Assembly: GCA_024641025.1 (NCBI GenBank) | Contig: JAHEDW010000018.1 | Coordinates: 1-40,805, forward strand | Direction of reading: 5' to 3' | Length of the DNA stretch: 40,805 bases | Source of the DNA: Gallionella sp. | GTDB lineage: Bacteria > Pseudomonadota > Gammaproteobacteria > Burkholderiales > Gallionellaceae | Part shown: one piece after another, positions 1 to 40,805 of the stretch | Position numbering within the stretch: position 1 is the first letter of the stretch | Layout: the number at the start of each line of letters is the position of its first letter | Notes under the pieces: model-generated | What the model was told of the DNA's origin: nothing | Seen by the model: the letters and a program-made list of their open reading frames with translations, nothing else | Databases searched by the model: none | Made by a program: the position numbers and the translations under genes

Positions 1-391
1 ACAAGGGTTGACCAACACCGTTGACCAATTCCCTGCCAGGCATCACTGAAATAAAATAGCGTTTATTGGCATCTAGCGTCAAAGCTTCCAGTTCTGCACT
101 GCCTGAGCCTTTTGCGATCACCTGCATGTAGCTGGCATGAAAACTGAGCCCAAGGTTACTAGCATCAGCTATTTGGCCTGGGACAGAATCCCTGGTGTTA
201 TCTTCCTCCAATAGCCAGCGATAGCATGGTGGAGTAGCGCAGGTAATTGGATTACCCTGCTCATCGACGACATTCAGTGTCACCGCTTGTGCTGACATAC
301 TGAACAACGTTCCAAGCAAAATTGCCCCAAGACACTGGACAAATCCTTGCTTAACTGAAACTACTGACTTGCTGTTGGCTATGCTTCGCAT
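1..391 (-). CDS. Secreted protein, N-terminal part only (cut by window edge)
   Basis: An open frame on the minus strand starts with ATG at 391 and runs off the left edge with no stop, showing 130 residues. Residues 1-36 look like a Sec signal peptide: basic start, hydrophobic stretch LGAILLGTLF, cleavage probably after SAQA. The mature part begins VTLNVVDEQGNPI, a beta-rich start like SdrD-B or carboxypeptidase-regulatory Ig-like domains, and has a close cysteine pair (CATPPC) followed by WLLEEDNT. It is therefore likely an exported or surface protein. The rest of the protein is missing, so no function is assigned. A perfect palindrome lies about 160-180 bases upstream of its start (see 554-573). 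Confidence 0.7.
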   Translation of the reverse strand, partial: MRSIANSKSVVSVKQGFVQCLGAILLGTLFSMSAQAVTLNVVDEQGNPITCATPPCYRWLLEEDNTRDSVPGQIADASNLGLSFHASYMQVIAKGSGSAELEALTLDANKRYFISVMPGRELVNGVGQPL

Positions 392-1025
392 GATAATCCC
401 CTTGCTTTCTGAAACACATTTCAAATTTGATTCCCGGTTTCCGTAGCTTCGAATCCATACAGATACGAAACTTTTCTCCCTCTTAGCTACTTACCAGGGA
501 CGATGGGGGCAATCGTACCCCTATGAATTTTCAAAACAATTGTACTGACGTACACCTGTACTTTAGTACAGGTACCCTTCGCCACCAGGGCTACAAGCCA
601 GTATGGGAGCCGTTTTTGGCAAATCGGATGGATGGTCAAGCTGGTGCAGGCACAGTTCAGCGCAAAAATAATTACCTAATAATTAGTATTAATCCCATTA
701 CTAATCATAGGACTATTGCAGTTGTAACTTGAGATGTTGATTAAAATCCAAGTGATGTTTTGAATACTTCCAAAGACAAGCTGATTTGACGTACGCGGAT
801 TTTGAGTTTCTAATTTTGGTAAGCCTGTTTGGGTATGTGCTAGATTTAGTTAACCCAATCAGCCGGCTTGCTTCGCCGACTTAACCAGCCGTTAAGGTGA
901 CATGGCTGTTTTTGAGAATTAGCGCTATCAATACGCTGGCACTAAGAGTGCGGCCAGCAAGCATAAGTTATACATGAAGTGTATAGGCCCCAGGAGTATT
1001 CGGGCCTTCCAAGAAGGGCAGGAGA
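392..1025. other. Non-coding stretch with palindromes
   Basis: No convincing gene was found; an open frame at 523-732 (+) has no ribosome site and no recognisable sequence. The stretch holds the TGTACT palindromes at 541-573. Next to the end of the following gene are small inverted repeats: TATACA-N5-TGTATA at 969-985, then a GGCCC/GGGCC pair just after it. None is followed by a T-run, so I do not call them terminators. Confidence 0.5.
541..573. promoter_or_regulatory. Overlapping perfect palindromes, operator-like
   Basis: TGTACTGACGTACA (541-554) is a 5-4-5 perfect inverted repeat. It is followed directly by ACCTGTACTTTAGTACAGGT (554-573), a 9-2-9 perfect inverted repeat. Both contain TGTAC/GTACA half-sites. 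A related palindrome with a 2-base centre lies at 1783-1798. Their distance from the minus-strand starts at 391 and 1610 is similar (about 150-190 bases). An activator or repressor binding site is inferred; the regulator is unknown. Confidence 0.45.
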
Positions 1026-1610
1026 TTAGTTCAACAAGCGACTGACGACTCTACCAAGCATTTTCCGCGAAGCCCAGATCTCCCCACGTCCAACCACTTG
1101 TATGGCTTTTGAGAGGCAAATCTGAACATTGTCGTACTTTATGTAACCTCGTGCGCCGATTTCCATGGCTTGAATTAATTGATTATCGTCAACCATCTCA
1201 TCGGCCAGCAGAATCATACGCACTTCAGGACATTCGTGGCGAAGTGAAAGCAGCAGCGCCTGATCCTCATCGGTAAATAGATTCAAGTTTACCAACAGGA
1301 CAAGTGGCTTGAGGCGTTTGATCCTTGCCACTTCGTTTTGACTTACAGAAATATTTGTTCGCGACTCAAGCCGACGGTCAATGAAGGAACCGTCAACTCC
1401 AGGGTTATTATCCGAGACTGCATTCGCAAGCAACTTGATGCCATGCTCACTCTGCAGAAGCTTTTCATATTCTGCACGTCGAACATTGTCCGTGCCTGCA
1501 ATTGCCACGGTTACTTGTTGCAAGCGTGAAGTCTCCCAATCCACGATTTTTCTATCCCTCAATATTAGACTTGGGTCTAATTTATTTTTATTGAAATGAA
1601 GTTGTATCAC
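1026..1610 (-). CDS. Receiver-like protein without DNA-binding domain
   Basis: This 194-residue protein resembles the receiver half of NarL/FixJ response regulators. Residues about 33-193 align by eye with the product at 2560-3237, including the shared run xxLLLxxxxL, the GxxGxI turn and the ending AIQVVGRGEIWASRKMLGRVV. The usual phospho-accepting aspartate is Asn108 in LLVNLN, so it is probably not phosphorylated in the normal way. It ends where a LuxR-type helix-turn-helix would begin, and no HTH coding is visible downstream. It may be a truncated paralogue or a stand-alone partner protein. No kinase gene is adjacent. A palindrome lies about 175-190 bases upstream. Confidence 0.65.
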   Translation of the reverse strand: MIQLHFNKNKLDPSLILRDRKIVDWETSRLQQVTVAIAGTDNVRRAEYEKLLQSEHGIKLLANAVSDNNPGVDGSFIDRRLESRTNISVSQNEVARIKRLKPLVLLVNLNLFTDEDQALLLSLRHECPEVRMILLADEMVDDNQLIQAMEIGARGYIKYDNVQICLSKAIQVVGRGEIWASRKMLGRVVSRLLN

Positions 1611-2559
1611 AGTAAATAGTGGTTTAATACTTCGATATAAAGCAATTTAGTGCTTCAATTACCGCTTTCTTATATATATCATCACAGTGATACGAGTTGT
1701 ATTCATTGCTTTATCCGAACTGTCAAAACCGTTCGAGACGATCTGAATGTCTGCATAATATCCATTTTTTTAATATGCGCCATTGTACTGAAGTACAAGC
1801 GATCCTCTACGCAACAAACGTAAAGGTCCTTGATCGAAACACAGCAAAACCATACAGTTTGCGGCAGGCCAGCTCAAAATTAACTGCTTAACTATATTAA
1901 TAAGGTTGAAGAACGTGTACTTGTCGTTTCACTACCAAATCGCAAACGGTTGTTGAATTGCATTAATAATTCGCTTTATTCCCCGTCTGAATACCAAGCA
2001 GGCACATGATGATTGAAGGCCATTCAGGTTTCTGCCGCCATTAATTCACTCTGATGAATCGCTTGACCAATAATTTTCATTATCTTGGTTTCTACACAGG
2101 CAAGCAGCACAATGTCATCTGTTACAGGACAAGTTGGCTGAACATTCTCGTGTACTTATTCATTTCAATCACCATCACGTCATCCTGACAAGCCGTGTTC
2201 ATTTGATTCGTTTCAATTTGAATTACAGAAGAATCCCCACGTACAACCTAGGCAAAACAATTTTCGTGGAATGATTCAGACGGCATCAGAAGAAGGAGAA
2301 GTCTCAGCTTCCAGGCAAAACAACTTCTGGCAAGATTGATAGATAGAACTGGAGAAGCGTTTCTGCCGCCCAACCAGACAGAACAAACGCAACAGACTAC
2401 AGCTAAGCAAGAAAAAACTTCTTTGGCAAGCAACCTACACTGCAACTGGTAGCATCAGAAGATACAAAAAGAACACCACTCAGGTAAATGACATTCGGTC
2501 AGATATGAAGAAGCCTTGCTATCTTATAATGTTGGTCGGGAAAAGCTATCGGTTAGGCA
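1611..2559. other. Long non-coding stretch
   Basis: About 950 AT-rich bases between two minus-strand regulator-like genes. Short open frames here (for example 1697-1891 + and 2248-2445 -) have no ribosome site or recognisable sequence. It holds the palindromes at 1681-1691 (ATCACAGTGAT) and 1783-1798. I see no RNA gene, insertion sequence or repeat array. Confidence 0.5.
1783..1798. promoter_or_regulatory. Perfect palindrome TTGTACT-N2-AGTACAA
   Basis: TTGTACTGAAGTACAA is a 7-2-7 perfect inverted repeat about 175-190 bases upstream of the minus-strand start at 1610. It shares the TGTACT-N2-AGTACA core with the palindrome at 554-573. The sequence and spacing suggest the same dimeric regulator binds both. 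This is inference. Confidence 0.45.
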
Positions 2560-3237
2560 TTATGAACTTGTTTCAGCCTGCTCATTATCTGCTGTCATTA
2601 CCAGTGCCAGATTGAGTCGGTCCGTGACACCAAGCTTAAGAAATATTTCTGTCAAGTGAGCTTTTACGGTGCGTTCGGTAATGTTACATGCGGCAGCTAC
2701 CTGTTTATTGCTCTCACCATTTGCGACGCGCACAGCAATATCAAATTCACGTTGGGTGAGTTTGTTAAGCAAGCCCAAGGTCGCTCGATAGGCCTTGTTT
2801 TTTGAAGTTGTTTTACCAAGCTCTTCGATAAGACGGCTTGTCAGCGGTCTCCGCAACCATAATTGCCCCTCTAGAACAGCAGTCACAACTTGCTTGAGAA
2901 ATTTTGGGCCCGTATCGTTTCTGCAAATGCCGCTTACACCTGCCTTGACCAATTCCCACTCAAGACCCTCAGAGATTTTACCAACCAATACAATAGTTTT
3001 AGCTTCAGTGCACAACCTTCTCAAACTTGCGGCACCATTTGATGCATTCACACCAAGCATATCGAAGTCAAGCAAGAGCGCCGCGGGCTTTAGGCGCACA
3101 ACATCTTCTCTGAGTGCGTCCAACCTGTCGATCAAAAGTATATCAAACACCAATGTAGTGCTGACAAAATCGTCGAGGCCGTTTTTCCAGGAGGCAAGCC
3201 GGTCTTTGTGTGGGCTTGCTAGTAAAAGGGTGTTCAT
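2560..3237 (-). CDS. NarL/FixJ-family regulator with atypical receiver
   Basis: This 225-residue protein has an N-terminal receiver-like domain (about 1-130) and a C-terminal LuxR-type HTH (about 155-215). The HTH shows the family pattern LTQREFDIAVRVANGESNKQ...ITERTVKAHLTEIFLKL. In the receiver, Asp57 (LLLDFD) sits at the phosphorylation position. The acidic pair that normally begins the domain (VDDH) is replaced by ASPHKD, and the conserved lysine motif near the end reads ICRND. Phosphorylation may therefore be absent or unusual. It is probably a DNA-binding transcription factor. No sensor kinase is adjacent, and the gene at 1026-1610 looks like a paralogue lacking the HTH. Confidence 0.8.
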   Translation of the reverse strand: MNTLLLASPHKDRLASWKNGLDDFVSTTLVFDILLIDRLDALREDVVRLKPAALLLDFDMLGVNASNGAASLRRLCTEAKTIVLVGKISEGLEWELVKAGVSGICRNDTGPKFLKQVVTAVLEGQLWLRRPLTSRLIEELGKTTSKNKAYRATLGLLNKLTQREFDIAVRVANGESNKQVAAACNITERTVKAHLTEIFLKLGVTDRLNLALVMTADNEQAETSS

Positions 3238-3491
3238 CTCAAGCTTTGCTCCGATGTCTTACTTTTTAATGCACACTACAACATGCAGAGGAAATGAATA
3301 TCAATAAAAACCGAAGGAGTGGTTACGGAATACAATAAAAAACTTCTTAAATTTGTATAGCAGATTTCTTGTTTGCTACTATGCACGGCGCTTCGCTATA
3401 CAATTCGACTGGGAACTGATTATAGAGTATTTCACTGCTTCTAGCCCATATTAAGTGATTCAAGTTCAGCAACTATCCGGCCAAAATGTAA

Positions 3492-3611
3492 TCAGGCGAC
3501 TGCTTTGACAACAACATAAAAGCCTTGGTCGCGCAACTCATGGGCTTTCTCCATATTAGCCACAAGCGTATAGCGCAGGACACCGTGATAATACACACAT
3601 AATTTGTACAT
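3492..3611 (-). CDS. Small protein, 39 residues, unknown
   Basis: A short frame starts at ATG 3611 with a GGAGGG ribosome site only three bases upstream and ends in TGA at 3492. The product begins MYKLCVYYHGVLRYTLVAN and continues through a likely helix to FYVVVKAVA, a plausible small beta-alpha-beta unit. It lies 85 bases downstream of another small gene on the same strand (3697-3945), so the two may form one transcript. An inverted repeat GATTACC-N9-GGTAATC (3629-3651) lies just upstream and could shape translation. I do not recognise the family. Confidence 0.5.
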   Translation of the reverse strand: MYKLCVYYHGVLRYTLVANMEKAHELRDQGFYVVVKAVA

Positions 3612-3628
3612 AAACCCTCCGCCTGGTT

Positions 3629-3651
3629 GATTACCAAATGACTCGGTAATC
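3629..3651 (-). repeat. Inverted repeat GATTACC-N9-GGTAATC
   Basis: A perfect 7-base inverted repeat with a 9-base loop lies 18 bases upstream of the start of the 39-residue gene and downstream of the 82-residue gene. It may be a leader hairpin or a protein site. There is no T-run, so a terminator is unlikely. Confidence 0.4.
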
Positions 3652-3696
3652 GATCAGCTACGGGAAGTTGGATATACCACCAACTCCCCTAATTCC

Positions 3697-3945
3697 TCAA
3701 CGCTGATAAGAGTACATCTTTCGCAAGAAAATCTCAGAAACAGCGGAAGAAACTTCTTCAGTTGTATCCAGCGTTGGAAGTTCAGCGGCCAAGGCCATTT
3801 GTTCTTCGGACGGGATCTGTAGAAGTTGTTCGCAAACCAGGTCGACAGCAGGGTTCCAGCCGGCTGACATTATTTCCTCGCCGTACTCGATCTCCATCGC
3901 GTCTTCTTCGATTTCGTAGCTGCTCATGTCCATAGTGGTTTTCAT
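3697..3945 (-). CDS. Small acidic protein, 82 residues, unknown
   Basis: This starts at ATG 3945 behind a strong ribosome site (GGAGGTGTGTC before the ATG). The N-terminal third is very acidic (SYEIEEDAMEIEYGEE). The middle has SAGWNPAVDLVCEQLLQIPSE with one cysteine, and the end is FLRKMYSYQR. There is no signal peptide or membrane segment, and it is probably largely helical. I do not recognise the family. It faces away from the dehydrogenase gene at 4243, across an intergenic region with a 17-base inverted repeat, and probably precedes the 39-residue gene on the same transcript. Confidence 0.6.
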   Translation of the reverse strand: MKTTMDMSSYEIEEDAMEIEYGEEIMSAGWNPAVDLVCEQLLQIPSEEQMALAAELPTLDTTEEVSSAVSEIFLRKMYSYQR

Positions 3946-4116
3946 GACACACCTCCTTCGGTTTACTCCGTATTACGGCCTGCTTCTGCCGAACTGAATT
4001 TGCGGAGTTAATAGAAAACGAGCATATTGCATGCCAAAACAATGGAATATGGCACGAATGCCCGTGAATCATGGGTTGGAGGTTAATCAACAGAGTTTAC
4101 CTAACCCCTTTAAAAT

Positions 4117-4177
4117 ATTGCAAATGACAATTTCTTGCCACTTTTGTCTCAGAGTTGAGAAAATTGTCATTAGCAAT
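4117..4177. promoter_or_regulatory. 17-base inverted repeat, paired operator-like sites
   Basis: ATTGCAAATGACAATTT (4117-4133) and AAATTGTCATTAGCAAT (4161-4177) are reverse complements with one mismatch, separated by 27 bases. Each arm carries an imperfect palindrome of form TTGYNANTNRCAA (4118-4130 and 4164-4176), centred 46 bases apart. The pair lies between the divergent genes starting at 3945 and 4243. A regulator binding two like sites, or a long RNA hairpin, is inferred. Confidence 0.45.
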
Positions 4178-4242
4178 GCTATTACCTCCACTACGAATTA
4201 AAGGATTAAACCAATGTATTACGAATTTCAAATGAGCAAGAA

Positions 4243-5436
4243 ATGAAGAAGAAAGTATGTCTGGTTTACTTGGCATGTCTGGTGTTTTCTACAGCACATG
4301 CCGGCATCGAGCCATTGGCCTACGAGCAACAAACATTAATGCTTGAAGGGGAAAGCAGGAGCGTGCAAGTTCCCAAGGGTTACAAGCTCGAGTTTCTCAG
4401 CAGGCTGGATGGGCCGCGTATGCTCAGTTTTGCTGCCAACGGCGACCTGTTTACAGGTTCTAGATCTGGCATGGTTTACCGGTTGCCGCCCCCCTACATC
4501 AAACCGGAAGTGCTGATACAACTGGACGGATATCCGCATAGCGTAGCATTCCGACAGGGCGAGATTTTGATTGCGCGCACTGATGGACTTTATCGCTCGC
4601 CCTACCGGTTAGGTCAGACAAGGATAACGAAGGAACAGCTCAAGTTGCTCGCTGCACTGCCAAGTGGCGGCGGGCATGTCAGCCGCACGGTTGGAGTTGG
4701 TCCGGATGGCAGGGTGTACGTGAGTCTCGGCATCCAGGGCAATTGCAGCGACCAGTATCTTGGAGAAAGTTACCCGTTCGAAGACAAGCGCGGCGGAGTA
4801 ATGGTATTGCGCGAGAGTGACGGCAAGGCTGATTGGGGGATTTTTGCCACAGGGCTGCGCAATCCCGTAGGTTTCGACTGGCATCCTAAGACAGGGATCC
4901 TGTTTGCCAGCAACAATGGTCCAGATCATCTGGGTTACGATAATCCACCGGAATACTTCAGTCGACTCACCCCTGGCTCTTTCCACGGTATGCCATGGTT
5001 TCAGTTCGATGGCGAACAAATACGACGTGATGATTGCATTGCACGCAAGCCGCCTCGTGAGATTAACGATGTTACTTCTCCAGTTGCTACTTTTCCCGCA
5101 CGTAACGCACCCATGGGCGTTGCCTTTGTTCCTGAAGGAGCAATGGATTCAAGTTTGGCATTCGATGCCATTGTTGCCCTGCATGGATCGTGGGGCACGA
5201 AACCTGGAGGAGGTTTCTTCGGTAGCGCTGCCAGTCGCCGTTCGCCAAAAATCGTTGTAGTGCGTTTCGAGGATGGACAGGCAAAGCGTGTTGACGACCT
5301 GATTAGCGGCTTTCAACTGGCTGATGGTAAACGTTGGGCAAGACCCGTTGGCGTTACAATTGGCCCTGACGGCGCCCTTTACTTCACAAGTGATAGTGAT
5401 ATCCAGGGATTGTTCCGGCTAAAACGGACTCCCTGA
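4243..5436 (+). CDS. Periplasmic PQQ-type sorbosone/glucose dehydrogenase-like protein
   Basis: A 397-residue protein with a clear Sec signal peptide (cleavage probably after STAHA, residue 20). The rest reads as a six-bladed beta-propeller of the glucose/sorbosone dehydrogenase family: GGGHVSRTVGVGPDGRVYVSLG, FATGLRNPVGFDWHP, ALHGSWG and a final RPVGVTIGPDGALYFTSD blade. Known members use PQQ to oxidise sugars or aldoses in the periplasm. Many bacterial homologues have no proven substrate, so the exact reaction is open. No pqq genes are visible. It is transcribed away from the small genes at 3492-3945 and towards the ABC exporter gene. Two inverted operator-like sites lie upstream (4117-4177). 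Confidence 0.8.
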   Translation: MKKKVCLVYLACLVFSTAHAGIEPLAYEQQTLMLEGESRSVQVPKGYKLEFLSRLDGPRMLSFAANGDLFTGSRSGMVYRLPPPYIKPEVLIQLDGYPHSVAFRQGEILIARTDGLYRSPYRLGQTRITKEQLKLLAALPSGGGHVSRTVGVGPDGRVYVSLGIQGNCSDQYLGESYPFEDKRGGVMVLRESDGKADWGIFATGLRNPVGFDWHPKTGILFASNNGPDHLGYDNPPEYFSRLTPGSFHGMPWFQFDGEQIRRDDCIARKPPREINDVTSPVATFPARNAPMGVAFVPEGAMDSSLAFDAIVALHGSWGTKPGGGFFGSAASRRSPKIVVVRFEDGQAKRVDDLISGFQLADGKRWARPVGVTIGPDGALYFTSDSDIQGLFRLKRTP

Positions 5437-5466
5437 TGTGCAATTGTCCGAACTTGAAGCAGAAAC

Positions 5467-5492
5467 TGCAGTTCTTCAAATTTCGAACTGCA
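5467..5492. repeat. Inverted repeat between convergent genes
   Basis: TGCAGTTC (5467-5474) and GAACTGCA (5485-5492) are a perfect 8-base inverted repeat with a 10-base loop. It lies just past the dehydrogenase gene and overlaps the stop of the converging ABC gene. It may help end transcription from either side, though no T-run follows. Confidence 0.35.
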
Positions 5493-7200
5493 AACGTGCG
5501 AGTCGCGCGTATAAACCACCCTGCTTGCGTAAATCTTCAGGGGTGCCTGTTTCGACAATGTGACCGTGTTCCATTACCACGATGCGATCCGCCTTCTGCA
5601 CAGTGGCAAGACGATGCGCGATGATCAGCGTTGTCCGCCCCTTCATCGCCGCATTCAGACCCTGTTGCACCAAGATCTCGGACTCAGCATCCAATGCACT
5701 GGTCGCCTCATCAAGCAGCAACAGTGGTGCGTTCTTGAGCATCGCCCGCGCTATCGCAATACGCTGACGCTGGCCACCGGATAATCGAGTACCGCGTTCT
5801 CCCAGGAATGTTTGGTATCCGTCAGGCAAGCGACCGATATATTCATCAACCAGTGCAGCTTTTGCAGCTGCCATTACCTCTTCGTTGCCGGCATCGGGCC
5901 GACCATAGCGGATATTATCCAATGCATTGGCAGAAAAGATCACGGGGTCTTGAGGTACGATCGCGATCTTTTCTCTTAGCTCATGCAAACTGAATTGGCG
6001 GATATCCTGTCCATTCAGGAGGATGCGCCCAGAACTCACGTCATAATATCTCAGCAGCAGTTGAAACATCGTGGTTTTTCCTGCACCGGATGGTCCAACC
6101 AGAGCGATGCTTTCCCCCGGCGCGATATCAAGTACTATTTCATCCAACGCAGCGAGTTCTTGTCGTGCAGGGTAACGAAAAGTGACTTGATCGAAGCGAA
6201 GCGCCGCCTGACTCGGAAGTGGAATAGGCTTTGGGCTTGCAATTTCGGTGATTGCAGACTCAGCATGCAACAGTTCCAGCAGTCGCTCGGCAGCACCGGC
6301 AGCCCGCATCACGTCGCCCCAGACTTCTGCCATCGTGCCGACGCCCCCAGCTACCAGGGCCGCATACAGAATGAATGAGGCCAGTTCACCGCCAGTCATG
6401 CTGCCGTCATGCACCTGATTTGCGCCGACCCATAGCACAAAGATAATGGTGCCCATCACCGCTGTGATAATCAGTGCGGTCATCGCTGCTCGTACCCGAG
6501 TACGACGGATCGCAGTGACAAAACTCACTTCAGTGCGATCCGCGAAGCGAAGCTTTTCTCGCTGCTCCTGGGTGTAAGCCTGCACGGTTGGTATCGCGTT
6601 CAGGATCTCGCCCGCTAGCGCGGATGCATCGGCAATCTTATCTTGCGAATCACGCGACAACTTTTTGACTTTCCGTCCGACTGCAAAAATTGGCAACATC
6701 AGCAATGCCATCAGGCCAAGGTTCAGTGAAAAAAGATATATGCTGGTTATCGCGAGCATGATCATGCCGCCGATGAACTGGAACACGCTTCGCAAACCCA
6801 TCGAGATGGAACTGCCTACCACGGTCTGGATCAATGTCGTGTCGCCAGTCAACCTGGAAAGCACTTCCCCGGTCTGCAAGGTCTCAAAGAATTGGGGCGA
6901 TTGTGCCAACACCCTTGAATATACTGCGCTGCGGATATCGGCAGTAACCCGCTCGCCTACCCAGGAGATGGTGTAAAAGCGTGCCGACACTGCGAGTGCC
7001 CATAGACTGGCCATCCCGAACAGCAACGCGAAGTGTCCATTCAGGCTCAATGTACCAAGCACTTCGCCAGCAGGCTCCTGACGCTGCCCGAAACCAAAAT
7101 CGATAAGATCACGAAAAGCTAACGGAACAAGCAGGATCGTTGTGGAGGCGAGACACAACAACAGGAATGCCACAACGATTCGTGCACGATAGGGTCGCAA
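5476..7200 (-). CDS. MsbA-type ABC exporter (membrane plus ATPase half-transporter)
   Basis: The frame codes at least 574 residues. Residues about 1-300 form a six-helix ABC type-1 membrane domain (opening RIVVAFLLLCLASTTILLVPL). Residues about 330-574 form the ATPase: Walker A GPSGAGKTT, signature LSGGQRQRIAIARA, Walker B LLLLDEATSALD and the switch IAHR. As a half-transporter it should dimerise in the inner membrane and export a lipid, drug or peptide; the substrate is unknown. The start given is a TTG with no ribosome site. Family-like sequence (LSSLRDLWPF) continues in frame upstream to a stop at 7312-7314, with no ATG, GTG or TTG in that part. An ATT at 7267-7269 behind AGGA is a possible true start, giving 597 residues. 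Confidence 0.9.
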   Translation of the reverse strand: MRPYRARIVVAFLLLCLASTTILLVPLAFRDLIDFGFGQRQEPAGEVLGTLSLNGHFALLFGMASLWALAVSARFYTISWVGERVTADIRSAVYSRVLAQSPQFFETLQTGEVLSRLTGDTTLIQTVVGSSISMGLRSVFQFIGGMIMLAITSIYLFSLNLGLMALLMLPIFAVGRKVKKLSRDSQDKIADASALAGEILNAIPTVQAYTQEQREKLRFADRTEVSFVTAIRRTRVRAAMTALIITAVMGTIIFVLWVGANQVHDGSMTGGELASFILYAALVAGGVGTMAEVWGDVMRAAGAAERLLELLHAESAITEIASPKPIPLPSQAALRFDQVTFRYPARQELAALDEIVLDIAPGESIALVGPSGAGKTTMFQLLLRYYDVSSGRILLNGQDIRQFSLHELREKIAIVPQDPVIFSANALDNIRYGRPDAGNEEVMAAAKAALVDEYIGRLPDGYQTFLGERGTRLSGGQRQRIAIARAMLKNAPLLLLDEATSALDAESEILVQQGLNAAMKGRTTLIIAHRLATVQKADRIVVMEHGHIVETGTPEDLRKQGGLYARLARLQFEI

Positions 7201-7544
7201 GAATGGCCACAGATCGCGCAGTGAGGAAAGGCGCCCTTTCGGGACGGAAGTTTGGGCGAAATTGGAAATGGTGATTCCTATATCAGTGTTTAACGTGCAA
7301 GACTGTTTGTGCTACGGGGATATGTTTAATCATACCGACTGCACCCCCCTGGCGAAAAGAATTGTTGATAGTGACAGACTCCCTGAGTTCTTCCAAAAAT
7401 ATATCTATACATTTTCCGGTGAAGTATTATCATTCGCGCGTCGAGCAATAATGGATTCCATGCATTTCCGATTAAATGGAAATGTCCATGTTCCAAAATG
7501 TTATCTTAATTTCCCAAGTTGAGTTCACAATCAGGAGACCGATC

Positions 7545-7631
7545 ATGGCTAAAGGACAACAGCGCAAGACCAAGGAAGCCAAGAAACCAAAGAAGCAACC
7601 AGCACCCGCCAAGATGTGCTTTAATCCCTGA
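7545..7631 (+). CDS. Tiny lysine-rich conserved protein
   Basis: A 28-residue frame starts at ATG 7545 behind an AGGAGA ribosome site and begins MAKGQQRKTKEAKKPKK. Very short proteins starting MAKGQ and rich in Lys, followed by a Pro/Ala-rich tail, occur widely in proteobacteria as conserved proteins of unknown role. The high positive charge suggests binding to RNA or the ribosome, but that is a guess. It is too short for most gene finders. The ending KMCFNP is less typical. Confidence 0.65.
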   Translation: MAKGQQRKTKEAKKPKKQPAPAKMCFNP

Positions 7632-7646
7632 AGTACCGGTTCCCGA

Positions 7647-7745
7647 TAGATTCGGAACCCGTGAAAAGTAACCACTTACAAACTGCCTAACAATCCAAAT
7701 CCGATTGCTAGGCCATTGTTGGCAGGTTCGCGCCTGCAAGCAATG
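7647..7745 (+). repeat. Cluster of hairpin-forming inverted repeats upstream of yajD
   Basis: GGTTCC-N10-GGAACC lies just after the tiny lysine-rich gene. Next is CCTAACAAT pairing with ATTGCTAGG (one mismatch), then a 13-base stem with two mismatches, from CATTGTTGGCAGG (7714-7726) to its partner ending at 7745, around a TTCGCG loop. Together they suggest a structured RNA leader or weak terminators between the two genes. No known RNA family was recognised. Confidence 0.35.
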
Positions 7746-7760
7746 TATCTCGTAAGCGTC

Positions 7761-8135
7761 ATGCCTAAACATACCCGACCTGACAATGCCCGACTTGACC
7801 GAGTGGTAGCAGAGGCACGCCGCCTAAGCGCGGAACGCGAAGCCACCTACCGAGAGCGGGCACTCAAATTGTTTCCCTGGATCTGCGGGCGTTGCGGCCG
7901 AGAGTTTTCCGGTACACGATTGCGCGAACTTACTGTGCATCACAAAGACCACGATCACGACAACAACCCGCCGGATGGAAGTAACTGGGAGTTGTTATGC
8001 CTATACTGCCACGATAACGAACATATGCGGTTGCTGGAACAGCAGGCTCGACCCAACAATTCAGGAGACCAGCAGTCTATAGCGACGCATAATCCGTTCG
8101 CCTCCCTGAAAACGCTTTTAAAAAAACAGGATTGA
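7761..8135 (+). CDS. yajD: HNH nuclease-family protein YajD
   Basis: This 124-residue protein matches the YajD family. It has a zinc-type CGRC pair (ICGRCGREF), then LRELTVHHKDHDHDNNPPDGSNWELLCLYCHDNEH, containing the HNH histidines and the second CxxC-like cysteine (CLYC). The end NPFASLKTLLKKQ also matches the family. E. coli YajD has the same core. The biological role is unknown; HNH folds usually cut DNA. I chose ATG 7761, which gives MPKHTRPDNARLDRVV. In-frame starts at 7716 (TTG) and 7743 (ATG) lie in hairpin-forming leader sequence. None of the starts has a good ribosome site. Confidence 0.85.
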   Translation: MPKHTRPDNARLDRVVAEARRLSAEREATYRERALKLFPWICGRCGREFSGTRLRELTVHHKDHDHDNNPPDGSNWELLCLYCHDNEHMRLLEQQARPNNSGDQQSIATHNPFASLKTLLKKQD

Positions 8136-8207
8136 CCAGCAATCCCTAACGAAGGGTATGCCGGAGTGGTTCGAGTCCGAGCACCCTGTCAGAGTGTCGT
8201 TGCCTTA

Positions 8208-9512
8208 TCACCATCCAGCTTCAAGCTGAAGTGTGTATAGGCTGGTTTGATCTCCCTCAAGTTCGCGAGAAGAGCCTTTGTACTTGCTGTAATTGGCATG
8301 TAGGGACACATTCATGGCAAAGTCGTATACGGCGGTGAACGTCAGGGCGTTGTCGCCATTGACTGTTTCGTCGGCGCCGTTGCTTGCATTTCGGTAAGCC
8401 GCACCGAAGCTCAAAACATTGGGGATCAAACTGTAATCCGCGCCCAAGGTGAATACCTTGCGATCAGTCAAGCCAGCGCCATAGATGCTGCCGATTGCTG
8501 AGGTAGTAACAACAGGTGCTTTTGCAAATTGCGCATAGACACCTAAATCATTATTCCCAATCAAGCCATGTGCCTGGAAATCGGCAAAGGTCTGCCTGGT
8601 TTCCCAAAATGTAGCTACACCCCCTGGAATCGCAGCACCGGAATCGGAAATAAGCGACTCACCTCCCATCACGCCAAATCCGACCACCATATCCCAATCC
8701 TTGACGCTGGGCGTGGCCGCTATACGAAAGTACCTTGAACTCATGTCATAGGAATTAATTGACGAGCCGTTCCCGCCCATGGCGTAGTTGGGTGACCACT
8801 TGGTGAAATTGACATAACCGATGTCATTCTGCGCAACTAAGGCAAAACCGGTCGCGGCTCCGGTGTTCGCAGTACTGGATGGCACATTGTTTTGGTCTGC
8901 GTTGTACTGGACCGCAGAAATTTCTCGACGGTGCTCTGCCCAGCGGTTTGATCGCAGCACACCACCGCTGGACAATTCATAACCGTATTGCACGCCAAGG
9001 GTATCGGTTGTAAACGGGATTATAGATACCCGTGTCTTGCCCGCATCAAACAAGAAGGGTATTTTGAGGCCGGACATAAACGAGTCTGCAGCGGCAACTG
9101 TATTACCTTCGAACATGAAACCGATATTGTTGGACACGCGACCGCCGAAGAACAAGCCGAGTTCATCACCAAACTGTAACTGCCCATCCCCCAAGGTATT
9201 GGCGGTCCCAGTAGCTACGTTATCCGTAGATGAAGTGTTGTCTTTCTGGTACCTGACTTTTACCATGATCGCACCGTTCAGGGTGTCTGGCATGGAGAGG
9301 TTGTCGCCTTCCACTTTCCCCTGTGCACCCATCAACGTGTAGCCACTCGCCTTGAATTCTCGGCCGAATTTGTTCAATATTGGAAAGTGCTGTTGGTGAC
9401 ATGCGGAACATGCCATGCCGGTCTGACGGGCAAACGAAGGCAAAGCCGAGGCTTCAGGGACAAACGCAGCAGCAGCCATCACGCCAGCCACAGTTACGAT
9501 GATCTTGTTCAT
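8208..9512 (-). CDS. Cyc2-like fused monoheme cytochrome / outer-membrane porin
   Basis: The 434-residue product has a signal peptide (to about residue 23, EASA) and one haem-c site, CSACH at 35-39, inside PSFARQTGMACSACH...FPILNKFGREFKASGYT. That layout is characteristic of Cyc2-type proteins. The remaining ~370 residues are beta-rich, with alternating aromatic strands and a C-terminal aromatic residue (LQLEAGW), as expected of an outer-membrane barrel of about 16 strands. Cyc2 is an Fe(II) oxidase in acidophilic and neutrophilic iron oxidisers; the haem sits in the barrel mouth. Other fused cytochrome-porins exist, so iron oxidation is a strong inference, not proof. The start is ATG 9512, with GAGG seven bases upstream; a TTG two codons earlier is less likely. 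The gene stands alone. Confidence 0.8.
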   Translation of the reverse strand: MNKIIVTVAGVMAAAAFVPEASALPSFARQTGMACSACHQQHFPILNKFGREFKASGYTLMGAQGKVEGDNLSMPDTLNGAIMVKVRYQKDNTSSTDNVATGTANTLGDGQLQFGDELGLFFGGRVSNNIGFMFEGNTVAAADSFMSGLKIPFLFDAGKTRVSIIPFTTDTLGVQYGYELSSGGVLRSNRWAEHRREISAVQYNADQNNVPSSTANTGAATGFALVAQNDIGYVNFTKWSPNYAMGGNGSSINSYDMSSRYFRIAATPSVKDWDMVVGFGVMGGESLISDSGAAIPGGVATFWETRQTFADFQAHGLIGNNDLGVYAQFAKAPVVTTSAIGSIYGAGLTDRKVFTLGADYSLIPNVLSFGAAYRNASNGADETVNGDNALTFTAVYDFAMNVSLHANYSKYKGSSRELEGDQTSLYTLQLEAGW

Positions 9513-9829
9513 AATCAATCCTCTATTAATACATTATGTTTTGCCTGCCGGTGCAGGGGAACTATTCAGCACCACTTCCTAACAAAATCCCCTCTGGCCT
9601 CCATTTAGACTGTAGCATGGCTTTATAGGCTTTGGAACAACAAAATGGCGTGATTCCTAGTATATAGCCATCGCACCTAGGCTTGGTCTTCCGTTGTATT
9701 TCATGGTCGACCGATACTGTCCTGACATTTCCCATTCACCTGTCCCTTACCCATAAATTTTCGAACCATTTTACGCTCTAGCACTCTTACCTAGTGAGTG
9801 CTAGAATTGTAATATTAGGAGGAAACAAT
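9513..9829. other. Divergent promoter region of the Cyc2-like gene and rpoH
   Basis: This 317-base region separates the minus-strand Cyc2-like gene from plus-strand rpoH. It should hold the promoters of both. The only clear element is the CIRCE operator at 9778-9804. I could not place a convincing promoter for the Cyc2-like gene. Confidence 0.5.
9778..9804. promoter_or_regulatory. CIRCE operator (HrcA site) upstream of rpoH
   Basis: CTAGCACTC-N9-GAGTGCTAG is a perfect 9-base inverted repeat with the 9-base spacer of the CIRCE consensus (TTAGCACTC-N9-GAGTGCTAA). It ends 25 bases before the rpoH ATG, where HrcA would block transcription. This links sigma-32 synthesis to HrcA. hrcA itself is not in the window. 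Confidence 0.9.
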
Positions 9830-10678
9830 ATGAATGCAACTATGAGTTTACCAATCCCGTCTGCGGTTGGCAGCCTGGAGTCATATATCCAGTCGGTAAA
9901 CCGCTTTCCCATGCTTTCTAAGGAGCAGGAGTTTGCTTTGGCGACCCGGTACAGGTCTGAAAATGATCTGGATGCGGCACGCCAGTTGGTGCTTTCACAT
10001 CTTCGCGTGGTCGTCAGTGTTGCACGCGGTTATGCGGGTTACGGGCTGCCTCAGGCCGACTTGATCCAAGAGGGCAATATCGGCCTGATGAAAGCGGTGA
10101 AGCGTTATGATCCTGAACGCGGTGTTCGCCTGGTTTCTTTGGCTCTGCATTGGATACGTGCAGAAATACACGAGTTCGTAGTACGCAACTGGCGACTGGT
10201 AAAGATCGCCACCACGAAGTCCCAGCGCAAGTTGTTTTTCAATCTGCGCAGTCTTAAACAAGGACTTCAGCCGTTGCTGCCTCAACAAGTCAGCGAAATT
10301 GCACAGCAGCTCAATGTCAGCGAGAACGATGTTGTTGAAATGGAAGCAAGATTCGCCGGACATGAGGTCGCACTGGAACCAGGCGGCAGCGATGAAGACG
10401 AGAGTTATGCACCAATTCAATATCTGGCCGACGATGCAGAGCATGAGCCCTCACGAATTCTCGAAAACGCTGAACGTGAGCACCTGCAAACCTCAGGATT
10501 AAAGCATGCACTCTCCTGCCTGGACGAGCGCAGTCGCCGGATCGTCGAGGCGCGCTGGCTGCATGAAGGAGAAGCAGCGACACTGCATGAGCTGGCAGCA
10601 GAATTTAACGTCTCTGCCGAGCGCATCCGCCAAATAGAACAGAAGGCGCTAAGTAAGATGCAGGCAGCGCTTGCTTAA
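9830..10678 (+). CDS. rpoH: RNA polymerase sigma-32 factor (heat shock)
   Basis: The 282-residue product has the sigma-70 family regions 2 and 4: DLIQEGNIGLMKAVKRYDPERG in region 2 and the HTH EFNVSAERIRQIEQKAL at the end. It also has the RpoH box QRKLFFNLR, which separates sigma-32 from sigma-70 and sigma-38. It directs transcription of chaperone and protease genes during heat and protein-folding stress. The start is ATG 9830 behind AGGAGG; a longer frame from 9794 overlaps the CIRCE operator and is rejected. One unusual point is SLALHWIRAEIHEFV, where region 2.4 usually reads STYAxHWIRAEIHEY. A CIRCE element lies just upstream and a strong bidirectional terminator just downstream. Confidence 0.95.
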   Translation: MNATMSLPIPSAVGSLESYIQSVNRFPMLSKEQEFALATRYRSENDLDAARQLVLSHLRVVVSVARGYAGYGLPQADLIQEGNIGLMKAVKRYDPERGVRLVSLALHWIRAEIHEFVVRNWRLVKIATTKSQRKLFFNLRSLKQGLQPLLPQQVSEIAQQLNVSENDVVEMEARFAGHEVALEPGGSDEDESYAPIQYLADDAEHEPSRILENAEREHLQTSGLKHALSCLDERSRRIVEARWLHEGEAATLHELAAEFNVSAERIRQIEQKALSKMQAALA

Positions 10679-10701
10679 GGCTGTTGTATAGCCGAAGAAC
10701 C

Positions 10702-10728
10702 AAAAAGCCGCAGTAATTGCGGCTTTTT
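10702..10728. terminator. Bidirectional rho-independent terminator
   Basis: AAAAAGCCGC (10702-10711) and GCGGCTTTTT (10719-10728) form a stem with a 7-base loop and T-runs on both strands. It lies between the convergent rpoH and sspB genes and should end both transcripts, including the ACIII-sspAB operon. Confidence 0.85.
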
Positions 10729-11123
10729 CATTTAACCACCTTCAAATGTGGTTTTTGCGGAGAAGGTTTGGATCTTTCCCCGCCGCTTGTTTCAGGGGGG
10801 GGTTGTTGGGGATCGCTGCCCTGGAAAACCAGACCCTGCCCATTCTCCTTGGCAAAAATTCCAATGACCGATTCTACCGGAACGAGCAAGTCGAACGACG
10901 TGCCACCGAAACGTCCGGAACAAGTGATCATCTCATTGCCCATTTCCAGATTGCGAACCGCATCAGTACTTAGATTCAGCACAATTTGGCCGTCCTTCAC
11001 ATGGGCTGGCGGCACCACTGTTTGTGCATCGACGCGGACGGCAAGATAGGGTGTCAAACCACTATCCACACACCATTCGTAGATCGCGCGGATCAAATAC
11101 GGACGTGTGGATAAATCACTCAC
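10728..11123 (-). CDS. sspB: ClpXP adaptor SspB
   Basis: The 131-residue product starts MSDLSTRPYLIRAIYEWC, then has the SspB core GLTPYLAVRVD...VPPAHVKDGQIVLNLS...NEMITCSGRFGGTSFDLLVPVESVIGIFAKENGQGL. A flexible Pro/Ser tail follows, ending PHLKVVK like the ClpX-binding tail of E. coli SspB (LRVVK). SspB binds ssrA-tagged proteins and hands them to ClpXP in the cytoplasm. I chose GTG 11123 behind AGAGG; the upstream ATGs at 11192 and 11147 would add an N-terminus foreign to the family. It follows sspA after about 200 non-coding bases on the same strand. Confidence 0.92.
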   Translation of the reverse strand: MSDLSTRPYLIRAIYEWCVDSGLTPYLAVRVDAQTVVPPAHVKDGQIVLNLSTDAVRNLEMGNEMITCSGRFGGTSFDLLVPVESVIGIFAKENGQGLVFQGSDPQQPPPETSGGERSKPSPQKPHLKVVK

Positions 11124-11325
11124 TAAGACCTCTGCACAACGTAGCATGTACTGGTTTGGAAAGAAATAGCGTGGAAAATGGCCCTTATACAAGAGCCTAT
11201 ACTGGAAGATGTTAATCCCCTTCTTGGCGTACCATCAACAATCGCAATAGGGGTGACTTTGTTTGCAATGCTTGCCGACTGAGCCAGAGAGCCAATTATC
11301 CTATAGACAGTGACGACTGTGGTTA

Positions 11326-11925
11326 TCACTTGCGCATAGCTCTTTCGGAAGCAGTCAGCGCATCGATAAACCCTTGCCGCGAGAACAGACGCTCAGCATA
11401 TTTCATCAGTGGCGCAGCATCCTTACCCATTTGGATACCGTAATGATCGAGTCTCCACAACAAGGGGGCGATCGCAACATCCAGCATGGAGAACTCATCC
11501 CCCAGCAAAAATTTCTGCTTGGTCAGAATTTGCGCGAACTGCGTCAGGTTGTCACGAATCACTGATCTTGCCTTGTCGGTGGATTTTGCAACGCCTTGTT
11601 CAATCAGATCGACTTGACTATAGAGTTCATGTTCGAAGCGATGAAGAAACAATCGTGCCCGGCCTCTCATAACAGGATCAGGAGGCATCAGTTGTGGATG
11701 CGGGAACCGCTCATCAATGTACTCGTTGATAATGTTCGCCTCATACAATACCAGGTCACGCTCGACCAGTACTGGCACCTTGTTGTATGGATTTATGGTT
11801 GCGACATCTTCAGACTTATTCATTAGGTCCACGTCAATCACTTCAAAATCCATGCCCTTCTCGAACAGCACGATACGGCAACGGTGACTATAGGGACAGA
11901 TCGTCCCTGAATACAATCTCATCAT
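11326..11925 (-). CDS. sspA: Stringent starvation protein A
   Basis: This 199-residue protein has the glutathione S-transferase fold of SspA. The thioredoxin-like N-terminus contains MRLYSGTICPYSHRCRIVLFEKGMDFEVIDVDL and NPYNKVPVLVERDLVLYEANIINEYIDERFPHP; an all-helical C-terminal half follows. SspA binds RNA polymerase and shapes transcription under starvation and acid stress, without GST activity. The gene begins six bases after actF on the same strand, so it is probably co-transcribed with ACIII. In other betaproteobacteria sspA follows petC in the same way. The start is the first of two adjacent ATG codons. Confidence 0.93.
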   Translation of the reverse strand: MMRLYSGTICPYSHRCRIVLFEKGMDFEVIDVDLMNKSEDVATINPYNKVPVLVERDLVLYEANIINEYIDERFPHPQLMPPDPVMRGRARLFLHRFEHELYSQVDLIEQGVAKSTDKARSVIRDNLTQFAQILTKQKFLLGDEFSMLDVAIAPLLWRLDHYGIQMGKDAAPLMKYAERLFSRQGFIDALTASERAMRK

Positions 11926-11931
11926 TACTGC

Positions 11932-12945
11932 TTACCCCTTGATCAATCGGATGCTATGCATGCGCATGCGCACCAACCAATATCCGATTACTGCCACTGC
12001 GCCGCCGACCACTATCGCTGCCATGATCGGATATGAACCTGTCCCATGGATGCCGCCGATCCAAATATAGCGTTCAAAAAACGTTCCGACGATGATGCCA
12101 GCCGCAACCGCAGTAATGATTCGAACATTATGCCGAGGCATCGGGAAGGCAAACACCACAAAAGGAATTACGAATTTTAGAACTATCATCGCCCACCAGA
12201 TAAAAGAATAATCGCCGCTCTCCATGCCTGAAATGCGGTCTCTCTCCTCCGGCAAGTTACCGTACCATATCGTCAGGTATTGTGCGAAGAAGGTATATAC
12301 CCACAACAGGGTAAATGCGAACAGCATTTGAGCTATGTAATTATAGACAAAATTCTCCACCGGGCGATTCAATTTATTGCTGCTGTTCAATATAAATATC
12401 CAAATCACCAGAAATGACAGGAACATGCCGAAATTACTGACGAACTGTTGCATCGCATAAATCGCACTGTGCCAGGCAGGAACCAGTGTCATTTCGAAGT
12501 CCCATGCGACCATGGTGCTATACAGCACAAAGAAAAATGGTACCCAAGTTGCGATATTATGATATCGCTCAGCATCTTCAGCGCTGCGATCGGATACCGA
12601 CTGTCGCTGTAGGAAAACCCAGTATAACGCCATCATGAATATCATGCCGACGACCTCGCGGGTGATCAGCCAATGCGGAAGATACCAACCTGGCATGTGA
12701 GCCGTGTGCGTATCCACGTGGTTCCACCACGGAAAAGTATGTGACCCGCCCAAAAGCAAAATGACCAACAACACGAACGCCAACGGGAACAAGGCATACA
12801 ACGAAGCAGACAGGTGGCAGATTTGTATGCGCCATTTTGCACCCACCAAATGCAATACCGAACACAAGGCTACGCCACTCAATGCTAGCGACAGCACAAC
12901 AACGAAACTAACAGTCAACACCGACCAATTACTGTATTCAAACAT
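11932..12945 (-). CDS. actF: Alternative complex III membrane subunit ActF
   Basis: The 337-residue product is almost entirely membrane: about nine hydrophobic helices, from VLTVSFVVVLSLALSG at the N-terminus to MAAIVVGGAVAVIGYWLV at the C-terminus. Its short loops are rich in Trp and His (THTAHMPGWYLPHWLITREVVG). This matches ActF, a shorter relative of the NrfD-like ActC that forms part of the quinol-oxidising membrane core. It is somewhat shorter than typical ActF proteins of about 400 residues. It is the last act gene, 12 bases after actE and just before sspA. Confidence 0.9.
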   Translation of the reverse strand: MFEYSNWSVLTVSFVVVLSLALSGVALCSVLHLVGAKWRIQICHLSASLYALFPLAFVLLVILLLGGSHTFPWWNHVDTHTAHMPGWYLPHWLITREVVGMIFMMALYWVFLQRQSVSDRSAEDAERYHNIATWVPFFFVLYSTMVAWDFEMTLVPAWHSAIYAMQQFVSNFGMFLSFLVIWIFILNSSNKLNRPVENFVYNYIAQMLFAFTLLWVYTFFAQYLTIWYGNLPEERDRISGMESGDYSFIWWAMIVLKFVIPFVVFAFPMPRHNVRIITAVAAGIIVGTFFERYIWIGGIHGTGSYPIMAAIVVGGAVAVIGYWLVRMRMHSIRLIKG

Positions 12946-12957
12946 GTCCCCAGTCTC

Positions 12958-13503
12958 CTATTTCGCCAAGGCAGCAGCCTGGCCATTTTGTAATACCTTG
13001 CGCACGTAATTGACCACATGCCAGCGCTCGGTTGGCGACAGATCATTGGCATAACTTGGCATCACCGCTCCACCAAGTGTCATGTAACCGAAAATATGGC
13101 CATCAGGATATTCCTTTGGGTTCCAGCTGTGCATTTCGTTACTTGATGTCAAATTCCAGGGCTTCATGATTAGCTTCGCCCCGACCAGACCATCCCCTGT
13201 TCCGGATTCGCCATGGCAGGGTGTGCAATAGATCCCGTACAAACGACCTCCGATTGCGACAGACTTGCTGTCTGCTGGAACCGGGTTGACCATGTTGCGT
13301 GCAGCTTCCTGATCTTTTACTCTGACTGTTGTACCCGCAACCGGCACTGAACGGCTTGGAAAAGGCCTCATACCAGGGTTGGCTGGGTCAACACTTTCTT
13401 GAGGTTTGATGCTGACTTGATTGGCCATATCCATGGACCATGGCCAAGCATGGGCCATCGAGGGTGACAGCAATAATGAAATTATCAAGAATAAATTCTT
13501 CAT
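12958..13503 (-). CDS. actE: Alternative complex III monoheme cytochrome c ActE
   Basis: The 181-residue product has a Sec signal peptide (MKNLFLIISLLLSPSMAHA) and one haem-c site, CTPCH (93-97), in GGRLYGIYCTPCHGESGTGDG. The likely sixth ligand is Met148 in GGAVMPSY. The last segment (SPTERWHVVNYVRKVL) is the usual class-I cytochrome c helix. In ACIII, ActE passes electrons from the iron-sulfur/haem chain to the terminal acceptor in the periplasm. No lipobox cysteine is present. The start codon overlaps the actD stop by four bases (ATGA), which suggests coupled translation. Confidence 0.93.
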   Translation of the reverse strand: MKNLFLIISLLLSPSMAHAWPWSMDMANQVSIKPQESVDPANPGMRPFPSRSVPVAGTTVRVKDQEAARNMVNPVPADSKSVAIGGRLYGIYCTPCHGESGTGDGLVGAKLIMKPWNLTSSNEMHSWNPKEYPDGHIFGYMTLGGAVMPSYANDLSPTERWHVVNYVRKVLQNGQAAALAK

Positions 13504-14030
13504 TTCCCTGCCTCTTCCTGAATTTCCAATGCATTATGTTTGGTAAAGATTCCCTTGAGTGTATTCGCGGCACTTTCGTCTGACTTCACCAGAATCCCGA
13601 TCTGGTCTTCCGACACCGTAGAGCTATACAGCGGGGAGCGCCTGGCCGGAAGCCCGGCGCAGATCAGGAAACCCAGAACGGTGATAAACACCCCACCCAG
13701 GATGAACATCTCATATGTCAGTACAAAATTGGGCGGCAATGGCACAATAGGCTTGCCGCCCTTGAATTGCGCGAAGAAGTTCGCCTGAGCAGCAGAGATA
13801 AGAAAGAATCCCAGCAAACCACCCATCAAGGCACCGCCCAATGTGAACCATTGCACATATACGGGTTTGTCTCCGAGAAACTCTTCAACTTCAGGATGTT
13901 CAATCGGCGACTTCACAATCAGGTCACGATTGACATCAAAGCCCTTGATTTGAGTACTACGCAACTCTTTAACCACTGCTTCGGCTTCATCGAAATTGCT
14001 GTACATCGCGAGTAAATGACGTTGGCCCAT
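13500..14030 (-). CDS. actD: Alternative complex III subunit ActD
   Basis: The 176-residue product matches ActD (DUF3341). It has a cytoplasmic N-terminal domain (HLLAMYSNFDEAEAVVKELR), two membrane helices (FTLGGALMGGLLGFFLIS and MFILGGVFITVLGFLICAGL) separated by a short loop, and a small C-terminal domain. The name in the literature is structural: no cofactor is bound. It begins two bases after actC and overlaps actE by four bases. Confidence 0.92.
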   Translation of the reverse strand: MGQRHLLAMYSNFDEAEAVVKELRSTQIKGFDVNRDLIVKSPIEHPEVEEFLGDKPVYVQWFTLGGALMGGLLGFFLISAAQANFFAQFKGGKPIVPLPPNFVLTYEMFILGGVFITVLGFLICAGLPARRSPLYSSTVSEDQIGILVKSDESAANTLKGIFTKHNALEIQEEAGK

Positions 14031-14032
14031 TT

Positions 14033-15415
14033 TTAGTGCGCTCCCTTCCCTGCTGCTGCGAATTTTCCGGTTTCTTCTTGCTTCTTGGATTGCTGGCTGC
14101 GGTGGTAAACCATTTCCTTGACCTCATACATCGACACGGATGGGAATACCTTACAGAACACCATGAACAACAGTGTGAACCAACCAAAACTTCCGAACAC
14201 CATGCCCCATTGCACAAAGGAAGGCCATTGGTCATGGTCCCACGTCCAGGGATAGATTCCATGTGAGAAAGTTGGCGCAACGATCATCCAACGTTCCAAC
14301 CACATGCCCAAGTTCAATAAGAGCGATACCGCGAACAGTACAGGTATGTTGGTCTGGAATCGTTTGAAAGCCAATACCAGCGGAACAATCGAACCGCAGA
14401 AGATCATCGCCCACCAGAACGGCGCATACGTACCGCTTGCTTTCTGGATCAGCACGTCCTTGGAAGCCTGATCGTGGCTATACCAGACTGATGCGAACTC
14501 CACAGCATTCAGGTAAGTCCATACCATCGCGATCGCAAAGGTCAATCTCACGATCTTCTTCAGGATGGGTAGCGTCATGTACTCCTCGAATCTGAACACA
14601 TAGCGCAAGATGATGAACAGCGTGATGATCGCAGCACAGCCGGAATACAGCGCGCCCGCAACAAAATAAGGTGGGAATGAGGTGATGTGCCAGCCAGGTT
14701 GCTGAGACATGCCGAAATCAGAAGCCACGATGGAGTGCACCGATACCGCTAAAGGAATCAAGAAACAGGCTACGGTCAGGTAAGTTACGCGGAAATTACG
14801 CCATTGACGGTCGGTGCCTTCCCATCCCAACGACAGCAAGGTGTAGAGCTTCTTGCGCCAACCCTCATGTATACGGTCACGGCAGATCGCCAGATCAGGA
14901 ATCATCCCAACATAGAGGAAAATGATCGACGAGCTGAGGTAGGTAAAGATTGCCATTGCGTCCCACAACAACGGAGACTGGAAGTTGGGCCATGTACCTC
15001 GCTCGTTCGGATAGGGCAATGCATAGTAGATCTGCCACACGCGACCCAGATGGACCGCAACAAACAGCCCGGCGGTCAACAGCGAAAAGGTCGTCATCGC
15101 CTCAGCAAATCGATAAATCGGCTTACGCCAATCAGCATGCATCAAATGAAGGATCGCCGACAACAGCGTACCAGAATGGCTCATGCCAATCCAAAAGATG
15201 AATGTGGCAATATATAAACCCCACATATGCGGGTTGTCCATGTTTGCCACGCCCATCCCGACTTCGTATTGGTACACCTCACAGCCTACAGCCACACCGA
15301 GCATGGCGAGAGCGATGAACAATATCACCCAATAAAGCTTTCTGGGATTTTCCAAACTCTTCAATACGTCTTGGTTGATCTTGGCCCAAGCGATGTCTTC
15401 GCGGATATCTTTCAT
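14033..15415 (-). CDS. actC: Alternative complex III membrane subunit ActC (NrfD/PsrC family)
   Basis: The 460-residue product has about ten membrane helices and the NrfD/PsrC pattern: MWGLYIATFIFWIGMSHSGTLLSAILHL near the start, WGLYIA, then ...WHITSFPPYFVAGALYSGCAAI. In ACIII, ActC is the quinol-oxidising membrane subunit, docking ActB on the periplasmic side. A helix-rich body and a hydrophilic C-terminal tail (QSKKQEETGKFAAAGKGAH) follow. It lies 37 bases after actB2 and two bases before actD. Confidence 0.95.
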   Translation of the reverse strand: MKDIREDIAWAKINQDVLKSLENPRKLYWVILFIALAMLGVAVGCEVYQYEVGMGVANMDNPHMWGLYIATFIFWIGMSHSGTLLSAILHLMHADWRKPIYRFAEAMTTFSLLTAGLFVAVHLGRVWQIYYALPYPNERGTWPNFQSPLLWDAMAIFTYLSSSIIFLYVGMIPDLAICRDRIHEGWRKKLYTLLSLGWEGTDRQWRNFRVTYLTVACFLIPLAVSVHSIVASDFGMSQQPGWHITSFPPYFVAGALYSGCAAIITLFIILRYVFRFEEYMTLPILKKIVRLTFAIAMVWTYLNAVEFASVWYSHDQASKDVLIQKASGTYAPFWWAMIFCGSIVPLVLAFKRFQTNIPVLFAVSLLLNLGMWLERWMIVAPTFSHGIYPWTWDHDQWPSFVQWGMVFGSFGWFTLLFMVFCKVFPSVSMYEVKEMVYHRSQQSKKQEETGKFAAAGKGAH

Positions 15416-15452
15416 TGTTATTTCCTAAAGAAATTACAGTAACAATTGTTGC

Positions 15453-16322
15453 TTAAATGGCGCTTTCCCTAACGCGTTCCAGGTACATCACCGATGGATA
15501 GGGGCGCATATCCTCAAGGATTCTGTAGCCGCGCAATTCAGTGCCGCCCTCTTTTTCATCCTTGGCTTGTTTATCTTTGTCCAATTCCACCTGCTGTGCA
15601 CGCCATTGCTTGTGCACCCGGGATTCAGGATCGACAAGGTTTCCGAATGAAATCGCACTGGTCGGACATGCTTGCTGACATGCTGTCTGAACCTCGCCAT
15701 CCTGGACGATTCGCCCTTCGCTCTTGGCGGTCACCTTGGCTGCAGCCAGACGTTGCACGCAGAAAGTACATTTCTCCATCACGCCCTTGCCACGCACCGT
15801 AACATCAGGATTCAATTGTTGCGTCATCTCAGCCGGCCAGATATTTTCTGTGCTCGGGTAGTCATACCAGTTGAAGTAACGGACTTTATACGGACAGTTT
15901 GCTGAACAATACCGCGAGCCAATACAACGATTGTAAATCTGTGAATTCAACCCGTCAGGCGTATGGTTTGTAGCACCAACCGGACATACCGTTTCGCATG
16001 GAGCAGCTTCGCACTGCTGGCACATCATTGGCAGGAACTGTGCGCCCTGATCAGGAAATTCCCTTCCGCCTTCTTCGCCTACATCCTCATCCCAGTAGTG
16101 CTCGATGCGTATCCAATGCATCACCTGACCATTGGCATACTTCTCCTTGCCAACAACCGGCAGATTATTCTCTGCATAACATGCAACGCTGCACGCGTTA
16201 CAACCGGAGCAGGCATCCAAGTCGATGCTCATCGCCCACTTGTATGGGTCATGCGGCTTGTCTTCCACCGGGTGTGTATGGCGGAATTGTGACCAATTCT
16301 CCAATAGATTGCTGATTGACAT
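15453..16322 (-). CDS. actB2: Alternative complex III iron-sulfur subunit ActB2 (separate gene)
   Basis: This 289-residue protein is an NrfC/DmsB-like ferredoxin with cysteine groups for up to four clusters: CSGCNACSVACYAENN, CQQCEAAPCETVCPVGA, CIGSRYCSANCPYKVR, and CTFC...CQQACPTSAISFG. It forms the electron wire of ACIII between the quinol site and the ActA/ActE haems. In many organisms it is fused to the large ActB1 domain, but here it is a separate gene three bases after actB1. No signal peptide is seen, so it may be exported with ActB1 as a hitchhiker on the Tat pathway (inference). Confidence 0.93.
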   Translation of the reverse strand: MSISNLLENWSQFRHTHPVEDKPHDPYKWAMSIDLDACSGCNACSVACYAENNLPVVGKEKYANGQVMHWIRIEHYWDEDVGEEGGREFPDQGAQFLPMMCQQCEAAPCETVCPVGATNHTPDGLNSQIYNRCIGSRYCSANCPYKVRYFNWYDYPSTENIWPAEMTQQLNPDVTVRGKGVMEKCTFCVQRLAAAKVTAKSEGRIVQDGEVQTACQQACPTSAISFGNLVDPESRVHKQWRAQQVELDKDKQAKDEKEGGTELRGYRILEDMRPYPSVMYLERVRESAI

Positions 16323-16325
16323 TCC

Positions 16326-18524
16326 TCAGACCTCCTTCGAAAGATCGACATTATCAGTTGATACACGCCCGGCAATCTTCTCTCGAACCTGCTTGGCTCC
16401 TGCGGCACTTTCGTCCTTGACTATGATGACTCGCTGTCCAGTCTTGCTGACCTTCACTCGGGTTTCATGCATCGCCAGTTCACCGGTTTCCCTATCGAAA
16501 ACCGTATCTATGATCTTGAATGGGTTCACGCCATATCCCTTGGCATATCTACCCATCGCCTCATGGCCTTGACCGATGGGAATAGAGATCGCATCCGGAT
16601 GAATTCCTGGGAAAAGATAGGCCTGTGTCTTGATCGAACCGACCCGTGAAGTGACTTCTACGATATCACCTTCCACTATCCCAAGCTCTGCAGCCTTCTT
16701 GGGATGGATTTCCATCCACGAATCCCAGACGATGGTGGTCAAAGGATCGGGTGATTCTTGCAGCCAGGGTTGGTTGCTGTTCCGGCCATCACGAAGACTG
16801 ATGTTGACGCTGGGAATCAGTTGCAATGGGAATTGCTCATCTTGCTCCGCCGGAGTCGGCAACTTTAGGCTTGAAACATTGGTACCACCATTCAGCGCAG
16901 TGGTTGTCCCAGCAAGCTTGATGATGCCCTTGGTGAGCGTTTCATTCCAGAACGTATCGTCATCCATCGAGTGACCGCCGAATGCATTCTTATTCTGCAC
17001 AAGTGCCGCACGCAAGTATGCGTAATAGTCCTCGTAATTCTTGTATTCTTCGGGACGACGCTGCTTGATCAAAGCCAACAGGATCTCCCCCATACCACGG
17101 GTATTAGGGTGTAAATTTTCCATCAACGGTTGCAGGATATTGATCTGTGCGCCTTCAGTCATGTACTCGGGAACCTGAGTACCCCAGTCTTCCAAAGCAG
17201 AATCCAGGGGCAGCACAAGATCCGCCTGCAATGCGGTCTCGTCCAGATAATGGGTGAATGCCACCTTGAATTCCGCTTTGGCCATATTATCTTTGAACTT
17301 CATCGCGCCCGGTGCGGTGTATACCGGATTGGCAGCATAGTTGAACAGAACCTTGAAATTACCGGCAGCCAAACCATCATTGAGCGACTTCAGCGCAGCG
17401 GTATTTCCTTTTGCTGGGGCCATTTGCGGGAATGGAACGGTTACTGGCGCCACAATTGTCTTTCCAACATTGCCTAGCACATGGTTCAGCAAATTGATCG
17501 CGGCGGCATTTTGAGAACCATGTGCATATCCTTCCGCAGCACCCCCTGCCAAGACGAGGCTGGGAGATCGCAGTTTCAGGATAGCCGCAATCTTGTCGAT
17601 TTGCCCGGGAGGGACGCCCGTTTCTTTGCTGACACGCACTTTGTCATAGTTCTTCACTGCCGCTGCGATGTCTCCAGTAGCTGTACCCAGCGCATTAATG
17701 ATACCCAGGGCCAATATGCCTTCTGTTCCAGGACGAATAGGAACCCATCGATCTGCGTTGGCACCGGTCAATGTCATTTTCGGTTCCACCTGGATCAATA
17801 CACCGCGCTGTCCATCCGCACCATTGCGGAATTGTGCATATTGTTGTGAGAAATGTACCGGGGATACCCATGCACCGAGAAAATCTGCGCCAAAGGACAA
17901 TACCACCTTGGCCTTGTTGATGTTGTAGCGAGGCATTTCCACGCCGTATGCTTTTTTGTTTGCAGCGCGCACCACCCCCGGTGAAAGCGCTTCGTACACG
18001 AAATGATTCTTACACCCGAAGCTAGACAGGTAATTGCCAAGCAGCACCTTGAGATGGCCACTCACGCCGCCGCTCAGAAAGGCAATCTCTTCCCCGCTCA
18101 CGCCGTCCAACTTTTCAGCGATCAGCGCATAGGCTTTTTCCCAACTGATAGCCTCTCCCTGGTTGCCATTACGCAACAAAGGCTCCCTTACGCGATCAGG
18201 ATTGTAATGATGCTGGACGCCCGCCTGACCCAAGCCACACATCTTGCCGTTATTGATCCCTGAAGCAGGATTGCCTTCCAGCTTCAGAACCCGGCCCTCA
18301 CGTACCTTGCCGTTGATGCTGCAACCGGCATCACATTGAGCGCAAGATGAGTTGTAATACACCCCGATGCCCGGGATCACGAAGTCTGCAGCCTCGACAT
18401 AGGAAACCACGGTCTCCTTGCCATCTTCAATAGAAGTGTTGCCGCAGCCACTAAGCGCAACTGCAGCGCCGCTCCAGCCCATTACCTTCAGAAAATCACG
18501 CCGATCAAAACCACTGTCCATCAT
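16326..18524 (-). CDS. actB1: Alternative complex III large subunit ActB1 (molybdopterin-family fold)
   Basis: The 732-residue product begins with a twin-arginine signal (FDRRDFLKV) followed by LSGC, a lipobox with Cys27; it may be a Tat-exported lipoprotein. The rest has the complex iron-sulfur molybdoenzyme fold. In known ACIII this domain binds no molybdenum. An N-terminal cysteine set (Cys61, 64, 68 and 96: CAQCDAGC...MCGLG) matches the cluster-binding site of formate dehydrogenase-type enzymes, which is worth checking. It sits between actA and actB2 with a three-base gap. The split ActB1/ActB2 layout is a known variant. Confidence 0.93.
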   Translation of the reverse strand: MMDSGFDRRDFLKVMGWSGAAVALSGCGNTSIEDGKETVVSYVEAADFVIPGIGVYYNSSCAQCDAGCSINGKVREGRVLKLEGNPASGINNGKMCGLGQAGVQHHYNPDRVREPLLRNGNQGEAISWEKAYALIAEKLDGVSGEEIAFLSGGVSGHLKVLLGNYLSSFGCKNHFVYEALSPGVVRAANKKAYGVEMPRYNINKAKVVLSFGADFLGAWVSPVHFSQQYAQFRNGADGQRGVLIQVEPKMTLTGANADRWVPIRPGTEGILALGIINALGTATGDIAAAVKNYDKVRVSKETGVPPGQIDKIAAILKLRSPSLVLAGGAAEGYAHGSQNAAAINLLNHVLGNVGKTIVAPVTVPFPQMAPAKGNTAALKSLNDGLAAGNFKVLFNYAANPVYTAPGAMKFKDNMAKAEFKVAFTHYLDETALQADLVLPLDSALEDWGTQVPEYMTEGAQINILQPLMENLHPNTRGMGEILLALIKQRRPEEYKNYEDYYAYLRAALVQNKNAFGGHSMDDDTFWNETLTKGIIKLAGTTTALNGGTNVSSLKLPTPAEQDEQFPLQLIPSVNISLRDGRNSNQPWLQESPDPLTTIVWDSWMEIHPKKAAELGIVEGDIVEVTSRVGSIKTQAYLFPGIHPDAISIPIGQGHEAMGRYAKGYGVNPFKIIDTVFDRETGELAMHETRVKVSKTGQRVIIVKDESAAGAKQVREKIAGRVSTDNVDLSKEV

Positions 18525-18563
18525 CGAAACCTCTCTGGAAAATTCTTATATAGCTACGCCTTC

Positions 18564-19244
18564 TCACTTGTGGCATTGCCAGCAATCGTTGGGGCCCTTT
18601 GCCTTGAGCACATCGGTCGAGCCATCAGTCGCCTCAGGCTTATAGAAGGTGTACCAGTAAGCCTGACTGCCGATCTGTGTGCCGCCTTCAGCCACCACTG
18701 CATGATCTTTCTGGTGGCAACTTGCACACCAACCCATGGACAAGGCCTTGCTGCGTCGAGCGACGGTCATTTCTTTCACGTCACCGTGGCAATAGCCACA
18801 GACCTCCTGGAATGGACGATTCTGCTGTTCGACGAATCGCTTGATGTGGCGCTCGTGGTTAAAACGGACGAAATCAGGAAGATCATGCACTTTCTTCCAG
18901 GGAACTGCCTTCTTGGCATCCCAGTATTCGAAAAGCTTTTTGATGCGTGGGGCTTCACGTACTGATTCGATACCCTGATGGCAACCAATGCATTTCTGCA
19001 GAGGAGGTATACCAGCTACCGCACTTCTCCTTGCGTAGGTATGACAATACATGCAATTGATTTCCATGCCGCCCTTGCCAGCATCGCCAGCATGGCGATT
19101 ATGGGGGAACTCGATGGGTTGCTCTACGAGAGGACCTAAACTATCCTCAGTCATTTGAGTGGTCTGCAGGGACTCAGCTGCATAAACACTGACAGCAGCA
19201 AATAATCCCGTCAGTAAGACGGATATTCGTAAGAAACGGTGCAT
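18564..19244 (-). CDS. actA: Alternative complex III pentaheme cytochrome c ActA
   Basis: The 226-residue product has a Sec signal peptide or anchor (MHRFLRISVLLTGLFAAVSVYA) and five CxxCH sites: CMYCH, CIGCH, CGYCH, CASCH and CWQCH. This is the count expected for ActA. Extra histidines (FPHNRHAGD, FNHERHIKRF) are typical distal haem ligands. ActA takes electrons within the complex in the periplasm. It is the first gene of the operon. I chose ATG 19244 behind GGGGGAG; the frame opens at 19298, but the extra residues would precede the signal peptide. Confidence 0.94.
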   Translation of the reverse strand: MHRFLRISVLLTGLFAAVSVYAAESLQTTQMTEDSLGPLVEQPIEFPHNRHAGDAGKGGMEINCMYCHTYARRSAVAGIPPLQKCIGCHQGIESVREAPRIKKLFEYWDAKKAVPWKKVHDLPDFVRFNHERHIKRFVEQQNRPFQEVCGYCHGDVKEMTVARRSKALSMGWCASCHQKDHAVVAEGGTQIGSQAYWYTFYKPEATDGSTDVLKAKGPNDCWQCHK

Positions 19245-19549
19245 CGTTAGGACTCCCCCCGGCAAACAAACGATCCCATGCCGGATTTTCACAGGCATGA
19301 TTGAACAGGTAAAACGGATTATTTTAATGCGGTGTGTCGCTATAATAATTATTATTTAGCTACTGATTTAACTTCCGTCTGAACAAGCACGGTGCGACGA
19401 CACGGACGAATAATGTCTAGTCTGAAAAATAAAGTCAACACTGTTTATCATGTCATAGCCTAAAGCCCCAGGAAAAAGTTATATGCCGCATAGAATTACA
19501 GAAATTGCTTATATGCACTTTATAAACTTGTACATCGATATCTGACACC
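19245..19549. other. Intergenic region upstream of the ACIII operon
   Basis: About 305 bases between actA (minus) and the divergent orphan gene (plus). It holds the putative act promoter (19410-19438) and a 14-base AT palindrome (ATAATAATTATTAT, 19342-19355) that would lie in the act leader. No small gene was seen. Confidence 0.5.
19410..19438 (-). promoter_or_regulatory. Putative sigma-70 promoter of the ACIII operon
   Basis: On the minus strand TTGACT (-35, 5/6 match) and CATTAT (-10, 4/6 match) are spaced by 17 bases. Transcription would begin near 19403, leaving a leader of about 160 bases before actA. This is a pattern match only. Confidence 0.4.
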
Positions 19550-20203
19550 ATGAATGAAGAGCAGGACGTACTGAATTTCTTTGCAAATGAGGAAAATTTG
19601 CCACTGGCTTTATCAGTTGCGGAGCAGGTGGATAACCTTCGCCGAGAAATGAACAACCGACTTTGGCGAGATTTACAACATCGCATCGATGTATTGGTCC
19701 GAGAAAATAATCTTGCATGGCAAGTCGATCTAACAGAGGATAGGAATTCACCGGATGTTCTAGTCGGCCTGCATTGTAATATCCGTCCTGAACAAGGTAT
19801 CTATCTCCGCCCCATGGCGGAACAACAATATCTCGGTCGTGAGTGGCGTATCTATTATGGCCTGATGTGGAGTTCCACGCCCTCTCCTGAGCATTTAGGT
19901 TTGTCAACAGTGACCAACCTGAAGGAATCGCTGCTACATGTTGGCTTCAGCAATAACTCTAGTTTCCTTGCCTGGCAATGGAGTCCATACCACCCTGGTC
20001 GCAGGGAATTTCTGCTGCGTTACACCAGTAAACCAGAGACAATTTTGGGAGAGATGGGAAGTTACTTTGAGAAATTGCTGATAGCGCATGGCAACGCGAT
20101 CCTCGAAGCCAATCTGGCACTGCGATCTGCACCACGCAGCATGCCGATTTCGCTAACACATCTACAAAGCAAGCTTAGCAGTGCGCAAAAAGGTCAAATA
20201 TGA
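19550..20203 (+). CDS. Orphan protein, 217 residues, unknown
   Basis: The frame starts at ATG 19550 and codes a soluble protein without signal peptide or membrane helix. An N-terminal helix-rich part (LPLALSVAEQVDNLRREMNNRLWRDLQHRIDVL) is followed by a mixed part with many Trp and Tyr residues (REWRIYYGLMWSS, FLAWQWSPYHPGRREFLLRY). The helical N-terminus and W-rich body recall the C-terminal region of some PD-(D/E)XK-type nuclease-family proteins, but I see no nuclease motif, so this is weak. It faces right between the ACIII operon and nif3, breaking the otherwise conserved gene order, and may be an insertion. Confidence 0.6.
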   Translation: MNEEQDVLNFFANEENLPLALSVAEQVDNLRREMNNRLWRDLQHRIDVLVRENNLAWQVDLTEDRNSPDVLVGLHCNIRPEQGIYLRPMAEQQYLGREWRIYYGLMWSSTPSPEHLGLSTVTNLKESLLHVGFSNNSSFLAWQWSPYHPGRREFLLRYTSKPETILGEMGSYFEKLLIAHGNAILEANLALRSAPRSMPISLTHLQSKLSSAQKGQI

Positions 20204-20311
20204 TTGCGGGCACAATCAAGTAAGCCTTGGGCATAACGAATCACCAAAAAAATCCCGTGGATCCTAAGCCATCTTGCCATCCCCAAATTGAATGTGGCTT
20301 TTGCAAGATCC

Positions 20312-21058
20312 CTAAACCGGGTTGTCCTGATCAAAAAAGCGATGCTTCAAACCGAATCGCGTTGCAAGATGCTCACCTAGGGCCTGGATACCGAAACGCT
20401 CGGTTGCATGGTGACCGGCGGCAATGAATGCTACCCCGGTTTCATTGGACAAGTGATAACACTGCTCCGAGATTTCCCCTGTGATATATGCATCCACTCC
20501 CTGTTGAATCGCTGCCTCGAAGTAACCTTGAGCGCCACCGCTACACCATGCGACCTTGCTGATTTTTTTGTCTCTCTCACCGATAACTTGTGGCATACGC
20601 TCCAATTCATGTTCAATCTGCAAAGAAAATTGCCCGAGGCTAAGTGGCCGCTCTAACGAACCGATGCAAGCGAGATCTTGCTCTCCGAACCTGCCTTGCT
20701 CTACCAGACCAAGTAATTTGCCGAGTTGGGCGTTGTTTCCCAGTTCGGCATGCGCATCGAGGGGCAAGTGATATGCCAACAGGCTTATATCGCTAAGCAA
20801 CAACCGTGCGATGCGATTTTTTCTGACGCCTACTATGGTTGAATCCTCGTTCCGCCAGAAATAGCCATGGTGCACCAGAATCGCGTCAGCACCCCATTCG
20901 ATCGCCTCATCCAGCACCTGCCTGGAAGCAGTCACCCCGGTAGCGATACGCTGAACTTCGGAGCGTCCCTCCACTTGCAACCCGTTCGGACAATAGTCCT
21001 TGAACATCCCGGTTTGCAGCAGGCTTGCGTTATAATCACACAACTGATCTAGCAGCAT
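20312..21058 (-). CDS. Nif3-like dinuclear metal-centre protein (YbgI)
   Basis: The 248-residue product matches the Nif3/YbgI family (GTP cyclohydrolase I type 2 homologue). The metal-binding histidines are visible in ADAILVHHGYFW near residue 60 and AFIAAGHHATERFG near the end, with the PNGLQVEG and ITGEISEQ family motifs between. The fold binds two metal ions; the function is unknown, though some members act on nucleotide or cofactor breakdown. In betaproteobacteria it commonly sits between the DegS-like protease and petA. It is divergent from the protease gene, 40 bases apart. Confidence 0.88.
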   Translation of the reverse strand: MLLDQLCDYNASLLQTGMFKDYCPNGLQVEGRSEVQRIATGVTASRQVLDEAIEWGADAILVHHGYFWRNEDSTIVGVRKNRIARLLLSDISLLAYHLPLDAHAELGNNAQLGKLLGLVEQGRFGEQDLACIGSLERPLSLGQFSLQIEHELERMPQVIGERDKKISKVAWCSGGAQGYFEAAIQQGVDAYITGEISEQCYHLSNETGVAFIAAGHHATERFGIQALGEHLATRFGLKHRFFDQDNPV

Positions 21059-21098
21059 TTGTTACCCTAATTCTTGAAACGAACGGATTCATCATACC

Positions 21099-22253
21099 AT
21101 GCGTAAACACTGGCTCTTGTTCACCCAGACAGTCACGATCGCGCTCGCGCTGCTTTTCATCATCCATACACTCAAGCCTGAGCTGCTTCCGAATGCCGCT
21201 CGAAGTGGGGTAGTAACTCTTTACGAAAGCGCACTGACCGATGGCGCCGGCAAACCCACCGAAACAAGCTTGAGCGTAGCTGCGAAAAAGGCCATGCCCG
21301 CCGTGGTGAACATCTTCACCAGCACCATCATCAGGTCGCCCGCAAATCCTTTCCTGGATGACCCGCGGTTTCGTTTCTTCTTTGGCGACCCGGGTGATGA
21401 TGTGCCACAAAACAATTCCAGCCTGGGTTCAGGCGTGATCGTCAGCTCAGATGGCTACATCCTGACCAACCATCATGTAGTTGAATCAGCCGACCAGATC
21501 GAAGTCGCCCTGGCGGATGGCCGGAAGGCCAAGGCGCATGTCATCGGTTCCGATCCGGAGACCGATGTCGCTGTTATCAAGATCGATTTGCCAGGTATGC
21601 TTCCTGCAATCACTTTCGGCCATCCTGATCAAGCTCAGGTAGGAGACATGGTACTCGCCATCGGCAACCCGTTCGGAGTAGGCCAGACAGTTACAATGGG
21701 CATCATCAGCGCACTCAAACGGGATCATTTGGGATTGAACACCTTTGAGAGCTTCATCCAGACTGATGCAGCGATTAATCCGGGAAATTCAGGCGGTGCT
21801 TTAGTGGACACCAACGGCAGCCTGATCGGCATCAATAGTGCCATCTATTCACCAAATGGTGGTTCGCTCGGCATTGGCTTCGCTATTCCTGCCAATACTG
21901 CAAAGGGCACGATGGAACAGATCATCAAACAAGGATCGGTGACACGTGGCTGGATTGGTGCGGCAGTGCAGGAACTCACCCCGGAGCTGGCTGAATCCTT
22001 CAAGCTCGGTGACATCAAAGGTGTCCTGATCACAGAAACAATCCGCAATAGTCCGGCTGAAAATGCAGGGGTCAGGAGAGGCGACATTCTTGTTGCAATA
22101 GACGGACAACCGATCGAAAGTTGGAGTGCCATGTTGGAAACAGTTGCCAATTTACCTCCAGGAAAGATCGTCCTGGTCAAACTGATGCGAGACGGCGATG
22201 AAATCAACCTTAAGCTGAAGATAGGCAAGCGGCCAAAACCCAGGACTCGTTGA
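21099..22253 (+). CDS. DegS/HtrA-like periplasmic serine protease
   Basis: The 384-residue product has an N-terminal membrane anchor (residues about 5-25), a trypsin-like protease domain and one C-terminal PDZ domain (about 285-375). Catalytic residues: His126 in LTNHHVV, Asp156 in TDVAVIKID, and Ser231 in NPGNSGGAL. One PDZ domain plus an anchor is the DegS layout rather than DegP. It cleaves misfolded or signalling substrates in the periplasm; DegS-type enzymes start the sigma-E response. It ends three bases before the convergent tatC stop. The start is ATG 21099. Confidence 0.9.
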   Translation: MRKHWLLFTQTVTIALALLFIIHTLKPELLPNAARSGVVTLYESALTDGAGKPTETSLSVAAKKAMPAVVNIFTSTIIRSPANPFLDDPRFRFFFGDPGDDVPQNNSSLGSGVIVSSDGYILTNHHVVESADQIEVALADGRKAKAHVIGSDPETDVAVIKIDLPGMLPAITFGHPDQAQVGDMVLAIGNPFGVGQTVTMGIISALKRDHLGLNTFESFIQTDAAINPGNSGGALVDTNGSLIGINSAIYSPNGGSLGIGFAIPANTAKGTMEQIIKQGSVTRGWIGAAVQELTPELAESFKLGDIKGVLITETIRNSPAENAGVRRGDILVAIDGQPIESWSAMLETVANLPPGKIVLVKLMRDGDEINLKLKIGKRPKPRTR

Positions 22254-22256
22254 CCA

Positions 22257-22994
22257 CTACAGGGATTCGGTCTGCCTCGGCTTACCCTTGCCCACCCACG
22301 AGGAGACTACGATACCTGTCTCATAAAGCAACCACAAAGGAATTGCCAGCATAAGCTGTGATACCACGTCCGGCGGAGTAAAAATGGCCCCGACCACAAA
22401 TGCGCCCACCACAACATAAGGCCGGACTTCACGAAGTTTCTCAACCGTTACAAAGCCCATCCTAACGAGCACAACCACCGCCACCGGCACCTGAAAGGTA
22501 ATGCCGAAAGCCATGAACATCGCAAGCACAAAGCTCAGGTACTTGTCGATATCGGTCATCACAGCGACGCCTGCCGGCGCGGAAGCTGTGATGAAACCGA
22601 ACACAACGGGAAATACGATGAAATAGGCGAACGCCATGCCACAGAAAAATAAGATCGTACTCACGACAATCAATGGCCATACCAACCGCTTCTCATGGGC
22701 ATACAAACCTGGAGCTACAAATCGCCATATCTGGTAGAGAATATACGGCAATGCAATCAGGAACGCGGCCATCAATGCCACCTTGAGCGGCACAAAGAAC
22801 GGTGTTGTGACATCGGTTGCAATCATCTGCCCACCCTTTGGCAGCTTCGCCAGCATGGGTTGCGCCATTAGCGCATAAAGATCTGAAGCCCAAGGAAACA
22901 GGCACACGAACACCAGCAGCAAGGCAATTGCTGAATGCAGCAAGCGGGTGCGCAATTCGATCAAGTGCGCGATGAAACTTGCGCTAGTGTTCAT
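22257..22994 (-). CDS. tatC: Sec-independent (Tat) translocase subunit TatC
   Basis: The 245-residue product has six membrane helices and the TatC start SFIAHLIELRTRLLHS, which forms the twin-arginine recognition site, plus FVAPGLYAHEKR and the VVGAFVVGAIFTPPDVVSQ segment. With TatA and TatB it exports folded proteins across the inner membrane; ActB1 in this window is a likely client. The start overlaps tatB by four bases. It converges with the protease gene with a three-base gap. Confidence 0.96.
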   Translation of the reverse strand: MNTSASFIAHLIELRTRLLHSAIALLLVFVCLFPWASDLYALMAQPMLAKLPKGGQMIATDVTTPFFVPLKVALMAAFLIALPYILYQIWRFVAPGLYAHEKRLVWPLIVVSTILFFCGMAFAYFIVFPVVFGFITASAPAGVAVMTDIDKYLSFVLAMFMAFGITFQVPVAVVVLVRMGFVTVEKLREVRPYVVVGAFVVGAIFTPPDVVSQLMLAIPLWLLYETGIVVSSWVGKGKPRQTESL

Positions 22995-23383
22995 TCGGAA
23001 TTCTTAGAAGTAGATACTGGTTGGCCTGCGACAGGTTGTGACGGCAGTTGCGATGATGTACTGGCTGGAGGTTTATCCTTTTGCGACGACAAGTTTGCAA
23101 CAGTATCATTGATTTCTTGCACATGCTGATCAGCAGTTCTTGACGCCTCCTGAAAGGATTTCTCCACCTCATCGGCCTCTGCTTGAACTTTTTGTTGCAA
23201 TTGACGAAACTCTTCCACTGCCATGTCGCGCTCGATGTCCGCCTTGACTCCATTGACATAACGTTGCGCGCGGCCCCATAAATGACCCAATGTACGGGCC
23301 ACTTTTGGAAGGCGCTCCGGCCCGATCACGATGAGTGCGGCCACCATGATTACCATCAGTTCCGCGAAGCTGAAGTCGAACAT
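22991..23383 (-). CDS. tatB: Tat translocase subunit TatB
   Basis: The 130-residue product has the TatB N-terminus MFDFSFAELMVIMVAALIVIGPERLPKVARTLG: a short membrane helix, the GPERLP hinge and an amphipathic helix. A long, charged coiled-coil-like tail rich in Glu, Lys and Gln follows, with a Ser/Pro-rich end. TatB works with TatC in signal-peptide recognition. It lies between tatA and tatC. Confidence 0.95.
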   Translation of the reverse strand: MFDFSFAELMVIMVAALIVIGPERLPKVARTLGHLWGRAQRYVNGVKADIERDMAVEEFRQLQQKVQAEADEVEKSFQEASRTADQHVQEINDTVANLSSQKDKPPASTSSQLPSQPVAGQPVSTSKNSE

Positions 23384-23447
23384 AATCTAGAGCAACTCAT
23401 TCCGGAATATCAAATAGTAACGCGGGCGAAGCATATGGATGAACACT

Positions 23448-23666
23448 TCACGCTTTGGTGTGATTCTTCTCTTTCACTTCACCTTCAATAGTACGGCCGT
23501 CATCTTCAATCTGTTTCGCTGCCTCATCTTCGCTACGCATCCCTTCCTTGAAGCCCTTGACTGCCCCACCGAGGTCTTGTCCGATGTTGCGCAATTTTTT
23601 AGTACCGAAAATGAGCACGACAACCAACAATACGATCAACCAATGCCAGATACTTAATGAACCCAT
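23448..23666 (-). CDS. tatA: Tat translocase pore subunit TatA
   Basis: The 72-residue product has the TatA pattern: a membrane helix ([15 protein letters not shown]), the FGTKKL hinge, then an amphipathic helix ([18 protein letters not shown]) and a charged tail. TatA forms the transport channel. It is followed by tatB on the same strand after a 64-base gap and preceded by hinT. Confidence 0.95.
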
Positions 23667-23682
23667 GTTCTTCTCCTATGAA

Positions 23683-24036
23683 TTAGCTACGCCTCACCAT
23701 CGGCGGAATGTTGCCGCCACCAATGATGTGGATGTGCAAATGAAATATTTCCTGCCCTCCACCCTTGCCGGTGTTGATCACGGTACGAAAGCCATTTTCC
23801 AAACCTTGTTCACTTGCCAATCTCGGTGCCAGCAACATCATCTTGCTTAACAAAGCAGCATGTTCGCTTCCAGCCTGTGACAATGAATCTAGATGACATT
23901 TCGGTATCACCATGAAGTGTACAGGCGCGACCGGATTGATGTCGTGAAATGCCAACACTTCATCATCCTCGTAAACCTTGCGGCATGGAATTTCACCGCG
24001 CGATATCTTGCAAAACAAACATTCATCCATAATCAA
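23683..24036 (-). CDS. hinT: HIT-family nucleotide phosphoramidase HinT
   Basis: The 117-residue product matches the HinT branch of the histidine-triad family: [41 protein letters not shown] and the catalytic triad [10 protein letters not shown] near the end. It hydrolyses adenosine phosphoramidates and aminoacyl-adenylates. The start overlaps hisE by four bases. Its place between hisE and tatA is common in betaproteobacteria. The frame opens MIMDE; the second Met could also be the start. Confidence 0.94.
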
Positions 24037-24356
24037 TCCTTCGACCTGCTTTCCTTTTCAGCGATTCCTGAAAGTCCCTCGCGCCGCGCCAACTCTCCCA
24101 ATACATCATGCGCGCTCAAACCTTGATGTGCCAGCAAAATCATGCAATGGAACCACAGGTCAGCAGTTTCATAAACCAGATTTGATTTATCACCTGCCTT
24201 ACTCGCCAATATTACCTCCGTCGCCTCTTCCCCGATTTTTTTCAGGATGGCATCCTCGCCCTTGTTAAAGAGCCTGGCGACATAAGAGTTTTCTGGAGAT
24301 GCATTTTTGCGCATTTCCAGCATTTCCGTCAGTCGTTGTAAAATATCAGGGTTCAT
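24033..24356 (-). CDS. hisE: Phosphoribosyl-ATP pyrophosphatase
   Basis: The 107-residue product has the MazG-like helical fold: [32 protein letters not shown] and [16 protein letters not shown], containing the acidic metal-binding EExxE and ExxD groups. It removes pyrophosphate from phosphoribosyl-ATP in the second histidine step. It is a separate gene, not fused to hisI. Both ends overlap neighbours by four bases. Confidence 0.96.
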
Positions 24357-24757
24357 TTTCCTCCGGGCTCCTTCTTATAAATTTCCCCTGGAGATTTCAG
24401 CACCGGGTCCACTTCCTTCCAGCAACCGCTTTCCAAACGGCTATAGAAACAACTCTCACGGCCAGTGTGACAGGCGATACCACCTAATTGCTCGATTTTC
24501 AGAAGGATCACATCGCCGTCACAATCGAGGAGTATCTCCTTTATTTTTTGGTAGTGACCGGACTCTTCCCCCTTGTGCCACAGTTTCTTCCGCGAACGAG
24601 ACCAATACACTGCTTCGTTGGTTTGCCAGGTCAACTTTAGCGCCTCGCGATCCATCCAAGCTACCATCAGGACCCTCCCGGTAACCGCATCCTGAGCTAT
24701 GGCTGGAACCAAACCTTCTTCGGACCAGTTTACCTTGTTCAACCAGATGTCGCTCAT
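24353..24757 (-). CDS. hisI: Phosphoribosyl-AMP cyclohydrolase
   Basis: The 134-residue product shows the HisI core: [40 protein letters not shown] and the zinc-binding cysteines in DCDGD and [11 protein letters not shown]. It opens the purine ring of phosphoribosyl-AMP. It overlaps hisF and hisE by four bases each, so translation is probably coupled. Confidence 0.96.
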
Positions 24758-25512
24758 AACCGGACCTCGATACCCTGCGCCGCCATGAATTGTTTGGCCT
24801 GAAGCACTGTATATTCGCCAAAGTGGAATATGCTCGCCGCCAGCACCGCGTCAGCACCGCCCTTCTTAACTCCATCAGCAAGATGCTGGAGATTACCTAC
24901 ACCACCGCTGGCGATCACAGGAATTTCAAGGGCATCTGTCACTGCACGGGTCAGCGCAAGATCGAATCCGTTCTTCTGTCCATCCCTGTCCATGCTAGTC
25001 AGAAGTATTTCACCCGCACCCAGGCTTTGCACCCTTTTCGCCCAAGCTATTGCATCCAGGCCTGTCGTCTTGCGTCCGCCATGGGTGTAGACTTCCCAAC
25101 GCCCATCTGCAACCTGCTTGGCATCTATCGCCACCACGATGCACTGGGAACCATAGCGACCCGCAGCATCCTCGACCAGTTGTGGATTCAGCACTGCAGA
25201 AGTGTTGATGCTGACCTTGTCAGCACCGGCATTTAACAAATTCCGTACGTCACCCACTTCACGCACTCCCCCACCCACCGTCAACGGAATGAATACTTGG
25301 GATGCGACTTGCTCGATAATGCGGAAAATTATTCCCCTATCATCGGAACTTGCCGTTATATCGAGAAATGTAAGCTCGTCAGCACCCTGATCGTCATAGC
25401 GGCGTGCAATTTCAACCGGGTCTCCAGCATCGCGTAATTCGACAAAACTTACGCCCTTTACCACGCGACCGGCAGTTACGTCCAAACAGGGAATGATGCG
25501 TTTGGCTAGCAT
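24754..25512 (-). CDS. hisF: Imidazole glycerol phosphate synthase, cyclase subunit
   Basis: The 252-residue TIM barrel starts [20 protein letters not shown], with the catalytic Asp11 in CLDV. The second catalytic aspartate is in VVAIDAK. Phosphate-binding ends VGGGV and ASGGVG are seen. With HisH it makes imidazole glycerol phosphate and AICAR. A 157-base gap separates it from hisA, which is unusual in this otherwise tight operon; I see no convincing gene there. Confidence 0.97.
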
Positions 25513-25669
25513 GAGAAACTACCACAAAAACCTGTCCGCAAAATCGTGTTGCCTGACGCTTTTCCTGATGTTCCATTCCAACCTGCATCTGACAACAATG
25601 TATAACCGATAGTGACATTCGACTTTATCTCGCCGCCATGGTTTAAAGTTAACCTTTGCATCGCGGGTA

Positions 25670-26422
25670 TCATATTATTGGAGGGGTCAGCTCATCTGCC
25701 AGTGCCTGCGCTGCCTTGAAGTCAAGCGTGCCCTCATAGATCGCACGTCCTGTGATCGCGCCGGTAATTCCTTCCGCCTGTACAGCGCAGAGCGCACGCA
25801 CATCATCGAGATTGGTAATGCCCCCGCTGGCAATAACCGGCACGTGCAAGGGACTGGCCAGTTCCACTGTCGCCGGGATGTTTACACCAGTCAACATGCC
25901 GTCGCGTCCGATGTCTGTATAAATAACGGCTTCGACCCCATAACCTTCGAATCGCTGCGCCAGGTCAGCCACATCATGACCAGTCAGTTTAGACCAGCCA
26001 TCCACTGCCACTTTTCCCCCTTTGGCATCAAGTCCTACCATGATGTGCCCAGGAAAGGCGTCACATGCCTCATGTAGAAATCCCGGCACCTTGACTGCAG
26101 CTGTGCCGATGATGATGTAGGTGACGCCGATGTCGAGATAGCGCTCGATCGTTTCGAGGTCGCGTATCCCGCCACCCAACTGAATTGGCACATCACTATC
26201 GCCCATCGCCTCAATAATACTGCGCACGGCAATCTCGTTCTTCGGTTTGCCGGCGAAAGCGCCATTCAGATCTACCAGATGCAAACGGCGCGCCCCTTGC
26301 TCCAGCCAATGTTGAGCCATTTCGGCAGGATTTTCAGAAAACACCGTAGCATCAGCCATCACGCCTTGTTTGAGGCGAACACACTGACCATCTTTCAAAT
26401 CTATCGCAGGAATAATTAGCAT
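25670..26422 (-). CDS. hisA: HisA isomerase (ProFAR isomerase)
   Basis: The 250-residue TIM barrel starts [20 protein letters not shown], with the catalytic Asp8. The second catalytic aspartate is in YTDIGRDGM. Phosphate loops IQLGGGIRD and IASGGIT are visible. It opens the ribose ring of ProFAR to PRFAR. It lies between hisH and hisF. Confidence 0.97.
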
Positions 26423-26439
26423 GACAGTACGTTAAATGA

Positions 26440-27072
26440 TTATGGATTCCACAACATAAAGTTATTCAGCAGTTTTAGCCCTGCTGCTTGGCTTTTCTCC
26501 GGATGAAATTGAACACCGAATAAGTTGTCTCGCGCCACTGCGCAAGTAAATGGCCGCGGGTAGTCACTACTGGCTTGCACGACAGATTCATCAAGTGGCT
26601 GAACATAATAACTATGAACAAAGTAAAAGCGTGCATCCTGCTCTATCCCATCCCACAAGGGATGTGGGTTGTGATGTACCTGGTTCCAGCCCATGTGAGG
26701 CACCTTGAGCTTTTCTCCCTGCGCGTCATGCATGTCGCTGGCAAACCGAGCCACCTTGCCGCGCAATATTCCCAAGCCTGGAATGTTCCCTTCGTCACTG
26801 TGCTCGAACAACATCTGCATGCCGATGCAAATCCCAAGAAAAGGTTTGCTGCTTGCCGCCCGAAGAACAGCATCGCGCAATCTGCGCGCATCCATTTCGC
26901 GCATGCAATCAGGCATAGCTCCTTGCCCGGGAAATACAACGCGCTTAGCTTCCGAAATCGCGTCTATGTCATCCGTAACGACAACTTCGGCATCAGGCAC
27001 CACATGCCGCAAGGCCTGCTCGACCGAGCGCAAGTTACCCATACCGTAATCTACAACAGCAACATCAATCAT
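26440..27072 (-). CDS. hisH: Imidazole glycerol phosphate synthase, glutaminase subunit
   Basis: The 210-residue class-I glutamine amidotransferase has the nucleophile Cys in FLGICIGMQMLFE and the His/Glu pair in VQFHPEKSQ. It feeds ammonia to HisF. The start MIDVAVVDYGMGNLRSV is typical. It begins six bases after hisB. Confidence 0.97.
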   Translation of the reverse strand: MIDVAVVDYGMGNLRSVEQALRHVVPDAEVVVTDDIDAISEAKRVVFPGQGAMPDCMREMDARRLRDAVLRAASSKPFLGICIGMQMLFEHSDEGNIPGLGILRGKVARFASDMHDAQGEKLKVPHMGWNQVHHNPHPLWDGIEQDARFYFVHSYYVQPLDESVVQASSDYPRPFTCAVARDNLFGVQFHPEKSQAAGLKLLNNFMLWNP

Positions 27073-27078
27073 TTGAGT

Positions 27079-27666
27079 TTATAGCGAACCCTTGGTGGAA
27101 GGCATTACACCAGCCATGCGCGGATCAAGCTCCAGCGCCACGCGAAGTGCGCGGCCGAATGCCTTGAAAATGGTCTCAGCCTGATGATGGGCATTGTTGC
27201 CCGCCAGATTATCGATATGCAGGGTCACCAGGGCGTGGTTTACGAACCCCTGGAAGAATTCATTGATAAGGTCAACATCAAACTCCCCGACGCTAGCACG
27301 CACGAAATCACAATTGAACACCAGGCCGGGACGACCCGAAATATCCATAACCACCCGTGACAATGCCTCATCCAACGGCACATATGCATGGCCATAGCGG
27401 CGCAAGCCCTTTTTGTCGCCTATCGCTTGGTTGAAAGCTTGTCCCAGCGTGATTCCGATATCTTCTACAGTATGATGTGCATCAATGTGCAAATCTCCCT
27501 TGGCATGTATTTTCAAATCGATTAGGCCGTGCCGGGCGATCTGATCGATCATGTGATCCAGAAAAGGAAGCCCGGTGTCGAATTCAGATTTGCCGATACC
27601 ATCGAGATTCAGCTCGATGCTGATCTTCGTTTCAAGGGTGTTGCGTTTTACCTTCGCGCTTCGCAT
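27079..27666 (-). CDS. hisB: Imidazoleglycerol-phosphate dehydratase
   Basis: The 195-residue, single-function HisB shows the manganese-binding repeats: [29 protein letters not shown] and [17 protein letters not shown]. It makes imidazole acetol phosphate. The phosphatase half found in enteric HisB is absent, as usual in betaproteobacteria. It begins nine bases after hisC. Confidence 0.97.
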
Positions 27667-27675
27667 GGTTTAGCC

Positions 27676-28791
27676 TTATGCGGATTGAATAATGGTTTCT
27701 CGTAGTGCAGCTATAAACGTATCGTTCTCGGCACGCGTGCCCACAGTAACGCGCAAACAGTTCTTTAGCATCGGATGCCCGCCATTCAGGTTCTTAATTA
27801 GCACGCCGCGCTGTCTCAAACCGCCGAACACTTCATTGGCATCCGACACGCGGAACAGCAGGAAATTTGCTTCGCTGGGATAAACCTGCACAGCAGAAAT
27901 TTCACCTAACTGTTGATAGAGCCTGGCGCGGTCCATCTTTATTTGTTCCGCCTGCTGCAACAACACCCCATGATGTGCCAAAAGTTTTCCTGCCACCAAC
28001 TGCGTCAACACTCCGACATTATACGGCAAGCGCAGCTTTTCCAACTGCCCTAGCCAAGCCTTGTTGCCGGCAAGGAAACCAAGTCTCAATCCTGCCATAC
28101 CTAGTTTGGAAAAGGTGCGCATTACTAGCAGATTGGGATAACTTGCCAAGTGCGGAATAAAACTGTCACTTGCAAAGGCATAATATGCCTCATCCACAAC
28201 AACCAAGCCTGGTGCTGCCTCTATGATCCGTTTGACATCCAGCGATGGATAGAGATTTCCGGTTGGATTGTTGGGATAAGCAAGGAAAACCAGCGAGGGT
28301 TGTTCACGTTTGATTGCTTTTAGCGTTTCTGTCATGTCAAGGGAGAAATCATCTGCCCCGGAATTGATTTTCAGGGGCACACCCACATAGCGCATCCCGG
28401 TATAGTTTGCAATCATTCGGTACATCACAAACGATGGCTCCAAGCTCATCATGGCAGCACCAGGCTTGTTCATGGCCAGCGCCAGCAACTGGATCAGTTC
28501 ATCCGAACCGTTACCCAGCAATACCTCCATATCAGGAGGCAACCCGAGAGTATTACAGATCTCCTCCTTCAGCGCCGCGGGGTTCGGGTCAGGATAGCGA
28601 TTAATCGCGGCATTTCCCACGATTGTTGCGATTTCTTTCCGCAACGGCAGTGGTAGAGCGTAGGGGTTTTCCATCGCATCCAGCTTGATTAGGCCACGAC
28701 TGTCAGGCACATGGTAGGCGTGCAGGTCGAGGACTTCCTTGCGCATCAGCGCACTTGCGAGAGAAGATGCCGAAACTGGTATGGCAGACAT
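27676..28791 (-). CDS. hisC: Histidinol-phosphate aminotransferase
   Basis: The 371-residue fold-type-I PLP enzyme has LDAMENPYALP at the N-terminus, LGNGSDELIQLL, AYPNNPTGN, VVDEAYYAFA, and the PLP lysine in RTFSKLGMAGLRLGF. It transfers the amino group to imidazole acetol phosphate. It is the first gene of the cluster here. hisG and hisD, which usually precede it, are not in the window: the next gene upstream is a divergent sensor kinase. Confidence 0.96.
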   Translation of the reverse strand: MSAIPVSASSLASALMRKEVLDLHAYHVPDSRGLIKLDAMENPYALPLPLRKEIATIVGNAAINRYPDPNPAALKEEICNTLGLPPDMEVLLGNGSDELIQLLALAMNKPGAAMMSLEPSFVMYRMIANYTGMRYVGVPLKINSGADDFSLDMTETLKAIKREQPSLVFLAYPNNPTGNLYPSLDVKRIIEAAPGLVVVDEAYYAFASDSFIPHLASYPNLLVMRTFSKLGMAGLRLGFLAGNKAWLGQLEKLRLPYNVGVLTQLVAGKLLAHHGVLLQQAEQIKMDRARLYQQLGEISAVQVYPSEANFLLFRVSDANEVFGGLRQRGVLIKNLNGGHPMLKNCLRVTVGTRAENDTFIAALRETIIQSA

Positions 28792-28909
28792 GAAGCAAGA
28801 TAATTCGAAATAACAACGAAGTCGAGCTTATCACATACCGCCAAGCCTGTGGTTGCTGGCTCTAATGGTGATATAGTAATCTTGCTTATCATCCTGGAAA
28901 CTTATTATC

Positions 28910-30055
28910 TTGCCGAATCTGATGCCAAACAGATCTCCTGACCTGTTATCCGACCTAGAGAAGGACACGCTGCAGCGATTCATCGCCAGTTTGCCAGGCA
29001 TGGCCTGCAAAATCGAATTGCAGGATTCTGGTTCCATTGCATTCTCCTATGTCAGTGAAGGTTGCTCGTCACTACTCGAGATCACTCCCGATGAACTATT
29101 GAGTGATTCGTCGCATTTCATTAGGCGAATCCACTCGGAAGACATTTCAACCTTTTTGGAAACATTGCAGCAGTCTGCAAAAAACCTTTGCTTCTGGGAA
29201 TGGCAGGGAAGGATCCAGTTGTCTGGCAATAGAACAAAGTGGATCAGCATGGGGTCGATGCCGCACCTATCCCCTGACGAAAATACATTCTGGGAGGGCA
29301 TGGTTCTCGACATCACTGAAAACAAATTGGCGTCACTCGAGATCAGGCGTACCCAGCAACAACTCCAGGAGCTAACCTCGCACATTCAGGATGCCAAGGA
29401 ACAGGAGCGCCTCCATATCGCTCGCGAAGTTCACGATGAAATCGGCAGTCTACTTACTGCCATCAGGATTGACCTGTCCTGGTTGATCCAGCGCCTCCCT
29501 GAAGGGGACCCATTACTCAGGGAAAAGGCCAGGACAATAGAGGAACTGGTAAACAAAGTGATATCTTCAGCAAACAATCTTGCTCACAGCTTACGTCCAG
29601 GCATACTGGATCATTTTGGCTTTATTGCTGCGATTGAAGTCGAGGCTCAAGAGTTCAGCAAGCGAAGCAGCATTACTTGCAATGTCATCGCTTCGGACGA
29701 AGAAATCCTGCTTTCCACCAACCTCTCAATTACCCTGTTCAGGATCTTCCAGGAAGCACTGAACAATATCCTCAAGCATGCCAAGGCAAAAAATGCCCAA
29801 GTCGAGATCGTAAAGGGGCACGACCATCTTGAACTGATCATTTCAGATGATGGCGTGGGAATCAGCGACAAGGCCCGCAACAAACCACGCTCCTTTGGGC
29901 TGCGCGGAATACATGAGCGCGTCACGTACCTTGGGGGTACGGTCAAGATTGCTGGTTCAGCCAACAAAGGAACGCAAATCGCAATCTGTATCCCGCTGGA
30001 AACGGACGAAGCAAATTCGACGATCCAGCAGCAAGCTCTTTTTGACGGCACATGA
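28910..30055 (+). CDS. PAS-domain sensor histidine kinase (NarX/DegS type)
   Basis: The 381-residue product has a PAS domain (about 25-145), a short coiled coil and a HisKA_3 dimer domain with the phosphorylated His175 in REVHDEIGSLLTAIRIDL. Then comes an ATPase domain with N-box FRIFQEALNNILKHA, G1 box SDDGVGI and G2 box FGLRGIHER. No signal peptide or membrane helix is seen, so it senses in the cytoplasm; the PAS ligand is unknown. It overlaps the next gene by four bases, and that response regulator is its likely partner. The start is TTG 28910; ATG 28922 is an alternative. It diverges from hisC. Confidence 0.93.
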   Translation: MPNLMPNRSPDLLSDLEKDTLQRFIASLPGMACKIELQDSGSIAFSYVSEGCSSLLEITPDELLSDSSHFIRRIHSEDISTFLETLQQSAKNLCFWEWQGRIQLSGNRTKWISMGSMPHLSPDENTFWEGMVLDITENKLASLEIRRTQQQLQELTSHIQDAKEQERLHIAREVHDEIGSLLTAIRIDLSWLIQRLPEGDPLLREKARTIEELVNKVISSANNLAHSLRPGILDHFGFIAAIEVEAQEFSKRSSITCNVIASDEEILLSTNLSITLFRIFQEALNNILKHAKAKNAQVEIVKGHDHLELIISDDGVGISDKARNKPRSFGLRGIHERVTYLGGTVKIAGSANKGTQIAICIPLETDEANSTIQQQALFDGT

Positions 30056-30699
30056 ATATGATAGACATCCTCGTTGTAGATGATCATGCCCTGATTCGCA
30101 AGGGGTTGAAACAACTTCTCGAAGAAAGCCCCAACTTCCAGATCAAGGGAGAAGCCGAATCCGGCATTCAGGCGGTCAAGATGCTGCGCGAGCAACATTT
30201 CGACCTGGTGTTATTGGACATGTCCTTGCCTGATAAACATGGGATGGATGTACTCAAGCAACTTAAGACGGAGCAACCTGACATCAAGGTGATCGTCCTT
30301 AGCATGTATCCTGAAGAACAATACGGTGTACGTGCTTTGAAAGCTGGAGCAGTGGGATATATCAACAAGCAAAGCGCAAGCGAAAAGCTTGTTGGAGCGA
30401 TACAACAGGTCATCAGTGGCAAGAAGTACATCAGCGAAGTCCTGGCTGAACAACTGCTGAGCAATTTGATTGGCGAATCGCATGACTTACTGCACCAAAA
30501 TCTCTCCAACCGGGAATATCAAACACTCTGCCTAATGGCATCGGGAAAATCCCTGACAGAAATTTCGGAGATCATGATGCTCAGCCCCAAGACTGTGAGT
30601 GTTTACCGTGCGCGCATGCTGGAGAAGATGAGTTTCAAGAACAATGCAGAGGCAGTCCATTATGCAATTGCTCACCGACTTGTGGAAGCAAAGAACTAA
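30052..30699 (+). CDS. NarL/FixJ-family response regulator
   Basis: The 215-residue product has an intact receiver: acidic pair VVDDHALIRKGL, phospho-acceptor Asp56 in LVLLDMSLPDKHG, and lysine in GYINKQ. A LuxR-type HTH (LSNREYQTLCLMASGKSLTEISEIMMLSPKTVSVYRARMLEKM) follows. It should be phosphorylated by the kinase just upstream and then bind DNA. Target genes are unknown. The four-base overlap (ATGA) couples the two genes. Confidence 0.95.
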   Translation: MNMIDILVVDDHALIRKGLKQLLEESPNFQIKGEAESGIQAVKMLREQHFDLVLLDMSLPDKHGMDVLKQLKTEQPDIKVIVLSMYPEEQYGVRALKAGAVGYINKQSASEKLVGAIQQVISGKKYISEVLAEQLLSNLIGESHDLLHQNLSNREYQTLCLMASGKSLTEISEIMMLSPKTVSVYRARMLEKMSFKNNAEAVHYAIAHRLVEAKN

Positions 30700-30741
30700 G
30701 GGGCGTGAAATTTAATCTAGGTGAGCCACGGCATTCTGATT

Positions 30742-30870
30742 TTATCTGCGCAATCTTCGCTGCCAAAACCACCCTGTTCGCGCAAACCAGGGTATTGATT
30801 CCCCAACCATCACTTCCTTTGCGATTTCTCCTTTAAGCGCGATGGCGGCTATCAATCCGCCTGGATACAA
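30742..30870 (-). CDS. Possible small membrane protein, 42 residues
   Basis: A short frame just after the cheA stop reads LYPGGLIAAIALKG, then a charged part and FARTGWFWQRRLRR before a TAA stop. The hydrophobic start followed by an Arg/Trp-rich end looks like a small membrane protein, but there is no ATG, no ribosome site, and TTG 30870 is a guess. Treat as a candidate only; it may be a chance frame. Confidence 0.2.
   Translation of the reverse strand: MYPGGLIAAIALKGEIAKEVMVGESIPWFARTGWFWQRRLRR
30771..30793. repeat. Inverted repeat between convergent transcripts
   Basis: ACCCTG (30771-30776) and CAGGGT (30788-30793) form a short hairpin between the ends of the response-regulator gene and cheA. 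No T-run follows, so terminator function is doubtful. Confidence 0.25.
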
Positions 30871-30880
30871 CAGAATAAGG

Positions 30881-32761
30881 CTAATTGGCGTGCGTTACGC
30901 CAATCAACTCCTTGATGTCTAGTATCAATATGATTTCACCTTCGCTAGACACTGTAACTGCCGAGACTCCCTTGGGTCGGAAGGCATCGAATGGCTTGAT
31001 CACAACGTTATCCTGTCCAACAATAGAATCTACCAACATGATGAAATTATTTTTTCCTGACTGTACCAGCACGCCCACGGTAGAAGTACCACTTTGCTCC
31101 CATCCAAGCAGTTGAGCCAGCGACAGCACTGGAACTACCTTTCCATGTACCACCATGGATGGCCTGCCTGAAACCAACTGCAACTTGCCCGGCGTAACAG
31201 ACAGGATTTCGCTCGCCAAGGACAGCGGTACAGCAAATGACTGCTCTCCAAGTCGCACCATCAATACCGGCAGGATGGCCAACGTTAGTGGCAACAGGAT
31301 ATTGATCACGGTTCCCTTACCTGGCTCGGAATTGATACTGACCTCCCCGTTAAGTTCCTGTATGTCTGCTTTAACCACATCCAAGGCGGTTGCGCTTCCG
31401 CCATATTCATCATCGCTGCCAAATCCCGGCAGAAAAATTAGTTCCAGACACTGGCCATCTTCGAGTGTGTTTGCCACATCGCTGGAAATCAGTCCCTTTG
31501 CTCTGGCCTTGTTACGGATCGCATCTGGTTGCAAACCGCGCCCGTCATCAGTTATCGTAATCAGAATTTGGTCGCCTTCCTGATGCGCGCTCAATTCCAA
31601 AATGCTCTTGCTTGGCTTGCCGGCAGCAATTCTCGCCTCACCAGATTCGATGCCGGTGACTATTGCGCTACGCAGCAGGTTTTCTAAAGGCTCCTCAAGG
31701 TCTTCGATCAAGTTGGAGTCCAATTCGGTATCCACACCGTCAAGCAGCAATTCCACTTCCTTGCCCAAAGACCTCCCCAGGGAACTCGCCAGTGGCGGAT
31801 ACTTTTTGAAGATTCGCCCTATAGGTTGCATGCGGGTTTTGACCACCGCGCTCTGCAAATTAACCACCAAAGTTTCAAGTTGACTGATTGCCTGATCCAA
31901 CTCATGCATGGTGTCCGCATCGATGCGTCCCTGAACGACCTGTGTTCGTAAACGGGTCAAACGGCTCTTTGTTAACCCGATTTCGCCTGATATTCCTAAA
32001 AGTTGGTCAAGGCGTTCGGTATCCACGCGCACCGTATTCTTTGTGGATTCTTCTTCTGCAACATCAACTTTGCTTTCTTCCGTAACAGGTAAAGGAGTAT
32101 CCGTAACTAGCAACTCAAGCAAAGCATGATTGGCATCCACAGCATCAATTGGTGGTGCCTTCGCTTGTTCACCCTCCGCCACACCCACAGCAGCAATTGG
32201 TTGCGCCTTTGCTTTTTCATCAATCGCCGCATCTGCATCAACCTTGCTCTCTGCACTTGTAAGCGATTTATACAATTTGTCCCAATTCGCGGCATCTTGG
32301 GGTGCACTCCCTACGCCCCCATGCTCCCCTTTCGAAGCAGTTAACGGGGTTGCGAAAAATGAACTCCTCTTGCCAGTCAATGCTGCTTTCAAAGCATCGA
32401 TAAGTTCACGAGGCGCCTCTCTTGGTTGCATATTTTGCTGCAATGAACCGAACATCGTTCGCACTTCGGCCGTCGCCGCCGAAATTGCGACCATCAGTTC
32501 AGGCCCTAGCAATATTTCACGATTTCGCAACTTGTCAAACACGTTTTCAGTAATGTTGCACAGCGCAACCAGTTCGGTCGCATTGAGAAAGCCAGCACCT
32601 CCCTTTATGGTGTGAAAACCGCGAAATATCTCATTGAGCAACCTGCTGTCTTGTGGTGACTTTTCCAGATCCATCAACTTATTATCCACTTCGGAAAGCA
32701 TATCTCCGGCTTCAAGTAGAAAGTCGCTTAACAGATCCTCCATGCCCGCAAAATCATTCAT
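30881..32761 (-). CDS. cheA: CheA-like chemotaxis protein with degenerate ATP-binding site
   Basis: The 626-residue product has the CheA domain order: Hpt domain (about 5-110) with His50 in FHTIKGGAGF; a low-complexity Ala/Lys linker (about 130-240); dimerisation helices (about 243-305); ATPase-like domain (about 310-490); CheW-like domain (about 495-625). The ATPase domain keeps the G1 box (DDGRGL), but the N-box reads NLLRSAIVTGIE, where CheA normally has HLVRNxxDHGIE, and the G2 box reads GGSATALDVV instead of GRGVGMDVV. The key Asn and two Gly residues are changed, so it may not bind ATP normally. The frame itself is intact. It is the last gene of the che cluster, one base after cheZ. Confidence 0.9.
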   Translation of the reverse strand: MNDFAGMEDLLSDFLLEAGDMLSEVDNKLMDLEKSPQDSRLLNEIFRGFHTIKGGAGFLNATELVALCNITENVFDKLRNREILLGPELMVAISAATAEVRTMFGSLQQNMQPREAPRELIDALKAALTGKRSSFFATPLTASKGEHGGVGSAPQDAANWDKLYKSLTSAESKVDADAAIDEKAKAQPIAAVGVAEGEQAKAPPIDAVDANHALLELLVTDTPLPVTEESKVDVAEEESTKNTVRVDTERLDQLLGISGEIGLTKSRLTRLRTQVVQGRIDADTMHELDQAISQLETLVVNLQSAVVKTRMQPIGRIFKKYPPLASSLGRSLGKEVELLLDGVDTELDSNLIEDLEEPLENLLRSAIVTGIESGEARIAAGKPSKSILELSAHQEGDQILITITDDGRGLQPDAIRNKARAKGLISSDVANTLEDGQCLELIFLPGFGSDDEYGGSATALDVVKADIQELNGEVSINSEPGKGTVINILLPLTLAILPVLMVRLGEQSFAVPLSLASEILSVTPGKLQLVSGRPSMVVHGKVVPVLSLAQLLGWEQSGTSTVGVLVQSGKNNFIMLVDSIVGQDNVVIKPFDAFRPKGVSAVTVSSEGEIILILDIKELIGVTHAN

Positions 32762-33619
32762 TTAGAACCCCAAACCTTCTAATAGATCGTCCACACGGTT
32801 CTGGCTGGGCGTAACATCCTTAGTGTTACGCGGTTTGATGACAGGTCCATTAGTCAGCCCTGTCTCAAGATTCGTTTTTGCCTTGGCGGGCGCGTTCTCC
32901 AACAACAGTGCCAATAACTGCTGCTCCAGGTTTTCAGTGATAGCAATTATTTTCCTGATGACCTGGCCAGTCAGGTCCTGAAAATCCTGCGCCATCATTA
33001 TTTCCATAAGATATGCATGGGTAGCCTTTGTTTGCTTGGGGACATCCTGCAAGAACGCTCGCGTTTGCTTAGTCAACTCCTTGAACTCCTCGACGTCGAG
33101 CTGCTTATCAAACATCATTTGCCATTTTCCCGCCAGACGGTGTGCCTCAACTTCCATAGATTCAACCAGCGGTTGTGCAGCCTCGGTGGCACTCAGTACA
33201 CGTTCTGCAGCCTGATGAGTCAATGTCGCCACATAATTCAAGCGGTCGCGTGCATCGGGAATCGAAGATGCAGCCTTTTCGATCTTCTTGTTCAAACCTA
33301 GCTCGCGCAACGCATCATGCAACGTACGTGTCATGTGCCCGATCTGATCGATCACATCTGCAGGTTGCGGCGTTGATGGGGCATTCTGCAATGGCGGGGC
33401 TCTCCTTGCTTCATACCCAGCTGGATCGCGGCGGAGTTGAGATGGGTTAAATTCCGGTGCCCTTGAAGCAGGTACAGTGTAATTTGCTCCGAGCGTAACC
33501 GATGACGGTTCCCTGGCCAATCTCTCTGCCTCCTTATTTGCCGCCACGATGCTATCGAACAACGCTTCGAGATCATCAGAGTCCGAATTGTCAGATTTTG
33601 CAGTCATGCCATCTTTCAC
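32762..33619 (-). CDS. cheZ: CheY-P phosphatase CheZ
   Basis: The 285-residue product has the long-helix CheZ core with the catalytic region [15 protein letters not shown] and the C-terminal CheY-binding tail [11 protein letters not shown] long Pro/Ser-rich N-terminus (to about residue 95) is extra compared with E. coli CheZ (214 residues). It speeds the dephosphorylation of CheY-P. GTG 33619 overlaps the cheY stop by four bases (GTGA). ATG 33607 is a second possible start. Confidence 0.93.
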
Positions 33620-34005
33620 TCTTGCATGGATTGAAATATTTTCATTAATTTTTCGTCAAGCTTTGCGGCCGTAAAGGGTTTTACAACATAGCCACTTGCA
33701 CCTGCCTTCGCAGCCAAAATGACATTATCCCTCGTAGCTTCCGCTGTTACCATGAGCACTGGCATATGCTTAAGTTTTGCGTCAGTTCTAATCGCATGCA
33801 ATAACTCTATGCCACTCATGTTGGGCATGTTCCAGTCCGTCACCACAAAATCGAAGTTTCCTTCTTTTAATTTTGCCAAGGCTTCAACCCCATCTTCTGC
33901 TTCCTGGACATTCATGAAACCCAACTCCTTGAGCAGATTGCGCAAGATGCGTCGCATCGTTGAAAAATCGTCAACCACGAGAAATCTTGTATCTTCCAAG
34001 CCCAT
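33616..34005 (-). CDS. cheY: Chemotaxis response regulator CheY
   Basis: The 129-residue single-domain receiver has the acidic pair Asp12/Asp13 in [12 protein letters not shown], phospho-acceptor Asp57 in [13 protein letters not shown], Thr87 in LMVTAEA and Lys109 in VVKPF. There is no output domain. CheY-P binds the flagellar switch. It lies upstream of cheZ, with overlapping genes. Confidence 0.95.
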
Positions 34006-34108
34006 GACAATCCTTTATCTCAGGCTACTGAAGCCAGAAGCATTGCCAAGACTTTCTTGTCGCAATGAAATAATTGCATCCTTGCTGAAATCCACGGTCT
34101 GTCACTCA

Positions 34109-35677
34109 TCATTTCAACAAGGGACGCAAAGTTGATGACAACAACACCGGGTCAAATTTCGGCACGTAATGATCGACACCGACACGCCTAGCCATTTCCC
34201 GATTGGCAGCAGATGATAATGATGTATGCATGACCACCGGTATTCCGTCAAAACGACGATCTGACTTGATGCGTTGTGCCAACACAAAACCATCCATCTC
34301 AGGCATTTCCGCATCAGTCATAATTACTTGTATCTGGTTGCTCAGCTTGGCTCCGTGAACCTGTGCACTATCAGCCATCGCACTGAGCCTATCCCAGGCT
34401 TTCTTTCCGTTGGCTGCCTGTATATACCTGACTGCCATCTTGTCCAGTACCTGGGTAATTTTTCTTCGCGCCACCACAGAGTCATCCACGAAAAAAACAC
34501 AAAGATCACGTTCGGATTCGACCCGTGCAATATTGCCAATAACGGTTTCACCGAAAGCATCAACCAAAATCTGCTCTACATCCAGTATTGAAATCAACGA
34601 ACCATCACTCAACTCCGTAATCGCTGTGATCCTTGCACCATTTTCGGAGAGCATTCCTTCGGTAGCGCGAACCTTGTCCCAATCTACGCGGATGACGCGA
34701 TCAACTCCCTGAACCAGAAAGCCAAGCGTGTGATTGTTAAATTCTGTGACCATCATGGTTCGGTGCTTCTGATGAGGAGTCATTCCCATGAAGCTCGCCA
34801 AGTTCAGTACTGGAATCACTCGTCCCTGAAATAGCACAATACCGTCCACGCCTGTCGGCATGTTCGGAGTACGGGTAATTTTCCCTGCTGGACAAATTTC
34901 CTTTACCTTGAACACGTTGATGCCGAATTTTTCATTGCTGCCCAAGCTGAACAGCAAGATCTCCATTTTGTTGGTTCCCACCAGGCTGGTTCGTGCCTCG
35001 ATTTGACTCGGCATCCGGTCTTCGACAGCAACGGACTCTGCTTCACCATGACTCGCCTCTAATCGCACCGAATCCAATTTTCGTGGTACATGATCGCGTG
35101 ACAGTAAGGCATCAGCGGGAAAAACTGAGGGATGCTCAATTACTGCCTGAACTTTTTCAATGTCCTTTGCCGGGTAATCAGGGCGGAGGAATTCAGCGAA
35201 CACCCTTTCCGTATCCAGCATCAATACACGATGCCCATCGTCCGCAGAAGTGATCGCAGTCACCAATCCGCCAAGTTCTGCTAGCAACTTGGGTGGGGGC
35301 ACTCGCATTGTCGCCTTGTCAACAATCAAGATATTGACAACCACCCTTACCATGAATCCCTTTGGCTTGCCGTCATACTCGGCAACGATCATGGTCTCCG
35401 GTTTACGATCAGTTTCAATTCCGATGTATTTCGCCAGGTCTATGACAGGAATCTGGTTGCCATGAAAATTAGCCATCCCCTCATAAGCAGAATCAACTAT
35501 CTGGGTACCAGTGATCACTGGAGAGCGAATCACTTCAAGAACCTTGAATACATAGATTCCGAAAGTCTCATCTCGACCGGTGCGGCCATCCATTCCCAAT
35601 GTGAACATCAGGATCTCTTGCTTGTTAGCTCCCGCCATCCCACTCCGGATATCGAAGTTATTCAACAAGTCGGGCAT
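34109..35677 (-). CDS. CheV-like coupling protein with two CheW domains and a receiver
   Basis: The 522-residue product has two CheW-type domains in a row (about 18-165 and 240-385), each with the pattern EILxFxLG...FGIxVFKVxEI and GxxxFxGxxIPVxxLxxxxG. A C-terminal receiver (about 395-520) follows, with FFVDDSVVARRKI, the acceptor region MTDAEMPEMDG, HTSLS and the lysine PKFD. Normal CheV has one CheW domain. It should bridge receptors and CheA and be tuned by phosphorylation. There is no separate CheW in the cluster, so this may be the coupling protein. The start is ATG 35677 behind AGGAG, not the frame opening at 35704. Confidence 0.93.
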   Translation of the reverse strand: MPDLLNNFDIRSGMAGANKQEILMFTLGMDGRTGRDETFGIYVFKVLEVIRSPVITGTQIVDSAYEGMANFHGNQIPVIDLAKYIGIETDRKPETMIVAEYDGKPKGFMVRVVVNILIVDKATMRVPPPKLLAELGGLVTAITSADDGHRVLMLDTERVFAEFLRPDYPAKDIEKVQAVIEHPSVFPADALLSRDHVPRKLDSVRLEASHGEAESVAVEDRMPSQIEARTSLVGTNKMEILLFSLGSNEKFGINVFKVKEICPAGKITRTPNMPTGVDGIVLFQGRVIPVLNLASFMGMTPHQKHRTMMVTEFNNHTLGFLVQGVDRVIRVDWDKVRATEGMLSENGARITAITELSDGSLISILDVEQILVDAFGETVIGNIARVESERDLCVFFVDDSVVARRKITQVLDKMAVRYIQAANGKKAWDRLSAMADSAQVHGAKLSNQIQVIMTDAEMPEMDGFVLAQRIKSDRRFDGIPVVMHTSLSSAANREMARRVGVDHYVPKFDPVLLSSTLRPLLK

Positions 35678-35755
35678 AAAATTCTCCTTGCTACAAATGC
35701 GCAACTCGCCATTGCACGCGTATCATGTATGAACCTGCTGCAAATCAAGATCAAA

Positions 35756-37381
35756 TCAGACTCGAAAACGGCTAACTGCATCATGCAACTCTTTAGCCAA
35801 TTCTTCCAAACGTACGATCTCCTTGTTATTCGAACGTACCGCCTCGTGATTTTCCTCTGACATCTGGGCGATCTTCTCCACATTGCGTGCAATCTCGATG
35901 CTGGCCCGACTTTGCTCGCTGACTGATGAAGCGATATCACGCACTCCACGACTGGATTGAGATACCGCTTCACCTGCTTCAATCAATACGTTGTAGACAC
36001 GCTCTATCTGCTCTTGAGTTGCCTGCAAGGAACGCAAACCGGTTTGAACAACCGACTCGACATTTCCTGATTTCTGGTTAAGAGAGTTTGTTATTTCATC
36101 GATCTCGTTGGCTGACTTGGCAGATCTTTCCGCCAGTTTGCGGACTTCATCCGCCACTGCTGCAAAACTTCGTCCCTGCTCTCCGGCTCGAGCAGCCTCA
36201 ATCGTCACGTTCAGCGCAAGAAGATTGGTTTGATCAGCGATATCCTTAACATGTTGGGTCATACCAGTAATTGCGCGAGTACTTTCGACATACTCCTTGA
36301 CTGAACCAGCAATCTGGTTGACCGCTTCCTGCACTCGCCTGATCTCACTTATCATCGCGGTCACATCTTGGTTTCCCTGTTCGGTTTGATGCAGGCTCAT
36401 CTCGGAAAGTTTGCGCACATCTTCGGCATTTTCGGCCACCGAATTGATGCTCTCGGTAATCTCTTCCACTGCTGCCGCTGTTGAACCGGCTGCTTCGCTC
36501 TGCACATGAGAACTCTGAGCAATTTGCCATGATGATGCGGATAATTGGGCTGCTGACTTTGAGACTTTGGCGGCATTATCGAGTACCTGCCGGATAATCT
36601 TGGAAATACCGTCCACCAGTTCGTTGAAGGCTTGCGCGGTCTTGCCGATCTCATCCTGACTTCGCACCACAACGCGCTTGGATAAATCACGATCGATACT
36701 CATATTCTGCATCACGATTTTGAGTTCGCGCGTTGTCTGGGTCACCTTGCCTATCAACCAACCGATGAGCAGGTACAATATGACCTGGATCGAGATCTGC
36801 GCGGTCCATAATGCGTAATTGGCAGTGCTTATTGCTGAGAATTCCTCGCTCAGATCCAGCGTGATGCTGGCAGCGCCATTTACTGTCCCGGCCTTCACCA
36901 TGTGGCACATCAGGCAATTTGTGCCACGGAATTCCTTTCTAGCTATGAAAGGTACAACCACGCGCATGGTTTGCTTGTCATCCTGCTTCGACAAGCTGGT
37001 TTGTACTTGAGCAGTATTTAGCGCAGCGCGATCCAGTTCATCTATCGGTTGCTCGGAAGGTAACCCGGCACCGAACTGATCCTGTACCGCTCTGCCACGG
37101 ATTACGCGCAACTCGACAATTTTTTCCGAGTCGCTCATTTTCTTGACATACAAGATGCGTTGATCCGGATCACTGATGATTCCATTGATCATCAGCATGT
37201 TCAGCCCATTAAGCACCCCGTCGGCAGACACCTTGGCTTTTTGTATGGACTCGTCAAGCACATGTTCTTCGAATTTGTTCAATGCGACGCTCTGCGCTAA
37301 AAGCAATACCACCAACAGCATCAGTTGGATGGGCAACTGAAGTTTGCTTTTCAAAGGAAGTTTATTCCACCAATTACCCAT
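35756..37381 (-). CDS. Methyl-accepting chemotaxis protein with periplasmic haem-c motif
   Basis: The 541-residue product has a membrane helix (about 15-35), a periplasmic domain (about 36-190), a second helix (about 191-212), HAMP (about 213-266) and an MCP signalling domain with the hairpin tip [41 protein letters not shown]. The periplasmic domain contains one CxxCH (Cys156-Cys159-His160) in [17 protein letters not shown], which would bind haem c. Similar DUF3365/PAS-like haem sensors are known in other bacteria. Redox, oxygen or energy sensing is the best guess. Its ATG follows directly on the stop of the small gene upstream (TAAATG). Confidence 0.93.
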
Positions 37382-37609
37382 TTATCTTCTCCGGGGTTTC
37401 GTATCGTTTTGAAGGGTATCCAAGTATTCCCAACACTCTAACGGCATGACGGCCGATTCGTTTGGCAAGATAGGGAAGTAAATATCCCCTAATTCACAGG
37501 ATTGAATTTTACATAACACCTCGCCATCGGCACAGGAGTCATGAAATTGGGTGGGAATTGCAGTGGTAACAAGCCGGTGAAGACTAATAAGAGACTTATC
37601 AGGCGGCAC
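37382..37609 (-). CDS. Small protein, 75 residues, unknown
   Basis: The frame starts at GTG 37609, inside the end of flhC, and its TAA stop touches the ATG of the chemoreceptor. The product has a cysteine-containing middle (SCADGEVLCKIQSCELGDIYFPILPNESAVMPLECWEYLD). It is not recognised. The overlap with flhC and close fit to the MCP favour a real gene, but its ribosome site is weak. Confidence 0.5.
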   Translation of the reverse strand: MPPDKSLISLHRLVTTAIPTQFHDSCADGEVLCKIQSCELGDIYFPILPNESAVMPLECWEYLDTLQNDTKPRRR

Positions 37610-38156
37610 TTGCTGCCGCTAATTCATTTTTCCTTGCGACCTTTGTCTTACCGGCACGCGTCGGTGGACGACAGATACCGCAAACATAATTAGCATGCAG
37701 ATCACCTGCATGGGCCACGAAATGGCCGCTGCATTCAACACAAGGTGCTAGACGCAGCATCTCCGCCCTGAAAAAGCGAATCATGAACCATGCGCGGGTA
37801 ATACTGAGAACGGGTTCTGAATCTTCGATGCCCTGAATTTGGTCGAGGTACAAGCGATATGCACTAATTAACGCTTGTACGCCGTCCACGCCGGCATTTT
37901 TGACCAGGAACTGGTAAATATCCATGAACAGGGATGAATGGATGTTCGGCTGCCAACTCATGAACCAATCAGTCGAGTAAGGCAACATCCCCTTGGAGGG
38001 TGACTCCTTCCTGACCTCTTTGTATAGCCTGAGCAATCGCTCACGGCTAAGTGATGTTTCTTCCTGAAGTAATTGCAAACGAGCACCCAATTCAATCAGG
38101 TCTATGGCGATCTTGACTTGTTGTGCCTCGCCCAGCACAGTTTTGTTGGCTAGCAT
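37599..38156 (-). CDS. flhC: Flagellar master regulator subunit FlhC
   Basis: The 185-residue product matches FlhC: AIDLIELGARLQLLQEETSLSRERLLRLYKEV, LPYSTDWFM, LDQIQGIEDSEPVLSITRAWFMIRFF, and the zinc-binding cysteines CVEC and CGIC in the last quarter. With FlhD it forms the complex that turns on class-2 flagellar genes. Start ATG 38156 lies six bases after AAGG; a TTG two codons upstream is less likely. It begins just after flhD and is followed by chemotaxis genes rather than motAB. Confidence 0.95.
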   Translation of the reverse strand: MLANKTVLGEAQQVKIAIDLIELGARLQLLQEETSLSRERLLRLYKEVRKESPSKGMLPYSTDWFMSWQPNIHSSLFMDIYQFLVKNAGVDGVQALISAYRLYLDQIQGIEDSEPVLSITRAWFMIRFFRAEMLRLAPCVECSGHFVAHAGDLHANYVCGICRPPTRAGKTKVARKNELAAASAA

Positions 38157-38164
38157 AACCAACC

Positions 38165-38482
38165 TTATGCCAACTCTTCGACAGGTTGCGAGGACATCAG
38201 GATCGCAGCATGTGCTTGGGACATCAAACGATCCTTATTGAAATCTGTAACCAGATTGAGGAGAACGTTCTCATCAAAACGGAAACGGCAAAGCATCATG
38301 TTTGATGCAGCCATTTTGATAATTTGAGTTGGAGTAAGATTGCCTACCACCTCCACCAGTTCCTTGCTGAGCCCCAAGCGGAAAATTGCGGATGGCTTGT
38401 CCTTTTTGATCATTTCCTGGGCCAACATCAGGTAAGTGAGGTTGATTTCGCGTATTCCTTCTTGCAATTGCATGGTGTTCAT
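38165..38482 (-). CDS. flhD: Flagellar master regulator subunit FlhD
   Basis: The 105-residue product matches FlhD: REINLTYLMLAQEMIKKDKPSAIFRLGLSKELVEVVGNLTPTQIIKMAASNMMLCRFRFDENVLLNLV. It forms the FlhD4C2 activator with FlhC. A strong GGGGG site precedes the ATG. It is the first gene of a minus-strand series that continues to cheA, so chemotaxis and flagellar control may share one transcript. Confidence 0.96.
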   Translation of the reverse strand: MNTMQLQEGIREINLTYLMLAQEMIKKDKPSAIFRLGLSKELVEVVGNLTPTQIIKMAASNMMLCRFRFDENVLLNLVTDFNKDRLMSQAHAAILMSSQPVEELA

Positions 38483-38799
38483 ATTACCCCCTTTGTAAAC
38501 CAGCGAAGAACGGATAACTTCGAATCTACTGAGTCGCTCGATAGCCGATAAATCCGGTCATCCCTGGTCGAATTCAGACGGGCGAAGTATTGCGGCAAGA
38601 ACAGGAATGATGAAATCAGAACTGGACCGTTTCTTTTGTAGGGGTAGCGGAACGGTTCATGTAGGAATAATTCTTACAAAGCTTTACATAACCCCAGAAA
38701 AAATATATTAGTATATTAATAACAATAAGTTATATTTCATCCGAGCAAAAGCGCGGGTTCTTCCCATTGACCCAAAGCGCCAGTGCTGGCGCATGGAAA
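38483..38799. other. Upstream region of flhD
   Basis: About 317 bases between flhD and the end of the histidine-kinase gene, both on the minus strand. The part at about 38690-38740 is very AT-rich and could hold the flhDC promoter. I did not find a clear promoter, operator or terminator. Confidence 0.4.
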
Positions 38800-40494
38800 C
38801 TATCCACACAGCTCAAAGCATACCGCCCCTGGACTGTTGCTGGTCAGCTCCAGACGATAACCAAGCTGGCCTGCCCAACGGGAGGCTTGATACAAGCCAA
38901 TCCCGAGTCCGCTCTCGGAGACAATGGCGGTATGGAGCAGTTTGGCGGCAATTGCTTCTGGTATCGGATTCCCGTTATCACAGACTTGCAGGCGCAATGG
39001 TTCAGACTCGATTTCGACCCTGATTTCCAAGTCAGGGTCGTTCTGGCGTTTTTTCAGGACATTATCAAGCAAGTTGTCAATCACACAGTCCAACAATGGT
39101 GCTGGAATTTTTTTATCAGGCAGGTTGTCCGGCGCACGCCAGACGATGCCCTGAAACTGGTTGCGAAGCAGAACCGAGTTCCACCAAACATTGAGGGGTA
39201 ACTGGGCATTTTCAATTGTCGTCTCGGGTTGTTGCAGCTTGGTTAATGTTAGCTCGATGCGTTGTGTAAGCAGGGGTAGTTGCTGCCTTAGCAATTGCTG
39301 AGCTATTTGTTCGCGGCTTTGTGCGATTGATGTAAGTGATAGCAGTGACTGCAGCATATTCTTCAGATCGTGAGTAAGGCGCGACCCGGTCTCATAAACA
39401 GCCTGCAAGCGGGTGATTTCGCTCAGGCTTTGTTCGCGCTGCTTGGCCTGATAGAAATATCCAATCAGTTGGGCTAGCAATTGGACATGAAGTAACACGG
39501 ACGGGTTGAGCGATTGCTTGGCATATAGTGTCAATCGCAATTCTCCTTCCTGAGTCACTACTGCAAATTTGCTGAATTGTCCGGACTGTCCAGAGCCATC
39601 GGGAGATTGCCATGACAGGCCTGACAACCATGGCAGGTCGGCCAGCAAGCCGATTGCACGCCTAAGATAACTTGCAGAACTGGGTTCCCGCTGCGCTGCC
39701 TCGGCTAATTGAGCGAGCCAATTTTCAAACGGAGTACCAACGTTCAGCAAATAGCGCGAGAACAACACCTGCAGGCCGCCAAAACCGAAGCGAGGATTCC
39801 ATAAAGCACCGAGGGCCAACAACACAACTCCCATCAACAACAACGTGCGAAGCAGCGCTTCAAGATATTCAAGCCGACCCAGGTTCATGAAGGCCAGGCT
39901 ACCGAGTACCACCAAGGCCAACAGCATGAACAGCAACAAGCTGTAGATCAGATCGATCGCCTGGATGTTCTCGGTCTTTTCATGGCCGAAAGGGATGACA
40001 GCGACAACCAGTAGTATCGGGAGTACATACTTCATCAGGATATTTCCTGCTTCGATACCGGCTTGTGCCTGAATCAATTGAATGTTGGTTTGTGATGCAA
40101 ATAGGTTCGGCACAACCCAGAGCAGTAACACTGCAAGTAAGTAGGCCATGACCGTAAGATATAGCAACCGTGTCCATCGGTCCCGAAAAGCAAACACGCG
40201 AGCACCGACCAGGCCAAACAAGCCTGTCAGCCAGAACGCTATCGCCCACCAACTCAGAAAGAACATCGCGGCACCCGCTGCCAGCCCAATGAATACTACC
40301 GCGCCATTCCCAACATCTCTCTCACCGCGCCATAGTGGCTGCCAAAGCAGGAACAAGCCAAGGTGTGCAATCAATAATGGGCGAATCCAAAGGCTTTCCA
40401 CACCCAACATCAGCGCACTATGCAAAAGTACGAGCATCCCCAGCAATAGCCAGCGGCCGGTAAATAAGCGATTCCTCATATTAAGCGTCAGCAT
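38800..40494 (-). CDS. Membrane sensor histidine kinase, orphan
   Basis: The 564-residue product has about seven or eight membrane helices in its first 240 residues and a cytoplasmic kinase core. The core has the phosphorylated His in SRLTHDLKNMLQSLLSL, N-box CVIDNLLDNVLKKRQ, G1 box VCDNGNPIP and G2 box SGLGIGLYQASRWAG. The HDLKN motif resembles kinases such as PrsK of PEP-CTERM/exosortase systems, but the sensor part differs. No partner regulator is adjacent. It is divergent from a sigma-54 pilin-like gene, so a PilS-like role is possible but unproven. The start is ATG 40494. Confidence 0.85.
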   Translation of the reverse strand: MLTLNMRNRLFTGRWLLLGMLVLLHSALMLGVESLWIRPLLIAHLGLFLLWQPLWRGERDVGNGAVVFIGLAAGAAMFFLSWWAIAFWLTGLFGLVGARVFAFRDRWTRLLYLTVMAYLLAVLLLWVVPNLFASQTNIQLIQAQAGIEAGNILMKYVLPILLVVAVIPFGHEKTENIQAIDLIYSLLLFMLLALVVLGSLAFMNLGRLEYLEALLRTLLLMGVVLLALGALWNPRFGFGGLQVLFSRYLLNVGTPFENWLAQLAEAAQREPSSASYLRRAIGLLADLPWLSGLSWQSPDGSGQSGQFSKFAVVTQEGELRLTLYAKQSLNPSVLLHVQLLAQLIGYFYQAKQREQSLSEITRLQAVYETGSRLTHDLKNMLQSLLSLTSIAQSREQIAQQLLRQQLPLLTQRIELTLTKLQQPETTIENAQLPLNVWWNSVLLRNQFQGIVWRAPDNLPDKKIPAPLLDCVIDNLLDNVLKKRQNDPDLEIRVEIESEPLRLQVCDNGNPIPEAIAAKLLHTAIVSESGLGIGLYQASRWAGQLGYRLELTSNSPGAVCFELCG

Positions 40495-40663
40495 TCCGTC
40501 ACCATTCTTGTCAACATCTCGTCATTTTGTCCCAAGATAAGCCATTGCACCCTTCTTGGAACCAAAATTAGCCCCATAAAACAACACTATCATAAATGTA
40601 ACTTATTGTTTTATTGTAATTATTTTCTTTAGTAGTAATAAGTATCTCATTTTGAAACATGAC

Positions 40664-40678
40664 TGGCATGGCACTTGC
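40664..40678 (+). promoter_or_regulatory. Putative sigma-54 promoter of the pilin-like gene
   Basis: TGGCATGGCACTTGC has the -24 GG and -12 GC of the sigma-54 consensus TGGCACG-N4-TTGC at the right spacing, with one mismatch. Transcription would start near 40690 and the ATG lies about 37 bases further on. pilA genes in many proteobacteria are sigma-54-dependent. Confidence 0.75.
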
Positions 40679-40726
40679 AAGCATTTTAGGTCGTAGCTTA
40701 TACAATATTGAATGGAGGGTACCACA

Positions 40727-40805
40727 ATGAAACGCAATCAATCCGGCTTCACCCTGATCGAAATCGCCATCGTGCTGGTGATTATCGGCCTGCTGCTCGG
40801 CGGCG
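40727..40805 (+). CDS. Type IV pilin-like prepilin, N-terminus only (cut by window edge)
   Basis: The frame starts at ATG 40727 behind GGAGGG and runs off the right edge after 26 residues. It shows a prepilin leader ending in Gly7, then the class-III signal GFTLIEIAIVLVIIGLLLGG. The cleavage site G|FTLIE and Glu5 of the mature form are present. It is a type IV pilin or a pseudopilin; the missing C-terminus would decide. A sigma-54 promoter precedes it. Confidence 0.9.
   Translation, partial: MKRNQSGFTLIEIAIVLVIIGLLLGG

Follow-up and report, generated by a model that had tools for sequence, protein, structure and literature searches.

Organization of the cheA locus

The window, that is, the whole stretch of 40,805 nucleotides of Gallionella sp. 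DNA analysed here, harbors on its minus strand, in this order, flhD, flhC, a receptor gene, a cheV fusion, cheY, cheZ and cheA; coordinates refer to this strand unless indicated otherwise. The cheA-like gene (30881..32761) is a single frame of 626 amino acids with zero internal stops, and translation together with a Pfam search revealed the architecture P1-linker-P3-P4-P5. The P1 (Hpt) domain spans residues 9-101 (32459..32737), the P3 dimerization domain residues 242-308 (31838..32038), the P4 (HATPase_c) domain residues 356-493 (31283..31696), and the CheW-like P5 domain residues 499-620 (30902..31267). The four families Hpt, H-kinase_dim, HATPase_c and CheW follow each other in CheA order, all of them over the Pfam cut-off, and no family was matched for P2 in this search. 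The NCBIfam equivalog scores fall below their cut-offs (PRK10547.1, 281.7 bits versus 793; CheA_Halo, 307.8 bits versus 950); as the intact relatives were not scored, these values alone do not remove the protein from the family.

The P1 domain contains His50 within the motif GFHTIKGGAG and retains Lys53 and Glu72, and His69, which presumably has a role in P1 near the phosphorylation site, is replaced by Asn. Within P4, alignment with relatives showed the G1 box DDGRGL (residues 405-410; 31532..31549) to be intact and two boxes to be degenerate. The N-box reads LLRSAIVTGIE (residues 362-372; 31646..31678) and contains Ser365, Val368 and Thr369 followed by the remaining Gly370, and the G2 box reads YGGSATALDVV (residues 453-463; 31373..31405), where Gly455 is kept, Ala457 and Ala459 are found, Arg456 is changed to Ser, and the loop is three residues shorter than in the relatives. 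An earlier reading of the sequence alone had reported the intact His50 and G1 box, Ser365, VTG at 368-370 and Ala457/Ala459, all of which were confirmed by translation and alignment. In addition, His361, which is His in 69/69 intact relatives counted, is changed to Asn. Hence, with regard to the N-box His, Asn, Asp and His and the G2 glycines of an active kinase, the protein carries H361N, N365S, D368V, H369T, G457A and G459A. We take the N-box and G2 residues to be those that hold Mg-ATP in CheA. The relatives contain a GRR-rich motif between P1 and P3 (residues about 131-240), where other CheA proteins have P2. This conserved linker motif, which may be a docking site, is gone from the window and from the Nitrosomonadales MAG L009.

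Upstream of cheA, profile matches identified cheZ (32762..33619), the sole CheZ match in the genome, with an intact DFQDLTGQ motif, as well as cheY (33616..34005), whose phosphorylation residues are intact by alignment. The cheV fusion (34109..35704; Pfam) encodes CheW-CheW-REC and thus lacks one of the receivers encoded by the two tandem cheV genes found in the relatives. It is preceded by the gene for a methyl-accepting receptor (35756..37381; Pfam), and by flhC (37599..38162) and flhD (38165..38482), both assigned by profile matches. On the other side, cheA adjoins genes for a histidine kinase (PAS) and a LuxR-type regulator (28910..30699, plus strand), a pair likewise present in L009. Between the window and L009 the regulator shows 95% identity, the highest among the ten genes compared. 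Upstream of flhD, the frame 38800-40494 (minus strand) encodes a histidine-kinase-like protein with a weak PrsK match, which is 81% identical in the congener G016. In its N-terminal part the receptor contains a CLMCH (CxxCH) motif, possibly a c-type haem motif, which is kept in G016 and reads CLMCH or CLQCH in the matches of the best 15 relatives.

Degeneration of the P4 boxes among relatives

The window CheA was aligned with 73 relatives obtained by scanning named genomes, by title mostly Gallionella, Sideroxydans, Nitrotoga, Ferrovaceae, other Nitrosomonadales and unnamed betaproteobacteria. Both the N- and the G2-box are intact in 70/73. Of the other three, L009 (67% identity to the window CheA in the best segment) shows a related degeneration and L063 a partial alteration, whereas the sequence of L077 is too short for the boxes to be read. 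Within the genus, 46/76 genomes, the window's included, contain this CheA (best E <= 1e-157), and the boxes are intact in 44 of the 45 others and degenerate in G016; G004 has a further, incomplete copy (C1:1036776-1038149), which stands outside the box counts. Since the sequences match, G016 and L009 are apparently the same genome. The intact boxes of the relatives (70/73 and 44/45 genus genomes) led us to reject an ancestral family trait. The partly altered relative, L063:642-2414 of the betaproteobacterial MAG REEB203, carries H361P, R364C, H369Y and G457D, retains Asn365 and Asp368, and was apparently altered independently of the window. Relatives on plasmids were likewise rejected, as every one of the 451 matching records is below 60% identity.

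L009 also has H361N, H369T, G459A and other changes. As it stems from a different assembly, a sequencing error is unlikely, and error or chance was rejected as an explanation. Positions 365 and 368 differ between the two lineages (Ser/Tyr and Val/Lys, respectively), as does the way in which the G2 loop is disrupted. Altogether 27 invariant P4 columns are altered in both, 12 to the same new residue and 15 differently, two of the latter being a gap in L009, which indicates that the loss began in the common ancestor of the window and L009 and went on separately. In a tree calculated from P1, P3 and P5 without P4, the two are sisters, and the node at which they join L070 (in genome G025) has a support of 100 (L065, L077 and L045 were left out of the tree and of the branch-length comparison). 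They are thus nested inside intact sequences, and the degeneration of the boxes is, judged by alignment and tree, a derived loss.

To compare the domains, L065 and L077 were dropped, leaving 71 relatives, and L009 and L063 were set aside to give a core of 69, in which columns at least 97% invariant were termed invariant; the box-residue counts use the same 69 rows. In P4, 37/122 such columns are changed in the window, as compared to a leave-one-out maximum of 10 in the intact relatives, and thus not by chance. The changes are concentrated in the N- and G2-boxes, with 19/30 columns there versus 18/92 elsewhere (Fisher p = 1.4e-5). The corresponding numbers are 3/67 for P1 (maximum 7), 8/40 for P3 (maximum 2) and 15/69 for P5, where the maximum of 27, followed by 12, may stem from the truncated L045. 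In the linker, 8/12 invariant columns are changed in the window and 7/12 in L009 (maximum 5).

A similar picture emerged from pairwise identities. The window and L009 are identical to 0.869 in P1, 0.769 in P3, 0.659 in P4 and 0.803 in P5, whereas 340 intact pairs of like P1 identity, a set that leaves out L009, L063, L065 and L077, average 0.896 in P3, 0.899 in P4 (minimum 0.848) and 0.895 in P5. The relative branch lengths of the window and L009 against the rest are 0.06 for P1, 0.16 for P3, 0.17 for P5 and 0.31 for P4. P1 therefore evolves most slowly of the four domains in the clade, and by these measures P4 appears most relaxed, P3 and P5 somewhat, and P1 least. Accordingly, P4 is the least conserved of the four domains between the window and L009, unlike the pattern in a published survey that ranks P4 first in conservation among the CheA domains and sees in it the domain defining the role of CheA (PMC10782961).

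The sequence-only reading had concluded from the open frame that the gene is kept by selection. An open frame alone is no argument; the conclusion itself is borne out by the substitution rates. NG86 dN/dS values between the window and L009 amount to about 0.15-0.16 for the whole gene, about 0.04 for P1 (dS 1.95), about 0.19 for P4 (dS 1.16) and about 0.10 for P5, no dS being obtained for P3; as dS exceeds 1, these values are rough. The window CheA has thus very probably been retained by selection.

The structure prediction suggested in the sequence-only reading yielded a model of the window CheA with a mean pLDDT of 72.1 and a pTM of 0.39. Over residues 351-490 the ten-residue blocks reach a pLDDT of 83-90, except for 76 and 51 at 441-460, and the G2 loop at 451-456 lies below 50. 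The modeled P4 superimposes on P4 of T. maritima (1i58_B) with a TM score of 0.94 and an rmsd of 1.6. Because P4 is intact in almost all of the 19 relatives on which the prediction drew, the model supports at most a retained P4 fold, and does not show ATP binding.

Flagellar genes, cheV and further CheA proteins

The genomic context, which the sequence-only reading had missed, revealed two further features: flagellar genes are missing, and cheV is fused. Flagellin, FlhA and FliM, the flagellar markers searched, were not found in the window genome (G000, 91% complete) or in G016 (64% complete), and FlhD is present in both. Among the 44 congeners with intact CheA, 43 encode flagellin and 42 FlhA; the exceptions, G044 (neither flagellin nor FlhA) and G063 (no FlhA), both have FliM, which was searched in 6 genomes, so that each of the 44 contains at least one of the three markers. 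The 30 congeners without this CheA comprise 24 without flagellin and FlhA, with FlhD in 0/24, and 6 that have flagellin; a flagellum therefore does not depend on this CheA. Behind cheA in the intact relative G025 lie FlhA and an FlhB-like frame (the latter named by eye), where the window and L009 have the regulator/kinase pair. Given the incompleteness of the genomes (91% and 64%), the missing genes could partly reflect assembly loss, above all in G016; the flagellum was very probably lost in the lineage of the window.

Two cheV frames are present in 65 of the 73 relatives (in three the first is cut by the contig edge), 7 loci are unreadable or cut, and L009 alone has the single CheW-CheW-REC fusion. 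By these counts, the fusion and the loss of one receiver were seen in the window and L009 only; the congener G044, with intact CheA, has one cheV frame. In G016 the same genes as in the window are split over two contigs. The dN/dS values between the window and G016 are 0.03-0.08 for flhD, flhC, the receptor gene and cheY; for both cheZ and the cheV fusion the value is 0.13. The residues that we take to be key to the roles of CheY, CheZ and the CheV receiver are unaltered in both the window and L009. Within the limits of the incomplete genomes, the loss of the kinase residues thus goes along with missing flagellar genes, and flhDC, the receptor gene, cheV, cheY, cheZ and cheA are under purifying selection.

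The genome was also inspected for a second cheA, as the sequence-only reading had advised. Three other CheA frames of 761, 984 and 2013 amino acids, all with Hpt matches, are located on contig C131. The N-, G1- and G2-boxes are intact in the 761- and 984-residue proteins, and in the 2013-residue protein (L124:4427-10465) the N-box has VHG in place of DHG, the other boxes being intact; D368V alone would hence not prove a dead kinase. No P1-less partner of the CheA4 type was found beside the window cheA. Several CheA proteins per genome are ordinary in this group, as Gallionella ES-2 contains five cheA genes according to the accessible part of the report (PMC3770913). Moreover, a second CheA with intact boxes is encoded downstream in 24/73 loci of the relatives, within the DNA fetched. 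The neighbors of the 761-residue CheA are two CheW frames, two receptor-like frames and CheR/CheD/CheB-like frames (all except CheW named by eye). The two CheW frames, each of 163 amino acids (L125:3545-4036 and 5829-6320; C131), flank a receptor-like frame and are identical over the 60 N-terminal residues compared. By eye, no drift of the window P3 towards P3 of the 761-residue CheA was seen, so that a mixed dimer of the two is not suggested.

Possible roles of the altered CheA

The sequence-only reading had proposed a poor or dead kinase, and the comparison with relatives supports this proposal well: the window CheA is very likely a dead or nearly dead kinase, to judge from its residues. With the N-box and G2 residues lost, it should phosphorylate neither itself nor a partner, and the intact G1 box would still permit some nucleotide binding. 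Its family, gene order and P1-P3-P4-P5 architecture are those of the CheA of the cheV-cheV-cheY-cheZ-cheA clusters of Gallionellaceae and other Nitrosomonadales (L010-L081), from which it differs, as those have intact boxes in 70/73, two cheV in 65/73 and flagellar genes in the 44 intact congeners. Likewise, P1, P3, P4, P5 and the P4 fold are as in CheA of E. coli and T. maritima (PDB 6s1k, 1b3q, 1i58), whereas the N-box and G2 residues are changed and no P2 was matched.

The closest precedent is CheA3 of Cereibacter (Rhodobacter) sphaeroides, which, as far as the accessible parts of the sources describe it, combines P1 and P5 with a degenerate kinase domain judged non-functional, does not autophosphorylate alone, and exemplifies with CheA4 the phosphorylation in trans of a CheA without kinase function (PMC10782961, PMC3591291). 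Similarly, the window CheA keeps a phosphorylatable-looking P1 and P5 along with a non-functional-looking kinase domain. By the same accounts, the middle part of CheA3 is long and altered and lacks helices, and its working partner is the P1-less CheA4 of the same operon, whereas the window CheA has a full-length P3-P4 with point changes, and its possible donors are Hpt-bearing CheA proteins encoded elsewhere. Borrelia CheA1 was considered as a further comparison, and nothing on its boxes was found in the accessible part of PMC10703414.

The most likely reading, to which we give an even chance, is that of a pseudokinase retained both as a scaffold and as a carrier of phosphohistidine, within a chemosensory unit that persisted after the flagellum was gone. 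In such a unit, P4 would keep its predicted fold but not the residues holding Mg-ATP, and thus support neither auto- nor partner phosphorylation, and P5 would place the protein in the receptor array. Another, intact CheA in that cell, the 761-residue protein being the best candidate, would phosphorylate the P1 histidine in trans, and from P1 the phosphate would move on either to CheY, which CheZ would reset, or to the one CheV receiver left; alternatively, P1 would take phosphate back from CheY. The output would no longer be the flagellar motor. Whether fed by another CheA or through phosphate exchange via P1, such a relay is a proposition that we regard as balanced. The sequence-only reading had likewise suggested a scaffold that relays phosphate from a different kinase, which the retained P1 and P5 and the three other Hpt-bearing CheA proteins make possible; against an efficient relay speak His69->Asn and the loss of the conserved linker motif. 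The acceleration of P3 and P5 (8/40 and 15/69 invariant columns) counts against the carrier reading as a whole.

The exchanged His69, the missing linker motif, the lost CheV receiver and the retained P5 would also fit a pure scaffold, whose P5 and P3 domains keep the receptors and CheV/CheW together in the array, with P1 no longer phosphorylated. As P1 evolves more slowly than the other three domains and has kept His50, Lys53 and Glu72, we regard this as rather unlikely. Slow decay, where the flagellum is gone, the chemotaxis operon is a remnant and the kinase domain was the first to go, would agree with the failure to find flagellin, FlhA and FliM in G000 and G016, with the lost cheV receiver, with the acceleration of P3, P4 and P5, and with the 24/76 genus genomes in which flagellin, FlhA, FlhD and this CheA are missing together. 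However, the frames are open in both lineages at dS above 1, the dN/dS values of flhD, flhC, the receptor gene and cheY (0.03-0.08) and of P1 (about 0.04) are low, and CheY, CheZ and the CheV receiver retain their key residues, which makes decay distinctly unlikely. A still active or nucleotide-sensing kinase, whose G1 box holds adenine while other residues replace those of N and G2, is very improbable in spite of the G1 motif DDGRG intact in both lineages, the predicted P4 fold, a P4 dN/dS of about 0.19, below 1, and the Val at the same position of the 2013-residue CheA with otherwise intact boxes, because His361, Asn365, Asp368 and His369 are all changed, with different residues at 365 and 368 in either lineage, and the disruption of the G2 loop is not the same in the window and L009.

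Extending the relay reading, we tentatively propose that in one Gallionella-like lineage a flagellar chemotaxis unit consisting of FlhDC, the receptor with its haem motif, CheV, CheY, CheZ and CheA outlived the flagellum and was rebuilt as a kinase-less hub, where a pseudokinase CheA carrying the phosphate of another system would link the two systems to a non-flagellar output. The window CheA represents an apparently independent natural pseudokinase CheA, for which intact relatives at about 60% identity are available for comparison. Its kinase loss is linked to the absence of flagellar genes from the two incomplete genomes, with CheY and CheZ still present, which makes the purpose of a chemotaxis signalling unit without a motor testable.

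The departures of CheY were compared between the presumed motor-binding face, assigned by E. coli numbering, and the other columns; both this comparison and that of the CheY key residues include L075, whose 25 departures suggest a wrong frame. A change on the motor-binding face is only suggestive, with 5/23 face columns changed in the window versus 4/69 others (p = 0.04, uncorrected), and 4/23 versus 4/69 in L009 (p = 0.10, uncorrected).
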